Positions 1-64,000 of a stretch of 64,000 nucleotides of DNA are shown here, in pieces (positions within the stretch are counted from its first letter, which is position 1; each line of letters opens with the position of its first letter). The notes under the pieces are model-generated. The model was not told the origin of the DNA. It was given only the letters and a program-made list of their open reading frames with translations, and ran no database searches. A program made the translations under genes and the position numbers. The DNA is from Bacteroidales bacterium (GTDB lineage Bacteria > Bacteroidota > Bacteroidia > Bacteroidales > UBA7960). Location of the stretch: positions 1-64,000 of the forward strand of contig SKRM01000004.1 of NCBI GenBank assembly GCA_007118495.1. The letters are read 5' to 3'.

Positions 1-1
1 C

Positions 2-82
2 ACCAGGCTGTTTAAAAAGCTACAGGCCATCCAATACGGAGATGAACCCGATCCACACGGCTGGGTCAGTTTTGTAGAATAA
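2..82 (+). CDS. C-terminal fragment of an unidentified protein
   Basis: The window opens inside an open frame that gives about 26 residues ending in HGWVSFVE and a TAA stop. It was too short for the ORF track. A strong hairpin terminator follows within about 20 bases, which supports this being the real 3' end of a plus-strand gene. The fragment holds no domain I recognise, so no function is proposed. Confidence 0.5.
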   Translation, partial: TRLFKKLQAIQYGDEPDPHGWVSFVE

Positions 83-103
83 ATTCATCGTTTTTGAAAC
101 TTC

Positions 104-141
104 AAAAGGGCTTACCGGTCAACCGGTTGGCCCTTTTTTTT
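104..141. terminator. Intrinsic terminator overlapping the symporter stop codon
   Basis: AAAAGGGC pairs with GCCCTTTT, and an inner ACCGG/CCGGT stem closes on a TCAA loop. Eight T residues follow on the plus strand. It ends transcription of the upstream plus-strand gene. Its arms also encode the last codons and stop of the minus-strand symporter. On the minus strand the trailing T run is only four bases, so action in that direction is likely weaker. Confidence 0.8.
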
Positions 142-1587
142 ACGGATCAGGTAAAGACCTGCAATGGTGAAAAGGCCATTGAGAATCAGGATTTCAAATC
201 CAAACCTGTAACCCCACAACAAGCTTTCAGAATGGGAGCTGATCAGGTAGCTTAAACCAGGAGACAAAAGGGCAACCACGGGCACATATGCATCCTTTAC
301 CTGCCATTTGGTGTAAATCCCTACAAAGAATAAACCCAGCAAGGGGCCATAGGTATATCCTGCCAGGGTAAACAAGGTGCTGATAAGTGCTTCATTGTTA
401 ATGGCACCATATCCCATGATGATAGCCATGACCAAAAGGGCAAACCCGATGTGAACCTTGTACCTGATTTTACGAATCCTATCCTCGGTCATTCCTGGCC
501 TGCGCCTGAGGCCCAGAAAGTCAATGCAAAAAACTGTTGTAAGCGCAGTCAATGTACCATCGGCACTTGAATAGGCGGCTGAGATCAGACCGAAAAAGAA
601 GGTAAGACCGGCTACAACGCCAAGGTAATTGAGGGCAACAGTTGGAAAAAGTTCATCGGAAGTCTGGAAGGCATCCATTGACAGGCCCAGCTGTGACGCA
701 TAAATCCACAACAATGCACCCAGGAATAAAAATATCAGGTTAATGGGAATCAGCAAGGCCCCAAAAGTCAGCACATTTTTCTGTGCATCACGCAAATTGC
801 GACAACTCAGGTTTTTTTGCATCATGTCCTGATCCAGACCAGTCATAACAATGGTGATGAACATGCCTGCAAAAAACTGTTTCAGAAAAAATCGCGGATC
901 ATTCACATCAAAAACAAACATCTTGGTGTAACCCCTGCTGGAGGCTTCGGCTACCAGTGATGAAATACCCATGTCAAGCTCACCTGAAATAAGCAAAATG
1001 GTCACGATCACCGCTGTGATCATAAAAGTAGTTTGCAGGGTGTCGGTCCATACGATGGTTTTGATTCCACCCTGAAAGGTATACAAAAGAATAAGTATCA
1101 TAAAAAGTGATACCGTAACAGCCATGGGAATCCCCCAGCTGTCAAACACAAAACGCTGTAGCACAATAACCACCAGGAACATCCTGAATGAACTCCCAAT
1201 CAATCGGGAAACTATAAAATAAAACGAACCTGTTTTGTATGAAGCAAGGCCAAATCTGTCGCCCAGGTAGTCATAAATGGATGTGAGGTTCAAACGGTAA
1301 TATAGGGGCAAGAGAACTCTGGCGATCACAAAATATCCTGCAAGGTATCCAAATACCAGTACCATGTACGAAAACTGCTCATAACCCACCAGACCAGGCA
1401 CCGACATAAATGTCACACCTGAAAGTGACGCCCCTATCATGCCATACGCTACAATATACCACGGGGAATTTCTGTTGCCCAAAAAATAGGTCTCATTGTT
1501 GAGCTTTCGACGTATGGTAAGTCGTGAAATCAAGAAGATCAAAGAGGTGTAAACCAGGAATGTGAACAATATGAGCCAGGGTGTCAT
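112..1587 (-). CDS. Sodium:solute symporter (SSS family)
   Basis: This is an inner-membrane secondary transporter of the SSS family, which imports a small solute with Na+. The 491 residues are mostly hydrophobic and fit about 13 membrane helices. The segment GASLSGVTFMSVPG near residue 53 matches the broken first core helix, and AYSSADGTLTALTT near residue 340 matches the conserved SSS signature. A short basic tail (RKKKGQ) ends the protein. The substrate cannot be read from sequence; sugars, sialic acids, amino acids and carboxylates are all possible. It is divergent from recR and has its own promoter. A second, distinct SSS protein lies near 49.2 kb. Confidence 0.9.
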   Translation of the reverse strand: MTPWLILFTFLVYTSLIFLISRLTIRRKLNNETYFLGNRNSPWYIVAYGMIGASLSGVTFMSVPGLVGYEQFSYMVLVFGYLAGYFVIARVLLPLYYRLNLTSIYDYLGDRFGLASYKTGSFYFIVSRLIGSSFRMFLVVIVLQRFVFDSWGIPMAVTVSLFMILILLYTFQGGIKTIVWTDTLQTTFMITAVIVTILLISGELDMGISSLVAEASSRGYTKMFVFDVNDPRFFLKQFFAGMFITIVMTGLDQDMMQKNLSCRNLRDAQKNVLTFGALLIPINLIFLFLGALLWIYASQLGLSMDAFQTSDELFPTVALNYLGVVAGLTFFFGLISAAYSSADGTLTALTTVFCIDFLGLRRRPGMTEDRIRKIRYKVHIGFALLVMAIIMGYGAINNEALISTLFTLAGYTYGPLLGLFFVGIYTKWQVKDAYVPVVALLSPGLSYLISSHSESLLWGYRFGFEILILNGLFTIAGLYLIRKKKGQPVDR

Positions 1588-1615
1588 AAATATCCGGTTA
1601 GGGGTTTGGATGCGG

Positions 1616-1647
1616 CAAAAATAGGCAAACTTTTATCTTTCTGCCAA
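1616..1647 (-). promoter_or_regulatory. Promoter of the symporter gene (TTG-N21-TATTTTTG)
   Basis: On the minus strand a TTG (1647-1645) and TATTTTTG (1623-1616) are separated by 21 bases, matching the Bacteroidota -33/-7 consensus. It faces the symporter start at 1587 and lies back to back with the recR promoter. Confidence 0.65.
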
Positions 1648-1658
1648 GCTTTTATTAT

Positions 1659-1666
1659 TAACTTTG
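1659..1666 (+). promoter_or_regulatory. -7 element upstream of recR
   Basis: TAACTTTG is a perfect TAnnTTTG element. No clear -33 TTG is seen at the usual distance. It overlaps the TTG that the ORF track uses as the recR start. Transcription would therefore begin after that codon, which argues for a downstream start at GTG 1688. Confidence 0.5.
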
Positions 1667-1687
1667 GTCCAGTCCACAACTATATCA

Positions 1688-2317
1688 GTGATTTTGGAAA
1701 ATTTCTCTTCAAAAATATTGCAATCGGCCGTGGAAGAGTTTTCCCGGCTTCCCGGTATAGGGAAAAAAACCGCCCTCCGCCTGGTTCTCCATTTGTTAAA
1801 ACAAGACCCAACCAGTGTTGAGCGCTTTGCAAAAACCCTTGAACGACTACATCAGGAAGTGGTATATTGCAAGCAGTGCTGTAACTTGTCTGATCATCCG
1901 GTTTGCCATATATGTGCTTCACCCCGCAGGGATGCCTCCATGATATGTATTGTAGAAGATATCCGTGATGTCATTGCCATCGAAAACACCGGACAATACT
2001 CGGGGCGCTACCACGTATTGGGGGGCATTATATCGCCCATGGATGGCATCGGACCCTCAGACCTGAATATTGACAGCCTTAACAACCGCCTGAAAAATAA
2101 CGGAGAGGTCAAAGAGGTGATCCTGGCATTAAGCACCACCATGGAGGGAGACACCACCAGCTTTTATCTCTATAAAATTTTACAGCCTTTTGATTTAAAG
2201 GTTTCTGTTATTGCCAGAGGCATTGCCATAGGCGATGAACTTGAATACGCCGATGAGGTTACCCTGGGCAGATCAATTCTGCACCGCACTGAATACGCTA
2301 CATCCAACATCAAATAA
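1688..2317 (+). CDS. recR: Recombination mediator protein RecR
   Basis: RecR acts with RecF/RecO to load RecA onto gapped DNA. An N-terminal helix-hairpin-helix ([12 protein letters not shown]) is followed by a four-cysteine zinc finger (CKQCC...CHIC) and a Toprim domain with [18 protein letters not shown]. No ATG is present at the N-terminus. The tracked TTG at 1664 lies inside a -7 promoter element, so I prefer GTG 1688, giving 209 residues, close to the usual 200 or so; TTG 1694 is also possible. The gene runs straight into the glycosyltransferase gene with 5 bases between them. Confidence 0.9.
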
Positions 2318-2322
2318 CTGGT

Positions 2323-4281
2323 ATGCTGCTTTCGGTTGTCATCGTTAATTACAATGTCAAGTACTTTCTTGAACAGTGCCTCCAGTCTGTTTACAAGTCG
2401 GGTAAGGATATTGAAATGGAGGTTTTTGTGGTTGACAACAATTCTGTTGACGGCTCAATCGAAATGGTCAGCAATAAATTTCCACATGTCAGGCTTATTG
2501 CCAACAAAGAGAATCTGGGATTCAGCAGGGCAAACAATCAGGCCATTCGCCAGGCATCCGGAAAGTATATATTGCTCCTGAACCCCGACACGGTGGTTGA
2601 AGACGATACCCTGCCATCGGTTACAGATTTCATGGAAAAACATCCTGATGCAGGCGGACTGGGTGTAAAAATGCTTGACGGCAAGGGCCGTTTCCTCCCT
2701 GAATCAAAAAGGGGCCTCCCAACCCCGGGTGTGGCATTCAGCAAAATTTTTGGCTTATCTGCCCTGTTACCCCGTTCGAGGGTTTTTGGCAAGTACCATC
2801 TTGGCTACCTGAGCAAAGACAAGATACACCAGGTGGATGTGCTTTCGGGAGCCTTCATGCTGCTGCGAAAAGAGGCACTGGATCAGGCAGGCATACTTGA
2901 CGAGGATTTTTTTATGTATGGCGAAGATATAGACCTCTCGCATCGCATTGTTAAGTCGGGCTATAAAAACTACTACTACCCAGGCACAAGGATTATTCAC
3001 TACAAAGGCGAAAGCACGAAAAAAAGCAGTGTCAACTATGTGCTGGTTTTTTACCAGGCCATGATCATATTTGCCCGAAAACACTTCTCACCGAAACATG
3101 CCAGGGTATTTACAATGCTAATCAACCTGGCCATTTATTTCAGGGCCGGGCTTGCCCTGATAAACCGGTTTGTTCGCAGGCTTATCTGGCCGATGACTGA
3201 TGCCATTCTTCTTTACGGAGGGTTCTATTTTCTGAAAGATTACTGGCAGCATCTGATATTTGCCGCAGACAGCACCTATTACCCTCCGGCTTTCATGCAA
3301 TTCATGGTGCCTGCTTACATACTCACATGGTTGGCTTCTGTTTATATAAGCGGTGGATATGACAAGCCGGTTAGTTTATTCCGTATCATAAGGGGGCTGG
3401 GAATAGGAACCATTGCCATCCTTGTTGTATACGCCCTTCTTCCTGTGAGTCTGCGCTTCTCAAGGGCACTTATACTGTTAGGAAGTCTTTGGTCGGTAAT
3501 CGCCATGATCTCTGTAAGGATAATTTATACCCTTACAAAATACCGGACAATACATATCAGCAACCCGGTTTCAAGAAGGGTGGCCATTGCCGGAGACGGC
3601 GAAGAAGCCCAGCGCATTCTATCGATGCTCAGACAGGGCGGTGACTCATCATTCATTGGCCTTATTTCGGTTTCACAAGAAAAACAGGGTGGTGGCGGAT
3701 GTATCGGGGATATCGGACAATTGGATGAGATTATCGACATATATAAGATCAGCGAGGTGATATTTTGTGCTGGCGAAATGAGCTCACAAGCCATTATCGA
3801 CCATATGTCAAGGCTCAGAAACAAGCAAGTGCATTTTAAGATTGCACCCCCTGAAAGTTTATACATAATCGGAAGCAACAGCATTGATACATTCGGTGAC
3901 CTTTTTACCGTAAACATCAATGGCATCAATTTGCCTGCAAACAGACGCAAAAAAAGACTGTTTGACTTTGGCTTTTCGATGGCCCTGCTCATCACACTCC
4001 CATTTCACCTTATTGTTGTTAAAAACAGATGGTCTTTCTTTTTAAACCTCATCAAGGTGCTCATCGGGCAAATGACATGGGTGGGCTACTATCCCGAAGC
4101 CGGTGACGCTCCGCTTCCTGGCCTCAAAGGCAGCGTATTACATCCGGGTGATGGCTTTATTCAACAGCTTTCACCGGATACATTGAAAAACCTCAACAGC
4201 CTGTATGCAAAAGACTATAAGGTTGAAACTGACGTGAAAATATGCCTGAAAGCCCTGAGGCATCTTGGACGGAAAAAGTAG
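2323..4281 (+). CDS. GT2 glycosyltransferase fused to a sugar-transferase-like membrane region
   Basis: Residues 1 to about 265 are a family-2 glycosyltransferase: NYNVKYFLEQCL at the start, a nucleotide-sugar-binding LLNPDT, and FFMYGEDIDLSHRI in the acceptor region. This resembles WbbL-type rhamnosyltransferases. About four hydrophobic segments follow (roughly 285-400). Next comes a Rossmann-like segment (RRVAIAGDGEEAQRIL), and the tail ends in LYAKDYKVETDVKICLKALR. The second half looks like polyprenyl-phosphate sugar phosphotransferases of the WbaP type. However, its catalytic region is shortened and the usual acidic and VGPRP motifs are absent; only TWVGYYPE remains. It probably acts in surface glycan assembly at the inner membrane. 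The phosphotransferase half may be inactive. Confidence 0.75.
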   Translation: MLLSVVIVNYNVKYFLEQCLQSVYKSGKDIEMEVFVVDNNSVDGSIEMVSNKFPHVRLIANKENLGFSRANNQAIRQASGKYILLLNPDTVVEDDTLPSVTDFMEKHPDAGGLGVKMLDGKGRFLPESKRGLPTPGVAFSKIFGLSALLPRSRVFGKYHLGYLSKDKIHQVDVLSGAFMLLRKEALDQAGILDEDFFMYGEDIDLSHRIVKSGYKNYYYPGTRIIHYKGESTKKSSVNYVLVFYQAMIIFARKHFSPKHARVFTMLINLAIYFRAGLALINRFVRRLIWPMTDAILLYGGFYFLKDYWQHLIFAADSTYYPPAFMQFMVPAYILTWLASVYISGGYDKPVSLFRIIRGLGIGTIAILVVYALLPVSLRFSRALILLGSLWSVIAMISVRIIYTLTKYRTIHISNPVSRRVAIAGDGEEAQRILSMLRQGGDSSFIGLISVSQEKQGGGGCIGDIGQLDEIIDIYKISEVIFCAGEMSSQAIIDHMSRLRNKQVHFKIAPPESLYIIGSNSIDTFGDLFTVNINGINLPANRRKKRLFDFGFSMALLITLPFHLIVVKNRWSFFLNLIKVLIGQMTWVGYYPEAGDAPLPGLKGSVLHPGDGFIQQLSPDTLKNLNSLYAKDYKVETDVKICLKALRHLGRKK

Positions 4282-4349
4282 CTGCAGTCAAACCTTTTTG
4301 CGGGAACTTTGTTCTCAGCTATAGGACATTGATATTTTATATATGATAT

Positions 4350-5702
4350 ATGGCAACTTTTGAATTAAAAATGCCCAAACTGGGTGAAAGCATCACTGAA
4401 GCAACCATAACCAAATGGCTCAAACAACCAGGTGACCAGATCGAACTGGACGATCCCATCATTGAGTTAGCTACCGATAAGGTCGACTCAGAAATTCCCA
4501 GTCCGGTTGAAGGTACCCTTAAGGAACAACTTTTTAATGAAGGCGATACCGTGGCTGTTGACACTGTTATAGCCATTATTCAGGTGGATGCAGAGGAAGG
4601 GGAAGATACAGATGAAGGCAAGCAGCCTGCTTCTGACAAGGAATCAGACACAGAGGCCGAACAGCCCGTACGTGTCGAAAAAGAAGTAAAGACTGAAAGC
4701 AAAACATCTGATGAGCAGCAATCTGCCGGTGACACACCTTCAAAGAGACAGGGACAGGGTGACAGATTTTACTCCCCACTGGTAAGAAGTATTGCAAAAG
4801 AAGAAAATATATCCTTAGAAGAGCTTGATCAGATACCCGGTTCAGGCAAAGACAACAGGCTCACCAAAGACGACCTGCTGACTTATGTAAAAACCCGTGG
4901 AGAAAAACCAGCAGAGAAACCGCACGGGGCAGCTTCTGATACAAAAGCCGCATCTCTATCAAAGCCCCAGCCTGCAAAAGTACAGGCCGGTGAAAAAGAC
5001 GAGGTAGTAGAGATGGACAGGATGCGTAAGCTCATTGCAGATCATATGGTCATGTCTGAAGACACTTCAGTGCACATTACACTGTTCAGAGAGGTGGATA
5101 TGACCAAAGTAGTAAACTGGCGCAATAAACACAAAACCATTTTACAGCAACGTGATGGCGAAAAACTGACCTTCACCCCCATTTTCATTCAAGCCATAGC
5201 ACAAGCCCTGAGAGACTTCCCCATGGTTAACGTAAGCCTTGACGGCCATAAGATTATCAAGAGGAAAGACATCAATGTAGGCATGGCAGCAGCCCTGCCC
5301 GACGGCAACCTTATAGTACCTGTTATCCATCAGGCTGATCACAAGAGCCTGCTGGGCATCGCAAAAGAAGTGAATGACAAAGCAAACAGGGCAAGGCAGA
5401 ACAAGTTGAAACCTGATGAGATCCAGGGCGGGTCCTTTACCCTGACAAACTTTGGCACATTTGGAGCCACCATGGGCACCCCAATTATCAACCAGCCACA
5501 AGTAGCCATCCTCGGAGTTGGCCTGATCCAGAAAAAACCTGTGGTCATTGAAACACCCGAGGGCGATACCATTGGCATCAGGCACAGAATGGATCTGTCT
5601 CTCTCATGCGATCACCGAATCGTAGACGGAGCCCTTGGAGGGATGTTCCTTCAGGCCGTTGCAAAATATCTTGAACAATTTGATGATACGCAGGGGATAT
5701 AA
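4350..5702 (+). CDS. Dihydrolipoamide acyltransferase (E2) of a 2-oxoacid dehydrogenase complex
   Basis: E2 moves acyl groups from lipoyl-lysine to CoA in pyruvate, 2-oxoglutarate or branched-chain 2-oxoacid dehydrogenase complexes. One lipoyl domain covers residues 1-80, with the modified lysine in ATDKVDSEI (K44). An acidic linker follows, then a peripheral subunit-binding domain (YSPLVRSIAKEENISL, about 141-178) and the catalytic domain to 450, with DHRIVDG carrying the active histidine (about H422). All key residues are present. No E1 or E3 gene is in the window, so the substrate is open; the single lipoyl domain and overall look fit the branched-chain/2-oxoglutarate class. Confidence 0.88.
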   Translation: MATFELKMPKLGESITEATITKWLKQPGDQIELDDPIIELATDKVDSEIPSPVEGTLKEQLFNEGDTVAVDTVIAIIQVDAEEGEDTDEGKQPASDKESDTEAEQPVRVEKEVKTESKTSDEQQSAGDTPSKRQGQGDRFYSPLVRSIAKEENISLEELDQIPGSGKDNRLTKDDLLTYVKTRGEKPAEKPHGAASDTKAASLSKPQPAKVQAGEKDEVVEMDRMRKLIADHMVMSEDTSVHITLFREVDMTKVVNWRNKHKTILQQRDGEKLTFTPIFIQAIAQALRDFPMVNVSLDGHKIIKRKDINVGMAAALPDGNLIVPVIHQADHKSLLGIAKEVNDKANRARQNKLKPDEIQGGSFTLTNFGTFGATMGTPIINQPQVAILGVGLIQKKPVVIETPEGDTIGIRHRMDLSLSCDHRIVDGALGGMFLQAVAKYLEQFDDTQGI

Positions 5703-5714
5703 CGCCCAGATCTT

Positions 5715-5732
5715 TATCCTTTATAAAGGATA
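5715..5732. repeat. Perfect 18-bp palindrome
   Basis: TATCCTTTATAAAGGATA is a perfect palindrome 12 bases after the E2 stop and before the terminator. It could be an RNA hairpin protecting the 3' end or a dimer-protein site. Nothing shows which. Confidence 0.5.
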
Positions 5733-5759
5733 GCTTCAAAAGGTCAGAAAACAATAGTT

Positions 5760-5797
5760 AAAGGCAGGAAAAGCGCAATTTGTGCCTCCTGCCTTTT
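5760..5797 (+). terminator. Intrinsic terminator after the E2 gene
   Basis: AAAGGCAGG and CCTGCCTTT form a perfect 9-bp stem, with an inner GCGCA/TGTGC stem in the loop, followed by a short T run (TTTTCATATTT). It closes the recR-glycosyltransferase-E2 unit. The stem begins with AAA, so it may also work from the other strand. Confidence 0.75.
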
Positions 5798-5829
5798 CAT
5801 ATTTATATTACCTTCGTATAAACGGTTGG

Positions 5830-5861
5830 AAGTTCGAAAGTTTAAAAGTTTAAAAGTTGAA
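5830..5861 (+). repeat. Four octamers AAGTTnnA, first arm of facing arrays
   Basis: AAGTTCGA, AAGTTTAA, AAGTTTAA and AAGTTGAA follow one another with an exact 8-base period. The large array starting at 5899 reads as the same octamer (AAGTCGAA or AAGGTCGA) on the opposite strand, so the two arrays face each other across about 37 bases. Confidence 0.75.
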
Positions 5862-5898
5862 ACGTATAACCCATTAACCTATGAACCAATTAACTTTT

Positions 5899-6042
5899 CG
5901 ACTTTTCGACCTTTCGACTTTTCGACTTTTCGACTTTTCGACCTTTCGACTTTTCGACCTTTCGACTTTTCGACCTTTCGACTTTTCGACTTTTCGACCT
6001 TTCGACCTTTCGACTTTTCGACTTTTCGACCTTTCGACTTTT
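5899..6042 (-). repeat. Eighteen tandem copies of the octamer CGACYTTT
   Basis: Exactly 18 contiguous 8-base units, each CGACTTTT or CGACCTTT, differ only at one C/T position. The array fills much of the 390-base gap between the E2 and exonuclease genes. Because 8 is not a multiple of 3, both strands are open in some frames (FSTFRPFD or SRKVEKSK repeats), which creates the spurious ORFs 5826-6131 and 5890-6099. On the minus strand it is the same octamer family as 5830-5861. The rest of the gap holds the palindrome and terminator above; I see no gene in it. Confidence 0.9.
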
Positions 6043-6093
6043 TAACCAATCAACCTGCAAATCCACCAATTCACAAACCCACCAACCACCACC

Positions 6094-6921
6094 ATGCAAC
6101 TCAAACTAAACCGTCCCATTGCCTTTTTTGACCTGGAAACTACAGGGGTAAACGTTGTGAAAGACCGCATCGTTGAGATCAGTATTTTTAAGATATCTCC
6201 TGAGGGGCATGAGGAGTCAATGACCAGGCTGATCAATCCGACCATCCCCATACCACCAGAGTCGTCTGCCATTCACGGCATTAAAGATGCTGATGTGGCA
6301 AATGCCCCCACATTTGCAGAGCTTGCACATGAACTTGACCGCTTTTTGCAACATTGTGACCTGGGAGGGTACAACTCAAACAAGTTCGATGTTCCCATGC
6401 TCATAGAAGAGTTTCTTCGGTGTGGAATAAATTTTGATGTTAAAAAACGTCGCCTGGTAGACGTTCAGAATATTTTTCACAAAATGGAACCCAGAACCCT
6501 GAAGGCAGCCTACAGGTTTTACTGTGGTAAAGAATTAGTCGATGCCCACGAGGCAGAGGCTGACACCAAGGCTACCTACGAAATTTTATTGTCACAGATA
6601 CAACGCTATGATGGTGCTGACTATGAAGATCGCGACGGCAATATTTCCCAACCCATCAAAAACGACGTCCAGGCACTTCATGATTTCTCTTTCAATCACC
6701 GGAATGCCGACCTGGTGGGACATATTGGGTACAATATGCATGGCAGGGAAATCTTCAACTTCGGCAAATACAAGGGGCAGGAAGTCATGGAGGTGTTCAA
6801 GCGGGAGCCCCAGTATTTCGATTGGATGATGAAAGCAGATTTCCCATTGTCAACAAAGAACATTATACAGTCAGTCATTTTAAGGGGGCTGAACAAAGGA
6901 AGCTCCATTGTGAAAGAGTAA
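6094..6921 (+). CDS. DEDDh 3'-5' exonuclease, DnaQ-like, with C-terminal DUF3820-type domain
   Basis: The N-terminal 170 residues form a DnaQ/RNase T fold exonuclease. AFFDLETTG carries the first acidic pair, NSNKFDVPML the middle aspartate, and AHEAEADTKAT the His and last Asp of DEDDh. The C-terminal part (about 225-265) has FNFGKYKGQEVMEVF and FDWMMKADFPLSTK, as in small DUF3820-type domains that often follow such exonucleases. It probably trims DNA 3' ends in repair or proofreading; it is too short to be a polymerase III subunit with a polymerase-binding tail. The start at ATG 6094 follows the repeat region. Confidence 0.85.
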   Translation: MQLKLNRPIAFFDLETTGVNVVKDRIVEISIFKISPEGHEESMTRLINPTIPIPPESSAIHGIKDADVANAPTFAELAHELDRFLQHCDLGGYNSNKFDVPMLIEEFLRCGINFDVKKRRLVDVQNIFHKMEPRTLKAAYRFYCGKELVDAHEAEADTKATYEILLSQIQRYDGADYEDRDGNISQPIKNDVQALHDFSFNHRNADLVGHIGYNMHGREIFNFGKYKGQEVMEVFKREPQYFDWMMKADFPLSTKNIIQSVILRGLNKGSSIVKE

Positions 6922-6930
6922 ACCGGTTCC

Positions 6931-7524
6931 ATGAAAATCATTTGTGCCGAGTACTATTCTTTGGCAAACAACCACCAGGACGAGCCAATTCTGTTTCTAA
7001 AACCCGAAACAGCCATTATCAGGGGTGGTCTGCCTTTTTTTTATCCTGATTTTACCAACGAAATACATTGCAGCATCAGAATGGTATGCAGGATATGTAA
7101 ATTAGGCCGGCATATCCAGCCACGTTTTTCACACACATACTTTGATGAAATAGGTGTGGCCCTTGATTTTTCTGCAACAGATGTACTTTCTGATCTGTCT
7201 GAAAACAGTTTGCCGTGGGAAACCGCAAGGGCTTTTGACGGATCTTCTGCCATCAGCCATTTTATCACACTTGACCAGGTTCAAGATGGACATGGGTTTT
7301 TATACGACCTCATAAAAAATGGAGAAAGCATGCAACAAGGCAGCTTTACTCAGATGATGCAAACAATGGATGCGCTCATAGCCCGCGTATCTGCTTTTTT
7401 CACCATCAAGATCGGTGATCTGATCATGGTTGACCTGTCGGGTGATTCATTCAGGGTGCAAGTTGGTGATACGGTTGAGGCCAGCCTTGATGGAAAAAGA
7501 ATGCTCAGGCTTGCGGTAAAATAA
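6931..7524 (+). CDS. Fumarylacetoacetate hydrolase (FAH) family protein, short form
   Basis: This 197-residue protein matches the compact FAH fold, as in 2-hydroxyhepta-2,4-diene-1,7-dioate isomerases and oxaloacetate/acylpyruvate-processing enzymes. Supporting segments are FLKPETAIIRGGLPFFYP near the N-terminus, GVALDFSATDVLSDL, KAFDGSS-like ARAFDGSSAISHF, and a C-terminal IKIGDLIMVDLSG. It starts 9 bases after the exonuclease stop and is probably co-transcribed with it. The exact substrate cannot be assigned. Confidence 0.78.
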   Translation: MKIICAEYYSLANNHQDEPILFLKPETAIIRGGLPFFYPDFTNEIHCSIRMVCRICKLGRHIQPRFSHTYFDEIGVALDFSATDVLSDLSENSLPWETARAFDGSSAISHFITLDQVQDGHGFLYDLIKNGESMQQGSFTQMMQTMDALIARVSAFFTIKIGDLIMVDLSGDSFRVQVGDTVEASLDGKRMLRLAVK

Positions 7525-7550
7525 AGCTTCACAGACTACACCCAATTGTT

Positions 7551-7558
7551 TATTTTTG
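7551..7558 (+). promoter_or_regulatory. -7 element upstream of rlmI
   Basis: TATTTTTG matches TAnnTTTG and sits 38 bases before the rlmI ATG. A well-spaced -33 TTG is not evident. Confidence 0.45.
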
Positions 7559-7596
7559 CAGCTGTGCTGGTTAAATAAACCAATACCCAACTGCTT

Positions 7597-8784
7597 ATGG
7601 TGAATATAATATTGAAATCAGGTAAAGATGATGCTGTAAGGCGATTCCATCCGTGGGTTTTCAGCGGTGCCATTAAAAAAATGGACGGCAACCCCATAGA
7701 TGGATCCATGGCAACCATATATTCAAATAAGGGAGAGTATCTTGCTACAGGAATATACCAGGATGGTGTTATAGCCGTAAGGATTATGGCATTTGCTCCT
7801 GACCGTCCTGAAAAATTTGATGGAGATTTCTGGCAACAGGCATTATTAAAGGCTTGGTATTTAAGAGAAAGCTTGGGGTTGATAAACAATCAGGGTACCA
7901 ATGTTTACCGGTTGGTACATGGTGAAGGTGACCACTTGCCAGGTCTTATCATAGACCATTATAATGGTCACCTGGTTATCCAGATCCATTCTATTGGCTT
8001 ATACGGATATATTGGTCAAATTGCAGAATGCCTCAAAGATTTGTACAAAGGCAAAATGGTAAGCATTTACGACAAAAGCCGGGAAACACTCCCTGCCTCT
8101 TTCTGGAAAGATAAAGACCCCGGTGGAGTGTTGTTTGGTCAACCCAGCGAGGTTGAGGTACTTGAGAACGGGAATCGTTTCAAAATTGACATTGTTGAAG
8201 GACAAAAAACCGGTTTTTTTATTGACCAGCGTGACAACAGAGATTTGCTCGGCAAATACAGCCACGGAAGATATGTCTTAAATACGTTTTGTTACAGTGG
8301 TGGCTTTTCAGTGTATGCGTTAAAAGCAGGGGCAAGAATGGTTCATTCGCTCGATAGTTCGGTAAAAGCCATGGCCCTTACGGAAAAGAACGTGGAGTTG
8401 AACGACAGAAGCAAACATCACGAATGCATCACAGGTGACACCATGCAATATTTAAGGTCGACTGAAGAAAGCTATGACCTCATTGTGCTTGATCCTCCGG
8501 CCTATGCAAAACATCAGCATGTCAAGCATAATGCCGTTCAGGGTTACAAGCGACTTAACCTTGAAGCCCTGAAATCAATTGCTCCGGGCGGCCTGCTTTT
8601 CACTTTCAGTTGCTCTCAGGTGGTAGATATGAACCTTTTCAGGTCAACAGTGATGTCGGCGTCAATACAGGCCGGACGACGCGTTCGAATAATTCATCAG
8701 CTGACCCAGCCGGCAGATCATCCCGTAAATATATTTCATCCTGAAGGGCAATATCTTAAAGGACTTGTCCTCCATGTTTCGTGA
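7597..8784 (+). CDS. rlmI: 23S rRNA (cytosine-C5) methyltransferase, RlmI family
   Basis: RlmI uses S-adenosylmethionine to make m5C in 23S rRNA (C1962 in E. coli). The N-terminal 75 residues look like a PUA RNA-binding domain (RRFHPWVFSGAI). The Rossmann methyltransferase follows, with DQRDNRDLLG, VLNTFCYSGGFSVYA, LDPPAYAKHQ, and a C-terminal FSCSQVVD whose cysteine would be the catalytic residue. At 395 residues it matches the family length. The MATE exporter gene follows on the same strand. Confidence 0.88.
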   Translation: MVNIILKSGKDDAVRRFHPWVFSGAIKKMDGNPIDGSMATIYSNKGEYLATGIYQDGVIAVRIMAFAPDRPEKFDGDFWQQALLKAWYLRESLGLINNQGTNVYRLVHGEGDHLPGLIIDHYNGHLVIQIHSIGLYGYIGQIAECLKDLYKGKMVSIYDKSRETLPASFWKDKDPGGVLFGQPSEVEVLENGNRFKIDIVEGQKTGFFIDQRDNRDLLGKYSHGRYVLNTFCYSGGFSVYALKAGARMVHSLDSSVKAMALTEKNVELNDRSKHHECITGDTMQYLRSTEESYDLIVLDPPAYAKHQHVKHNAVQGYKRLNLEALKSIAPGGLLFTFSCSQVVDMNLFRSTVMSASIQAGRRVRIIHQLTQPADHPVNIFHPEGQYLKGLVLHVS

Positions 8785-8845
8785 GAAATCTTAAAGCAAT
8801 CCATCATTTTTTTTGACACCATTATCCATATTCAGCGCTTCATGC

Positions 8846-10189
8846 ATGCAGGGTTCCGGTAATACACACACAACTTACAAGCAAATATGGCAGGTATCCT
8901 ACCCCATTATCATCGGCTTGATGGCCCAAAACCTCATGGTGGTCATAGACACTGCCTTTCTGGGCAGATTGGGTGAGGTCACTCTGGGAGCTTCAGCCAT
9001 AGGGGGTATTTTCTACCTCTGCCTTGTCATGCTCGGAGCTGGATTTGCAGTTGGCGTTCAAATACTTATCGGCAGAAGAAACGGAGAGGGGAAGCTTCAA
9101 CAGATCGGTAGCATTTTTGACCATGCCAATTTTTTTATGATTGCCCTGGCCCTTATCCTCTTTATGTTTATGACATATCTGGCTCCTGCAGTGCTGTCAT
9201 TGTTCATGCAGTCAGAGGCAGTTTTGCACGAAAGCATTGTTTTTTTATCATACCGGCGTTTCGGATTCCTTTTCGGATTCCTGGTACTGTCATTCAATGC
9301 ATTCTACATCGGTATTACCCGTACAAGAATTCTTATAGCCAGCACCGTGATAATGGCCGTAATTAATATTGTACTTGATTACCTGCTCATATTCGGATAT
9401 GGTATTTTTCCTGCTTTGGGAATTGCCGGAGCAGCCATCGCCACTAATATCTCTGAGCTGCTTACTTTCTCTTTTTTACTGGTCTGGGTCAGTGCCGGAA
9501 AGACATTGAAAACTTACAGCCTGTTTAGCGTCAGGCGACCCAACTGGCTGGCATACAAACCCATCTTTAAGGTAGCTGTTCCGGTAATGTTTCAGTACTT
9601 TCTGTCATTCAGCGCCTGGTTTGTATTCTTCATGATCATCGAGCAGATTGGAGAGACAGCACTGGCTGCTTCTAACATTACCAGAAGTTTTTATATGCTG
9701 ATGATGATTCCTGTGTGGGGTTTAAGTTCAACCACCAACACCCTTGTAAGCAATCTGATCGGCCAGGGCCGGACAGATGAAGTAATACCCCTTATCAGAA
9801 AAATTTTGGTTATGGGCGTAGGGGCCACAATTGTAATTGCACAGGTAAACATATTTTTCCCTGATGAAATTATATCGTTTTTCACAAATGAACCCCAGCT
9901 CTATGAAGCCACAAGACCCCTCTTGAGGGTGGTCTCACTCGCCCTGGTTGCTTTTTCATTTGGCATGATCATATTCAGCGGCCTTTCCGGTACCGGCAAA
10001 ACACAGGTTGCGCTTTTCATAGAAATATTATCCATCATTTTTTATCTTCTTGTTGCCTTTATCCTTGCCGTATTGTTCAAAGGTTCAGCACCTGTGGTCT
10101 GGTTTGTCGAGGTGGTCTATTTTAGTATTCTGGGAATCGCCTCTTATGCCTATCTCAAAACAGGAAAATGGAAGGTATACCACATTTGA
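8846..10189 (+). CDS. MATE family efflux transporter
   Basis: This multidrug/toxin exporter uses a Na+ or H+ gradient at the inner membrane. The first half begins IWQVSYPIIIGLMAQNLMVVIDTAFLGRLG, and the second starts near FKVAVPVMFQYFLSF. Each half fits six helices, giving the usual MATE total of 12. The ORF track begins at TTG 8813, but the in-frame ATG 8846 gives a normal 447-residue protein starting MQGSGNTHTTY. The transported substrate is unknown; MATE proteins export cationic drugs, flavins or organic acids. Confidence 0.88.
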   Translation: MQGSGNTHTTYKQIWQVSYPIIIGLMAQNLMVVIDTAFLGRLGEVTLGASAIGGIFYLCLVMLGAGFAVGVQILIGRRNGEGKLQQIGSIFDHANFFMIALALILFMFMTYLAPAVLSLFMQSEAVLHESIVFLSYRRFGFLFGFLVLSFNAFYIGITRTRILIASTVIMAVINIVLDYLLIFGYGIFPALGIAGAAIATNISELLTFSFLLVWVSAGKTLKTYSLFSVRRPNWLAYKPIFKVAVPVMFQYFLSFSAWFVFFMIIEQIGETALAASNITRSFYMLMMIPVWGLSSTTNTLVSNLIGQGRTDEVIPLIRKILVMGVGATIVIAQVNIFFPDEIISFFTNEPQLYEATRPLLRVVSLALVAFSFGMIIFSGLSGTGKTQVALFIEILSIIFYLLVAFILAVLFKGSAPVVWFVEVVYFSILGIASYAYLKTGKWKVYHI

Positions 10190-10250
10190 TCAGCCTGTCT
10201 TGATTATGATTTCTTTTTACTGCTGATCCGTTCAATTGAAAATTGTCACG

Positions 10251-10258
10251 TATATTTG
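10251..10258 (+). promoter_or_regulatory. -7 element upstream of the GH3/beta-lactamase gene
   Basis: TATATTTG matches TAnnTTTG, 41 bases before the ATG at 10300. A good -33 TTG at 17-23 bases is not seen. Confidence 0.45.
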
Positions 10259-10299
10259 TATGTTAACCAATCCATACTGTTACGTCCATTGTTCTGACC

Positions 10300-13299
10300 A
10301 TGCAAAAGTTATCTTCTCTCCTTGTTTTAGCCTCAATCGTTTTATTGCTATCCACAGGGTTCATACGAACTGATCAGGCAGCCAGCCCTCTTGCATTACA
10401 GCCTCCACCGCACGATTTTTCCACTCCCTGGGTTGACTCTGTCTTTGCTTCTCTCAATCTGGAGCAGCGCATTGCACAACTTATCATGATAAGGGTGCGT
10501 ACCGACATGGATCAGGCATATTATGACCAAATGGTCAGGGATGTAAAAGCCCATAATGTGGGAGGCATCGCATTTTTTCGGGGAAGCCCAACCAGGCAGG
10601 TGCTGCTGACAAACAGAATGCAAAGCCAGGTTCAAACTCCCATGCTTGTAGCCATGGATGCAGAATGGGGCCCTTCCATGCGTCTTGACAGCACCATTGT
10701 CTTTCCCAGACAGATGGCCCTGGGTGCCATACAAGAAGACCACCTGGTTTACCAAATGGGGATGGAAATTGGACGTCAATTAAGGCGCCTTGGAGTGCAT
10801 ATCAACTTTGCACCAGTTGTTGATGTGAACAACAACCCCGATAATCCGGTAATTAATTTCAGGGCTTTTGGTGAAAACCGCTATAATGTAGCCAACAAAG
10901 GACTTGCCTATATGCATGGTCTGCAAGATGCGGGTGTTATTGCCTGCGCCAAGCATTTTCCCGGACACGGAGACACCAATGCAGACTCCCATTATACCCT
11001 GCCCCTGCTCAGACATTCTCTGGCTGAAATTGATTCAATCCACCTATACCCCTTCAAAAAGATGATTCAGGAGGGTCTCCACTCTGTAATGGTGGCACAT
11101 CTTGAAATACCTGCACTTGAAGAACAAAGGCATCTGCCCTCGACCCTTTCTAAAAACATTGTAACCCATCTGCTACAAGACGAAATGGGTTTTAAAGGAC
11201 TTATCATTACCGATGCCCTTGAGATGCAGGGTGTTTCAGACCACTTTGACCCAGGTGTGTCTGAACTCAAAGCCCTGATGGCCGGAAACGATATCCTGCT
11301 GTTGCCCCAGGATGTACCGGCAGCCATTGCAGCCATAAAAAACGCCCTTGATGAGGGCGTTATTACTGAAGACCTCATTAATGAGAGGTGCAAAAAAATA
11401 CTTTATTACAAGCAACTGGTGGGTCTTGATCAATATACATACACATCAGTTGATCGTTTACATGAAGAGTTGAACACATCACGCGGAAAATTGCTTAACA
11501 AAAACCTGGCTGAAGCTTCTCTCACCCTGGTAAGAAACAACAAGAGCCTGGTACCTGTCAGTGATTTGCAGCACAGAAATATTGCAGCCCTTTCAATCGG
11601 TTCTCCATCTGGCAACACTTTTCAATCTGCTTTAAGCATATATGCACCGGTCGGTCAATATAGTATTTCAAAAGAACACAGCCCCCAACAGGCCCAAAGA
11701 ACCCTCAACGCGTTAAACCGTTATGATCTCATCATTATCTCTGTTCACGATAACAGCTTCTTTCTCTCCCGTAACTATGGTATCAACCAGGAGACCATTG
11801 GCCTGATCAATACCATAGCCAAAGAAAAAGATGTTATTCTCAGCTTATTTGCAAATCCCTACAGCCTGGCATTTTTCGAAGACGAGGTATTGAATATTGA
11901 ATCCATTCTTGTAGCTTTTCAAGACGGGCATAATTTTGAACAGGCTGCTGCCGAGGCCATATTTGGAGGCATACAGCTCAAGGGAAGACTACCGGTTACC
12001 TCAGGAAAATATTTCCCTGCAGGATTAGGCATTATCACACCTGCTCCAGCCAGAATCCGCATGGGACAAGCAGAAGAAGTCGGAATAAGCTCAGAACTTC
12101 TGGCAGAGATTGACAGCCTGGCCATACAGGGCATCAGAATGAAGGCCTATCCTGGTTGTCAGATAGCCATCATCAAAGATGGAATGATGATTTACAACAA
12201 AAGTTTTGGTCATCATACCTACGACAGCCTGATGCCTGTGAGAAATTACCATATCTATGATCTGGCTTCCATAACCAAAATTGCAGCGACCACCGTCGCT
12301 GTCATGCGATTAAATGACGAAGGCCGGCTCGATATAGATAAAACACTTGGATTCTACTTACCATGGCTCAGGGGAAGTGACAAAGAACATATAAGGCTAC
12401 GCGAACTCCTTGCCCACCAGGCAAAGCTCACGCCCTGGATTCCCTTTTACATGAATACCATGGATGAAAAAGAGTTGATTGAAGGCATATACAACCAGGA
12501 ACAAACTATAGATTTTAAGACCATGGTGGCGGGAAATAAATATATTCACAACAGCTACCGCGACACCATTTTTCAGCATATTGCCATGTCTCCATTGTTA
12601 AATAATGGCAACTACAGGTACAGTGACCTGGGTTTTATCCTGCTGGCAGAGATCGTTGAACAGATCACAGGGCAAAATATCCACGATTTCACCACCCATT
12701 TTCTTTACAAGCCAATGGGGTTCAAAACCATGGGATATCAACCCCTTGAGCGTTTTGATCAATTTCTCATCACTCCTTCAGAGCATGATACGGTTTGGCG
12801 AAAGCAGGTGGTCAGGGGTTTTGTACATGATCCCGCCGCCGCCATGCTGGGGGGAATAAGTGGTCATGCCGGCTTGTTTTCAAATGCAACTGAACTGGCT
12901 GTCCTGATGCATATGGTACTCACCGGTGGAAATTACGGAGGGCAACATTTTATTGACCACCGAACCATTGAAGAATTCACCCGGGTGCAGTTTGCCGGAA
13001 ACAGCAACCGCAGAGGACTGGGATTTGACAAGCCATCTTTAAAAATTAACGAGCCTGGTCCGGCTTGCAAGAGTGCCTCTCCCAAAAGCTTTGGACACAG
13101 TGGATTTACCGGAACCCTGGCTTGGGCTGACCCTGCAGAAAATCTGGTCTTTGTATTTTTATCCAACAGAACCTATCCTGATCAGGACAACCGCTGGCTG
13201 ATTGAAGAAAACATCCGCACCCGGATCCAACAGAAAATATATGATGCCATTTATCATTCGCGCATGATCGATCAGTTAACCACTTCACTACTAAACTAA
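10300..13299 (+). CDS. GH3 beta-N-acetylhexosaminidase fused to a serine beta-lactamase-like domain
   Basis: A signal peptide (about 1-28) is followed by a GH3 catalytic domain. The NagZ signature KHFPGHGDTNADSHYTLP near residue 220 holds the Asp-His catalytic dyad, and ITDALEMQGV near 303 holds the nucleophile. A second GH3 sandwich domain reaches about residue 590. The C-terminal 400 residues are a class C beta-lactamase/D-aminopeptidase fold: SITK near 655 (SxxK), YSDLG near 772 and GHSGFTG near 931. It probably trims N-acetylglucosamine from muropeptides in the periplasm while the second domain acts on peptides or esters. Such fusions are known in Bacteroidota. It matches cell-wall genes elsewhere here (anmK, murF). 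Confidence 0.87.
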   Translation: MQKLSSLLVLASIVLLLSTGFIRTDQAASPLALQPPPHDFSTPWVDSVFASLNLEQRIAQLIMIRVRTDMDQAYYDQMVRDVKAHNVGGIAFFRGSPTRQVLLTNRMQSQVQTPMLVAMDAEWGPSMRLDSTIVFPRQMALGAIQEDHLVYQMGMEIGRQLRRLGVHINFAPVVDVNNNPDNPVINFRAFGENRYNVANKGLAYMHGLQDAGVIACAKHFPGHGDTNADSHYTLPLLRHSLAEIDSIHLYPFKKMIQEGLHSVMVAHLEIPALEEQRHLPSTLSKNIVTHLLQDEMGFKGLIITDALEMQGVSDHFDPGVSELKALMAGNDILLLPQDVPAAIAAIKNALDEGVITEDLINERCKKILYYKQLVGLDQYTYTSVDRLHEELNTSRGKLLNKNLAEASLTLVRNNKSLVPVSDLQHRNIAALSIGSPSGNTFQSALSIYAPVGQYSISKEHSPQQAQRTLNALNRYDLIIISVHDNSFFLSRNYGINQETIGLINTIAKEKDVILSLFANPYSLAFFEDEVLNIESILVAFQDGHNFEQAAAEAIFGGIQLKGRLPVTSGKYFPAGLGIITPAPARIRMGQAEEVGISSELLAEIDSLAIQGIRMKAYPGCQIAIIKDGMMIYNKSFGHHTYDSLMPVRNYHIYDLASITKIAATTVAVMRLNDEGRLDIDKTLGFYLPWLRGSDKEHIRLRELLAHQAKLTPWIPFYMNTMDEKELIEGIYNQEQTIDFKTMVAGNKYIHNSYRDTIFQHIAMSPLLNNGNYRYSDLGFILLAEIVEQITGQNIHDFTTHFLYKPMGFKTMGYQPLERFDQFLITPSEHDTVWRKQVVRGFVHDPAAAMLGGISGHAGLFSNATELAVLMHMVLTGGNYGGQHFIDHRTIEEFTRVQFAGNSNRRGLGFDKPSLKINEPGPACKSASPKSFGHSGFTGTLAWADPAENLVFVFLSNRTYPDQDNRWLIEENIRTRIQQKIYDAIYHSRMIDQLTTSLLN

Positions 13300-13351
13300 A
13301 CGGTAATAAGTTTCGTAACCATACACCATGTAAAACCTAAAAAATAAAGTT

Positions 13352-14155
13352 ATGAACTTGAAAATGTTCCTCTTTTGGTTGATAGCTGTCTTAATCACAC
13401 TATCAAGCGCTATTTACCAGCGTCTGACCGGGCCCACGACGCCTTACAGGGGGCAGGTGGAAATTCAGGATGAAACCATTTCTTACAGATTGATAAGAAC
13501 CTTTCCGCGGCCTATGGATGCCCCTGTCAGGGTAACCGCAGAGGATCAGGAAATCGGAGGTTATTTTCGTTACAAGCGCTACCCAAGTTACGACCAGTGG
13601 CAAGAAGCTCCCTTAGTAAGACGTGATGATCAGTTAATCGCCTATATTCCCCAACAACCTGCTGCCGGTAAGGTCATGTATCAGATCGTGCTTACCAAAG
13701 ACGAAGAAAAATATGTATTATCAGAAGAACCTATTGTGATCCGATTCAGAAACAACGTGCCGGCATGGGCCATGATACCGCATATTTTCCTGATGTTTGC
13801 AGCCATGCTCCTAAGCACAAGGGCAGGAATAGCTGCAATAGCCAATGACAAGACCTATAAGCTTACTTTATGGACGTTGGTAACTTTTATACTTGGCGGG
13901 CTGGTGTTCGGACCGATTATTCAAAAATATGCATTTGGTGATTTCTGGACGGGCTGGCCGTTTGGAACCGACCTGACAGACAATAAAACGGCCTTTGCCC
14001 TCATTTTTTGGGTCATTGCATTCTTCAAGGCCAGAAACAACCCTAAGCACCAGACATGGGTTATTGTTGCCGCCGTAATAATGCTGATTATTTATTTAAT
14101 TCCACATAGCTTGTTTGGTTCAGAAATTGACTGGACACAAGAAGGGCCTCAGTGA
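13352..14155 (+). CDS. Conserved integral membrane protein of unknown function
   Basis: This 267-residue protein has an N-terminal membrane anchor (about 5-22) and an extracytoplasmic region of about 110 residues that looks like a beta-sandwich (VEIQDETISYRLIRTF, VMYQIVLTKDEEKYVL). Four C-terminal helices follow (about 137-252), with the striking loop FGDFWTGWPFGTDLTDNKT between the second and third. I recall similar proteins in Bacteroidota genomes but no assigned role. It stands alone between the GH3 fusion and parA. The tryptophan-rich polar loop between helices suggests a cofactor- or ligand-binding site, which is inference. Confidence 0.7.
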   Translation: MNLKMFLFWLIAVLITLSSAIYQRLTGPTTPYRGQVEIQDETISYRLIRTFPRPMDAPVRVTAEDQEIGGYFRYKRYPSYDQWQEAPLVRRDDQLIAYIPQQPAAGKVMYQIVLTKDEEKYVLSEEPIVIRFRNNVPAWAMIPHIFLMFAAMLLSTRAGIAAIANDKTYKLTLWTLVTFILGGLVFGPIIQKYAFGDFWTGWPFGTDLTDNKTAFALIFWVIAFFKARNNPKHQTWVIVAAVIMLIIYLIPHSLFGSEIDWTQEGPQ

Positions 14156-14163
14156 GCCTTTTT
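14142..14163 (+). terminator. Weak hairpin at the end of the membrane protein gene
   Basis: AAGGGC and GCCTTT can pair across an 8-base loop that contains the TGA stop, followed by T residues. The stem is only 6 bp with one G-T pair, so activity is uncertain. Confidence 0.35.
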
Positions 14164-14230
14164 GCTGCCATGCTGCAACTGACTCCGGAGTTTTTTATAA
14201 AAAATTAACGCCACAAGCATGCAGAAGTTG

Positions 14231-14238
14231 TAAATTTG
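14231..14238 (+). promoter_or_regulatory. -7 element upstream of parA in a near-palindrome
   Basis: TAAATTTG matches TAnnTTTG and is flanked by GTTG and CAAC, giving the near-perfect palindrome GTTGTAAATTTGCAAC (14227-14242). An operator overlapping the promoter is possible. The leader to the parA ATG would be about 80 bases. Confidence 0.45.
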
Positions 14239-14324
14239 CAACTTAACGGCCGTGCCTTTGTTTTATAAGCAGTGCTGGGTTTGAATAATTTACATGAATA
14301 TTCATTTTGTACCACTATTTCATT

Positions 14325-15128
14325 ATGGGTAAAATTATAGCGATTGCCAATCAAAAAGGGGGCGTAGGCAAAACCACAACTGCCATCAACTTGTCTGCAA
14401 GTCTGGCCGTATTGGAATACAAGACATTGCTTATTGATGCTGATCCACAGGCAAACGCCACATCTGGTGTCGGGATTGATCCAAAACTGGTAAAAACCAG
14501 CATATATGAATGCATCATTGATGACGTTGAGCCAGAAAACATTCTGCTGAATACCTCAACACCCCATCTTGACCTCATACCAGCTCATATTGACCTTGTA
14601 GGTGCTGAAATCGAAATGATCAACCTGCCCAACAGAGAAAAAATGATGCGCAAGGTCATTGAAAAGATCAAAGACCAATATGATTTTATTATTATTGACT
14701 GCTCTCCTTCACTCGGGTTGGTAACTGTAAATGCCTTGACAGCCGCTGATTCAGTGATCATTCCCGTGCAATGTGAATATTTTGCCCTTGAAGGCCTCGG
14801 AAAATTGCTTAATACAATCAAAATTGTCCAATCAAGGTTAAATACCGAGCTGGCGATTGAAGGTATTTTGCTTACCATGTATGACGCCCGGTTAAGATTG
14901 GCGAACCAGGTTGTTGAAGAGGTGAGAATGCATTTTCAGGAATTGGTATTTGACACGATAATCTACCGTAACATCAAACTGGGTGAGGCTCCCAGCTTTG
15001 GTGAGACGATCATCATGCACGACGCCCAAAGCCGGGGGTCGCTGAATCACCTGAACCTGGCCAGAGAGATACTGCAGAAGAATGGGTTAACGAAAATCAG
15101 GCAAGAGGATAAAACCATCAATATATGA
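14325..15128 (+). CDS. parA: Chromosome-partitioning ATPase ParA/Soj
   Basis: ParA binds DNA in its ATP form and drives segregation of ParB-parS complexes. The deviant Walker A motif [14 protein letters not shown] lies at the N-terminus, [11 protein letters not shown] follows, and [19 protein letters not shown] is Walker B. ATG 14325 is preferred over the tracked TTG 14307 because it gives [19 protein letters not shown], the standard N-terminus, and 267 residues. The stop overlaps the parB ATG. The chromosomal parA-parB-DUF5683-dapB-lepB order is common in Bacteroidota. Confidence 0.94.
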
Positions 15129-16036
15129 ACGCCAAAAAACGTGCACTGGGTAAGGGGTTAGGAGCCCTTCTCGACAACTCGGGTGTCGAACCCCAACCAA
15201 CCTATGATGTTGGTAAAGACCTTATGGCTGTTGGAACCATTGGCAAGGTATCAATTGATTTGATTGAAGCCAACCCCTACCAGCCCCGTACTGATTTTGA
15301 TGAAGAAGCCTTGAATGACCTGGCTGCCTCAATTAAGGAACAAGGAGTTATCCAGCCTATTACCCTCCGGAAAATTGATGGCCAAAAACTCCAGCTTATA
15401 TCAGGTGAGAGACGATTAAAGGCCTCCAAAATGGCCGGGCTTAAAGAGATTCCCGCATATATCATGAGTGCCGACGATCACTCAATGCTTGAAATGGCCA
15501 TCGTTGAAAACATACAAAGGGAGAACCTGAACCCTGTGGAGATTGCCATGGGTTACAAAAGGCTTATCCACGAATATGAGCTCACACAAGAAATGCTAAG
15601 TGAAAGGTTGGGAAAAAGCAGGCCTTCTATTGCCAACCACCTCCGCCTTCTTAACCTACCCGGTGAAATACAAATAGGCGTCAGACAAGAAATGATCACC
15701 ATGGGGCACGCCAAAGCCCTGCTGTCAATTGAAGACTTTCAGACACAAATGGAAGTATACCAGGATATTATTGAGCAGTCGTTGTCGGTAAGAGAGGTGG
15801 AGGAGATTATCCGCGACCTGGGCTCAAAAGATGAAAGTCCCCAGCCAGGCAAAAAGAAAAAAGAATCATCTTCAATTCCTGATTCAGAAGCCTCCGACCG
15901 CTTAAAAAGAGATTTGGAAGGTATCTACGAAGCCAAAGTCCAGGTAAAAGCCAAACCAGGCGGAAAAGGCAGTATTATGATCCACTATAAATCAATTGAC
16001 GACCTGAACAGAATCTCCATATTGTTGAAAAGATAA
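15125..16036 (+). CDS. parB: Chromosome-partitioning protein ParB/Spo0J
   Basis: ParB binds parS sites, spreads along DNA as a CTP-dependent clamp and stimulates ParA. The N-terminus [15 protein letters not shown] is the usual ParA-stimulating segment. The ParB/sulfiredoxin domain contains NPYQPRTDF and [13 protein letters not shown], and the helix-turn-helix region contains [20 protein letters not shown] basic linker and a C-terminal dimerisation segment end the 303 residues. It overlaps parA by 4 bases, so translation is probably coupled. I found no consensus parS site in the window. Confidence 0.94.
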
Positions 16037-16105
16037 ACCAGGAAAGAAGGCAGGATATTGAAGCAATTTGCAAATAATCCGTTCTTATGCGGAAAATCAC
16101 ACACC

Positions 16106-16687
16106 ATGCAAAAGGGATTTTCCATACTTGCCTTATGCCTGCTCATCTCATTGGCGGTAAGTGGTTCTGATCTTGTACTAAAAAACCCGGATGCACTTCA
16201 GCAAATTGACCTTCGGAGACCTGCCACAGAAATTCAGTCACCTGCAAAAGCTGCCATGCTTTCAGCTACGCTGCCCGGGCTCGGACAAATATACAACGGA
16301 AAATACTGGAAAGTTCCTGTCATATATGCCGGTTTTGGCACCCTAATATATTTTGTTGACATGAACACTACCGAACACAGGTTTTGGAGAGAAGCCTGGC
16401 TTGCAAGAGTTGATGGCAACCCAAATACAACCGACAATCTTCCACATTCAACTGCAGTTTTAGAAAGGGCCATGAACTTTTACCGCAGAAACCTTGAAAT
16501 TACCTACTTATTATCTGCCGCATTATATCTGCTTAATATTCTTGACGCCAGTGTGGATGCCCACCTGATGAATTTTGATGTTGGAGAAGATCTCCGACTG
16601 GGCATGCAGCCCCGGCCGGCACCAATCCTACCCGGGCATAGTGGCCACCGCACAGCGGCACATTTTACCATTACATACAGATTTTAA
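16106..16687 (+). CDS. DUF5683 domain envelope protein
   Basis: Small proteins of this family are usually found between parB and dapB in Bacteroidota; their role is unknown. ATG 16106 gives MQKGFSILALCLLISLAVSG, a good signal peptide, while the tracked TTG 16058 would bury it behind 16 residues. The core AAMLSATLPGLGQIYNGKYWKVP is the DUF5683 hallmark, and two hydrophobic segments follow (IYAGFGTLIYFV and ITYLLSAALYLLNIL). The end, HFTITYRF, resembles a terminal beta strand. It is 193 residues and ends one base before dapB. Confidence 0.75.
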   Translation: MQKGFSILALCLLISLAVSGSDLVLKNPDALQQIDLRRPATEIQSPAKAAMLSATLPGLGQIYNGKYWKVPVIYAGFGTLIYFVDMNTTEHRFWREAWLARVDGNPNTTDNLPHSTAVLERAMNFYRRNLEITYLLSAALYLLNILDASVDAHLMNFDVGEDLRLGMQPRPAPILPGHSGHRTAAHFTITYRF

Positions 16688-16688
16688 T

Positions 16689-17426
16689 ATGACAAATCAT
16701 CAACTAAAGATCGCATTGATCGGTTATGGAAAAATGGGCAGAACTATTGAACAGCTTGCCCTTCAAAAAAATCACAGCATTAAACTGATCATTGATAACC
16801 AATTACAATGGGACTCCCATGGCAAAGACCTGGCTGATTGTGACGTGGCCATAGAGTTTACATCGCCCGAAGCCGCACCAGCCAACATCAGGAGATGCTT
16901 TGAGGCCGGCATTCCAGTGGTAACCGGAACCACCGGATGGCTTCATGAGCTTCCGACCATTGAAAAACTTTGCCTGAAGATGGATCAGTCATTGTTTTAT
17001 GCCTCCAATTTCAGTATTGGTGTCAATATATTTTTCGCCCTGAATAATTACCTGGCAGTTTTATTAAAAAACCTTGATGGATACAAACCCCGAATCATTG
17101 AAACCCATCACACAGCCAAGCTCGATGCACCAAGCGGAACAGCCATAAGTCTGGCAGCTGATATCATAAAACACCGTCAAAACCTCAAAATGTGGGGAGA
17201 TGCTGATCAGGATCATGCAGAAGAAGTGCTTCCCATTAAGTCATACCGAATAGAAAACATTACGGGTACACACGTTGTTACATATGATTCGGCCATTGAC
17301 ACCATTGAGGTGAAGCATGAAGCCCATAACCGTTCAGGATTTGCTGAAGGAGCTATCATTGCGGCACAATGGCTGATTGACAAAAAAGGCATTTACACCA
17401 TGAAAGATTTAATGAAGCTTGCATAG
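16689..17426 (+). CDS. dapB: 4-hydroxy-tetrahydrodipicolinate reductase
   Basis: DapB reduces the product of DapA with NAD(P)H on the way to meso-diaminopimelate and lysine, feeding peptidoglycan and protein synthesis. The N-terminal nucleotide-binding GYGKMGRTIEQLA, the central TGTTGW, the catalytic ETHHTAKLDAPSGTA with its two histidines and lysine, and the C-terminal HEAHNRSGFAEGA are all present. The tracked start at 16575 overlaps the previous gene. ATG 16689 gives 245 residues, the normal length, starting one base after the DUF5683 stop. Confidence 0.93.
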   Translation: MTNHQLKIALIGYGKMGRTIEQLALQKNHSIKLIIDNQLQWDSHGKDLADCDVAIEFTSPEAAPANIRRCFEAGIPVVTGTTGWLHELPTIEKLCLKMDQSLFYASNFSIGVNIFFALNNYLAVLLKNLDGYKPRIIETHHTAKLDAPSGTAISLAADIIKHRQNLKMWGDADQDHAEEVLPIKSYRIENITGTHVVTYDSAIDTIEVKHEAHNRSGFAEGAIIAAQWLIDKKGIYTMKDLMKLA

Positions 17427-17528
17427 TGGGTTTACACCCGCTGAATACGATGAAAAACCCTTGCAGGCAGGTTATTATAACCATTGACAAAGTAATTTAT
17501 TTTTTGATAAATAATTAAAGCTACCACC

Positions 17529-19022
17529 ATGAGCATATATATGATTCTGTCTATCATCTTCCTGATTGCGTCTATAGCAGGTCTATGGCAGATTTTTGTC
17601 AAGGCAGGCCGGCCGGGATGGCAAGCCCTGATTCCGGTATATAATCTTTTTGTCTGGTTACAGGTCATTCATAAACCCAAGTGGTGGTTTGTATTTACCC
17701 TTATTCCCTTTATCAATGTATTCACCATATTGCTCATGGTGGTTGAAACCCTTAAATGCTTTGGCAAGGATGGTTTAATACAACAGGCCCTGGGTGTCAT
17801 GTTTCCCTTTGTATTCATTCCCTATCTAGGGTTTAATCCAAATGAATCTTTTACTTCACCAGATAAGCTTCCCGTAATCAAAAAGAGTGCTACACGAGAA
17901 TGGGCTGATGCCATAATTTTTGCTGTCATCGCAGCCACCATCATCCGCACCTTTATGCTTGAAGCATACACCATTCCAACTTCATCAATGGAAAAATCAC
18001 TGTTGGTGGGTGATTACCTTTTTGTAAGCAAGGTCAGTTATGGACCAAAAATACCCCGCACACCCATAGCGTTTCCATTTGCCCATTCTACCCTCCCGCT
18101 TACAGACAATGTAAAGTCGTATGTTGAATGGATCAGTCTGCCACATTATCGTTTTCCCGGAATCAGAACCATCCGAAACAACGATGTGGTGGTATTCAAT
18201 TTTCCTGAAGGCGACACGGTGGCCCTGCAACTGCAAAACCAAAGCTATTACACCCTTGTCAGAGAAATGGGCCGTGACAGGGTTTGGAATAATTATGATG
18301 TGATCAGCCGTCCCGTTGATAAACGGGATAATTACATTAAGCGATGCGTTGGAATTCCGGGTGATACACTTGAAATCCGCAATGGGGTCATTTATATCAA
18401 TGGTCTTCACCTGGATGACCCACCCCAGGTTCAGCATAACTACAGAGTTGAAACCGACGGCACACCTCTGTCTTCAAGGCTCTTTACAAGGCTTGATATT
18501 ACTGACTGGGGGCAAATTTCTCCATCTCTGTTTTTAATCGCCATGACTGATGAGGCTGCTCAGGAGCTCGCCAGGGCAGGCAATGTGACCAATATCGATC
18601 GCATTGTTCGACCTGAGCAAAACGGAGAAAGACATATTTTTCCGCATCACGAATCTTTTGCGTGGAATGAAGACAATTACGGTCCGATCCATATCCCCGC
18701 CAGAGGAGCAACCATTCACCTGGACACAGATAACCTGCCTTTGTATGAGCGGATCATTTCTGTTTATGAAGGCCATGAACTCCAGGTTGACGGCCAACGC
18801 ATCTATATCAACGGAACTGAAGTCAGTAGCTATACATTTGAGATGGATTATTACTGGATGGTGGGCGATAACAGACATAATTCAGCTGATTCAAGGTTTT
18901 GGGGATATGTTCCTGAAGACCACATTGTAGGTCGGGCCATGTTTGTTTGGCTGTCTCTCGATCAGGCACGCCCGTTTCCACAACGTATCAGGTTTAATAA
19001 AACCTTCAGAATCATCAGGTAG
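17529..19022 (+). CDS. lepB: Signal peptidase I with N-terminal membrane domain
   Basis: LepB cleaves signal peptides of exported proteins at the outer face of the inner membrane. Residues 1-105 are a hydrophobic DUF5684-type domain (PGWQALIPVYNLFVW) that commonly precedes LepB in this phylum. The catalytic serine is in TIPTSSMEKSLL (about S153) and the lysine in YIKRCVGIPGDTLEI (about K271). The 118-residue gap between them is longer than in many LepB proteins. The C-terminal WMVGDNRHNSADSRFWG box is intact. It ends the parAB-dapB cluster. Confidence 0.92.
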   Translation: MSIYMILSIIFLIASIAGLWQIFVKAGRPGWQALIPVYNLFVWLQVIHKPKWWFVFTLIPFINVFTILLMVVETLKCFGKDGLIQQALGVMFPFVFIPYLGFNPNESFTSPDKLPVIKKSATREWADAIIFAVIAATIIRTFMLEAYTIPTSSMEKSLLVGDYLFVSKVSYGPKIPRTPIAFPFAHSTLPLTDNVKSYVEWISLPHYRFPGIRTIRNNDVVVFNFPEGDTVALQLQNQSYYTLVREMGRDRVWNNYDVISRPVDKRDNYIKRCVGIPGDTLEIRNGVIYINGLHLDDPPQVQHNYRVETDGTPLSSRLFTRLDITDWGQISPSLFLIAMTDEAAQELARAGNVTNIDRIVRPEQNGERHIFPHHESFAWNEDNYGPIHIPARGATIHLDTDNLPLYERIISVYEGHELQVDGQRIYINGTEVSSYTFEMDYYWMVGDNRHNSADSRFWGYVPEDHIVGRAMFVWLSLDQARPFPQRIRFNKTFRIIR

Positions 19023-19106
19023 TCAACTGATTCAGCAGTCTGTCCTTAACTTTGGGGCGAATGCCTTTTTTTCTTGCTGAATGCCCCCATATTGGGCACA
19101 TTTCAG

Positions 19107-19114
19107 TATCTTTG
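19107..19114 (+). promoter_or_regulatory. -7 element upstream of arginine decarboxylase
   Basis: TATCTTTG matches TAnnTTTG and would give a leader of about 90 bases that contains the hairpin at 19142-19169. A second match, TAACTTTG, lies at 19047-19054. Neither has a well-spaced -33 TTG. Confidence 0.45.
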
Positions 19115-19141
19115 TTTCTTTTTTGATGCAAAGTAGCTCAG

Positions 19142-19169
19142 CCGGATTGATCCAAATGGATAAATCCGG
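19142..19169 (+). promoter_or_regulatory. Hairpin in the 5' leader of arginine decarboxylase
   Basis: CCGGATTGATCC and GGATAAATCCGG pair over 12 positions with a single G/A mismatch around an AAAT loop. No T run follows, so it is not a simple terminator. It ends 40 bases before the ATG and may control translation or mRNA stability. Confidence 0.55.
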
Positions 19170-19209
19170 ATAACTTACTTCAGTGTTTTTCCAACAATCT
19201 GTCTCTTCG

Positions 19210-20613
19210 ATGAAAAACAAATACATTGACCTGATTGAACAAACTTTTGATTTTCCGCAAGAGGAGTTCAAGGTGATCGATAACGAACTTTATTTCCATG
19301 ACATCTGTATGATGGATCTGGTGAAACAATATGGAACTCCATTAAAGATCAGTTACTTGCCCAAAATAAGCCAGCAAATACAAAAGGCCAAAAGGATGTT
19401 CAATGTGGCCATGGCAAAGGTTGATTATGACGGCGAATATCATTATTGCTACTGTACAAAAAGTTCTCATTTTATTTTCGTCCTTGAAGAGGCCCTGAAA
19501 AACGACATCCACATTGAGACCTCTTCGGCTTTCGATATTTTCATTGTTGAAGAACTACTTAACCTGGGGCTTATAGACAAATCAAAATATATCGTTTGCA
19601 ATGGTTTCAAGAGACCTCTGTATACTGAGAAAATCAGTGATTTGATAAACCAGGGGTTCGAAAATACCATTCCTGTTATCGATAATAAAAATGAAATCAA
19701 GGTTTACCATGAGTTGATCAGAAAAGACAGACGCTGTAAACTTGGAATACGTATAGCCGCCGAAGAAGAACCCATGTTTGAGTTCTATACATCAAGACTG
19801 GGCATTCGCTATAAAGATATAGTACCCTACTATAAAGCCAATATCCAGAACGATCCCCGCTTTGAACTGAAGATGCTGCATTTCTTCATCAATACAGGCA
19901 TCAAAGACAATGCCTACTATTGGAATGAACTGTCAAAATGCGTTAATGTTTACTGCGATCTGAAAAAGATCTGCCCTGAACTGGACAGTCTGAATATTGG
20001 TGGTGGCTTTCCCATTAAGAACTCCCTGGGTTTTGATTATGATTATGAGTACATGACCGAAGAAATCATCGCGCAGATTAAAATGATATGCAACCAGAAT
20101 AATGTACCAGAACCTGATATATTCACTGAATTTGGTGCATTTACTGTTGGTGAAAGCGGAGCTGTTCTATATTCAATCCTTGATCAGAAACAGCAAAATG
20201 ACCGGGAGCTTTGGAATATGATTGATAGCAGTTTTATGACTACCCTGCCGGATATCTGGGCCAGCAAACAGAGGTTTATCCTTCTGGCACTAAACAACTG
20301 GGGGTCTGAATACGAAAGGGTTAACCTCGGCGGTTTAACCTGCGACAGCATGGACTACTATAACGCTGAATCGCATGCAAATGCGGTCTTCCTGCCCAAG
20401 GTAAGGCCCCCACACACTGAGACCCAGTATATCGGAATGTTTCATACCGGAGCTTACCAGGAGACACTGGGCGGCTTTGGCGGCTTGCAACATTGCCTGA
20501 TACCAGCCCCAAAACTTGTTATTATTGACAAAGATGAAGAGGGTGAATACAATACCAAGCTTTTTGCAAAAGAACAAAGCTATAAGTCTATGCTTAAAAC
20601 CCTCGGCTTTTAA
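19210..20613 (+). CDS. speA: Biosynthetic arginine decarboxylase (PLP, alanine-racemase fold)
   Basis: The enzyme removes CO2 from arginine to give agmatine for polyamine synthesis. It belongs to the Orn/DAP/Arg decarboxylase group. YHYCYCTKSSHF carries the PLP lysine, LNIGGGFPIKNSLGF is the glycine loop binding the cofactor phosphate, and FTEFGAFTVGESGA lies near the C-terminal barrel end. ATG 19210 is preferred over TTG 19183 and gives 467 residues. This shorter form differs from the roughly 630-residue SpeA of E. coli but resembles proteins named arginine decarboxylase in Flavobacteria, as I recall them. A diaminopimelate- or related amino-acid-decarboxylating role is the main alternative. 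Confidence 0.7.
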   Translation: MKNKYIDLIEQTFDFPQEEFKVIDNELYFHDICMMDLVKQYGTPLKISYLPKISQQIQKAKRMFNVAMAKVDYDGEYHYCYCTKSSHFIFVLEEALKNDIHIETSSAFDIFIVEELLNLGLIDKSKYIVCNGFKRPLYTEKISDLINQGFENTIPVIDNKNEIKVYHELIRKDRRCKLGIRIAAEEEPMFEFYTSRLGIRYKDIVPYYKANIQNDPRFELKMLHFFINTGIKDNAYYWNELSKCVNVYCDLKKICPELDSLNIGGGFPIKNSLGFDYDYEYMTEEIIAQIKMICNQNNVPEPDIFTEFGAFTVGESGAVLYSILDQKQQNDRELWNMIDSSFMTTLPDIWASKQRFILLALNNWGSEYERVNLGGLTCDSMDYYNAESHANAVFLPKVRPPHTETQYIGMFHTGAYQETLGGFGGLQHCLIPAPKLVIIDKDEEGEYNTKLFAKEQSYKSMLKTLGF

Positions 20614-20625
20614 GCTGTAAATCCT

Positions 20626-20633
20626 TAAATTTG
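20626..20633 (+). promoter_or_regulatory. -7 element upstream of ftsK
   Basis: TAAATTTG matches TAnnTTTG, 29 bases before the ftsK ATG. No clear -33 TTG is seen. Confidence 0.45.
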
Positions 20634-20662
20634 CTGCTAAGTCATCTTTGATCTAAACTGCC

Positions 20663-23197
20663 ATGCCCGCAAAAAACAACACCTTCCAAAAGAACACCTT
20701 CAAAACCGGTAATGGCAAAAAACAAAAATCCGGAGCGGGAGAAAGCAACCATGGTAATGCAACGTTCAAAAAATTTGTCAGAAACCAGCGTTTAAGAAAA
20801 GCGGCTGGCTTTTTCCTGGTGTTGCTCTCTGTATATCTTCTGCTTTCATTTCTGTCATATCTTGTCAGCTGGAAAGCAGATGACGCCCTGCTTGATGGAC
20901 GCACGCTAAACTGGGCCTTACTTACTGATGGCAGCATTGAGCTTGAGAATATGATGGGCCGACTGGGTGCCATAGCCGCCCACTTATTCATTAAAAAGTG
21001 GTTTGGTATTGGTTCATTCCTTTTTCTGCTTATCGCTTTTGTTGTTGGAATTCGCCTGCTTACTTACTACAGCATTCTTCCATTGAAAAAGACCGTGTTC
21101 CAATCTCTTTTCTTTGCCCTTTGGCTCTCCATATTTTTTGGATACATCATTGGCTCGGGTGAGTGGCTGATTCTGGGAGGCATTTTCGGTTATGAAATAT
21201 CCGTTTGGATCAATGGCCTCATAGGCAAAGCAGGGACATTCATGTTTCTGATCTTCTCACTTGGGAGTCTTGTCATCATTGTCTACGACCCAAACTTCAG
21301 GCGTTTTGCAACACTGGTGACACAAGCCTGGAACATGATAAAGCCGGCCGGGCAAGATAAAAAGCATATGGATGTCTCAGAAGATGACAGCTGGGGGGCA
21401 ACAGTCAAAGCAGAAAATCCTGTACACCCTGACCCGCTCCATGATCTTGATAATGAAAAAGACACACTCGATGAACCAAAAGCACAGGATAAAGATGTGG
21501 AAGAAGAACCTGCACCTACCTGGATGGATTTTGACGATGAAGATAACAAGAGTGTACGGGTGAAAAATGAAAATGAACCTGAATTTGAAGTCGAAATTGC
21601 CGGAGGGAAACTAACCGGAAGTGATTATCAAGCCATTGATGATCCGTATTCTGGAGCGGATGGGGATATGCCTGACTTGTCACACCTGGGCGAATTTGAT
21701 CCCACACTTGACCTGCCAAAGTACCGTTTACCTGATCTGGATCTGCTTGACGACAGGGGGAGCGGGACCATCCAAATTGACAACCAGGAACTTGATGCCA
21801 ATAAAAATAAGATAATTGAAACGCTGAATAATTACGCCATCAGCATTGACAAGATCAAGGCAACGGTTGGTCCCACTGTGACCCTGTATGAAATTGTACC
21901 CTCGCCCGGAGTGCGCATATCAAAAATCCGCAACCTTGAAAATGATATTGCCCTGAGCCTGTCAGCCCTGGGCATAAGAATCATTGCCCCAATTCCTGGA
22001 AGGGGTACTATTGGTATCGAAGTGCCCAACAGAAAGCCAGAAATAGTCTCCATGAAATCTGTACTGGGAAGTGAAAGGTTTCAGAACTCTTCATACGAAC
22101 TCCCTATAGGCCTTGGCAAAACCATAGCCAATGAAACCTTTATAGCAGACCTGACCAAAATGCCTCACCTTTTGATGGCAGGGGCCACAGGGCAGGGCAA
22201 GTCAGTTGGTTTAAATGCCATACTAACTTCTATTCTGTATAAAAAACATCCTGCGTTTGTTAAGTTTGTTTTGGTTGATCCAAAAAAGGTAGAGTTAAAC
22301 CTGTTTTCAAAAATTGAACGGCACTATCTGGCCAAACTTCCTGATGCTGAAGAAGCCATTGTTACTGAAACGCGTCAGGTAATCAGAACCATCAACTCAC
22401 TTTGCGTCGAGATGGATAACCGCTACGATCTGCTCAAAGATGCCCAGGCCCGAAATATAAAAGAATACAATACCAAATTTGTGGCCAGGCGGCTTAATCC
22501 CAATCAGGGACACCGCTTCTTGCCCTATATCATACTTTTTATTGATGAATTTGCCGACCTTATCATGACTGCAGGCAAAGAGATAGAGCTTCCAATTGCC
22601 AGGCTTGCACAGCTGGCCAGAGCGGTAGGTATCCATCTTGTTATCGCCACGCAGAGGCCCTCAGTAAATATCATCACAGGAACCATCAAGGCAAACTTCC
22701 CTGCCCGAATTGCCTTCAGGGTAACAGCCAAAGTTGATTCAAGAACCATTCTCGACAGTGGTGGAGCTGATCAACTCATAGGTCGTGGAGACATGCTCCT
22801 TTCAACCGGCAGTGACCTGATCAGGTTGCAATGTGCGTTTATAGACACCCCTGAAATTGAGCGGATTACTGAGTTTATCGGTTCCCAAAGAGCCTACCCC
22901 GATGCATTCCATCTGCCAGAATATCTTGAAGATAACCAATCAGTTTCCGATACCGTCGACCCCTCAGAAAGGGATGAGCTATTTGCAGATGCAGCAAGAA
23001 TTGTGGTAAGTACCCAACAAGGATCAACCTCTCTGATACAACGTAAACTCAAATTGGGTTACAACAGAGCCGGACGTATTATTGATCAGTTAGAAGCAGC
23101 CGGAATCGTTGGTCCGTTTGAAGGTAGTAAGGCGCGGGAGGTAAAAATTAAAGACGAGCTTAGTTTGGAACAGATTTTGCGCAGAGATGATCTATAA
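20663..23197 (+). CDS. ftsK: DNA translocase FtsK/SpoIIIE
   Basis: FtsK anchors at the septum and pumps DNA to finish chromosome segregation and dimer resolution. The N-terminal part (about 35-215) has four or more membrane helices. An acidic linker of about 120 residues follows (DEPKAQDKDVEEEP). The motor has GATGQGKSVGLNA as Walker A and ILFIDEFADLI as Walker B. The C-terminal gamma domain, a winged helix that reads KOPS sites, is visible as LIQRKLKLGYNRAGRIIDQL. At 844 residues it is complete. It overlaps the downstream lolA region by a few bases. Confidence 0.94.
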   Translation: MPAKNNTFQKNTFKTGNGKKQKSGAGESNHGNATFKKFVRNQRLRKAAGFFLVLLSVYLLLSFLSYLVSWKADDALLDGRTLNWALLTDGSIELENMMGRLGAIAAHLFIKKWFGIGSFLFLLIAFVVGIRLLTYYSILPLKKTVFQSLFFALWLSIFFGYIIGSGEWLILGGIFGYEISVWINGLIGKAGTFMFLIFSLGSLVIIVYDPNFRRFATLVTQAWNMIKPAGQDKKHMDVSEDDSWGATVKAENPVHPDPLHDLDNEKDTLDEPKAQDKDVEEEPAPTWMDFDDEDNKSVRVKNENEPEFEVEIAGGKLTGSDYQAIDDPYSGADGDMPDLSHLGEFDPTLDLPKYRLPDLDLLDDRGSGTIQIDNQELDANKNKIIETLNNYAISIDKIKATVGPTVTLYEIVPSPGVRISKIRNLENDIALSLSALGIRIIAPIPGRGTIGIEVPNRKPEIVSMKSVLGSERFQNSSYELPIGLGKTIANETFIADLTKMPHLLMAGATGQGKSVGLNAILTSILYKKHPAFVKFVLVDPKKVELNLFSKIERHYLAKLPDAEEAIVTETRQVIRTINSLCVEMDNRYDLLKDAQARNIKEYNTKFVARRLNPNQGHRFLPYIILFIDEFADLIMTAGKEIELPIARLAQLARAVGIHLVIATQRPSVNIITGTIKANFPARIAFRVTAKVDSRTILDSGGADQLIGRGDMLLSTGSDLIRLQCAFIDTPEIERITEFIGSQRAYPDAFHLPEYLEDNQSVSDTVDPSERDELFADAARIVVSTQQGSTSLIQRKLKLGYNRAGRIIDQLEAAGIVGPFEGSKAREVKIKDELSLEQILRRDDL

Positions 23198-23207
23198 AGA
23201 CCTTTAT

Positions 23208-23864
23208 ATGCGAATTTCATTTTTCATCCTGCTGATTACCCTCAACCTTGGTCAACTGCATTCTCAGGAAGCCCCACCCCGGTATTATGAAGAACTGGCT
23301 GATTCACTGCTTCAGCTTGCAAGCCAAACCATCGGTGCTTATCCATCCTGGTTTATACGCTTCGACTATATCATGGAAAACACACAGTCTGATACCAGAG
23401 AACAGCTGAGCGGCAAATTGTACACCAAGGGAGACAGTTACCATATGAAATTGGGAGATAACCTGTTTATTTCTGATGGACATACCGTATGGTCATACAT
23501 TTCTGACATCCATGAAGTACACATCAACCTGGCCGAATATGTTGAAGATGCGCTCACACCTACATCCATATTGGAAAACTTCAGCGAAGCATTCAGAAGT
23601 CGATGGATAAGGACAGAACCACATAAAAGAAAGACGGTTCATCTAATAGATCTGGTACCCGACAGTCCGCAGGCTTTTTTCAAGTACAGGGTAGCTCTCG
23701 ACCAAAGCAGCCATCAAATAGTATATACACGGGCCTATGACAGGCATGGTGGGACATACCACTATGAAATAACACATATGAGCACCAATCCGGATATTCC
23801 TCAGGGCTTATTCAAATTCGATGTGGCATTATTCCCCGGAATTGAAGTGGTCGATTTGCGGTGA
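23208..23864 (+). CDS. lolA: LolA-like outer-membrane lipoprotein carrier
   Basis: LolA shuttles lipoproteins across the periplasm from the LolCDE complex to the outer membrane. ATG 23208 gives a signal peptide (MRISFFILLITLNLGQLHSQ). The tracked ATG 23187 overlaps ftsK by 11 bases and adds seven residues; either is possible. Typical elements are YPSWFIRFDYIMENTQSD, GKLYTKGDSYHMKLGDN, LFISDGHTVWSYI and a C-terminal run of beta strands ending FKFDVALFPGIEVVDL. The ftsK-lolA order is a widely conserved pairing. Confidence 0.82.
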   Translation: MRISFFILLITLNLGQLHSQEAPPRYYEELADSLLQLASQTIGAYPSWFIRFDYIMENTQSDTREQLSGKLYTKGDSYHMKLGDNLFISDGHTVWSYISDIHEVHINLAEYVEDALTPTSILENFSEAFRSRWIRTEPHKRKTVHLIDLVPDSPQAFFKYRVALDQSSHQIVYTRAYDRHGGTYHYEITHMSTNPDIPQGLFKFDVALFPGIEVVDLR

Positions 23865-23870
23865 ATCGTT

Positions 23871-25814
23871 TTATGGTAATTCATTGACCAGGGGCTGCGG
23901 CCTGGTAACATCAACCCGCTGGTAATTATTTATCCTGTAGATAAATGACCGCTGATTTTCCCAGCCTCCCCTTGCCCCAAAGGGTTTGTCAAAAACAAAA
24001 GGACTTTCGTATCCTTTTTGGTTAAGCTCTGATATACAGGCTGAAAATTCTGTTCCATAACGGTGCATAGCAGCAAAGAAGTAGTAGGCTGTGTAAGCCC
24101 CCATAAAAGCATCACGGTCTGGCTCTGTATAGAAAGTACGCCTGTATCTCACCACAAAATCTTTTATATGCTGATCGCCATAGTCAAAGAAGTATGGCGT
24201 AAAAATGTGTACACCCAGGTTTTGCAGATAGTCAATTTCGATACTGGCATAATCCTGCCACTCTGGTATGCCAAATATATTAATCTGATAATCCCGTCTG
24301 TGCAAATGTAGTTGCCTGAGGTAGTCTGATAAGAACGGTTCTCCGCTAATCAGGGTGATTAACACATTGTTCCTGTCTTTTACCAGCTTTCCAAGCAAAC
24401 CTTCCATGCCCACCTGGCTGTATATGACCTCAGTGACATTCGAAGGAATGGAAGTTCTTTGACGAACTGAGCCAAAAGGCAATACATTGGTCGAAAGCCC
24501 GCTGCTGACTGTATCAGGAAAAATCAACACATTGGTACGCCTGTTGCCGACCAGGGTGCCATTATAGTAATAGCCATTAATCCTGGCCAGGTTCACACTG
24601 TCATATTCCTGGTTCATCATGGCCACCTGGGTCTGCAATGTAGCCTTGAATGATGAAATGATGTGGGTAGCTCCTGGCTGGTTATTATGCACCAGCATAA
24701 TATTTTGCCTGGGGTAAGTCCTGGCTACATAATATGCGACTCCTTCAAGCATGGTTTCAAGCGAAGGTGTGGCCTTAAACAAATTAGGCAAGCCTTGCAG
24801 CTGCTGATTATCTGCAAGCAGGGGTGAAACCACAGCTATGTTATTCCGCAGTCCGTATGCAGCGATATAATCCAAAGTCTGCCGGTGAAAGGGTCCAATA
24901 ATCAGATCCATGTCTTCAAACCCTGGTTTATTTGTGACACGCCAGGCCTTTGGGAGCTCCTGGCAGACATCATAAACATGCAAGGTAATGTCGGCACCCT
25001 GCTGTTTAATTGAATCCAGTGCCAGCAGAACACCCTGATAATACGAAATAAATGAAAATGACTTGTGGTCAATAGGCAGGGATGTCTGGGGTGGCAAAAT
25101 GTCTCCTGCCCTTTCGGGAACTTCTCTCATAAGGCTGTCAAGAAACCCCTGGGTTGTCTGCCCCTCTCTGTCTGTAATAAGATCGTCGGGGCGATCAAGT
25201 GATTCTAAATATAAAGGGATCAGTAAGGCCACGTTGTAGCTTCTGGCGGGAGCCTCTATGCATTTGGTATCTGCGGTTCTGGGAATTTCACGCGCTGTAG
25301 CCGGGGGTATAATTACAGGTGGTGGCATATGCACCTCAGCAGGAACCTCCTTTTGACCACCTTCAATCGGAAGCCTGATCTCCATTCCGGCAGGCAATCC
25401 TTCAACAATTTCCGGATTCAAGGCTTCAAGCTCTGCTATCGTTAATCCGAACCTGCGGGATATTCCATATTTTGTTTCGCCGGGAGAGACTGTATAAAGT
25501 CTGAAGTTTCCGTCTTCATCCTGTTTTTTCAATTCAGTAACAGGTATGCGAATAATCATGTCAAACCTTAGCCCATCCCTGATATCAGGATTGGCTTCCA
25601 GGATATCTTCCTGGCTAACCTCATAAACCCTTGCAATTGAAAAAAGCGTTTGTCCCTGTAAAACGGCATGCAGATAAAAAGGCTCTCCATCAATATAGTG
25701 AATCGTGGTTGAGCGGTTTGTAATGGGAGTCGCCTCCTGTGCCACGACAAACGCCATGGAGTTTGCCCCAAAAAAAAGAATGCTGAAGAATATGATCGGG
25801 AGTAATCTTACCAT
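23871..25814 (-). CDS. Envelope protein with two LysM domains and a periplasmic-binding-protein-like domain
   Basis: After a signal peptide (about 1-26) come two LysM peptidoglycan-binding repeats: LHAVLQGQTLFSIARVYEVS and YTVSPGETKYGISRRFGLT, each followed by a hydrophobic closing strand (IIRIPV, EIRLPI). From about residue 190 the sequence resembles a type 1 periplasmic binding protein: NVALLIPLYL, YYQGVLLALDSIKQQ, MDLIIGPFHRQTLDYIAAY, NIAVVSPLLAD. ATG 25814 is preferred to the tracked TTG. The plan recalls E. coli LpoA, where a PBP1-like domain activates a cell-wall synthase, but this is only an analogy. It lies 60 bases downstream of guaA on the same strand. Confidence 0.78.
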   Translation of the reverse strand: MVRLLPIIFFSILFFGANSMAFVVAQEATPITNRSTTIHYIDGEPFYLHAVLQGQTLFSIARVYEVSQEDILEANPDIRDGLRFDMIIRIPVTELKKQDEDGNFRLYTVSPGETKYGISRRFGLTIAELEALNPEIVEGLPAGMEIRLPIEGGQKEVPAEVHMPPPVIIPPATAREIPRTADTKCIEAPARSYNVALLIPLYLESLDRPDDLITDREGQTTQGFLDSLMREVPERAGDILPPQTSLPIDHKSFSFISYYQGVLLALDSIKQQGADITLHVYDVCQELPKAWRVTNKPGFEDMDLIIGPFHRQTLDYIAAYGLRNNIAVVSPLLADNQQLQGLPNLFKATPSLETMLEGVAYYVARTYPRQNIMLVHNNQPGATHIISSFKATLQTQVAMMNQEYDSVNLARINGYYYNGTLVGNRRTNVLIFPDTVSSGLSTNVLPFGSVRQRTSIPSNVTEVIYSQVGMEGLLGKLVKDRNNVLITLISGEPFLSDYLRQLHLHRRDYQINIFGIPEWQDYASIEIDYLQNLGVHIFTPYFFDYGDQHIKDFVVRYRRTFYTEPDRDAFMGAYTAYYFFAAMHRYGTEFSACISELNQKGYESPFVFDKPFGARGGWENQRSFIYRINNYQRVDVTRPQPLVNELP

Positions 25815-25874
25815 AACTGTTGCCTGCTTACAATAGAAAAATACCTTAAACAATTGCGCATATTAGTACAAAAA

Positions 25875-27404
25875 CTATTCCCATTCAATGGTTGCAGGTG
25901 GCTTTGAACTGATATCATAAACAACGCGGTTGATGCCCTTCACATTGTTGATGATGTCATTGCTCACCTGGGCCAGAAATTCATAGGGTAGATGCACCCA
26001 ATCAGCTGTCATTCCGTCGGTTGATTCAACTGCCCTTAAAACCACAGCATTTTCATAAGTCCTTTCGTCGCCCATGACTCCCACTGACTGTACCGGAAGC
26101 AAGATGGCGGCAGCCTGCCAGACCCTGTCGTAAAGCCCGTGCTCTTTCAGTGCGCGGATAAAATAATGGTCAACTTCTTGTATGGCTCTGACTTTATCCT
26201 CTGTGACCTCACCCAGAATGCGTATACCAAGACCTGGTCCGGGAAAAGGATGCCGGCCGAGGATATTAATAGAAATCCCCAGACTTTTACCCACACGGCG
26301 CACTTCGTCCTTAAACAATGAATTCAACGGCTCCACCACCTTTAACTTCATAAAATCAGGCAATCCGCCAACATTATGATGTGATTTAATGGTTGCTGAA
26401 GGTCCTTTAACAGAAATAGACTCTATCACATCCGGATAAATGGTACCCTGACCCAGCCAAACCACATCGCGTATTTTATGGGCTTCTCTGTCAAACACCT
26501 CAATAAACACCCTGCCAATGGCCTTTCTTTTTTGCTCAGGTTCAGTAATACCCTTCAATGCAGAAAGGAAATGATCTGCAGCCCGCACTCCCGTGACCTG
26601 GAGCCCCATATCTTTGTACGACTCCAGAACCTGTTCAAATTCATTTTTTCTCAACAACCCATTGTCAACAAAAATACAATGCAGTTGCTTTCCTATGGCT
26701 CTGTGTAGCAATACTGCCGCCACACTTGAGTCAACCCCGCCAGATAAACCCAGCACAACCTTGTCATTGCCAATAATCTGCTTTAAATTCTCAACCGTTG
26801 ACTGTATAAATGACTCAGGGGTCCACCGCTGGCTACATCCACAAATACCTACAACAAAGTTTTCAAGTACTATCTGTCCGTCGGTCGAGTGATACACTTC
26901 AGGATGGAATTGCAGCCCAAATATATTTTTGTCATTGGCACGGAAAGCAGCAATGCCGATGTCATTGGTACGTGAAATCAATCTGAAATTATCAGGCAGG
27001 CGTGTAATGGAGTCAGCGTGTGACATCCATACCTGTGAATTTGGTTCAACGCCATGAAGCAGTTGTTCATGCTCTTCAATAAATGAAAGCCTGGCTCTTC
27101 CGTACTCTCTTGTATTTGAAGACAAAACCTCTCCCCCATTCACTACTGTGATGAGCTGGGCACCATAACAGATACCTAGCAGGGGCATTGCGCCCTCGCA
27201 CCACGAAAGATCAGGACGTGGACTTTCAGAATCTCGCACACTGTATGGACTGCCCGAGAGAATCACGCCCTTGATATGGTCAACAGACTTGGGGCGGTAG
27301 TGATAGGGGTGAATTTCACAATATACATTCAACTCCCTGATCCGCCTGGCTATCAATTGTGTATACTGAGAGCCAAAATCGAGAATCAAAATCATTTCTT
27401 GCAT
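25875..27404 (-). CDS. guaA: GMP synthase (glutamine-hydrolysing)
   Basis: GuaA converts XMP to GMP using glutamine and ATP. The N-terminal class I amidotransferase has [10 protein letters not shown] with the nucleophilic cysteine and FHPEVYHS with the histidine and glutamate. The ATP pyrophosphatase domain has [16 protein letters not shown], and the C-terminal dimerisation domain ends KPPATIEWE. The 509 residues are complete and the start [13 protein letters not shown] is the usual one. A -7 promoter element lies only four bases before the ATG, so the message may have little or no leader. Confidence 0.96.
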
Positions 27405-27408
27405 GATG

Positions 27409-27416
27409 CAAAGATA
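27409..27416 (-). promoter_or_regulatory. -7 element abutting the guaA start
   Basis: Minus-strand TATCTTTG, then CATC, then the ATG. If used, transcription would start at or within a base or two of the start codon. A -33 TTG is not clear; TTTA lies at about the right distance. Confidence 0.4.
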
Positions 27417-27486
27417 ATCATCTGAATGCTAAATTTGACGCATTCATACCTAATTCATTCAAAGTTTTGTACGTTTGAGAGCTAGA

Positions 27487-27548
27487 AAGTTGGTGAGTTG
27501 GAACGTCATCGTCGCTTCACGACGAAGTTAAAAAGTTGGAAAGTGTTG
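27487..27548 (+). repeat. Degenerate AAGTTnnA octamers around a small hairpin
   Basis: AAGTTGGT and GAGTTGGA (27487-27502) are followed by the hairpin TCGTCG-CTTCA-CGACGA (27509-27525), then AAGTTAAA, AAGTTGGA and AAGTGTTG. These share the 8-base period and AAGTT core of the repeats near 5.8-6.0 kb. They occupy the guaA-yggS gap, which holds no gene. Confidence 0.6.
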
Positions 27549-27616
27549 GCGTGAACGATGCATAAAAGTGACAGGACACGCAGAGGTATCTGTATGTGAT
27601 GGATACAAAAATCTTT

Positions 27617-27624
27617 TAACTTTG
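27617..27624 (+). promoter_or_regulatory. -7 element upstream of the YggS gene
   Basis: TAACTTTG matches TAnnTTTG, 20 bases before the ATG at 27645. A -33 TTG is not evident. Confidence 0.45.
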
Positions 27625-27644
27625 CCAGAAAAGAATGAACAGCT

Positions 27645-28307
27645 ATGGGAATTGCAGCTCGTTTAGAAAAGATCAGAAAAGAATTGCCCTCAGGGGTTGA
27701 ACTCATACTGGTCAGCAAAACAAAAAGTCCCGAAGAAATCCTCGAGGCCTATGATGCAGGTCAGCGCATATTTGGCGAAAGCAAAGTGCAGGAACTTCTG
27801 CCCAAAACTGAAAAATTGCCAAAAGACATTCAATGGCATATGGTGGGACACCTGCAATCAAACAAGGTAAAATATATCGTACCCTTTATTTCTCTGATCC
27901 ATTCAGTTGACAGTGCAAAATTATTAAAGGTAATCAACAAAGAAGGGCGCAAGAACAACAGAACCATCCCCTGCTTGCTGCAGATGCACATTGCCGATGA
28001 AAGCAGTAAATTTGGGATGGACCACGATGAATTATGCCAGCTACTTGACAGTGATACTTTTAAAGAAATGCACCACGTTGAAATCAGGGGGCTTATGGGC
28101 ATGGCCACCTTTACCAGTGATACTGAAAAAGTGAAGGCTGAGTTCAGGCAATTGCGAACTAGTTTTGACTACATCAAGCAAAACCAATTCTCAGATCAAA
28201 CATCTTTCAGAGAAATATCCATGGGAATGTCTGACGATTACAACATTGCCATAGGCCAGGGCAGCACCATGGTGCGCATCGGGAGCGCAATTTTTGGTGA
28301 GAGATAA
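27645..28307 (+). CDS. YggS-family pyridoxal phosphate homeostasis protein
   Basis: Proteins of this family (YggS, PROSC) bind PLP without known enzyme activity and help control vitamin B6 and amino-acid balance. The PLP lysine is in ELILVSKTKSPEEI near residue 28. FGESKVQELLPK and WHMVGHLQSNKVKYI follow, and the C-terminal EISMGMSDDYNIAIGQGSTMVRIG is the phosphate-binding end of the TIM barrel. At 220 residues it is full length. It is a single-gene unit with its own promoter. Confidence 0.93.
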   Translation: MGIAARLEKIRKELPSGVELILVSKTKSPEEILEAYDAGQRIFGESKVQELLPKTEKLPKDIQWHMVGHLQSNKVKYIVPFISLIHSVDSAKLLKVINKEGRKNNRTIPCLLQMHIADESSKFGMDHDELCQLLDSDTFKEMHHVEIRGLMGMATFTSDTEKVKAEFRQLRTSFDYIKQNQFSDQTSFREISMGMSDDYNIAIGQGSTMVRIGSAIFGER

Positions 28308-28369
28308 GCTGTTATAGATATATATCCTTAAAAAAAGCTGGTCTTCTGGTTCCCCTGAAGGTTTTTTCT

Positions 28370-28377
28370 TATTTTTG
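28370..28377 (+). promoter_or_regulatory. -7 element upstream of pckA
   Basis: TATTTTTG matches TAnnTTTG. It overlaps the tracked ORF start at 28375, so transcription begins downstream of that codon and supports ATG 28441. The leader would be about 60 bases. Confidence 0.5.
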
Positions 28378-28440
28378 GCTTGTTCGCCGTTTGAACCCTT
28401 AATTTCCAACAAGCCAAACCAATACTCAAACACCAAAACC

Positions 28441-30723
28441 ATGCAAAAGTCTGATTTAAAAAGACCAAAGGGTGTCAACCCACCCGATCTGAGTCAATAC
28501 GGAATTATGGATGTTGAACACATCTTCTACAACCTGAGTTACGATGAATTGTTCCAGCACGAAACCGACCCTGCCCTTGAGGGATACGAAAGGGGCTTTG
28601 TCACTAAAACCGGAGCTGTAGCAGTTGACACAGGTATTTTTACAGGACGTTCTCCAAAAGACAAATACATTGTCAGGGAAGAAACCTCACAAGACAATAT
28701 CTGGTGGGCTGACGGAAATAACCGTTCAGACAATAAACCCATATCTGAAGTGGTTTGGAATTCACTTAAAGAAAACACCCTCGAGCAGTTTCATGGGAAA
28801 AAGCTTTATGTGATGGACGCTTTCTGTGGTGCCAATGAGAATACACGGATTAAAATACGGGTCATAACCGAAGTGGCCTGGATGGCACACTTTGTCAAAA
28901 ACATGTTTATCCGTCCCTCTGATGAAGATCTCAAGCACTTTGAGCCCGATTTTGTTATGCTCAACGCTTGTAAAACAATAAATAAAAAATGGGCCGAGCA
29001 AGATCTGAACTCAGATGTGTATGTCGCGTTTAACCTGAAAGAACGCAGGGCAGTGGTAGGGGGCACCTGGTATGGAGGCGAAATCAAAAAAGGGTTCTTC
29101 TCCATTATGAACTACTACCTGCCATTAAAGGGCATGGCAGCCATGCACTGCTCAGCCAATATGGGTAAGAATGGTGATACAGCCATTTTCTTCGGACTTT
29201 CAGGAACGGGCAAAACCACATTATCGGCTGACCCTGACCGTTACCTTATAGGTGATGACGAACATGGGTGGGATGATGAGGGCATATTCAACTTCGAGGG
29301 AGGATGCTATGCAAAATGCATCAACCTGAGCAAAGAAAAAGAGCCTGATATTTACAATGCCATTAAGCGGGATGCACTTCTTGAGAATGTGGTCTTCGAT
29401 GCTGAAACCAGTGAGGTGAATTTTGCTGATACCAGCAAAACAGAGAATACCAGGGTTTCATACCCACTCTATCATATCAAGAATATTGTCAAGCCTGTTT
29501 CCAAAGGAACACATCCAAAAAAAGTCATCTTTCTGACAGCCGATGCATTCGGGATACTCCCACCAGTTGCAAGGCTAAACCGCGATCAGGCCATGTATTA
29601 TTTCCTTAGTGGGTATACGGCCAAGCTGGCAGGAACTGAAAGGGGTGTTAAAGAACCATTGCCTACTTTTTCATCAGCATTTGGCGCTGCTTTCCTCATG
29701 CTTCACCCTACGGTTTATGCACAGGAACTTGCCAGAAAAATGAAGGAGTACGGAGCAACGGCTTACCTGGTCAACACAGGATGGATAGGAGGCCCTTATG
29801 GCATAGGTCAACGCATCGATATTGACAGCACCCGCAGAATTATAAGTGCCATTCTCGATGGTTCGCTTGACAAGACTGAAGTTGAAGAGCTGGCCCCCTT
29901 CGGGCTCATGATTCCAAAAGAAGTAAGTGGGGTTGACAGCAAAATACTCAATCCGAAAAACACCTGGAAATACGAAACTGCCTACATGAAGCAAGCTGAT
30001 GAATTAGCAGAAAAGTTCATTGCCAACTTCAACCGCTTCACCGATACCGAAGAAGGGCAGCGCCTGGTGGCTGCAGGTCCGCAGAACAAATTCATGAAAC
30101 AGTATTACAAATACTATGAAAAGAAAATCAACAGGCTTGAAGAAAGACATTCAGCAGAAATAAGCAGGTTAAAAGATCAGATATACATCCTGCAGAATTC
30201 ATTCAACGAATACATTTCTTTTAACTCCATTAATACTGACTATAAAAACAGAAAACTTCTCAGGCATGTACCAGTGGTTTCATACTTTAAAACCACTGAT
30301 AAGAACGAGATCAGTAATTGCCACCAGGCTGTTATCAAACTTATGAAGGCTGTCGGACTGGAGTTTTACTCACACGAACAATCAGGCTTGGGAGTAAATG
30401 AGTACATGACCAAATCGAAAGATGAAATCAGCTTACAAGAAGTAAACGACCGTATTGATGACATCATGCTGTGTTTTAATGGCAAACCATGCAAAAACGA
30501 GCGTCTGCAAGAGGTCAGGGATGACCTTTTTGAAATCACCACCAATATCCCTGATTTCATCATCAAAGCTGGCTCGCTGATTATTGTAAAAGTACCTGGC
30601 GGTGAGCAGTCTGGCCTCATAAAAGCACGTAAGCTTTCCATCTCAGGACTTATACACCTCGATAAGAATCCGCGCCTGATGCAAGATCCGGCTCAATTGC
30701 TTGAAGAAACAAACCACTTCTGA
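28441..30723 (+). CDS. pckA: PEP carboxykinase (ATP) with a novel C-terminal extension
   Basis: PckA interconverts oxaloacetate + ATP and phosphoenolpyruvate + CO2 + ADP, in gluconeogenesis or, in anaerobes, CO2 fixation toward succinate. Residues 1 to about 547 are a complete enzyme: [22 protein letters not shown], the P-loop [35 protein letters not shown], and [17 protein letters not shown] 28441 replaces the tracked 28375, which lies in the promoter. The oddity is about 213 extra residues with no stop between: a charged, probably coiled-coil stretch ([20 protein letters not shown]), then an alpha/beta-looking domain with [14 protein letters not shown] and [17 protein letters not shown] do not recognise that domain. 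The usual length is about 535-540. Confidence 0.92.
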
Positions 30724-30741
30724 AATCTGTAATCTGGTTAC

Positions 30742-30819
30742 ACCGGCAGTTCCTGTAAGTCTGACCTTAAACTCTCTGCTTGCACATTGATGACTCAGAC
30801 AAAGGGCTGCCGGTTTTTT
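30742..30819 (+). terminator. Putative long-loop terminator after pckA
   Basis: ACCGGCAG at 30742 and CTGCCGGT at 30807 pair perfectly over 8 bases and are followed by a run of six T residues. The loop is about 57 bases, unusually long for an intrinsic terminator, so extra internal folding or a regulatory RNA is possible. Confidence 0.55.
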
Positions 30820-30897
30820 AAAAAACCAGACGACCCCCTTGATATGCCCTTACAGCAGAATTTTTTGTCGATTGCTTGTAATTTTTTTTCGATTTTA

Positions 30898-30927
30898 TTG
30901 CGAATGACCAAAAAAGTCGTATTTTTG
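30898..30927 (+). promoter_or_regulatory. Promoter of the cold-shock gene (TTG-N19-TATTTTTG)
   Basis: TTG (30898-30900) and TATTTTTG (30920-30927) are 19 bases apart, an excellent fit to the Bacteroidota -33/-7 pattern. Transcription would start near 30932, giving a leader of about 34 bases. Confidence 0.7.
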
Positions 30928-30965
30928 ATCGTTCACCATATATTTTACCACTAAAGCTGCTTGTT

Positions 30966-31157
30966 ATGGAAACCGGTACTGTTAAATTTTTTAATGAAAA
31001 AAAGGGGTACGGATTTATTGTTGACGATAAGTCAGAGAAAGACGTTTTTGTTCACCACACCGGCTTGCTCGACCCAATCGCCAACGAAGATCGAGTTACA
31101 TTTGAAATTTCAGAAGACGAAAGAGGGAAAAAAGCCATCAATGTCAAAAAGGCGTAA
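30966..31157 (+). CDS. Cold-shock protein, CspA family
   Basis: This 63-residue single OB-fold protein binds single-stranded RNA or DNA and usually melts RNA structure. METGTVKFFNEKKGYGFI holds RNP1 (KGYGFI) and DVFVHHTGL is RNP2. The slightly short C-terminus with acidic SEDERGKK is normal for this phylum. It has a strong promoter in front and a strong terminator behind, so it is a single-gene unit. The overlapping ORF 30961-31161 is a shadow in another frame. Confidence 0.95.
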   Translation: METGTVKFFNEKKGYGFIVDDKSEKDVFVHHTGLLDPIANEDRVTFEISEDERGKKAINVKKA

Positions 31158-31185
31158 ATAACCCGACCTTATTGCATTCAGTGAG

Positions 31186-31213
31186 GCTCCGTCAAAAAAG
31201 CGGAGCTTTTTTT
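31186..31213 (+). terminator. Intrinsic terminator after the cold-shock gene
   Basis: GCTCCG and CGGAGC form a 6-bp GC-rich stem around a 9-base loop, followed by seven T residues, 28 bases after the stop. Confidence 0.85.
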
Positions 31214-31267
31214 GTGTCTTTGTGTAATTTTACATCAAAATAGCTTGTGCACATTATTCATACATAG

Positions 31268-31846
31268 ATGATCATCATTGGCATTACCGGTACCCTGGGT
31301 GCAGGGAAGGGAACAGTAGTTGACTACCTTGTTCAAAATAAGGGCTTTACCCATTATTCTGTCAGAGCCTTTCTCAGAAAAGAACTTGAAAGCCGGCATA
31401 TGCCGGTTAACCGTGACACCCTTTTAGCCATCGCCAATACGCTAAGGGCCAAATATGGCCCCGCCCATATTGTCGAACAGCTGTATGCCCAGGCCAGCAC
31501 CTCAGGTAAACCCTGTGTAATTGAAAGCATTCGCACACCAGGTGAGGTTTATGCACTCCGGTCATTACCTGGCTTTTCTTTACTGGCAGTAGACGCTGAC
31601 CCCAGGGTCAGGTACAGACGGATCAAGACCAGAAACTCTGAAACTGATCAGGTTTCATATCAAACATTTGTTATGAATGAAGAAAGAGAAATGCATACAA
31701 GCAACCCCAACCATCAGAACCTTTCAGAATGTATCAGGCTTGCAGATCATACCATTATGAACAATGGCAGCCTCAATGAGTTGCATCAACATACAGAAGA
31801 ATTTCTGATACAATGTGGTTACAATAATACAAAACATAAAAAGTGA
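31268..31846 (+). CDS. P-loop nucleotide kinase-like ATPase
   Basis: This 192-residue protein begins MIIIGITGTLGAGKGTVVDYL, a Walker A loop typical of adenylate, dephospho-CoA and deoxynucleotide kinases. IESIRTPGEV and the LID-like RVRYRRIKTRNSE support an NMP-kinase fold. It ends 3 bases before a dCMP deaminase gene. A role as a deoxynucleoside-monophosphate kinase in dTTP supply would fit that neighbour. This is an inference; a dephospho-CoA-kinase-like role is possible. Confidence 0.7.
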   Translation: MIIIGITGTLGAGKGTVVDYLVQNKGFTHYSVRAFLRKELESRHMPVNRDTLLAIANTLRAKYGPAHIVEQLYAQASTSGKPCVIESIRTPGEVYALRSLPGFSLLAVDADPRVRYRRIKTRNSETDQVSYQTFVMNEEREMHTSNPNHQNLSECIRLADHTIMNNGSLNELHQHTEEFLIQCGYNNTKHKK

Positions 31847-31849
31847 AAT

Positions 31850-32341
31850 ATGTCAGAACCGGGTTATCAGCGTCCCACATGGGATGAGTATTTTATGGAA
31901 ATTGCGCACACGGTAAGTAAACGAGCTACCTGCGACCGGGGCAGAAGTGGTTGTGTCATTGCCCGAGACAGGCAGATTCTGGTTACGGGGTATGTCGGAT
32001 CACCTATTGGGCTACCACACTGTGATGATGCCGGACACCAAATGAAAAAGGTATTGCATGAAGACGGTCGTGAAACCATGCACTGTGTAAGGACTGTTCA
32101 TGCTGAGCAAAATGCAATTTGTCAGGCAGCCCGGCTTGGGATCAGTATCTCAGGAGCAACCCTCTACTGCCGGATGACTCCCTGCAGGGTTTGTGCCATG
32201 CTGATTATCAACTGTGGGATTACGAGGGTGGTGTGTGAGAAAAAGTACCACGCCGGCACTGAATCCGAACAATTGTTCGCAGATGCCGGCGTGCAACTTG
32301 AATATTTTACTGAAGAGGTTCTCCGTTACGGTAACCAATAA
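31850..32341 (+). CDS. dCMP/cytidine deaminase family protein
   Basis: The enzyme probably turns dCMP into dUMP for thymidylate synthesis. The zinc site is clear: TVHAEQNAI (HAE, catalytic glutamate) and TPCRVCAMLI (PCxxC). The N-terminal WDEYFMEIAHTVSKRATCDRG and GYVGSPIGLPHC match the ComEB/dCMP deaminase group. At 163 residues it is full length. It is paired with the upstream nucleotide-kinase-like gene and converges on the isoaspartyl peptidase gene with 2 bases between the stops. Confidence 0.88.
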   Translation: MSEPGYQRPTWDEYFMEIAHTVSKRATCDRGRSGCVIARDRQILVTGYVGSPIGLPHCDDAGHQMKKVLHEDGRETMHCVRTVHAEQNAICQAARLGISISGATLYCRMTPCRVCAMLIINCGITRVVCEKKYHAGTESEQLFADAGVQLEYFTEEVLRYGNQ

Positions 32342-32343
32342 GC

Positions 32344-33330
32344 TTAATCTGCGAAAATCTTTACTACGCGCTCTCCGCTTGATTTGGTGTATCCTCTGAA
32401 CATGCCTGAAGTGTTAAAGGGCATGCTTACGTTTCCATCTTTGTCAACAGCCACCAGGCCTCCGCTTACATTAAGATCATTGAGTGTTCCGTTAATGATA
32501 CCGTTGGCTGCTTCATCCAATGATGATCCTTTATATAGCATACGTGCCGAGATATCAAATGCAACAGCATATTTGATAAAAAACTCTCCATGACCAGTTG
32601 CCGAAACGGCACAACTTGCATTGTTGGCATAGGTTCCGGCTCCAATAATGGGGCTGTCTCCTACCCTGTTGTAACGTTTGGCTGTCATCCCTCCGGTTGA
32701 AGTGGCTGCAGCAAGGTTTCCGTGTACATCAAGGGCAACGGCCCCAACAGTACCCATCATATCACCTGTTTCCATATAGCCTTGCTCTTGCATCTGCCTG
32801 AGACTTTCTTGCAATTGATCATATCTGTATTGATCAAAAAAGTAAGAAGGATCTACAATCTCCACCCCCTGTTCCCTTGCAAATTGTTCTGCTCCCTTAC
32901 CCGTAAGCAAAACATGTGGGGTTTGTTCCATAACCATCCTGGCCGTTGTGATAGGATTGCGAATGTTGGTAACACCGGCAATTGCTCCTGCAGTGATCTT
33001 GCTGCCGCACATGATCGAAGCATCCAGTTCATTTCCTCCTTCATAAGTAAAAACAGCCCCGCGCCCTGCATTAAACTTGGGTGAGTCTTCCATAATCCTT
33101 ACGGCTGCCTCTACGGCATCAAGGCTTGAACCACCAGCTTTAAGAATGGCTTCGCCTGCATCAAGGGCTTCGTTCAGTTTGGCATAAAATTCAGCTTCCC
33201 TGGCCTCAGGCACTCGTTGACGATCAACATTTCCAGCTCCACCATGAATAACTATGGTATAATTACCCTGTGCATACACCAGGGGGCTCAAAAACAAGAG
33301 CAAAAAAAAGCTTATAACAAAATGCTTCAT
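32344..33330 (-). CDS. Isoaspartyl peptidase / type III L-asparaginase (Ntn hydrolase)
   Basis: The precursor is cut into two chains and the new N-terminal threonine attacks isoaspartyl dipeptides or asparagine. The cleavage site and nucleophile lie in GDMMGTVGAVALDVHG, and the downstream ATSTGGMTAKRYNRVGDSPIIGAG is the substrate pocket. ATG 33330 gives a signal peptide (MKHFVISFFLLLFLSPLVYAQ), so the enzyme is probably exported. The tracked start at 33372 overlaps the ompH gene upstream. It is the third gene of a recQ-ompH-asparaginase run on the minus strand. Confidence 0.9.
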   Translation of the reverse strand: MKHFVISFFLLLFLSPLVYAQGNYTIVIHGGAGNVDRQRVPEAREAEFYAKLNEALDAGEAILKAGGSSLDAVEAAVRIMEDSPKFNAGRGAVFTYEGGNELDASIMCGSKITAGAIAGVTNIRNPITTARMVMEQTPHVLLTGKGAEQFAREQGVEIVDPSYFFDQYRYDQLQESLRQMQEQGYMETGDMMGTVGAVALDVHGNLAAATSTGGMTAKRYNRVGDSPIIGAGTYANNASCAVSATGHGEFFIKYAVAFDISARMLYKGSSLDEAANGIINGTLNDLNVSGGLVAVDKDGNVSMPFNTSGMFRGYTKSSGERVVKIFAD

Positions 33331-33355
33331 AACAAAGTAACAATTTTGGTTTATA

Positions 33356-34030
33356 TTAATTGGTTGTCTCATATTCGCGATTCAGTTTCTCAATAACATC
33401 CGTTGTGATATCATAGGTCTTGTCAGCATAAAGAATGCCTCCTCCCATTGAATAACCAAGGATAAAATCGTAGCCCTTTTCCTGATTATACTTCTTGAGA
33501 AATTCACTGATGATTTCAAAAAGCTCTCTGTTTAACTCAAACTCTTTCCGGGCAAGTCTTTCTGAGTAAGTCTCATTGAGCTGAAGCAGATCCTGTTGCA
33601 GCTGCATCAACTCCTGCTCCTTTTGCTGAGCCCGTTCCATGCCAAGGTTACCTGATTGAACATCGCGCTGAAACCGATCTACTTCGGTCTGAAAATTTCG
33701 TTGCCTACGGGTAAGGTCACTTTCAAGACGTTGTTGCTCTTCTTGAAGTTCATCCCGCATTTTAATGGCCAGCGCATATTGCTCAATAATCAACTCATTA
33801 TCAACATAGGCAATAGTGTATTGAATGGCCTGGACAGTATCATCAACGGGCTGATGGGCTGGTGTTGCTGCTGATGACCCGGAACCATTTCCAAAAAAGT
33901 GAATTCCATACAGCACCATAAGGCCGATAAACAGCAAAATATTAATAATCAGCCCCTTTTTAAAGCCGGCATTCGTGGCCAGACCGGTCTTCTTCCCGTT
34001 ACCGGGTTTGTTTTTATCAGTTTCTTGCAT
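33356..34030 (-). CDS. OmpH/Skp-like protein with an N-terminal membrane anchor
   Basis: Skp/OmpH proteins chaperone outer-membrane proteins in the periplasm. This one has a basic, glycine-rich cytoplasmic start and one membrane helix (LIINILLFIGLMVLYGIHFF, about 28-47). Next comes AIQYTIAYVDNELIIEQYA, which matches the OmpH N-terminal strand, and a long coiled coil rich in Glu, Gln and Arg (about 90-175). The C-terminus GYDFILGYSMGGGILYADKT closes the beta barrel. A classical Skp has a cleaved signal peptide, so the uncleaved anchor is notable. Confidence 0.8.
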   Translation of the reverse strand: MQETDKNKPGNGKKTGLATNAGFKKGLIINILLFIGLMVLYGIHFFGNGSGSSAATPAHQPVDDTVQAIQYTIAYVDNELIIEQYALAIKMRDELQEEQQRLESDLTRRQRNFQTEVDRFQRDVQSGNLGMERAQQKEQELMQLQQDLLQLNETYSERLARKEFELNRELFEIISEFLKKYNQEKGYDFILGYSMGGGILYADKTYDITTDVIEKLNREYETTN

Positions 34031-34067
34031 AGTAGGTGATTATTTAATGTAATAACATGACTGAAAA

Positions 34068-36266
34068 TCAATTACCCATTTCAGACATGAAGCGGATACG
34101 CATCAACCTGATTTCTTCTTCTGAAAATTCATCTTCGCCAAGCTCTTCGAGTGCATCTTGATAAGAGTCTGTTTCAGCGGTCTTGAAATAATCAAAAATT
34201 TCTTCCTGTTTATCCAGGTCTACCATCTGGTTGATATAATAACGGATATCTATTTTGGTTCCTGAGGCCACAATGCTTTCGAGCTCGTGCAACAACTCGG
34301 TAAATTCAATGCCCTTTGCCTCGGCCAGATCTTCGAGTGAAACCTTACGGTCGATGTTTTTAATAAGATAAACCTTGAGCCCTGATTTGTTCACCACCGA
34401 CTTGACAACCATGTCCATGGGGCGCTCAATTTCATTGTCTTCAACATATCTGGCTATTAACTCTATAAAAGGCTGGCCAAACCGTTCGGCCTTACCTGAA
34501 CCGACACCGGTTATTTGCTTCAGTTCTTCAAGTGTGATAGGGTACTGAATGGCCATATCCTCAAGTGATGGATCTTGAAAGATCACAAAAGGAGGTAAAT
34601 TGTGCTTGCGTGCAATTTGTTTGCGCAGATCTTTCAATAGTGAAAACAGCACTTTGTCAGTGGCACTGGTCTTTTGCCCCATCCCTGTAAGATTGGCGGC
34701 ATCGTCCGGATTATCATAGTCATGATCCCGGCTCATCTTTATAGATTTGGGTGTCTCGATATACTCCTTGCCCTCGGGTGTTAGTTTTAATGTGCCATAA
34801 TCTTCAATGTCTTTTTCGAGCAACCTCTCAATAAGGCTCTGCCTTAGCACCGCATACCAGAATTTCTGGTCTTTGTCAGCGCCTTTACCAAATACCTCAA
34901 GCTTATTGTGCTTGCAGGATTTTACTGTTGTTGTACTTTTTCCCATAAGTACGTTGATTACATGTTTGGGTTTAAAAATCTCTTTCACGGTCTTGACCGT
35001 TTCTAACAGGAGGCAAATATATTCTTTTCCTTCAAATTTTTCTTTAGGGTTTAAACAATTATCACATGAGCCACAAGTTTCAGTTTCATACACTTCGCCA
35101 AAATAATTCAGCAGTGTCTTGCGACGGCATATGGATGACTCTGCGTAAGCAACGGTTTCCATAAGCAGTTGTGTCCCAATTTCCTGTTCAGCCACTGGTT
35201 TGCCTTTGAGGAATTTTTCCATTTTTTGAATGTCCTCATATGAATAAAAGGCAATACAGTTTCCCTCGCCTCCATCTCTGCCGGCCCGTCCGGTTTCCTG
35301 ATAATAAGCTTCAAGGCTCTTGGGAAAATCGTGATGAATCACATAGCGGACATCTGGTTTGTCTATCCCCATACCAAAGGCGATGGTAGCAACAATCACA
35401 TCTGCGTCTTCCATAAGAAAGCGATCCTGATTATTAATCCTGACAGCTGAATCAAGACCTGCATGATAAGGTAGGGCCCCTATCCCGTTCACCTGAAGTG
35501 TGGCCGCAAGCTCTTCAACTTTCTTTCTGCTCAGGCAATAGATAATTCCTGATTTTCCTTCCTGACCTTTTACGAAGCGTATAATATCACTGGTTATATG
35601 CTTGGTTTTGGGACGTATCTCATAGTACAGGTTCGGCCTGTTGAATGACGAAATAAAACAATTGGCCTCCATCATCCCCAGGTTTTTCCGGATATCCTGC
35701 CTGACTTTTGGCGTTGCAGTGGCCGTCAGGGCAATGACCGGAACTTTTTTTTCAAAGGCTGCGATAATAGGTCGTAATCGTCTGTATTCAGGCCTGAAAT
35801 CATGCCCCCATTCAGAAATACAATGGGCCTCATCAATGGCAAAAAATGAAATATCGAGAGATTTTAAAAACCTAACATTCTCTTCTTTGGTAAGTGATTC
35901 AGGAGCCACATATAGCAATTTGGTCAGACCACTGCTCAGGTCATTTTTTACCTGAAGTACTTCTGCCCTGGTTAAAGAAGAATTTAAAACATGGGCTATA
36001 CCCTCATAAGTTGCGAAGTTACGGATGGCGTCTACCTGATTCTTCATTAACGCAATGAGCGGTGAAACCACAATGGCAGTTCCCGTGCCGATCAGAGCTG
36101 GTAACTGATAGCACATTGATTTACCACCGCCGGTAGGCATTATAACAAAAGTGTCCTTCTGATTTAAAAGAGATTGTACAATAGCCTCCTGATCGCCCTT
36201 GAACGTACCGTAACCAAAAATCTGTTTTAGCAGCTCACGCAAAGATACACTGCTCTTTACCTCCAT
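34068..36266 (-). CDS. recQ: ATP-dependent DNA helicase RecQ
   Basis: RecQ unwinds DNA 3'-5' in recombination and fork repair. Walker A is [16 protein letters not shown] and motif II is [18 protein letters not shown]. The helicase core ends with [14 protein letters not shown], and the zinc site of the RQC domain is visible as [12 protein letters not shown] with CGSCDNC. An HRDC domain lies near 530-600. About 110 further residues with a winged-helix look ([14 protein letters not shown]) extend the C-terminus, a form common in Bacteroidota. It leads the ompH and asparaginase genes. Confidence 0.94.
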
Positions 36267-36372
36267 GACATAATCAATTGTATTTAGACCTGGGTACCAT
36301 TTCCTTGCTTTTTGTCAAACAGGGAGTCATGGCTAATTATTACAGATTTTTCACATTTTCGGAAAAATCATG

Positions 36373-36380
36373 TAGGTTTG
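36373..36380 (+). promoter_or_regulatory. -7 element upstream of kdsD
   Basis: TAGGTTTG matches TAnnTTTG, about 80 bases before the preferred ATG 36462. No clear -33 TTG at the right spacing. Confidence 0.4.
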
Positions 36381-36461
36381 TATTGTAAATTTAGCATTTA
36401 ATTCACATTCATCCAACACTTTTCCAATCCTGCAAAGAAATTGAAATCTGCCAATGAAATA

Positions 36462-37406
36462 ATGAAAATCGCATTGTCTACCATCGAAGATGAACACATT
36501 GCGATAAGCAGGCTAAAAAGTTATATTGATAATTCTTTTGTGTCTGCAATCAATGAAATATTTTCCTGCAAAGGAAGGGTTGTTATTACCGGAATTGGCA
36601 AAAGCGCCATCATTGCCGGCAAAATTGTCTCCACTTTCAATTCAACGGGCACCCCATCTGTTTTTATGCACGCTGCCGATGCCATTCATGGTGACCTGGG
36701 TATCATTCAGAAGCAAGATGTGGTAATATGTATCAGCAATAGCGGAAACACACCCGAGATAAAAGTGCTGACTCCCATGCTCAAAACATTGGGGGCCTGC
36801 CTCATTGGGATGGTAGGCAATATCAGTTCATTTCTGGCACAGCAATCAGATATTGTGATCAACACAACGGTTGAGAACGAAGCCATACCAGGTAATCCTG
36901 CCCCAACCTGCAGCACGACTGCCCAGCTGGTCATGGGTGATGCCATAGCTATGGCACTGCTTTACTGCAGGGGTTTTACCGCCAATGATTTTGCCAGATA
37001 CCATCCCGGCGGATCTCTCGGCAAACAGCTCTACCTGAAGGCCGAAAACCTTTATACAAAAAATGAAGCACCTGCGGTCAACCCGGATGATAACCTGAAA
37101 ACCATCATCGTTGAAATTTCCGGAAAGCGGCTTGGAGCAACAGCTGTTATTGACCAAGGCAAGATATTGGGTGTAATTACTGACGGTGACCTTAGGCGGA
37201 TGCTCGAAAAGGAACAAAAGCTAGACGAATTAAAGGCCAGAGACATAATGACGGTTAATCCTAAAATGATTTCAGGCGACACCATGGCAGTTGATGCACT
37301 GCAATTAATGCGAACGAACAATATTACACAGCTTTTGGTTGTTGACAAAGGGGTATACAAAGGCATCGTGCATCTGCACGATATTCTCGACGAAGGGATC
37401 ATTTAA
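36462..37406 (+). CDS. kdsD: D-arabinose 5-phosphate isomerase, KpsF/GutQ family
   Basis: KdsD turns ribulose 5-phosphate into arabinose 5-phosphate, the first step to Kdo in lipopolysaccharide. An N-terminal SIS sugar-phosphate isomerase domain ([36 protein letters not shown]) is followed by two CBS domains (about 200-314, including [13 protein letters not shown]). ATG 36462 gives 314 residues; the tracked TTG 36441 adds seven and is less likely. The lptB gene follows 32 bases on, grouping Kdo synthesis with LPS export. Confidence 0.92.
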
Positions 37407-37438
37407 ACACAACAGGTAAACAGCCAATTAAGTGCCTT

Positions 37439-38173
37439 ATGACAAAAATGAAATTACACACCAGAGATCTGGTGAAGAAATACAAGAAACGTGTGGTAGT
37501 CAACCATGTTTCAGTCGAGGTGAGCCAGGGTGAGATTGTTGGGCTGCTTGGTCCGAACGGGGCTGGTAAAACCACAACATTCTACATGATTGTAGGCCTG
37601 ATTAAACCGCACAAGGGCACCATTTATCTTGACAATGAAGAAATTACTGGCGAACCAATGTATAAAAGGGCACAAAGGGGTATTGGTTACCTGGCCCAGG
37701 AGGCCAGTGTGTTCAGAAACCTGAGTGTAGAAGACAACATCAGGGCGGTACTTGAATTCACAAATAAGACAAAAGAAGAACAACGCGAAAAACTGGAAAC
37801 ACTAATTGACGAATTTGGGTTGCAGTATATCAGGAAAAGCAAAGGGATAACACTCTCAGGTGGTGAAAGACGTCGTACTGAAATAGCCAGGTCACTGGCT
37901 GTCGACCCCAAATTCATTCTCCTCGACGAACCATTTGCCGGTGTTGACCCCATCGCCGTTGAAGACATCCAGGATATTGTTTCTCAGCTTAAGGAGAAAA
38001 ACATCGGGGTGCTGATCACAGACCATAATGTACATGAAACCCTCAACATTACCGACAGGGCATACCTTTTGTTTGAAGGCTCAATCCTGAAGGCCGGAAC
38101 AGCAGATGAGCTGGCTAATGATGAAGAAGTAAGAAGGGTATACCTGGGCGAAAGCTTCCAGCTCAGGCGCTAA
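37439..38173 (+). CDS. lptB: LPS export ABC transporter ATP-binding protein LptB
   Basis: LptB powers LptFGC to extract lipopolysaccharide from the inner membrane and push it along the Lpt bridge. Walker A is [16 protein letters not shown], the signature is [15 protein letters not shown], Walker B is [15 protein letters not shown], and the switch histidine is in [10 protein letters not shown]. The 244 residues match the family. It follows kdsD, and its last codons overlap the converging ispF stop by 4 bases. Confidence 0.95.
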
Positions 38174-38637
38174 TGAATAAGGGCAACCGCATAGGCTGAA
38201 ATGCCTTCACCACGGCCTGTAAATCCCATATGCTCGGTAGTAGTCGCCTTAATAGAAATCTGGTCTTCACCAATGCCCATGATGCTACTCATTGTGGTGG
38301 TCATTTCCTTAATGTATGGGCTAAGTTTTGGTTCCTGAAGACATACAGTGGCATCGATATTTCCGACCTTGAAACCTTTTGATACCAACATGGCCATAAC
38401 CTGGCCCAGCAACACCGTGCTGTCTGCATCCTTCAGCATGGGCTCAGTATCAGGAAAATGCCGGCCAATATCGCCAAGAGCTGCTGCTCCCAGCAAGGCA
38501 TCCATAATGGCATGAATCAGCACGTCCCCATCAGAGTGCCCCAATGATCCTTTTTCAAATGGTACCAAAACACCCCCTACCAGTAAGGGTCTCCCCGCCA
38601 CCAGAGCATGAACATCATAACCAAATCCGATCCGCAT
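38170..38637 (-). CDS. ispF: 2-C-methyl-D-erythritol 2,4-cyclodiphosphate synthase
   Basis: IspF forms the cyclic diphosphate in the MEP isoprenoid pathway. The metal-binding GYDVHAL at the N-terminus, the [20 protein letters not shown] block and the C-terminal [17 protein letters not shown] are all present. The 155 residues are full length. It lies downstream of porV on the minus strand with a 15-base gap, probably in one transcript with porU and porV. Confidence 0.95.
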
Positions 38638-38652
38638 CCTGAGAAAAGTATA

Positions 38653-39861
38653 CTATCGGGCCTGCATGGCCGCAAAATCAAATGTAAGTGAAAACCTGAG
38701 AACGTTTTCAAGCGGACTGCGTTGGGCCACCGGAATTACATAGGCAAAGTCGAGTCCGAAGACATTGTATTTAAGACCTACCCCTACGGTGAAGTATTTT
38801 CTGTTGCCCTTTGATGCATGTTCGTGAAAATATCCGCCCCGCAGAGCAAATTGCTGATCATACCAATATTCAATTCCTGTTGAGATTGTAAATTCGTTTA
38901 ATTCTTCAGAGAACCCACCGGGGGCATCGCTGAATGAACCCAGCATACCTGAAACCACAGAACGGTTTGGATCACGTCCCTCTTCAATGACAAACTCACC
39001 ATCATCTCCTACGATCACCCTGCCATCATCATCCCTGGCATAAATCGGAGGTGTGGGCACCAGCAATTTATTAAAATCAACCATAAGTGAAAGCTGGTTA
39101 AAGTCATCCAGATCAAAAGTCAGCGACGGTCCAAACCTGAGGTTGATGGGTATAAAATCAGCATTGATATCCTCAGTATAGGTTATTTTGTTGCCCATAT
39201 TTGAAATGTTGATCCCTGCAGCAAAGATGGTGGGCGTATCCCATGAAAGTTCCCGGTTATAATAGGCAGATACGTCAGCGGCAAAGGATATACCCGCCTG
39301 GGTTTCCATCCCTCCTGCCATCTGACCCTGGGTCAGGTTGCTGTAAATAAAACGACCGGTTACCGCACCTGATATGTTTTCACCCAGGCGCCGTGCATAG
39401 GCCACATCTAAGGAAAATTCATTGGGTTTAACCGGAAACAAAAAGTTTCCTACCTCATCGGTAAAATTTATCTCGCCCAGGGTAAAATATTTTAGTGAAA
39501 AGGCAATGGTCTGCAGATCATCCAGGCGATAAAAGCCAGCCAGGTATGACAGGTTGATATCAGGCACCAGTGCACGCAGCCAGGGAGTATAGTTCATGGC
39601 AATGCCCATGTTTTCTTCCATAAAAGCATATTTGGCCGGGTTCCAGTGCATTGAATTGACATCAGGGGACGAAGATACCCCGGCATCACCCAATGCGCCC
39701 GCACGAGCGTCGGGGGCTATCATTAAAAACGGCACGGCCGTGCTGATAGTGTTAATGCTTCGCTGGCCGAGAAGATCACCACCATAGTTCTGGGCAGATA
39801 CCTGGAATGAGGTAAGCATCAAGATGACAGGAACAATGGTAAGCGCAAATAATGACTTCAT
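38653..39861 (-). CDS. porV: Type IX secretion system outer-membrane protein PorV (LptO)
   Basis: PorV is an outer-membrane beta barrel of the FadL class that carries T9SS cargo from the translocon to the PorU sortase. A signal peptide ends near VSAQN. The N-terminal NTISTAVPFLMIAPDARAGA and MHWNPAKYAFM are typical of the PorV family, and alternating barrel strands run to the end (LRFSLTFDFAAMQAR). The 402 residues fit. It stands just downstream of porU, the usual pairing. Confidence 0.9.
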   Translation of the reverse strand: MKSLFALTIVPVILMLTSFQVSAQNYGGDLLGQRSINTISTAVPFLMIAPDARAGALGDAGVSSSPDVNSMHWNPAKYAFMEENMGIAMNYTPWLRALVPDINLSYLAGFYRLDDLQTIAFSLKYFTLGEINFTDEVGNFLFPVKPNEFSLDVAYARRLGENISGAVTGRFIYSNLTQGQMAGGMETQAGISFAADVSAYYNRELSWDTPTIFAAGINISNMGNKITYTEDINADFIPINLRFGPSLTFDLDDFNQLSLMVDFNKLLVPTPPIYARDDDGRVIVGDDGEFVIEEGRDPNRSVVSGMLGSFSDAPGGFSEELNEFTISTGIEYWYDQQFALRGGYFHEHASKGNRKYFTVGVGLKYNVFGLDFAYVIPVAQRSPLENVLRFSLTFDFAAMQAR

Positions 39862-39955
39862 GTGTTTTTTGTTTAGTTAACTGATTTTCTGCAATTATTC
39901 ATGACAGAAGAAAAGCATTTCAATTCATGCCTGAATGCCTGATCTGAAGAAACCG

Positions 39956-39963
39956 CAAATATA
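39956..39963 (-). promoter_or_regulatory. -7 element upstream of porV
   Basis: Minus-strand TATATTTG matches TAnnTTTG, giving a leader of about 90 bases before the porV ATG. porV can therefore be transcribed apart from porU, although read-through is also likely. Confidence 0.4.
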
Positions 39964-40044
39964 ACGATTTTTACTTCTGGCATATTGTTCGTTCTGCCGC
40001 ATTTTCTTGGAGTATTACAACCAGCTTCAGACCTGATTATGATT

Positions 40045-43000
40045 TTACTTCATGATCAGCAATTTACCAGTACCAGAGACCTTTTCTCCGCTTTGTGCAT
40101 TGACTTGTACCCTGTAAACATACATTCCATTGGCCAATGGCCGCCCGTCATTACTAAGTCCGTTCCAGTAAATGGGGGTTGGTCTGTAACCTGTGGGAGT
40201 AAATTCTTCAAGTATGGTATTAACCAACCGTCCCTGAAGGTCAAATATATCAATGCGAACCGTAAGGGGTGTAGCCGATTGATTAAAATTGAAAGTAAAC
40301 CATGTCTCATGACTTACGGGGTTTGGGTAGTTAATCAAACTTTCCAAAATGAGCCTGTTGCGTCTTGCCACCACAAAATCAATGGTAGCGGTGCCCGGAT
40401 TATTGTGCACATCCCAGGCTCTCAGGCTCAATTGATGAGGGCCTTCCGGAAGGTTCCTGAAAGGGTACACCACCCTCCCTGAGCGATAGGTATCAAGATC
40501 TGACTCATAATAATTGTTAAGCCTGATGGGTTCTGAAGTATTTCCATTAAGGAAAGCTACAATATCATGCCCTACCCGACCAGTCATATTGATGCCGCTA
40601 TCATCTGCTATATAGGCAAGCAAGACTGGGTTCTCATGTGTGTGATCACCTGACACAAAAAGGGTGTCATTCATAAATAAGCTAATGTCGGGGCCCTGAT
40701 GATCAGGTGTATGCCCTGCATGTGTCCCGCCCACGGTAAAGCCTTCATGGTAACCGCTCCCGTCTGTATTTGCGTTATCAAGGTAGTAGCTGATCCTTCC
40801 CTCACCATAGGCATATGATATATCTTTTGGCACCATGAATGAAAAACTAAACACTCCCTGATTCACGGTTGCTTTTCCTTTGTACAAAACGGTATTACGC
40901 ACTGAGAAATCTGTTTGAAGGCTGAAAGGATGATTGTTGGCCAGGGTTCTGATGGTCGATTCTTTGTCATAAACTGTGGGATATATAAAACCATTGTATC
41001 CGTCCATAAGTTTGCCTGCATGGTCGGTAATATATCCACTTACCACTACCTCTTCCAAAGCCCTGATGGTATCAGGCATGCTTTCAGTTACCACCTGAAG
41101 TTCAGGATAGGCCATTTGCATGGAAGGATCTCCCAGCAAAACAAAATTACGCAGTTGCATGGGTGTGGATACACCGCTGCTCCTTTCTTTGGCCATACGA
41201 ATCAGATCACCCAGATGCAGATGTTGCCCCTGCTCATCCCGAGAAAATGCCACATCCATAAAATGCCGGTTCAACACAAGGTTTGAGCCCGACCAGGCCA
41301 GCCGGGTAGTGGTATATAAAGCTATGGTTCCGCCCTCTGGCTTGAGAACTATACGCATACCCGCCGACAGATCTTCAGGATCAGGCTGGTCAAAGCTGCT
41401 GAATTCACAGGTGGCCGTCATGAACACAGGCATATTGTATTTATTTTCCCACTGTGAGATATCTTCAAAGGTGACCACCCGCTGATGGGCAAGGCCACGT
41501 GTTCCGCCATGACCTATATAGTTAATCATTAAGGCACCTTTGTTGACCCGGTCATTGATGGCCCTGTTTACATCCGGGTACCTTGCGCCGCCGGCCATGG
41601 TAACCTGTTGGTAGGCATCCAGGTAAATTTTCTCAATATTGTAACGGGGATGGTTTGCCCGTAGGTTACCTGCCAAAATCTCAGCGTGACTCAGATGGGT
41701 GTTGTAATCACCGTCATCAGCAATAAAGACAACCATGTTTCGCCAATCGGCATAATTGGGGATTACACCCGTAAACTGCGTTCCGTTCTGGCCTGGTTCC
41801 ATACCAGGCACCCGCTGCTCATACCTGATGATCTTGTCAACCACAATCCGGGCCTCTTCAGGCGTTCTTACCGGCAGTCTGCCTATCCCAATATCAAGTA
41901 TGCCATAAGCGTCTTCTCCTTCATGCTCGTCGAGCAATCCAAAAAAGTCGTCAGTCATATAAGAACTCCTTGGTGATAGAGAAGCCTCACTTTGGTAAGT
42001 GGGAATAAGGTTCCCGCCATGTCCCAGCAGATCTTTGTTATCCCATGTGCCACTTCCGAACAATAAGAGGTAGCGGGGTTTTTCTAAGGCCCTGGCAGCC
42101 CGCCTGTAAAACATCCGCATAAAATTTCTGATGGCGGCAGCATCGGGGGTTCCTGATGAAAATTCATTATACACCTGCGAAGTGGTCACTACCGCAGTAC
42201 TCAGGCCACTCTGCCCGCTCCTGAATGCCGACAGTCGTTCAGCTTCTTCAACAAAATCATCATACACCAGTATAATCAGGTCTTTAGATTGCATAGCATG
42301 CAGGTTTTGGTTGGGGATATGTCCTGCAAGTCTGGGTGATAGATAAGAAGAAGAATCGAAGGCCACAAACTCCCTTATGCTGTCGCCTGGCGCACGAAAG
42401 CGCACTGTTGTGCCTGTTTGCGTATACTCCTGTGTGCGAATATCAAAAATATTTGAAACATCCCAAATATGCAACCCCGACACTGCCCCACCTATGGTAT
42501 ATTCCAGAACATGTCCGCTTCCTGAATGGGCTACATCTCTGAATGCCAATTGCCCCCCCCTGAATCTGAGTTCGCGCTCCACATTTACCACCAGGTAATT
42601 CAGCCAACCCCTGGTACCCTGACCAGGGCGGTTATAACTTAGCTGCACCTGCAATTGATTTGAAGCAGGTGGAGCAAATGAAAATGTTCTGACAGCAGCC
42701 CTGGCATAGAAGCCATTATAATCAGCATAATTGACGGGGTCAACGGGAAACTGTTGCTGTAAACTTCCTACCTGAACCGAAAATAAACTTTGGACAGGAG
42801 CTCTGGCAGCAACATATAATTCAATGTAGCCGGGTTTATCTCTTACCATGTCTGGAATATCAAAGTCAAACCGGCGGGTAGTTGTGGCGTCAAAGACTTC
42901 ACCGAACCAAACCTGCCCGCTGCCGATAAGATTTTGCAAGTCACGTTGATGCCAGTCCCTGAACCTGTATGATGTTACCTGATGGCTTGCTTCAGCCTCC

Positions 43001-43911
43001 AGACTTTCCTGTGCCATCACCCTTCTCCCCTGCCCACGATTGGTGGTCAGAAAATAACAACCCTCTTTGGTATAGAGATGAACCTGGTGTCTGAAAACAC
43101 CTGCTGCGCTATCCCACGACCAGGTATTGGGAGATTCACCGTAAAATAATATATAATCATCCTGACCAAAGGTTCCTGAAGATGCCCCTGATATATAAAT
43201 GGGTATTTCTTTCAGGTCATCCTGAACAAAGGCGGCATTGGCCTCAGGCAACATACCCGCCTGACGTCCAAATAAACCGAGTTGCTGCTTTTGCAGGTTT
43301 TGGAGATTGACCCCCATTGATACGAGGTCATCATAACCCAAACGGAATATCCCTGTCTCATCCACGCAAACCTTATACCATTGGCCTTCGGCAAGCACTG
43401 AGGCATTTACTGAAGCTACAGCCTGTGTTGCTCTGGCCTCCTTGTCATAAACCATCTGTTTATATAGGGTAAATGAGACCAGTTTCTCATAGTAATCTGC
43501 CGTCTTGTTGTATCTGAATGGGAAAATGAGTACCAAAGACTCTCTGCCACCTTGTAACCAGCGTGTAGCGTTTTCAATGCTGATGCTGTCAGCCTGGTAA
43601 CCTGAAGCCCGCAAAATAGAGTCTTCAAGGGCCGTAACGGCCTCAAATACTTTTTCACCGTGAAAGAACATCCACGAGAAAAACGGAACATCAATGGCAC
43701 TGCTTTGAATGAAAAGGGGAAGGGTTGGCCATGCATCATCATAAATGGCATCTTCAAAATAAAGCACATCCAGGTAATCCGTCTCATTCAGGGGAATACT
43801 TTGGGGGGGGAGCCAGTTTATTTGCACCCTTTTTCCGGATATTTCTCCTGCAAAAAGGATGTTCGGAAAAGCCAACAACCAAATGATCAACAATTTTTGT
43901 CCTGGAAACAT
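40045..43911 (-). CDS. porU: Type IX secretion system sortase PorU (C25-type)
   Basis: PorU removes the C-terminal sorting domain from T9SS cargo at the cell surface and attaches the protein to lipid-linked sugar. A signal peptide (about 1-21) starts the 1288 residues. The gingipain-like C25 domain holds the catalytic histidine in YIGHGGTRG (about H801) and cysteine in MTATCEFSSF (about C835). The C-terminus has NYPNPVSHETWFTF and GMYVYRVQV, a sorting-domain/FlgD-like fold that PorU itself keeps. It precedes porV and is divergent from the PorP/SprF-gldJ pair. Confidence 0.92.
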   Translation of the reverse strand: MFPGQKLLIIWLLAFPNILFAGEISGKRVQINWLPPQSIPLNETDYLDVLYFEDAIYDDAWPTLPLFIQSSAIDVPFFSWMFFHGEKVFEAVTALEDSILRASGYQADSISIENATRWLQGGRESLVLIFPFRYNKTADYYEKLVSFTLYKQMVYDKEARATQAVASVNASVLAEGQWYKVCVDETGIFRLGYDDLVSMGVNLQNLQKQQLGLFGRQAGMLPEANAAFVQDDLKEIPIYISGASSGTFGQDDYILFYGESPNTWSWDSAAGVFRHQVHLYTKEGCYFLTTNRGQGRRVMAQESLEAEASHQVTSYRFRDWHQRDLQNLIGSGQVWFGEVFDATTTRRFDFDIPDMVRDKPGYIELYVAARAPVQSLFSVQVGSLQQQFPVDPVNYADYNGFYARAAVRTFSFAPPASNQLQVQLSYNRPGQGTRGWLNYLVVNVERELRFRGGQLAFRDVAHSGSGHVLEYTIGGAVSGLHIWDVSNIFDIRTQEYTQTGTTVRFRAPGDSIREFVAFDSSSYLSPRLAGHIPNQNLHAMQSKDLIILVYDDFVEEAERLSAFRSGQSGLSTAVVTTSQVYNEFSSGTPDAAAIRNFMRMFYRRAARALEKPRYLLLFGSGTWDNKDLLGHGGNLIPTYQSEASLSPRSSYMTDDFFGLLDEHEGEDAYGILDIGIGRLPVRTPEEARIVVDKIIRYEQRVPGMEPGQNGTQFTGVIPNYADWRNMVVFIADDGDYNTHLSHAEILAGNLRANHPRYNIEKIYLDAYQQVTMAGGARYPDVNRAINDRVNKGALMINYIGHGGTRGLAHQRVVTFEDISQWENKYNMPVFMTATCEFSSFDQPDPEDLSAGMRIVLKPEGGTIALYTTTRLAWSGSNLVLNRHFMDVAFSRDEQGQHLHLGDLIRMAKERSSGVSTPMQLRNFVLLGDPSMQMAYPELQVVTESMPDTIRALEEVVVSGYITDHAGKLMDGYNGFIYPTVYDKESTIRTLANNHPFSLQTDFSVRNTVLYKGKATVNQGVFSFSFMVPKDISYAYGEGRISYYLDNANTDGSGYHEGFTVGGTHAGHTPDHQGPDISLFMNDTLFVSGDHTHENPVLLAYIADDSGINMTGRVGHDIVAFLNGNTSEPIRLNNYYESDLDTYRSGRVVYPFRNLPEGPHQLSLRAWDVHNNPGTATIDFVVARRNRLILESLINYPNPVSHETWFTFNFNQSATPLTVRIDIFDLQGRLVNTILEEFTPTGYRPTPIYWNGLSNDGRPLANGMYVYRVQVNAQSGEKVSGTGKLLIMK

Positions 43912-43961
43912 GATATTTTAAGTGCAACACGGCAAGTCAGATTAACCTGCCAGCTATTCTA

Positions 43962-43969
43962 CAAATTTA
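43962..43969 (-). promoter_or_regulatory. -7 element upstream of porU
   Basis: Minus-strand TAAATTTG matches TAnnTTTG, about 50 bases before the porU ATG. The -33 position is not convincing. The remaining gap to the next gene shows no other feature. Confidence 0.4.
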
Positions 43970-44135
43970 AACAATGGCATTACGCAGATGTTTAACCTTG
44001 AATAGAACGGGAATTAGCCAGCTATATTTTACCATTCTGACAGCCTCCCATCATGACTCACTAAAGAAAAATCATCAGACGTTTATATTGTAAGACAAAA
44101 ATATTCGTTGTAAACAAAGGTACATCAACAGATTT

Positions 44136-45101
44136 ATGAAAAAAGGGCGGGTACGCGTATTCTTCTGTTTGCTGATTCTGATTTTGTTGCTGAAGCCCTC
44201 AGGGGCTGTTGCATCAGATCCGGTATTTTCTCAGTTCTTTGCCTCACCCGTTTACCTGAACCCTGCTTTTTCGGGGGCAGCCCACTGTAGCAGGGTTGCT
44301 ATGCATTATCAACAAATACAAAGCATAGAAAACTACCGGAATCTGAACCTCAGCTTTGACACCTTTGTGCCCTGGCTTCAGGGTGGTATAGGAGCCATAA
44401 TAACCTCTGACCAGGCAGATATGTACCAGTCAAGGCATATGATCGGCATGAGCTATGCCTACCACCTGAGGGTAAGTCGAAATACCAATATACATTTCGG
44501 TATACAGGCAGGTTACATCCGGAATGATTCCAGATGGAGCCGTTTTGAGTTTCCTGACACTGAATCTGAAACACCCCCTGAGCAGTTTTGGTCAGACGGT
44601 GTGGATTTTTCAGCTGGAATACTTGCTTACAATGAGCGGTGGTATGCTGGTTTTGCAGCCCACCACTTAAACCGGCCTGACATGAGTTTATTGAGAGGTG
44701 GTGATGCCCGTCTGCCAATAAAGTATACTGCCCATATGGGGAGATGGTTCGAAAATACCGGCAGGGGTATGGGGCCAGCATATGTGCTTTCTCCCAATCT
44801 CATTTTACAATCGCAGGGTTACCATACACATATCAATGCCGGCCTTTATGCAGGCGTTGAGCCCGTAATGGCAGGAGTCTGGTTCAGGCATTGGCTCAAT
44901 TACCCCCTCGAAGGCAACAATAGCCTCATTTTTCTGGTGAGTTTCAAATTTGATAATTATCAGCTGGCTTATAGCTATGACCACTCCCTGTCGGGTTTTT
45001 CAGATCTAACAGCCGGGGTGCATGAGCTAAGCCTGGTGCTTAAATTCAATTGTTCCCGCAGAAATATGAGGTATCACATACTAAACTGTCCAACTTTTTA
45101 G
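44136..45101 (+). CDS. PorP/SprF-family type IX secretion membrane protein
   Basis: These outer-membrane beta barrels help secrete or anchor particular T9SS substrates. A signal peptide (about 1-26) is followed by DPVFSQFFASPVYLNPAFSGAAHCSRVAMHY, which matches the family start (FsQyf..p..lNPA.aG). Alternating strands follow, ending in LSLVLKFNCSR. The 321 residues match the family. It sits directly before gldJ and is divergent from porU. Bacteroidota carry many such paralogues, so the partner cargo is unknown. Confidence 0.87.
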   Translation: MKKGRVRVFFCLLILILLLKPSGAVASDPVFSQFFASPVYLNPAFSGAAHCSRVAMHYQQIQSIENYRNLNLSFDTFVPWLQGGIGAIITSDQADMYQSRHMIGMSYAYHLRVSRNTNIHFGIQAGYIRNDSRWSRFEFPDTESETPPEQFWSDGVDFSAGILAYNERWYAGFAAHHLNRPDMSLLRGGDARLPIKYTAHMGRWFENTGRGMGPAYVLSPNLILQSQGYHTHINAGLYAGVEPVMAGVWFRHWLNYPLEGNNSLIFLVSFKFDNYQLAYSYDHSLSGFSDLTAGVHELSLVLKFNCSRRNMRYHILNCPTF

Positions 45102-45102
45102 T

Positions 45103-45110
45103 TATTTTTG
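45103..45110 (+). promoter_or_regulatory. -7 element upstream of gldJ
   Basis: TATTTTTG matches TAnnTTTG, immediately after the stop of the PorP/SprF-family gene and 33 bases before the gldJ ATG. gldJ therefore has its own promoter as well as possible read-through. Confidence 0.5.
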
Positions 45111-45143
45111 TGACCGCATTTTTTTTGATCAAAAACGCACTAT

Positions 45144-46595
45144 ATGGCAAGGAATTGTAGTAGGAAGATCCCGGTTTACCTGACCATGGTAGCTTCCGCC
45201 ATACTTATGTCATCTTGTGGACTGTTTCAGCAAGAAACATCTAATACCACAGGATGGACGTACAATGATCCGGCAACGGGTGGTTTTGTGGTTAGCAGCC
45301 ACCAGGAACAAGAGACCGGACCAGGCCTCGTTTTTATTGAAGGAGGAACTTTTGTCATGGGACGCACAGAACAGGATGTCATGTTCGATTGGAACAACAT
45401 CCCACGTCGCGTCACTGTGTCATCGTTTTATATGGATGAGACCGAAATCCGCAACCTTGACTATGTGGAATACCTTCACTGGGTTCACAGGATTTTTCGT
45501 GAGACCCACCCCGAGGTATATTTCAATGCTTTGCCTGACACCCTTGTCTGGAGAGACCCGCTTGCCTACAATGAGCCCTACGTTGAAAATTACCTGAGGC
45601 ATCCTGCCTACCGCGACTATCCGGTTGTAGGTGTCAGCTGGGTTCAGGCTGCCGAATACGCATCCTGGCGTACAGACAGGGTCAATGAAATGATACTGGT
45701 CAGAGAAGGCATCCTTGACTGGAATCTTGATCAGCAGCAGGGAGCCAATCATTTTAATACTGAAGCATACCTGGCTGGACAATACGAAGGGCTGGTTCGG
45801 CGCAATCTAAGAGATCTTGACCCGAGAGGTACCGGTGAACGCAGAGTTCGGTGGGAAGACGGCTTATTGCTTCCGAGGTACAGGCTTCCCACTGAAGCTG
45901 AATGGGAATTTGCTGCCCTGGGCCTTATCGGAAGCACAGAAGACGAAACGGTCCTCAACAGGCGCCAGTATCCATGGGAGGGTCGCCACGTACGCAACAG
46001 CGACAGGAGGTCAAGGGGACAGTTCCTGGCCAACTTCCAGAGAGGACCTGGTGACTTATCTGGCGTTGCAGGTTATCCGAACCCTGGCGGAGACATCACC
46101 ATGCCTGTCAAATCATTCTGGCCCAATGACTATGGCCTGTACAATATGGCCGGCAATGTGAGCGAATGGGTAAAGGATGTATACAGGCCCCTTTCACATG
46201 AAGTTGTTGCCGATTTCCGCCCATTCCGCGGAAATATTTTCGAGACTGTTATCAGAGACGAAGATGGCAATGTTATTCTGGATGAACAAGGCAGGGTAAT
46301 GAGACAGCAAGTATCCGATGAAGACTTGCTTGCACGTGTAAATTATCGCCAGGCGAACAATGTGGGATACCGTGACGGAGATGCCGGTTCTGCCATAGCA
46401 GAGGGACAACCCGTGTATCCTGGCGATGTAAGCCTGATCAATGATCAGTCAAGGGTGTATAAAGGAGGTAGCTGGAGAGACCGTATTTATTGGCTTTCAC
46501 CCGGCACACGGCGTTTTATGGATGAGAATGCAGCCACCAATGACATTGGCTTCAGGTGTGCCATGGATAAGATCGGAAGTGCCCCCGGCAGATAG
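45144..46595 (+). CDS. gldJ: Gliding/T9SS lipoprotein GldJ
   Basis: GldJ is a lipoprotein of the gliding and type IX secretion machinery, built on a formylglycine-generating-enzyme (SUMF1) fold. The lipobox AILMSSCG gives a lipidated cysteine near residue 26. FGE-like motifs run from IEGGTFVMGRTEQDV through MDETEIRNLDYVEYL, YRLPTEAEWEFAAL and MAGNVSEWVKDVY to YKGGSWRDR and DIGFRCAM. I chose gldJ over gldK because porU and porV lie next door, as in Flavobacterium johnsoniae; gldK is the alternative. A strong terminator follows. Confidence 0.82.
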   Translation: MARNCSRKIPVYLTMVASAILMSSCGLFQQETSNTTGWTYNDPATGGFVVSSHQEQETGPGLVFIEGGTFVMGRTEQDVMFDWNNIPRRVTVSSFYMDETEIRNLDYVEYLHWVHRIFRETHPEVYFNALPDTLVWRDPLAYNEPYVENYLRHPAYRDYPVVGVSWVQAAEYASWRTDRVNEMILVREGILDWNLDQQQGANHFNTEAYLAGQYEGLVRRNLRDLDPRGTGERRVRWEDGLLLPRYRLPTEAEWEFAALGLIGSTEDETVLNRRQYPWEGRHVRNSDRRSRGQFLANFQRGPGDLSGVAGYPNPGGDITMPVKSFWPNDYGLYNMAGNVSEWVKDVYRPLSHEVVADFRPFRGNIFETVIRDEDGNVILDEQGRVMRQQVSDEDLLARVNYRQANNVGYRDGDAGSAIAEGQPVYPGDVSLINDQSRVYKGGSWRDRIYWLSPGTRRFMDENAATNDIGFRCAMDKIGSAPGR

Positions 46596-46616
46596 TCCGG
46601 ATTAAAAATATAGAAA

Positions 46617-46648
46617 AACCCCATTTACTTAAGTAGGTGGGGTTTTTT
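46617..46648. terminator. Near-perfect terminator hairpin between gldJ and murF
   Basis: AACCCCATTTACTT pairs with AAGTAGGTGGGGTT along 14 positions (two G-T pairs) around a palindromic ACTTAAGT centre, followed by six T residues. It should stop gldJ transcription efficiently just before murF. Confidence 0.88.
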
Positions 46649-46667
46649 CTTATTATCTTAGTCAGCG

Positions 46668-47996
46668 ATGAAAAATGAGCATATTATCCCAAGGATTCTG
46701 GAGCAGTTAAACCTGGGACACAGCATATGTACCGATAGCCGCCTGGCGGCAAAAGGTGATATTTTCCTTGCCCTGCAAGGTGAGCAATTTGATGGCAATC
46801 ATTTTGCCCAAAAAGCCATAGAGGCCGGATGTCAGCTAGCCATTATTGATGACGAAAATTTCAGGTATGACGACAGATACCTGCTGACCTGCAATGTATT
46901 GGAACTTCTGCATGAATTGGGACGTGCGCACAGGAAAAAGTTTCATACCCCGGTGCTGGGAATTACCGGTTCAAACGGAAAAACAACCACCAAAGAGTTG
47001 ACACATGCTGTACTCAGTTCAGTCTTTTCAATTCATGCAACCCGTGGTAACCTGAACAACCATATTGGGGTTCCGCTCACCATACTTTCGTGGCGCCCTC
47101 CCCTTGATATCTGCATTGTTGAAATGGGGGCCAACCATGTGGGCGAAATCAAACAACTTTGCAGTATCGCCAAACCTGGTTACGGACTGATAACCAATAT
47201 TGGGAAAGCACATCTTGAAGGTTTCGGCTCAGTCGAAAATATTGCCAGGGCCAAATCAGAATTATACGAGCATGTGCGCCAGGGGGCAGGCACACTATTT
47301 GTCAACTATGACAGCCATATCCTCCATAAATTATCGCAGGGAGCCAAAGTAGTTACCTATGGCCAGTCAGACGACTGCCACTGCCAGGGCAGGATAACAA
47401 GTACATCTCCTTTTGTGCATGTTAAGTTTTGGGTAAACAAACGTTTTGGCAAGGCAAAAGCAGGCATCAAGGGGCTGGTTGAATCAAGGCTGACAGGAGC
47501 CTACAATATGGAAAATATTTTGGCCGCCATCACTATTGGTCTGTATTTTGGTGTCGCCCCTGAAAAGGTCGCAGCCGCCATATCAGCTTACGAACCCTTA
47601 AACCACAGGTCTCAGATTATCAATACCGGTAAAAATGTGGTACTGATGGATGCATATAACGCCAATCCAACCAGCATGGTTGCCGCCCTGCATAATTTCA
47701 GTGAATTCAATGTCCGGAAAAAGGCTGTAATGCTGGGCGATATGCTTGAGCTGGGCAGCTATGCCAGCGAAGAACACCTTAAGATTGTTGAGCAAACAGA
47801 AAGGATGCAGCTTGATGTAAGAATGTTTGTGGGCGATGCGTTTTCTGCCGTTTGCCAGCCTGACAATCAAACGCAGGTTTTCAAGGATGTTGAGCAGGCA
47901 AAATTGTGGATAAAAGACAATCCCTTAGATGATTTTCACATCCTGATCAAAGGCTCAAGGGGGATACAAATGGAAAAGTTGCTTACGCATTTATAA
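46668..47996 (+). CDS. murF: UDP-MurNAc-tripeptide--D-Ala-D-Ala ligase
   Basis: MurF adds D-alanyl-D-alanine to complete the cytoplasmic peptidoglycan precursor. The N-terminal domain has TDSRLAAKGDIFLAL. The ATP-binding domain has GITGSNGKTTTKEL, the central IVEMGANHVGEI and TNIGKAHLEGFGS, and the C-terminal domain has DAYNANPTSM and MLGDMLELG. The 442 residues are complete. It follows the gldJ terminator and precedes anmK by 6 bases, so the two cell-wall genes are likely co-transcribed. Confidence 0.95.
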   Translation: MKNEHIIPRILEQLNLGHSICTDSRLAAKGDIFLALQGEQFDGNHFAQKAIEAGCQLAIIDDENFRYDDRYLLTCNVLELLHELGRAHRKKFHTPVLGITGSNGKTTTKELTHAVLSSVFSIHATRGNLNNHIGVPLTILSWRPPLDICIVEMGANHVGEIKQLCSIAKPGYGLITNIGKAHLEGFGSVENIARAKSELYEHVRQGAGTLFVNYDSHILHKLSQGAKVVTYGQSDDCHCQGRITSTSPFVHVKFWVNKRFGKAKAGIKGLVESRLTGAYNMENILAAITIGLYFGVAPEKVAAAISAYEPLNHRSQIINTGKNVVLMDAYNANPTSMVAALHNFSEFNVRKKAVMLGDMLELGSYASEEHLKIVEQTERMQLDVRMFVGDAFSAVCQPDNQTQVFKDVEQAKLWIKDNPLDDFHILIKGSRGIQMEKLLTHL

Positions 47997-48002
47997 GGGG
48001 TT

Positions 48003-49091
48003 ATGGAATATTTTGTCACCGGACTGATGTCGGGCACCTCACTTGATGGAACAGATCTGGCTTATTGCAGACTCAGTGAGCATAAGGGTGCATGGGAATA
48101 TGAAATCATCAAGGCTGAGACCCTTCCCTACCAGGACAGCTGGAAAGAAAAACTATCAAAGGCTCCTGAGCTTTCAGGACGGGATCTGATAGCTTTACAC
48201 AACAATTACGGAAAATATCTTGGCCTGACCATAAAAGATTTCCATGCACGTAACGGCCTGATAACCCCCGATTTGGTAGCCAGCCATGGTCATACCGTAT
48301 TTCATCAACCCAGTCAAGGTTATACTTTTCAACTTGGCCATGGTGCATTTATTGCGGCAAACTGCCAATGCACAGTGGTCAGTGATTTCAGGTCAATGGA
48401 TGTGGCAATGGGAGGACAGGGAGCCCCACTTGTACCTCTGGGTGATGAACTTTTATTTTCGGCATATACATATTGTCTGAATCTGGGTGGTTTTGCCAAT
48501 ATTTCAATACCTGGAGCCTCAGGCAGGCTGGCATTTGACATCTGCCCGGTAAACTTTGTAATCAATCAGCTTGTCAGAGAGCATAAAAAAAATACAGGTC
48601 GCAATCTGCACGACTATGATAAGGATGGCTTGCTGGCCAGATCAGGAGAACCTGTCAGTTGCCTGTTAAAGACATTCAATGAACTGAATTATTACAAAAA
48701 GCAGGGTCCCAAAAGCCTGGGTGAAGAATGGGTCAACGAAAATATAAAACCACTCATCACAAAATCACCCCACAAACTTGAAGACTTGCTGCACACCTAT
48801 TACCTTCATGTCGCCCGGCAGATCAGCAACAGTTTGGGCGTGAAACCTAAAGGGGACATGCTTGTTACCGGAGGTGGAGCCCATAATACTTTTCTGATAG
48901 AATGCATTAAACATGCCATCGCCAGTGACGTCACGATAATTATTCCCGATAATGAAACCATTGATTTCAAAGAAGCCCTCATTTTCGCCTTTCTGGGGTT
49001 AAGGTATGTGCGTAAAGAAACCAATTGCAAATCCAGTGTAACGGGAGCCTCAGCCGACTCACCTGGAGGAAGTATCCATTATTTCCATTAG
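48003..49091 (+). CDS. anmK: Anhydro-N-acetylmuramic acid kinase
   Basis: AnmK phosphorylates and opens anhydro-MurNAc to MurNAc-6-phosphate in cell-wall recycling. The N-terminal GLMSGTSLDGTDLAYC is the family signature, followed by SHGHTVFHQP, GGFANIS and the C-terminal LVTGGGAHNTFLIECI. The 362 residues are complete. It is coupled to murF, and the secreted NagZ-like fusion at 10.3 kb could supply its substrate, so recycling seems active in this organism. Confidence 0.94.
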   Translation: MEYFVTGLMSGTSLDGTDLAYCRLSEHKGAWEYEIIKAETLPYQDSWKEKLSKAPELSGRDLIALHNNYGKYLGLTIKDFHARNGLITPDLVASHGHTVFHQPSQGYTFQLGHGAFIAANCQCTVVSDFRSMDVAMGGQGAPLVPLGDELLFSAYTYCLNLGGFANISIPGASGRLAFDICPVNFVINQLVREHKKNTGRNLHDYDKDGLLARSGEPVSCLLKTFNELNYYKKQGPKSLGEEWVNENIKPLITKSPHKLEDLLHTYYLHVARQISNSLGVKPKGDMLVTGGGAHNTFLIECIKHAIASDVTIIIPDNETIDFKEALIFAFLGLRYVRKETNCKSSVTGASADSPGGSIHYFH

Positions 49092-49101
49092 TTTAACGTA
49101 T

Positions 49102-49135
49102 TTGTTTTCTTATCTGAAGGTTTTCATTATTTTTG
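49102..49135 (+). promoter_or_regulatory. Promoter of the symporter/oxidoreductase operon
   Basis: TTG (part of TTTG) at 49102 and TATTTTTG at 49128-49135 are 23 bases apart, at the upper end of the normal range. The -7 element overlaps the tracked TTG start (49133), so ATG 49160 is the likely start. Confidence 0.6.
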
Positions 49136-49159
49136 CCGCTTTACCACATAACTGCTGTC

Positions 49160-50659
49160 ATGAACACATACCTGCTGATCATCGTAGCTTATTTCACTTT
49201 CATTACTTTGATCTCATTTTTAACCAAGAAAGTAGCCAGCCGTTCGGCGGCCGATTTTCTTGTTGCCGGCCGAAACCTGGGCGTGGTTGCCTGCGCTGTG
49301 GTGGTCGCCTCTGAATGGCTGGGGGGCATGAGTACCATTGGGGTTAGCGAAAAAGCATTTCAGACGGGAACCATGCAGCCCATCCTCTACAATATTTCAA
49401 CTGCCATTGGGATGATCATCATAGGGTTTACCGTGGCAAGACATTACCGTGAAAACAATGTGCATACGGTAAGTGAAATGCTTGAGAATCTTTTTGGTAA
49501 GAAAGCCAGGGCCGTTTCAGCTATCGCCTTCTTGTTTGCTTATATAGTACTGGCATTTGTCCAGCTTCAGACTGCTTCAAGCGTCATTGCCGCCATTTTC
49601 GACCTTGGCCGGCTCGAATCTCTTTTTATTGCGGCCATAGTCATTACCGGATATACTTATATCGGGGGTATGCATGCTTTAGCTATTACGGGAATCATCC
49701 ATGTGATAGTTATGTTTTTCGGTATGGGGGTCGCCACCATTATCGGACTGGCTGAAGTAAACGGTTTTGCTGCCCTCCATAGCAGTCTGGTTGAACTCGG
49801 GTCACCTGAAAACCTCTATAACCCATTTAGTGGAGGTCTTGAATATGCATGGAGTCTCATTCTTGGAGGGGTTCTTGGAGGCATGGCAGGACAGGCCAGC
49901 ATTCAACCCATTTTTGCGGCAAGAACCGCTATAACGGCTCGCAAATCAGCCATACTGTCATCATTGATTATCGCGCCTTTTGGAATCATGGTCGCACTAC
50001 TGGGCCTCATGGTCAAAACCGGGCAATTATATGATATAACTGAGGCCGGACCCCTTTTTGATGCAACCATCGGTCCTGCCGGAGCCATTGACCCAAAACT
50101 TGTCCTGCCAACCCTGATGACCACCCCTGAATTTATCCATCCTGTTCTGGGGGGCATTGCACTGGCAGGTATACTGGCTGCCATACTTTCAACAGTTGGT
50201 CCCGTCAATTTCGCAGTTGTAACCATTGCCACAAAGGACATATATCATGGTTTGATCAATAAAACAGCTGTTGACAAGAGCATTATCCGCACAGCCAGAC
50301 AATTGGTCATCCTGGTCAATCTCATCACCATCCCCCTGGCTTTCTATTCAAAGGGAGCCATTCTTGACCTTGCATATATCTCATATGGTATCCGGGCCAT
50401 TGGTGCAATCGTTATTATCCTGGGTATTTACAAGAGGGGATGGATACGTGTTGAAGGTGTAAGAATGGCCTTTATCGGTGGCAGCATAGCCCTGATAGGT
50501 AACATCCTGCTTAACCTGGTAGCACGCCGACTGGGCTGGCTGGGTATGGGAGAGAGCTTTGTTGAAAATACATATGTGGCCATTGGTGCAGCAATCATTT
50601 TCATCATCATTGGCAATATAGTGGGAAAAAAGAAACCCAGGAAACTTCCCAATGAATAA
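49160..50659 (+). CDS. Sodium:solute symporter (SSS family), operon-linked to CoA metabolism
   Basis: This Na+-coupled importer has about 13 membrane helices in 499 residues, counting from ATG 49160. The N-terminal FLVAGRNLGVVACAVVVASEWLGGMSTIG and the core ILAAILSTVGPVNFAVVTIATKDIY match SSS carriers. The tracked TTG start falls inside the promoter. Its stop overlaps the next start by 8 bases, so it belongs with the CoA-transferase and ferredoxin oxidoreductase genes. That context suggests import of an organic acid; the substrate itself is not readable. Confidence 0.88.
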   Translation: MNTYLLIIVAYFTFITLISFLTKKVASRSAADFLVAGRNLGVVACAVVVASEWLGGMSTIGVSEKAFQTGTMQPILYNISTAIGMIIIGFTVARHYRENNVHTVSEMLENLFGKKARAVSAIAFLFAYIVLAFVQLQTASSVIAAIFDLGRLESLFIAAIVITGYTYIGGMHALAITGIIHVIVMFFGMGVATIIGLAEVNGFAALHSSLVELGSPENLYNPFSGGLEYAWSLILGGVLGGMAGQASIQPIFAARTAITARKSAILSSLIIAPFGIMVALLGLMVKTGQLYDITEAGPLFDATIGPAGAIDPKLVLPTLMTTPEFIHPVLGGIALAGILAAILSTVGPVNFAVVTIATKDIYHGLINKTAVDKSIIRTARQLVILVNLITIPLAFYSKGAILDLAYISYGIRAIGAIVIILGIYKRGWIRVEGVRMAFIGGSIALIGNILLNLVARRLGWLGMGESFVENTYVAIGAAIIFIIIGNIVGKKKPRKLPNE

Positions 50660-51929
50660 ACAGCCAGGTAAAAATGTAAAAAATATACTTCCCATGAACA
50701 ACCCAAAACAACCCAGTGCCACAGGGCCACTCGAAGGCTTAAAGGTTCTTGAACTGGCCAGCGTATTGGCCGGTCCGAGCGTGGGCATGTTTTTTGCCGA
50801 ACTGGGTGCCAGTGTGCTGAAAGTTGAAAACGTGACCACCGACGGTGACGTGACACGCAAATGGAAACTACCGGCAGAACCTGCTGCTTCAGATATTTCC
50901 GGATATTTTTCATCTGTAAACTGGGGGAAAGTCTCCTTTGCAGTTAATTTGTGCGAACAAAAGGGTCTTGACCTGATTTACAAGTTGGCCGGGCAATGTG
51001 ATATTGTCCTGGTAAGCTATAAACCAGGTGATGCTGAAAAACTCAGGGTTGACTTTCCTACCCTCAAAAAATATAACCCTGCACTCATATACGCACACAT
51101 TACAGGATACGGTCTGATGAACAAGCGGGCAGGTTTTGATGCCATCATCCAGGCCGAAAGTGGGTTTACGTACATGAACGGTGAGCCAACCGGGCCACCT
51201 GTAAAAATGCCGGTTGCCCTTATGGATGTGCTGGCAGCACATCACCTGAAAGAAGCTATTTTGCTGGCCCTGCTTCATCGTGAACGAACCGGTGAGGGCA
51301 AACACATTGAAGCCTCCCTTTTCAGAGCCGGCCTGGCATCACTTGTCAACCAGGCTACCAATTGGCTTGTGGGAGGCGAAATACCAGAACGTCTCGGGTC
51401 AGACCACCCGAATATTGTTCCTTACGGCACCATATACGCCACCAGTGACGGAAAGGGTATTGTTATGGCTGCAGGTACAGACAAGCAATTCAGAGAGCTT
51501 GTCAATGTGCTTGGCAGACCCGAACTAGGTTCAGATATCAGGTACGCGAAAAACCAGGACAGGGTAAGAAACAAGCAGGAAATCAATCAGATCTTGCAAG
51601 ATCTGATTGGTAGTTATACCCGAGAAGAAATTCTTGCCCTGCTGTCAGAAAAACGCATTCCGGCTGGAGGAGTTTTCAACATGAAAGAAGTATTTGAAGT
51701 GCCGGAATCGGGTGATATGTTGCTTGAGGGCAAATATGATGACGGGCGAACCATCAGGGGAGTAAGATCAATTGCCTTTAGTGCAGCCAATGGATTAACT
51801 GGTAAAGATCTTACCCCTCCACCCCATTATGGAGAACATACCCGGACAATTCTCCGCGATTGGTTACAAATGAAAGATCACGAAATCGATGATTTAATTG
51901 CAAAAGGAGTAGTTTATGCAAAACACTGA
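50652..51929 (+). CDS. Class III CoA-transferase (CaiB/BaiF family)
   Basis: Such enzymes move CoA from an acyl-CoA donor to a carboxylic acid through an aspartyl intermediate. The start motif GLKVLELASVLAGPSVGMFFAELGASVLKVE, the catalytic-aspartate region ALMDVLAAHHLKEAILLALLHRE, and GEGKHIEASLF are present. The 425 residues are complete; an in-frame ATG at 50694 would give 411. It overlaps the symporter upstream (8 bases) and the oxidoreductase alpha gene downstream (14 bases), strong signs of one operon. It probably activates the acid imported by the symporter. Confidence 0.9.
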   Translation: MNKQPGKNVKNILPMNNPKQPSATGPLEGLKVLELASVLAGPSVGMFFAELGASVLKVENVTTDGDVTRKWKLPAEPAASDISGYFSSVNWGKVSFAVNLCEQKGLDLIYKLAGQCDIVLVSYKPGDAEKLRVDFPTLKKYNPALIYAHITGYGLMNKRAGFDAIIQAESGFTYMNGEPTGPPVKMPVALMDVLAAHHLKEAILLALLHRERTGEGKHIEASLFRAGLASLVNQATNWLVGGEIPERLGSDHPNIVPYGTIYATSDGKGIVMAAGTDKQFRELVNVLGRPELGSDIRYAKNQDRVRNKQEINQILQDLIGSYTREEILALLSEKRIPAGGVFNMKEVFEVPESGDMLLEGKYDDGRTIRGVRSIAFSAANGLTGKDLTPPPHYGEHTRTILRDWLQMKDHEIDDLIAKGVVYAKH

Positions 51930-53037
51930 GAAAACCGGCAGAACCCTTATTGACGGTTCAAGGCTCATGATCGAAGCCCTTGCCCGGGCAGGAGCGGATG
52001 CATTTATCGGCTATCCCATCACTCCTGCCAATCTGCTATATTTATATGGTAGCCAGCGAATGGATCTGATGCTCTCAGCTCCGGATGAAATCACTACCCT
52101 GCAATGGATGGCAGGTTTGTCTGCAACGGGAAAACTGCCCGTTACAGCTACCTCATTTCCGGGGTATGCACTGATGCTTGAGTCAGTGAATATGGCCTAC
52201 ATGATGGAATTACCCATGGTCATCATCCTGGTACAACGTCTTGGGCCAGCCACAGGTACTGCCACCTGTGGCGCACAGGGCGACCTGCTGTTGCTCCATG
52301 GAAGTATTTCAGGAGGGCACCCAATGCCTGTGCTGGCAACCAGCGGATTTGAAGACTGTTGGAAACTCGCAGCCAAGGCAGCAGAAGTGGCCGTCAGGCT
52401 CCGCACCCCAGTCGTGCTTCTGACATCGAAAGAAGAAGTGATGACCCAGAAAAGTTTTGACACTTCATTACTTGAAACCATAGAGCGGGTCGACAGGCCC
52501 TGGTACAGCAAAACGTGCTGCAGCTACAAATCATACAAACCAGGCAACCTGGTGCCGGATTTTCTCCCGGTAATCCAGAAAGAACATCAGGTGAGACTGA
52601 ATGCCTCTACCCACGATCAGGAAGGTATATTGCAGCATTCAACCACCGAAGCCATGGAGAACACCCGCCGTCTTGAAGAAAAAGTCATCAACAGGATGAA
52701 TGAATACATCATCTATGAACATGACATACAGGCTGGAGCAGACACCTTGATTGTTGCCTATGGCATCACTGCATCGGCAGCCAGAGACGCAGCTGCCAGC
52801 CTTCGACGTAAAGGGAAACCAACTGATTTGCTGGTTCCGGCCAGCTTGTTGCCCATACCTGCCGAATACCTTGATATACTTGGCCGATACAGCAAAGTTG
52901 TGATTGCTGAAGAAAACATGAACCACCAGCTGGCCACCCTGCTTTATGGTCAGCAAATACCAAAAAACATACAATTAGTTAACAAGTTGGGCAAAATGAT
53001 CAGCCCTGAAGAAATCATCAAGGAGGTATTGCCATGA
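51916..53037 (+). CDS. 2-oxoacid:ferredoxin oxidoreductase, alpha subunit
   Basis: The alpha subunit holds the pyrimidine-binding half of the TPP site of enzymes that catalyse 2-oxoacid + CoA + oxidised ferredoxin to acyl-CoA + CO2 + reduced ferredoxin, and often the reverse. Family motifs are GADAFIGYPITPANLLYL, FPGYALMLESVNMAYMMELP and RLGPATGTAT. The C-terminal domain (about 250-373) with DTLIVAYGITASAARDAA is the usual transketolase-like domain. It overlaps the CoA-transferase by 14 bases and the beta/gamma gene by 4. Confidence 0.87.
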   Translation: MQNTEKTGRTLIDGSRLMIEALARAGADAFIGYPITPANLLYLYGSQRMDLMLSAPDEITTLQWMAGLSATGKLPVTATSFPGYALMLESVNMAYMMELPMVIILVQRLGPATGTATCGAQGDLLLLHGSISGGHPMPVLATSGFEDCWKLAAKAAEVAVRLRTPVVLLTSKEEVMTQKSFDTSLLETIERVDRPWYSKTCCSYKSYKPGNLVPDFLPVIQKEHQVRLNASTHDQEGILQHSTTEAMENTRRLEEKVINRMNEYIIYEHDIQAGADTLIVAYGITASAARDAAASLRRKGKPTDLLVPASLLPIPAEYLDILGRYSKVVIAEENMNHQLATLLYGQQIPKNIQLVNKLGKMISPEEIIKEVLP

Positions 53038-54302
53038 CCGGAAGTATGCTGAAGACCCAATCACTTCCCTATTGCAAGGGATGCGGACACGATCTTATTG
53101 CGGTTCATACCACCAAAGCCCTGGAACGCCTGGGTTATGATCCGCTTGATGTGATCATGGTTACGGATATCGGATGCCATGGTATTATTGACAAATGCCT
53201 GAATACACACACAGTTCATGGTTTGCATGGCAGATCAGCGGCACTTGGTGCAGGTGTTTTTTTCGGGCTGGAGGATACTGACAAAAAAGTAGTGGTCTTT
53301 ATCGGTGATTGTGGAGCTACCATAGGCTTACAGCATATCCTTGAAGCTGCAAGACTTAATCTGGATATATGTGTTGTTGTGCATAACAATATGTTATATG
53401 GGATGACCGGTGGCCAAACCAGCGGACTTACGCCCCAGGGCTTCAGAACAACTACCTCAGGCGAAGGTAACCCGTTAACCGCATATGACATATGTCAGCT
53501 AACCCATACAGCCGGAGCCAGCTATGTAGCCAGAATTGCCGGCATCGGTGATATATCAGCAGACCTTGAAAAAGCATTCAGTCAAAAAGGTTTTTCATTG
53601 ATTGAGATTATGGAAATTTGCCCCAGCTATGGAGTGAAACTTAACCCTGGTCGAAAACTTAAGGATGTGGTTAAAGAATCCGGACGTGAATTTGGCGAAT
53701 GGCTTGGCAACAGACAGGTATTCACACATCAGCAAGGCAAAAAAAATTCTGATCTGCTGCAGCAGCTACAGCTGATCAAAAAACAATTCAGTCACAAGCT
53801 TGACGATCTGCAAACGATTGTCATTAGTGGTTCTGCAGGTGAAGGAGTTCAGCTTTCAGCCAATCTTCTGGCAAAGGCAGCCATGAGTACTGGTCTGGAG
53901 GTGACCCAAAAAGGCAGTTATCCGGTAACTGTGGGTGTGGGATTTTCAACAGCAGAGATTAACCTTTCACCCGACAGCGTCAATTTTCATGGCATCAGCA
54001 TTCCCCGGATTGCGATTATAACATCGACAGACGGCTTAAATCATAACAGAAACAGAATACAACAAATGGGAAGCGGAACCTTGTATATTGATTCAAGCCT
54101 GACACCACCAGAAACCAGCGCCAAGATCATCAGCAGAGATTTTCGATCTATGGGGGCAAGAAATGCATCCATATACGCCATGATGTATTACATTCAGGAA
54201 AGCGGTGTTTTCGACATGGAAGCCATTTACCATATCATGGAAATGGAGGGAAAATCGGGCAAACTTCCGGTTGAAAAAATTCGTGAAGCGCTTAATGACT
54301 GA
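53034..54302 (+). CDS. 2-oxoacid:ferredoxin oxidoreductase, fused beta-gamma subunit
   Basis: Residues 1 to about 240 are a TPP- and [4Fe-4S]-binding beta subunit: YCKGCGHDLIAVH, TDIGCHGI, and LIEIMEICPSYGVKLNP supply four cluster cysteines. NNMLYGMTGGQTSGLTP is the usual KorB segment. The TPP/Mg motif reads IGDCGATIGLQHI, so the usual GDG is GDC. Residues about 260-422 are a gamma domain (IVISGSAGEGVQLSANLLAKAA). The substrate could be 2-oxoglutarate or a branched or aromatic 2-oxoacid. It ends the operon and converges on the next gene. Confidence 0.85.
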   Translation: MTGSMLKTQSLPYCKGCGHDLIAVHTTKALERLGYDPLDVIMVTDIGCHGIIDKCLNTHTVHGLHGRSAALGAGVFFGLEDTDKKVVVFIGDCGATIGLQHILEAARLNLDICVVVHNNMLYGMTGGQTSGLTPQGFRTTTSGEGNPLTAYDICQLTHTAGASYVARIAGIGDISADLEKAFSQKGFSLIEIMEICPSYGVKLNPGRKLKDVVKESGREFGEWLGNRQVFTHQQGKKNSDLLQQLQLIKKQFSHKLDDLQTIVISGSAGEGVQLSANLLAKAAMSTGLEVTQKGSYPVTVGVGFSTAEINLSPDSVNFHGISIPRIAIITSTDGLNHNRNRIQQMGSGTLYIDSSLTPPETSAKIISRDFRSMGARNASIYAMMYYIQESGVFDMEAIYHIMEMEGKSGKLPVEKIREALND

Positions 54303-54307
54303 CAGTC

Positions 54308-55201
54308 TTATTGTGTAATCTTTTTTTCAAGCTGATTCTTCAGTGATTCCATTTCGGCCTTTTTTGCCGTATGGCCTGATATATCGTACGCCATAACCAG
54401 GTTATTGAGCATACGGAGCAAGATCTCTTTGTGGTTACAGGGGTCCATAAACCCACTGGCAGGTTCCATCTTTAGTCTGGAAAGAAAATCATTTATTTCC
54501 CTGGCAGAAAATACCGCACCCCCGCTAAAAGCATTGATGTAAAACAAGGGTACATCGCTTCTGATCTGAAGGTTTTCAGTGTCGATGGTTTCGCCCATAT
54601 AGGCCAGAACAAAATGTTCAGGAAGGTTAATCCCCTGAACGGGTATATCCAGACTTTGGGCTATGACCATATACAGCATACCAAGGCTTAGTGGGTTGCC
54701 TTTTCGTCTCTTTAGAACAGTATGAATATGTGAGTTCTCTGCATCGTGATAATTGTCCATATCTCCCCTGAATCCGTGCAATTCGTAGAAAACATGGTTA
54801 AATACCCTGACCTGTTCCAGTGCGGTCAGATTTTCATTCATCTCGAGCCATACATCATGCCTGATGGCACTAACTTCTTGACGTACATTGGCCGAATCAA
54901 TTTCAGGGTGGTGATATGATGAAAGCTTTAGCCAGACTTGCAAAAGATCACCCTCCTCAGCTAAAAACCATGAAGCCAAATCATCCGAAAGCACCTTGAA
55001 GCGTATATAATGCAATAATGATTCAATCCGGTCAAAAAGGGTCGCATCAAAAGAATTTTCAAGGGCATGCTCCAGAAAAGGCAACGACTGTTCACCAAAT
55101 TGTATGATCTGGTTTGAAATGTCGCGAAAAACAGCATCATCCGGATCATCCATTAAACTGACCAGTGCCTGTATCTTTCGTTGATTTCGCTGTTCGTCCA
55201 T
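54308..55201 (-). CDS. SirB1/transglutaminase-like protein
   Basis: This cytosolic protein of 297 residues has an N-terminal helical part (about 1-95). The Transglut_core2 domain follows: LEQVRVFNHVFYELHGFRGD, RRKGNPLSLGMLYMVIAQSLDIPVQGINLPEHFVLAY. As in other SirB1-like proteins no catalytic cysteine is obvious, so peptidase or transglutaminase activity is not expected. The role is unknown. It lies 10 bases downstream of the nucleoside phosphorylase gene and is probably co-transcribed with it. Confidence 0.82.
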   Translation of the reverse strand: MDEQRNQRKIQALVSLMDDPDDAVFRDISNQIIQFGEQSLPFLEHALENSFDATLFDRIESLLHYIRFKVLSDDLASWFLAEEGDLLQVWLKLSSYHHPEIDSANVRQEVSAIRHDVWLEMNENLTALEQVRVFNHVFYELHGFRGDMDNYHDAENSHIHTVLKRRKGNPLSLGMLYMVIAQSLDIPVQGINLPEHFVLAYMGETIDTENLQIRSDVPLFYINAFSGGAVFSAREINDFLSRLKMEPASGFMDPCNHKEILLRMLNNLVMAYDISGHTAKKAEMESLKNQLEKKITQ

Positions 55202-55210
55202 GGTGGTTGC

Positions 55211-56083
55211 TTATGCTGTGAGTCGATCTAATACTTGTTCGACCATCATTTTGATTGTATTTTGATAATCCTTGCTATATTCTTTTCTTACCCGGTTGGC
55301 AATGATGGCACAAATGGTAAGTGTATGATGCCCAAGAAGTTTGCCAAGACCGTAAAGGGCAGATGTTTCCATCTCAAAATTTGTAACCCGTTTGCCCTCA
55401 AAGCGAAAACTTTCAATGGCCTCATTTAGTCTGCGATTAGCCAGCGGAAGCCTTAATTCTCTTCCCTGTGGCCCATAAAACCCATTGGCCGTTGCTGTAA
55501 TTCCGCTGGTCAATCCTTCTGCAACGCTGGCAAACAATTGATCAGAAGCTTCGACAATATAAGGGAACGGGAGTTTCTTTGCCCACTTGGTGTGCAGGGC
55601 AAAAGCTTCAGCCATGTCCGACTCAAAAAGAGATTCGTCATAAGCATAAAAATGAAGCAACCCATCAAAACCCAAACCATACCTTGAGGCCACCAGTGTA
55701 TCAACCGCGATATCAGGCTGCAAGGCACCAGAAGTACCCAGACGGATAATATTCAATGCGGTTTGCTCTGCTTTTTCGACCCTTTTATCAAGGTCAATAT
55801 TAACCAGGGCATCGAGTTCATTCACCACTATGTCGATATTGTCAGTTCCGATTCCAGTTGACAAAACAGTCAGGCGCTTCCCCCTGTAGGTTCCTGTATG
55901 GGTCACAAACTCCCTGTTTTGTACCTTGTGTTCAATGGTGTCAAAATACTGCGAAATCATTGACACCCTGTCCTGATCACCAACCACAATAATGTTTGAA
56001 GCAATTTGTCCAGGCAAAAGCTTAAGATGATATATGCTGCCATCAGGATTTAAAATCAATTCTGAATCTTTGAATTGTCTCAT
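55211..56083 (-). CDS. Nucleoside phosphorylase, uridine-phosphorylase-like
   Basis: The enzyme splits nucleosides with phosphate for salvage. The phosphate-binding NIIVVGDQDRVSMISQYFD, the TGIGTDNIDIVVNELDAL block, RLGTSGAL, and the ribose-binding FEMETSALYGLGKLLG are present. ATG 56083 gives 290 residues. The tracked start at 56122 falls inside the promoter element. Uridine phosphorylase is the closest match by eye, but purine activity cannot be excluded. The gene is divergent from cinA. Confidence 0.87.
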   Translation of the reverse strand: MRQFKDSELILNPDGSIYHLKLLPGQIASNIIVVGDQDRVSMISQYFDTIEHKVQNREFVTHTGTYRGKRLTVLSTGIGTDNIDIVVNELDALVNIDLDKRVEKAEQTALNIIRLGTSGALQPDIAVDTLVASRYGLGFDGLLHFYAYDESLFESDMAEAFALHTKWAKKLPFPYIVEASDQLFASVAEGLTSGITATANGFYGPQGRELRLPLANRRLNEAIESFRFEGKRVTNFEMETSALYGLGKLLGHHTLTICAIIANRVRKEYSKDYQNTIKMMVEQVLDRLTA

Positions 56084-56108
56084 ATTTGCAGATGTTTGAA
56101 TACTTTTG
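56075..56108 (+). promoter_or_regulatory. Promoter of cinA (TTG-N23-TACTTTTG)
   Basis: TTG (56075-56077) and TACTTTTG (56101-56108) are 23 bases apart. Transcription would start near 56113. The promoter partly overlaps the start of the divergent phosphorylase gene. Confidence 0.55.
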
Positions 56109-56119
56109 TGCTGAACATG

Positions 56120-56150
56120 CAAAAATACCCATAATCATTAATTCTGACAA
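56120..56150 (-). promoter_or_regulatory. Promoter of the nucleoside phosphorylase gene (TTG-N20-TATTTTTG)
   Basis: On the minus strand TTG (56150-56148) and TATTTTTG (56127-56120) are 20 bases apart, an excellent match. The predicted start near 56115 lies within a few bases of the cinA start in the other direction, so the two transcripts overlap head to head. Confidence 0.65.
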
Positions 56151-56157
56151 GAAAATT

Positions 56158-57417
56158 ATGGACGCTTATATTATATCCATTGGAGAGGAATTGCTTATTG
56201 GTCAAACTGTTAACACCAACGCATCATGGCTGGCCTCACAGCTGAACCTGGCAGGCATTGCGGTAAACGAAATTCTGGTCATACCCGATAAGGAAGAAAC
56301 CATTGCAGAAGCCATTAAAAATGCCGGAAACAAAGCTGACATTGTATTGATCACAGGTGGATTGGGCCCGACAAAAGATGATGTTACCAAAAATGCGTTA
56401 TGCGCAATTTTTGAAACTAAACTTGTCCTTAATCAAAACGTCCTGGAAGATATTAAAACTTTTTTTGGGCGTAAAAACTTAAAGATAAATGAGTTGAATG
56501 AACAGCAAGCCATGGTTCCCGAAGCTGCGGAGATTTTACCCAACCCTTTTGGAACTGCTCCGGGTTTGTGGTTTAACCAGAAGGAGAAACAGTATATAGC
56601 CATGCCAGGTGTCCCATACGAAATGAAAGAAATGGTTTTGAACCATGTTCTTCCTCGACTTAAAGACAGCAATACCAGATTCCATATCCTGCATAAGACC
56701 ATTCTCACACATGGAATTGGAGAATCATTTCTGGCTCAAAAAATCACCAACTGGGAGCATTCTTTGCCTGACTTTATGAATCTTGCCTACCTGCCATCAA
56801 CCGGCATTGTGAAATTAAGGCTAACAGCAAAGGGGTATAACGCCGAACAGCTTCAATCATCAATCAATGATGCTGTTGAAGAACTGAAACAAATAATCCA
56901 GGAATATATTTGGGGGTATGACGATGATACCCTTGAAAATCTTGCCGGCAAGCAGCTTCTTGAGCGAAAGCAGACCCTGGCTGCGGCTGAGAGCTGCACA
57001 GGAGGTTATCTGGCACATCGTATTACGGGTGTACCCGGCTGCTCTGCCTACTTTCTCGGAAGCATCATAGCATACGACAACGCAATGAAAGAAAAACAGC
57101 TGGGAGTAGACAAACAGCTCATTGAGAAATACGGAGCCGTAAGCGAAGAGGTGGTAGCAGCCATGGTAAGGGGCACCATTGAAAGTATTGGGTCAGATTA
57201 TGCTTTGGGAGTTACAGGAATTGCCGGACCTTCAGGAGGCACCTCCGAAAAACCTGTGGGCACCACATGGATTGCCGCAGCAAGCCGTTCACGCATAATT
57301 AGCCGACAATATTCATTCGGCGATAACAGGGAACGAAACATCGTACGCGCCACCAACGCGGCTTTGGCGCTTTTGCATGAATTGTTCAGAGAAGAAAGTC
57401 CAAAGAACAAGGTATAG
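56158..57417 (+). CDS. cinA: CinA-family protein, NMN deamidase-related
   Basis: The N-terminal MoCF-like domain (MDAYIISIGEELLIGQTVNTN, LITGGLGPTKDDVTK) is linked to a C-terminal CinA domain with AAAESCTGGYLAHRITGVPG, the nicotinamide-mononucleotide deamidase signature, and LGVTGIAGPSGG. ATG 56158 gives 419 residues, the normal full length; the tracked start at 56086 lies upstream of the promoter's start site. CinA helps recycle NMN formed by DNA ligase. The next gene is fbp. Confidence 0.92.
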   Translation: MDAYIISIGEELLIGQTVNTNASWLASQLNLAGIAVNEILVIPDKEETIAEAIKNAGNKADIVLITGGLGPTKDDVTKNALCAIFETKLVLNQNVLEDIKTFFGRKNLKINELNEQQAMVPEAAEILPNPFGTAPGLWFNQKEKQYIAMPGVPYEMKEMVLNHVLPRLKDSNTRFHILHKTILTHGIGESFLAQKITNWEHSLPDFMNLAYLPSTGIVKLRLTAKGYNAEQLQSSINDAVEELKQIIQEYIWGYDDDTLENLAGKQLLERKQTLAAAESCTGGYLAHRITGVPGCSAYFLGSIIAYDNAMKEKQLGVDKQLIEKYGAVSEEVVAAMVRGTIESIGSDYALGVTGIAGPSGGTSEKPVGTTWIAAASRSRIISRQYSFGDNRERNIVRATNAALALLHELFREESPKNKV

Positions 57418-57477
57418 TGTTGAAAGCCTTTGTTTAATGAAAAATTAGTTGTTTCTTGTACAGAAAAATATTTTATC

Positions 57478-58500
57478 ATGGTTCACCGCAGTCAAATAAC
57501 CACCCTGACACAATTTATCATCCAGAGGCAATCAGAATATCCCCACGCCAAGGGTGCCATGACCAGGTTACTGAACGATATCGCAACAGCTGCAAAAATT
57601 GTGAACAGAGAAATCAATGCTGCCGGACTGGTCGATATCCTGGGCACTGTTGGAAAGGAAAATATTCAGGGAGAAACCCAAAAGAAGCTGGATGTTTTCG
57701 CCAACGATATGTTTATTACTGCCTTGAAAGGCGGAGGAGAATGCTGTGCCATTGCTTCAGAAGAGAACGAAAAGGTAATCTCATTCAGTAACGAATTTTC
57801 TGAACTGGGAAAATATGTGGTCGCCATGGATCCGCTTGATGGCAGCAGTAATATCGAGGCCAATGTTTCAATCGGAACTATTTTCAGCATCTACAGGAGG
57901 GTAACTGAGGCCGGAGGTGGCAGACAGGAAGACCTGCTGCAACCAGGCATTCATCTGGCAGCAGCCGGTTATATTATCTACGGTTCATCTACCATGTTGG
58001 TTTACACCACAGGTAAAGGCGTAAATGGGTTCACGCTTGATCCGTCTGTTGGTATTTTTTGCCTGTCTCATCCTGACATGAAATTTCCCACCCACGCCAA
58101 TATATATTCCATCAATGAGGGCAATTACATTTTCTTTCCAGAGGGTGTAAAAAAATATATCAAGTACTGCCAGGAAAATGACAGTGAAACATTCAGGCCT
58201 TATACCTCAAGGTATATCGGGTCACTGGTGGCTGATTTTCACCGCAACCTTATCAAGGGGGGTATTTTCCTCTACCCCGGTACAACAAAAAACCCGGATG
58301 GAAAGCTAAGACTGCTTTATGAATGCAATCCCATCGCATATATAGCTGAACAAGCTGGTGGAAAAGCTAGTACAGGTTTTAAAAGGATACTCGAAATTGA
58401 ACCCAAAACGCTCCATCAGCGGGCTCCATTCTTTGTCGGGCCAAAACACATGGTACAGAAAGTAGAGGCGTTTATGATGGAAAGCCAGGGAAATGAATAA
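57478..58500 (+). CDS. fbp: Class I fructose-1,6-bisphosphatase
   Basis: The enzyme hydrolyses fructose 1,6-bisphosphate to fructose 6-phosphate in gluconeogenesis. [26 protein letters not shown] is the metal- and phosphate-binding signature, [10 protein letters not shown] holds acidic metal ligands, and [22 protein letters not shown] lies in the substrate pocket. ATG 57478 gives 340 residues, typical for class I; the tracked TTG 57430 lacks support. With pckA in the same window it gives the irreversible steps of glucose synthesis. Confidence 0.94.
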
Positions 58501-58505
58501 TTAGC

Positions 58506-61500
58506 GTGCTGAACTCCAAAGAACTTCTTAAACACTTTTCAGGTAGCAAGCCTTTCGGTGATCTGCTTCATTTTCTGAAGAGAAATACCCCGGGGTCACT
58601 CTGGCTAAAGGGAATGGCCGGCTCATCTGCAGCAATGCTGGCAGCAGCAGCCATCCAGAAGCTATCCAGGCCATGGTTATTTGTCCTTTCAGACCGTGAA
58701 TCAGCTGCCTATTTCTTCAATGACCTGGAGCAACTGCTTGGCGAATTCGGGCTAAGGTATGAAGAGAGGGATACCTTCTTTTTTCCGTCTTCGTATAAAA
58801 AACCTTTCAGTCAGCCTGAACAGGACAACGCGAGGCTTTTGCTTCGTGCAGAGGTGGTCAACAGACTGGCAACCAAACAACGTAATTCTATAGTTGTAAC
58901 TTACCCCGAGGCTCTGTGTGAAAAGGTGATTTCAAGACAAATACTCCGAAAGAATACCATGGGATTGCGTCAGGGTGAGGAAGTTTCGGTCGATTTTATC
59001 ATGGACCTGCTCATTGAGTATGGTTTTGAGATGGCCGACTTTGTGGTTGAAGCTGGTCAATTCTCAGTCAGGGGAGGGATTGTTGATGTGTTTTCTTTTT
59101 CAAACGACCTGCCTTTCAGAATAGAGATTCTGGGAGACCAGGTTGAGAGCCTGCGCACTTTCGATCCCAGCAGCCAGGTATCGGTTGACACACATGAAAC
59201 AATCAGCATTCTGCCCGATATCCGTCTTTTGTCAGAAGAAGGGCATAAGGCTGAATCTATACTCGATTCAATGCCCGGCAATGTACTCATCTGGGCAGAA
59301 GATATTGCACTCTGCCTGGATATGGTCAGGCATGCATTTGATCAACAGCATACAGACACAGAGTCATTTACAACGGCTGATTACATTCTTGATAAATTCA
59401 GCTCTTCAAAACTGGTAGAGTTTCGCAAACCATACCTGGCAAAACCCGACACAGATGTGGTACACTTCGATTTTATTCCCCAGCCCAATTTCAACAAACA
59501 ATTTGAGCTGCTGGTTCAGAACCTCTCTGCCAATACCAGACAAGGTTTCACGAATTTCATACTATTTGATACCAGACAACAGGTAAACAGGATACAAGAT
59601 ATATTTTCATCACTCCAGGCCTCAGATCAAAAAAACAGGGAATTCAAATACGAATCCATATTGCTGAGTTTGCATGAGGGCTTCACTGACCGGTTGACAA
59701 AAACGGCGTATTATACCGACCATCAGATTTTTGAACGATTCCACCGCTACAGGCTCAGGGATAAATTCCCCGGACGGAGAACCCTTACACTAAAGTCACT
59801 TTTCAACCTGAAACCAGGCGACTATGTGACCCATATTGACCATGGAGTTGGTATTTTCAGTGGATTGGAAAAAATAGAAGTCAACGGCAGGCTGCAGGAA
59901 GCCATCCGGCTGGTCTACAAAAACAATGATATCCTCTATATCAGTATCCACAGCCTGCACCGTATTTCAAAATTCACTGGAAAAGAAGGTGTTGCACCCA
60001 GTCTGCACCGCCTTGGCTCAGGAGTCTGGAGCAAGCTCAAAAACAAAACAAAGCAAAAGGTCAAAGATATAGCACATGACCTGATCTCACTTTACGCAAA
60101 ACGAAGGGCACAACAGGGTTTTTCGTTTTCGCCTGACAGCTACCTGCAGCACGAACTTGAAGCATCATTCATGTTCCAGGATACCCCTGACCAGGAAAAA
60201 GCAACTGTTGATGTCAAAAAAGATATGGAAGAAAGCCATCCCATGGACAGGCTGATTTGCGGAGATGTGGGGTTTGGAAAAACAGAGATTGCCATCAGGG
60301 CTGCCTTCAAGGCTGTTTCAGATTCAAAACAAGTAGCCTTGCTGGTCCCAACTACCATACTGGCTCTTCAACATTACCACACTTTTAGTGACAGGTTGAA
60401 GGATTTTCCGTGTACAATCGACTATGTAAGCCGTTTCAGGTCAAGCTATGAAAAAAAACAAACGCTACAGGCTGCCAAAGAGGGTAAGGTTGATATACTC
60501 ATAGGCACCCACAGGCTGCTAAGTAAAGATGTTGGATTCAAAGACCTGGGTTTGCTCATCATCGACGAGGAGCAAAAATTTGGGGTGTCTGCAAAGGAAA
60601 AACTAAAAAACATCCGGGTAAATGTTGATACCCTGACCCTTACTGCCACCCCCATCCCCCGGACACTGCAATTCTCACTCATGGGTGCCAGAGATCTTTC
60701 GTTTATTAACACACCTCCTCCCAACAGGTATCCCATCATTACCGAAGTGCATGTTTTCAGTGAAGACCTGATCAGGGAAGCAATCATGTACGAAGTTTCA
60801 AGGGGTGGACAGGTATTCTTTGTGCATAACAGGGTGCAGAACATTGAAGAAGTAGCAGCCATCATTAAAAAAGCTTGTCCGGGTGTAAGTATTGCTGTCG
60901 GACATGGTCAGCTTGAGGGAAGCAAACTTGAAAAGATCATGGTTGAATTTATACATGGTGAATACGATGTACTTGTGTCGACTACCATCATAGAGTCTGG
61001 TCTTGATATTCCCAATGCCAATACCATCATCATCAACAACGCACATCATTTTGGATTGAGTGACCTCCACCAAATGAGGGGCCGTGTCGGAAGAACCAAC
61101 AAAAAAGCCTTCTGCTATCTGTTATCACAACCTTTATCAACACTCACCGATGAGGCCAGAAAAAGGCTCAAGGCCATTGAAGAATTTTCAGAGCTTGGAA
61201 GCGGTTTCAATATCGCCATGCGCGACCTTGACATTCGTGGCGCAGGCAATCTGCTGGGAGCTGAGCAAAGTGGTTTTATTTCAGATATAGGTTTTGAGAC
61301 CTATCATAAAATTCTGGATGAAGCCATGGCTGAATTAAGAGAAGAGGAGTTCAGGAATCTTCTTCCTGAAGACACCACCATGCCCGCCCGGGCCAGACGT
61401 GAATGTCAGCTTGAAACTGATCTGGAACTCATGATTCCGAGCAATTACGTGGCCAGCACAGAAGAAAGGGTACAATTGTACAAAGAGCTTGACGGAATTG

Positions 61501-61853
61501 AACAAGAGAGTGATCTGCAGGCTTTTGCTTCAAGGATGAAAGACAGGTTTGGCCCCCTGCCACCTTCAGTAAGCGGACTTTTTCAGGCTGTTAGGCTAAG
61601 GTGGCTGGCAGCTGAAGCAGGATTCGAAAAAATTATTCTCAAGTCAGAAAAACTCATAGGTTATCTTCCTGACAGTGAACAATCAGATTATTACCAGGGA
61701 GAAATGTTCGGCAGGGTCATTCAATATACCCAGGCAAATGCCCGCAGATGCCAGATCAAAGAATCAGACCAAAAAATTTCACTGACCATCGGGCAAGTGG
61801 AACATATTGATGTTGCCCTTGACCTTATGAGAGATCTTTCAGCAGCTCACTGA
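58506..61853 (+). CDS. mfd: Transcription-repair coupling factor Mfd
   Basis: Mfd removes stalled RNA polymerase and brings in UvrA. The UvrB-like N-terminal domains (FSVRGGIVDVFSFSNDLPFRIE) are followed by the polymerase-interacting CarD-like domain (LKPGDYVTHIDHGVGIFSGL) and the helicase core: CGDVGFGKTEIAIR, LIIDEEQKFGVSAKEKL, LTATPIPRTLQFSLMG, QMRGRVGR. The C-terminal TRCF domain ends the 1115 residues. The start is GTG 58506, as no upstream ATG is in frame and the next ATG would cut conserved sequence. The end overlaps glmM by 29 bases. Confidence 0.95.
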   Translation: MLNSKELLKHFSGSKPFGDLLHFLKRNTPGSLWLKGMAGSSAAMLAAAAIQKLSRPWLFVLSDRESAAYFFNDLEQLLGEFGLRYEERDTFFFPSSYKKPFSQPEQDNARLLLRAEVVNRLATKQRNSIVVTYPEALCEKVISRQILRKNTMGLRQGEEVSVDFIMDLLIEYGFEMADFVVEAGQFSVRGGIVDVFSFSNDLPFRIEILGDQVESLRTFDPSSQVSVDTHETISILPDIRLLSEEGHKAESILDSMPGNVLIWAEDIALCLDMVRHAFDQQHTDTESFTTADYILDKFSSSKLVEFRKPYLAKPDTDVVHFDFIPQPNFNKQFELLVQNLSANTRQGFTNFILFDTRQQVNRIQDIFSSLQASDQKNREFKYESILLSLHEGFTDRLTKTAYYTDHQIFERFHRYRLRDKFPGRRTLTLKSLFNLKPGDYVTHIDHGVGIFSGLEKIEVNGRLQEAIRLVYKNNDILYISIHSLHRISKFTGKEGVAPSLHRLGSGVWSKLKNKTKQKVKDIAHDLISLYAKRRAQQGFSFSPDSYLQHELEASFMFQDTPDQEKATVDVKKDMEESHPMDRLICGDVGFGKTEIAIRAAFKAVSDSKQVALLVPTTILALQHYHTFSDRLKDFPCTIDYVSRFRSSYEKKQTLQAAKEGKVDILIGTHRLLSKDVGFKDLGLLIIDEEQKFGVSAKEKLKNIRVNVDTLTLTATPIPRTLQFSLMGARDLSFINTPPPNRYPIITEVHVFSEDLIREAIMYEVSRGGQVFFVHNRVQNIEEVAAIIKKACPGVSIAVGHGQLEGSKLEKIMVEFIHGEYDVLVSTTIIESGLDIPNANTIIINNAHHFGLSDLHQMRGRVGRTNKKAFCYLLSQPLSTLTDEARKRLKAIEEFSELGSGFNIAMRDLDIRGAGNLLGAEQSGFISDIGFETYHKILDEAMAELREEEFRNLLPEDTTMPARARRECQLETDLELMIPSNYVASTEERVQLYKELDGIEQESDLQAFASRMKDRFGPLPPSVSGLFQAVRLRWLAAEAGFEKIILKSEKLIGYLPDSEQSDYYQGEMFGRVIQYTQANARRCQIKESDQKISLTIGQVEHIDVALDLMRDLSAAH

Positions 61854-63222
61854 TATCCTGCATAATTTTATTGGCAATATGGTCTGCGGTACCAGGGCTG
61901 GTGCTTTCTGCATACAGCCTTATGATGGGCTCGGTATTGGATAACCTCAGATGCACCCATTCATTATCAAACCAGATCTTTAAGCCATCTGTCATGTCAA
62001 TCCGATTCCGTCCATACTTTTCAGCGAGTCTGGATATGATATTTTTAAGGTTTACGTCGGGTGATAGCTCAATTTTGTTTTTTGAGATATGGTATTGAGG
62101 ATATTTTTTTTTCAGCCTGCTGCAGGTAAGTCCTGATTTGGCCATCTGTGTCAAAAAGAGGGCAATACCAACCAGTGCATCGCGGCCGTAATGCAGGGAA
62201 GGATAAATTACACCACCATTGCCTTCGCCTCCGATAATGGCATTATGTTCTTTCATTGCAGCCACCACATTGACTTCGCCAACTGCTGAATAAAAATGCT
62301 GACCTCCCCTGGCTGAGGTAATCTCTGCCAATGCCTGACTCGACGAAAGATTGCTCACTGTGTTGCCAGGTGTATGAGATAACACATAATCTGACACAGA
62401 CACCAGGGTGTATTCTTCACCAAACATCTCACCATCTTCACAAACAATGGCCAGTCTGTCAACATCAGGGTCAACGGCAAAACCCACATGGGCATTGGCT
62501 TTGACTACTTCATCCGACAACCGCTGCAGATGCTCTGGCAATGGTTCAGGATTATGTTTGAACAAACCTGTTGGATCACAATAAATTTCTGTAACATGCT
62601 CAACACCAAGAGCCTTTAGAAGTTTTGGCACTGCTATACCCCCAGACGAATTGATGCCGTCAACCACAACTGAGAATCCGGCTGCGGCAATGGCATGTGC
62701 ATCGACCAACGGCAGTGAAAGTATCTTGTCGATATGGAGCTGCAAAAGCTTATCGTCAGAGGCATACTTGCCCAATTTCTCAACCGGGACAAACCTGAAT
62801 GAGCCTGGGTCTGAAAAAGCCTTCATTTCTACACCCTGCTCAGCGGTAAGAAACTCACCTGACTCGTTGAGCAGCTTAAGTGCGTTCCAGTTTCTGGGAT
62901 TATGGCTTGCAGTAATAATGATGCCACCCTGGGCTTCATAGGCCTTTACCCCGATTTCAATGGTCGGAGTGGTTGAAAGGCCTGCATCAACAACATCTAT
63001 GCCCAGAGCCTGCAAGGTAGAAACCACAAGGCTGCTGACCATCTGACCGGATACACGCCCGTCTCTTCCTAAAACAACAACAATCTTCTTTTCCGGGTTC
63101 CTGCCAATCAACCACATACCATACGCTCCTGCAAACTCCACAATATCAACTGGCGAAAGACCTTCGCGGGGTGCTCCACCAATGGTGCCTCTAATGCCTG
63201 AAATGGATTGAATTAGTGTCAT
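61825..63222 (-). CDS. glmM: Phosphoglucosamine mutase / phosphohexomutase
   Basis: GlmM converts glucosamine 6-phosphate to glucosamine 1-phosphate for UDP-GlcNAc, which feeds peptidoglycan and LPS. The N-terminal ISGIRGTIGG, the phosphoserine loop IITASHNPRNWNALK, the metal-binding FAVDPDVDRLAIV, the sugar loop GGEGNGGVI, and the C-terminal RLSNTEPIIRLYAES are intact. The 465 residues match Bacteroidota GlmM; phosphomannomutase activity is the alternative. It converges on mfd with a 29-base overlap and is divergent from tamL. Confidence 0.9.
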   Translation of the reverse strand: MTLIQSISGIRGTIGGAPREGLSPVDIVEFAGAYGMWLIGRNPEKKIVVVLGRDGRVSGQMVSSLVVSTLQALGIDVVDAGLSTTPTIEIGVKAYEAQGGIIITASHNPRNWNALKLLNESGEFLTAEQGVEMKAFSDPGSFRFVPVEKLGKYASDDKLLQLHIDKILSLPLVDAHAIAAAGFSVVVDGINSSGGIAVPKLLKALGVEHVTEIYCDPTGLFKHNPEPLPEHLQRLSDEVVKANAHVGFAVDPDVDRLAIVCEDGEMFGEEYTLVSVSDYVLSHTPGNTVSNLSSSQALAEITSARGGQHFYSAVGEVNVVAAMKEHNAIIGGEGNGGVIYPSLHYGRDALVGIALFLTQMAKSGLTCSRLKKKYPQYHISKNKIELSPDVNLKNIISRLAEKYGRNRIDMTDGLKIWFDNEWVHLRLSNTEPIIRLYAESTSPGTADHIANKIMQDISELLKDLS

Positions 63223-63245
63223 AGTTGTCTAAAAAGTTAAGTACA

Positions 63246-63253
63246 CAAAAGTA
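63246..63253 (-). promoter_or_regulatory. -7 element upstream of glmM
   Basis: Minus-strand TACTTTTG matches TAnnTTTG, 23 bases before the glmM ATG. A good -33 TTG is not seen. Confidence 0.45.
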
Positions 63254-63329
63254 CATGAAAATTTTCACCAGTAGATAAATCTTGTGAATCCAGAGCAGTA
63301 TAGTATGTAAAAAACTAAGCTTAAATGGC

Positions 63330-63337
63330 TAAATTTG
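63330..63337 (+). promoter_or_regulatory. -7 element abutting the tamL start
   Basis: TAAATTTG, then CGTT, then the GTG start. As for guaA, transcription would begin at or beside the start codon. No convincing -33 TTG is visible. Confidence 0.4.
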
Positions 63338-63341
63338 CGTT

Positions 63342-64000
63342 GTGAAAATAAAATCGCCATATATCGCTTTGATGCTCACCGGGCTGCTTATGCTTGCCGG
63401 CTGTGCGCCTACGCGCAACATTCCTGACGGAGAATATCTTCTTACCAGAAACAGGATAGAGGTTATTGACGCAGAAGTTGAGCATCCACAGCTGAGAAAC
63501 TTCATCAGGCAGCAACCAAACCGGCGTATATTTGGATTTTACCGTTTCCACCTCAATGTGTACCAATGGGCTGAAAGAAAGCCAGACAGTAGTTTCAGAC
63601 GGTGGATGCAAGAGAGTATCGGAGAGGAACCTGTAATTTTTGATCCGTTTCTGGTAGACCATACCAAGAGGCAGTTTGAGCTGTACCTTCACAACAGGGG
63701 ATATTTCAACCATGAGGTGAGCCACACCACCAATACACGGCGAAAACGTATTAATGTTACTTATCAGCTGCAGGGAAACCAGCCCTATACCATCCGCGAT
63801 ATCAGTTATTCGATCAGAGATAACCAACTGGCCAGATTTGTATATAATGACACCGTTAATTCACTGATAAGGTCAGGGCAACGTTATGATACTGAAGATT
63901 TGCAGAGAGAACGGCAACGCCTGACAAGGTATTTGAAAGATGAGGGGTTTTTTAACTTCTCCAGAGATTTCATTTTCTTTCAGGTTGACAGTACTCTGAG
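63342..64000 (+). CDS. tamL: TamL, lipidated TamA-type outer-membrane assembly protein (5' part)
   Basis: The open frame runs off the window end, so the ORF track omitted it. It starts at GTG 63342 with VKIKSPYIALMLTGLLMLAGC, a lipoprotein signal whose lipobox LAGC puts the lipid on residue 21. The text after it (RNIPDGEYLLTRNRIEV) is typical of the Bacteroidota lipidated TamA. POTRA-like repeats follow (FELYLHNRGYFNHEVSHT, INVTYQLQGNQPYTIRDISY, LQRERQRLTRYLKDEGFFNF). A C-terminal barrel should lie beyond the window. TamL works with TamB to assemble outer-membrane proteins. ATG 63372 would remove the basic N-terminus and is less likely. Confidence 0.85.
   Translation, partial: MKIKSPYIALMLTGLLMLAGCAPTRNIPDGEYLLTRNRIEVIDAEVEHPQLRNFIRQQPNRRIFGFYRFHLNVYQWAERKPDSSFRRWMQESIGEEPVIFDPFLVDHTKRQFELYLHNRGYFNHEVSHTTNTRRKRINVTYQLQGNQPYTIRDISYSIRDNQLARFVYNDTVNSLIRSGQRYDTEDLQRERQRLTRYLKDEGFFNFSRDFIFFQVDSTL

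What the first reader, a model, noticed from the sequence alone, without database searches (positions are those of the whole stretch)
49102..54302. Four-gene operon linking Na+ import, CoA transfer and a ferredoxin oxidoreductase
A symporter, a class III CoA-transferase and two oxidoreductase subunits overlap by 8, 14 and 4 bases behind one promoter. Read in order they suggest a route: import a carboxylic acid, activate it to acyl-CoA using another acyl-CoA, then reductively carboxylate it to a 2-oxoacid with reduced ferredoxin. Reductive carboxylation of branched-chain and aromatic acids to make amino acids is established in anaerobic Bacteroidota, but I do not recall this packaging with a dedicated importer and CoA-transferase. 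The opposite direction (2-oxoacid oxidation with CoA recycling) is also possible.
Basis: partly seen in the sequence, partly recalled or inferred. Interest (0 to 1): 0.6.

Follow-up and report, generated by a model that had tools for sequence, protein, structure and literature searches.

The report
Predicted 2-oxoadipate to glutarate operon
Four side-by-side genes in a sediment Bacteroidales bacterium look like a compact ending for anaerobic lysine breakdown, in which a ferredoxin-linked enzyme makes glutaryl-CoA, a second enzyme turns it into glutarate while saving its energy, and a sodium-coupled carrier moves the acid.

Summary
Window 49160-54302 (+) encodes a sodium:solute symporter (SSS), a class III CoA-transferase, and a two-subunit 2-oxoacid:ferredoxin oxidoreductase (alpha; beta fused to gamma). 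Overlaps are 8 (start-codon dependent), 14 and 4 bases. The four-gene order recurs in 29 of 80 related loci, including another phylum.

The branched-chain/aromatic reading is not supported. Relatives of the oxidoreductase sit beside glutaryl-CoA dehydrogenase (GCDH) in 15 genomes, two of them (G063, G261) in the window's own clade. One locus has thiolase, acyl-CoA dehydrogenase, GCDH and all four genes in a row. Genomes tend to have either the CoA-transferase or GCDH (GCDH in 3/10 versus 10/11, p=0.0075). In six loci butyrate kinase plus phosphotransbutyrylase stand in for the CoA-transferase. The window's genome lacks GCDH, has LysA, and carries adjacent lysine-ketoglutarate reductase and saccharopine dehydrogenase genes.

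Best reading: a 2-oxoadipate:ferredoxin oxidoreductase making glutaryl-CoA, and a CoA-transferase releasing glutarate, as an energy-conserving end of lysine breakdown. The symporter almost always occurs with acid-forming/activating enzymes, so it probably moves the acid. Substrate and direction are inferred from genomic context; nothing has been assayed.

The parts
49160..50659 (+). sodium:solute symporter (SSS family), about 499 aa; predicted carrier of the free acid (glutarate) or a closely related compound
   Evidence: Pfam SSF PF00474 117.7 bits; below cut-off for every named NCBIfam SSS member; present in every related locus with a CoA-transferase or kinase+phosphotransacylase and absent from GCDH-only loci
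50652..51929 (+). class III CoA-transferase (CaiB/BaiF), 425 aa or 411 aa from ATG 50694; predicted glutaryl-CoA:acid CoA-transferase
   Evidence: PF02515 318.7 bits; best NCBIfam succinate--glutarate CoA-transferase NF052585 272 bits against cut-off 750; PDB relatives include 9br7 (succinate--hydroxymethylglutarate CoA-transferase), E 4e-64, with the shared Gly-aromatic-Asp stretch at Asp163
51916..53037 (+). 2-oxoacid:ferredoxin oxidoreductase alpha subunit (POR_N + PFOR_II), 373 aa
   Evidence: PF01855 106.5 bits; YPITP motif with Thr36, and Arg108 aligned with the carboxylate-binding Arg344 of Sulfolobus OFOR
53034..54302 (+). 2-oxoacid:ferredoxin oxidoreductase beta subunit (TPP/[4Fe-4S]) fused to gamma (POR) domain, 422 aa
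   Evidence: PF02775 residues 45-192 and PF01558 residues 268-377; Cys14, Cys17, Cys48, Cys196 conserved; TPP motif GDG is GDC here only
48003..49091 (+). anmK (anhydro-N-acetylmuramic acid kinase), upstream neighbour, not part of the module
   Evidence: NF007144 451.6 bits over cut-off 436; module occurs elsewhere without it

Best explanation
The operon is a 2-oxoadipate/glutaryl-CoA/glutarate module, most likely the end of anaerobic lysine breakdown through saccharopine. The alpha and beta-gamma subunits form an oxidoreductase that turns 2-oxoadipate + CoA into glutaryl-CoA + CO2, passing two electrons to ferredoxin (enzyme class shown by sequence; substrate inferred from context). The class III CoA-transferase then moves CoA from glutaryl-CoA to another acid such as acetate or succinate, saving the thioester energy and freeing glutarate (class shown; substrates inferred). 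The SSS carrier moves that acid across the membrane: outward with Na+ when glutarate is an end product, inward where GCDH lets the cell use glutarate (inferred; the least certain step). Upstream, lysine becomes 2-oxoadipate through lysine-ketoglutarate reductase, saccharopine dehydrogenase, an aldehyde dehydrogenase and a transaminase (the first two genes shown in this genome, the last two not assigned).
For: (1) GCDH lies beside the oxidoreductase genes in L064, L070, L076, L077, L081, L084, L091, L094, L101, L105, L108 (divergent), in G136 (divergent; coordinates), on the same strand just upstream in G063 and G261, and upstream of the complete four-gene set in L102. The protein matches solved glutaryl-CoA dehydrogenases at E 3e-139 to 8e-123 against 5e-75 for the next family. 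(2) G063/G261 and the GCDH-bearing L039/L042 fall inside the window's own clade (98% support), so the link is not confined to a distant branch. (3) Fates alternate: among 21 Bacteroidales genomes with the oxidoreductase, GCDH is in 3/10 with the CoA-transferase and 10/11 without (Fisher p=0.0075); in a second, overlapping set, 3 of 23 with the CoA-transferase. (4) GCDH is in 13/21 genomes with the oxidoreductase versus 44/274 without (p=9e-6). (5) The closest curated family of the CoA-transferase is succinate--glutarate CoA-transferase. (6) The window genome has lysine-ketoglutarate reductase and saccharopine dehydrogenase side by side (E 2e-75 and 1e-89 to solved proteins) and LysA, but no GCDH. 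(7) Full-length saccharopine dehydrogenase in 20/21 genomes with the oxidoreductase versus 8/20 background (p=1.7e-4).
Against: No biochemistry. Two residues that Sulfolobus OFOR needs for 2-oxoglutarate, Lys49 beta and Asp468 alpha (PMC5020499), align with Ile51 and Ser231 here, so a second carboxylate would have to be bound differently; the dedicated 2-oxoglutarate enzyme KorAB also lacks both, so this is inconclusive. Lysine-ketoglutarate reductase close to the window's is in only 10/21 genomes with the oxidoreductase (3 more are about 37% identical) and is missing from several with the CoA-transferase. Relatives with kinase+phosphotransbutyrylase have no saccharopine dehydrogenase or GCDH, so their acid may differ. 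Congeners G032 and G146 have the lysine genes but not the operon. The CoA-transferase is well below the curated cut-off (272 of 750 bits). No dedicated aminoadipate-semialdehyde dehydrogenase was found: the only two aldehyde dehydrogenases look like succinate-semialdehyde and P5C dehydrogenases. SSS carriers normally import. Genomes are related, so the Fisher tests overstate independence.
Confidence: 0.52

Rival explanations
1. Same substrates, opposite direction: the symporter imports glutarate, the CoA-transferase activates it, and the oxidoreductase carboxylates glutaryl-CoA with reduced ferredoxin to 2-oxoadipate for 2-aminoadipate or lysine synthesis.
For: The symporter is tied to acid-activating enzymes (36/36 loci) and SSS carriers normally import; OFORs are reversible; saccharopine enzymes make lysine in fungi (knowledge).
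Against: LysA is present in the window genome over cut-off; no enzyme reducing 2-aminoadipate was looked for or seen; GCDH relatives without a carrier or CoA-transferase fit only the oxidative direction.
Confidence: 0.1
2. One reading: branched-chain or aryl acids are imported, activated and carboxylated to make amino acids.
For: Such carboxylation is known in anaerobic Bacteroidota (knowledge); IlvC is absent from the window genome and from 18/21 genomes with the oxidoreductase; kinase/phosphotransbutyrylase relatives use enzymes typical of C4-C5 acids; the beta motif YGMTGGQ resembles that of the VOR-like enzyme in L079.
Against: GCDH adjacency and alternation; separate VOR-like and IOR-like enzymes in the same genome; no transaminase seen in these operons; CoA-transferase nearest to a dicarboxylate family.
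Confidence: 0.13
3. Oxidative end-branch for a different 2-oxoacid (branched-chain, aryl or broad range), as in the Hpd trio of Clostridium scatologenes, with a CoA-transferase replacing phosphotransacylase and kinase.
For: Oxidoreductase + phosphotransacylase + kinase clusters make ATP and reduced ferredoxin from 2-oxoacids (PMC13285125), and relatives here swap the CoA-transferase for exactly those two enzymes.
Against: GCDH links in both main clades, including the window's own, point to glutaryl-CoA.
Confidence: 0.2

Closest known systems
Hpd trio of Clostridium scatologenes (2-oxoacid:ferredoxin oxidoreductase HpdDEFG, phosphotransacylase HpdJ, kinase HpdK; PMC13285125)
   Same: 2-oxoacid oxidised to acyl-CoA with ferredoxin, thioester energy saved, free acid released; the kinase/phosphotransbutyrylase relatives here have the same three functions
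   Different: CoA-transferase instead of phosphotransacylase+kinase in the window; two-gene oxidoreductase with beta-gamma fusion and no ferredoxin subunit; dedicated SSS carrier; predicted substrate 2-oxoadipate
Two-subunit OFORs without ferredoxin domain (Sulfolobus StOFOR, Magnetococcus OGOR 6n2n, KorAB)
   Same: YPITP motif, substrate-binding Arg, single [4Fe-4S] cluster in beta, no ferredoxin domain
   Different: gamma domain fused to the C-terminus of beta rather than to the N-terminus of alpha; Lys49/Asp468 equivalents are Ile/Ser; Lys125 equivalent is Gly
Mitochondrial 2-oxoadipate dehydrogenase (DHTKD1) to glutaryl-CoA to GCDH, with SUGCT handling glutarate
   Same: same predicted reactions and the same partners (GCDH, a succinate-glutarate CoA-transferase relative, lysine via saccharopine)
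   Different: ferredoxin oxidoreductase instead of a lipoamide dehydrogenase complex; transferase predicted to run towards glutarate; window genome lacks GCDH
Bacteroides IOR with aryl-acetate CoA ligase (discussed in PMC13285125)
   Same: oxidoreductase paired with an acid-activating enzyme in Bacteroidales
   Different: AMP-forming ligase, arylpyruvate substrate, no carrier

Membership tests
2-oxoacid:ferredoxin oxidoreductase (OFOR) superfamily | POR_N, TPP_enzyme_C and POR domains | tested here: met
   PF01855, PF02775, PF01558 all over cut-off
2-oxoacid:ferredoxin oxidoreductase (OFOR) superfamily | YPITP Thr and carboxylate-binding Arg in alpha | tested here: met
   Thr36 and Arg108, conserved across relatives; roles from PMC5020499
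2-oxoacid:ferredoxin oxidoreductase (OFOR) superfamily | [4Fe-4S] cysteines in beta | tested here: met
   Cys14, Cys17, Cys48, Cys196 conserved
2-oxoacid:ferredoxin oxidoreductase (OFOR) superfamily | GDG...NN TPP motif | tested here: inconclusive
   NN present; GDG reads GDC in the window only, GDG in all relatives aligned
Named OFOR types (PFOR, VOR, IOR, KGOR models of NCBIfam) | curated score cut-offs | tested here: not met
   alpha best 231 of 482.75 bits; beta best 141.9 of 364
2-oxoadipate:ferredoxin oxidoreductase (predicted activity) | activity on 2-oxoadipate | not testable with these tools
   inferred from GCDH context
Class III CoA-transferase (CaiB/BaiF) | PF02515 over its whole length and catalytic Asp | tested here: met
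   318.7 bits, profile 1-366/366; Asp163 aligned with the Gly-aromatic-Asp stretch of solved members (catalytic role from knowledge)
Succinate--glutarate CoA-transferase (NF052585) | curated cut-off 750 bits | tested here: not met
   272.3 bits, best of seven models
SSS sodium:solute symporters | PF00474 over cut-off | tested here: met
   117.7 bits
SSS sodium:solute symporters | Na+ dependence and substrate | not testable with these tools
   no named subfamily reached its cut-off
Saccharopine route of lysine breakdown (in the window's genome) | lysine-ketoglutarate reductase and saccharopine dehydrogenase | tested here: met
   adjacent genes in L115
Saccharopine route of lysine breakdown (in the window's genome) | aminoadipate-semialdehyde dehydrogenase and glutaryl-CoA dehydrogenase | tested here: not met
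   no GCDH; two aldehyde dehydrogenases, neither clearly of this type

The most novel reading that the evidence does not exclude
A distinct subfamily of ferredoxin oxidoreductases (beta-gamma fusion) is the anaerobic replacement of 2-oxoadipate dehydrogenase. It supports an energy-conserving lysine-to-glutarate fermentation with three interchangeable exits (GCDH, CoA-transferase, kinase+phosphotransacylase), in which a Na+ symporter exports glutarate and so helps to build a sodium gradient.
Probability: 0.3. Interest if true: 0.68.

Novelty: new variant of a known kind. Interest (0 to 1): 0.5.

Why it matters
If right, it gives anaerobes a ferredoxin-linked counterpart of human 2-oxoadipate dehydrogenase (DHTKD1). 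It would place a lysine-to-glutarate branch in Bacteroidales, with related enzymes in Ignavibacteriota, Chloroflexota and others, and give a specific function to a widespread oxidoreductase family that no curated NCBIfam model names. I found one paper in the held library that mentions 2-oxoadipate, ferredoxin oxidoreductase and glutaryl-CoA together, and it does not describe such an enzyme. The alternation of GCDH with the CoA-transferase makes substrate and direction testable.

Tried and rejected
Branched-chain or aryl acids as substrate: weakened by GCDH context and by VOR-like and IOR-like enzymes elsewhere in the genome. IlvC loss as proof of biosynthesis from acids: the association is real (p=0.01) but fits amino-acid fermentation equally and may follow phylogeny. 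Oxalate or formyl-CoA chemistry, suggested by the PDB name 'formyl-CoA transferase': alpha has YPITP, not the YPIRP of oxalate oxidoreductase. GDC in place of GDG as a family trait: rejected, it is private to the window. Active-site residues as substrate proof: inconclusive. NCBIfam could not confirm GCDH, LKR or SDH, so PDB and Pfam matches were used. Several literature searches gave nothing on point; Perlabentimonas gracilis has no held description. Structure prediction was not run, because it would not settle substrate.
Full report
WHAT IS THERE. On the + strand, SSS symporter (ATG 49160-50659), class III CoA-transferase (50652-51929), OFOR alpha (51916-53037) and OFOR beta-gamma (53034-54302) follow one another with overlaps of 8, 14 and 4 bases. 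The first overlap depends on the chosen start of the CoA-transferase. The fourth gene fuses the TPP/[4Fe-4S] beta domain (residues 45-192 match TPP_enzyme_C) to the gamma domain (268-377 match POR). No ferredoxin domain is present. Cluster cysteines 14, 17, 48 and 196, YPITP Thr36 and Arg108 are conserved; Arg108 aligns with the Arg that binds the substrate carboxylate in Sulfolobus OFOR. The genome is a 2.63 Mb, 78-contig assembly, 98% complete. It also has a pyruvate:ferredoxin oxidoreductase, an IOR-like, a VOR-like and a KGOR-like enzyme, so this is its fifth OFOR.

CONSERVATION. A scan of genome contigs with the beta-gamma protein gave 80 loci. All four genes in order occur in 29, and four more show CoA-transferase-alpha-beta-gamma cut by a contig end. 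One four-gene locus is in Fermentibacterota (L089). In the window's order the oxidoreductase is patchy: 21 of 295 genomes have a strong match, and of its three congeners in the sample only one has it. Around it, genes differ between lineages, so the four genes behave as a unit.

THREE PARTNERS OF ONE OXIDOREDUCTASE. (a) CoA-transferase with symporter. (b) Glutaryl-CoA dehydrogenase: divergent neighbour in L064, L070, L076, L077, L081, L084, L091, L094, L101, L105, L108 and in G136 (coordinates), same strand upstream in G063 and G261 (coordinates). In L102 thiolase, acyl-CoA dehydrogenase and GCDH precede the complete four-gene set on the same strand. Identification as GCDH rests on PDB matches (E 3e-139 to the best solved GCDH, 8e-123 to 1sir; next acyl-CoA family 5e-75), not on NCBIfam, whose only glutaryl-CoA dehydrogenase model among the hits is of another type. 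(c) Butyrate kinase and phosphotransbutyrylase: upstream of symporter-alpha-beta-gamma in L071, L074, L078, L100, or convergent just downstream in L075, L099.

ALTERNATION. Among the 21 Bacteroidales genomes, the CoA-transferase lies upstream in 10. GCDH is encoded in 3 of those and in 10 of the 11 others (Fisher p=0.0075). Over all 295 genomes GCDH is in 13/21 with the oxidoreductase and 44/274 without (p=9e-6). In a partly overlapping set of 50 genomes, GCDH is in 3 of 23 with the CoA-transferase and in none of 9 of the kinase or symporter-only type. On the tree both main clades contain CoA-transferase and GCDH types. The window's clade (36 rows, support 98) holds G063/G261 with adjacent GCDH and L039/L042 with GCDH elsewhere and no CoA-transferase nearby. 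The simplest reading is that the oxidoreductase's acyl-CoA product is glutaryl-CoA, disposed of either by GCDH or by the transferase; the 2-oxoacid that gives glutaryl-CoA is 2-oxoadipate (established chemistry). Related genomes are not independent samples, so the p-values are guides only.

LYSINE. Contig C27 of the window's genome has lysine-ketoglutarate reductase followed 19 bases later by saccharopine dehydrogenase (L115 7066-8376 and 8396-9739; E 2e-75 and 1e-89 to solved proteins). Full-length saccharopine dehydrogenases occur in 20/21 genomes with the oxidoreductase against 8/20 without it or GCDH. This family has at least two lineages (34-38% versus 69% identity), and a reductase close to the window's is in only 10/21 (13/21 with distant ones), so the lysine link is firm for the window's genome and many GCDH-bearing relatives but not for every carrier. 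Kinase-type genomes have no saccharopine dehydrogenase; one (G318) has a reductase homologue. LysA is present in the window genome, which argues against lysine synthesis from glutarate. GCDH is absent; its nearest acyl-CoA dehydrogenase sits in what looks like a methylcrotonyl-CoA carboxylase cluster. Glutaryl-CoA therefore most likely leaves as glutarate.

THE CARRIER. Wherever the flank is long enough, the symporter accompanies every CoA-transferase or kinase/phosphotransacylase locus (36/36) and is absent from 24/26 loci without them, including all 8 scored GCDH-only loci. It therefore probably carries the free acid. Outward movement with Na+ would be unusual for this family, and inward movement is natural where GCDH is present (L092, L102). 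This step is the weakest.

COMPARISON. The closest described system is the Hpd trio, in which an OFOR, a phosphotransacylase and a kinase turn p-hydroxyphenylpyruvate into the acid with ATP and reduced ferredoxin, each step reversible (PMC13285125). The kinase-type relatives match that plan; the window replaces two enzymes by one CoA-transferase and adds a carrier. That paper's subunit survey lists separate subunits and fusions of E with F, E with G, or all four; the beta-gamma fusion seen here is not among them. In Sulfolobus OFOR, Lys49 beta and Asp468 alpha are needed for 2-oxoglutarate; here they align with Ile51 and Ser231, which neither supports nor excludes 2-oxoadipate, because KorAB lacks both as well.

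VERDICT. Observation confirmed; first interpretation partly supported. Class assignments are secure; the 2-oxoadipate/glutaryl-CoA substrate pair is my best inference (about 0.6), the oxidative direction within it likely, and the carrier's role open.

Noticed in passing
window 53310-53312: The TPP motif Gly93 of the beta subunit reads Cys (codon TGT; GDC instead of GDG), while all relatives in the alignment have Gly; a private substitution, possibly harmful, or an assembly error.
   Followed up: partly
L125 1753-12830 (G000:C34): Same genome: an apparent cluster of methylcrotonyl-CoA carboxylase, enoyl-CoA hydratase, acyl-CoA dehydrogenase, type 2 isopentenyl-diphosphate isomerase, HMG-CoA reductase and GHMP kinases (read by eye), suggesting leucine breakdown feeding the mevalonate pathway.
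   Followed up: no
L080 1-16308, L090, L096, L079: The oxidoreductase genes sit in a long co-directional run with 3-hydroxyacyl-CoA dehydrogenase, hydantoinase/lactamase-like A and B subunits, RidA, acyl-CoA dehydrogenase, HMG-CoA synthase-like protein, thiolase and methylmalonyl-CoA mutase-like proteins; in L079 and L096 a second, VOR-like oxidoreductase follows.
   Followed up: partly
L057, L043, L099: Oxidoreductase genes in contigs labelled Thermoplasmata archaeon, CSSED10-310 and Acetofilamentum: either horizontal transfer or mis-binned contigs.
   Followed up: no
L071 1256-7294, L074, L078, L100: Butyrate kinase - phosphotransbutyrylase - symporter - alpha - beta-gamma operons in genomes lacking saccharopine dehydrogenase and GCDH; their acid may differ from glutarate.
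   Followed up: partly
L040, L041, L044, L052, L054, L055 upstream of the symporter: A gene of about 980 aa that looks like an FAD-linked oxidase (read by eye) repeatedly precedes the symporter in one sub-clade.
   Followed up: no
G000 (whole genome): IlvC is absent from the window's genome and two congeners but present in congener G032, which lacks the oxidoreductase; suggests branched-chain amino-acid auxotrophy.
   Followed up: partly
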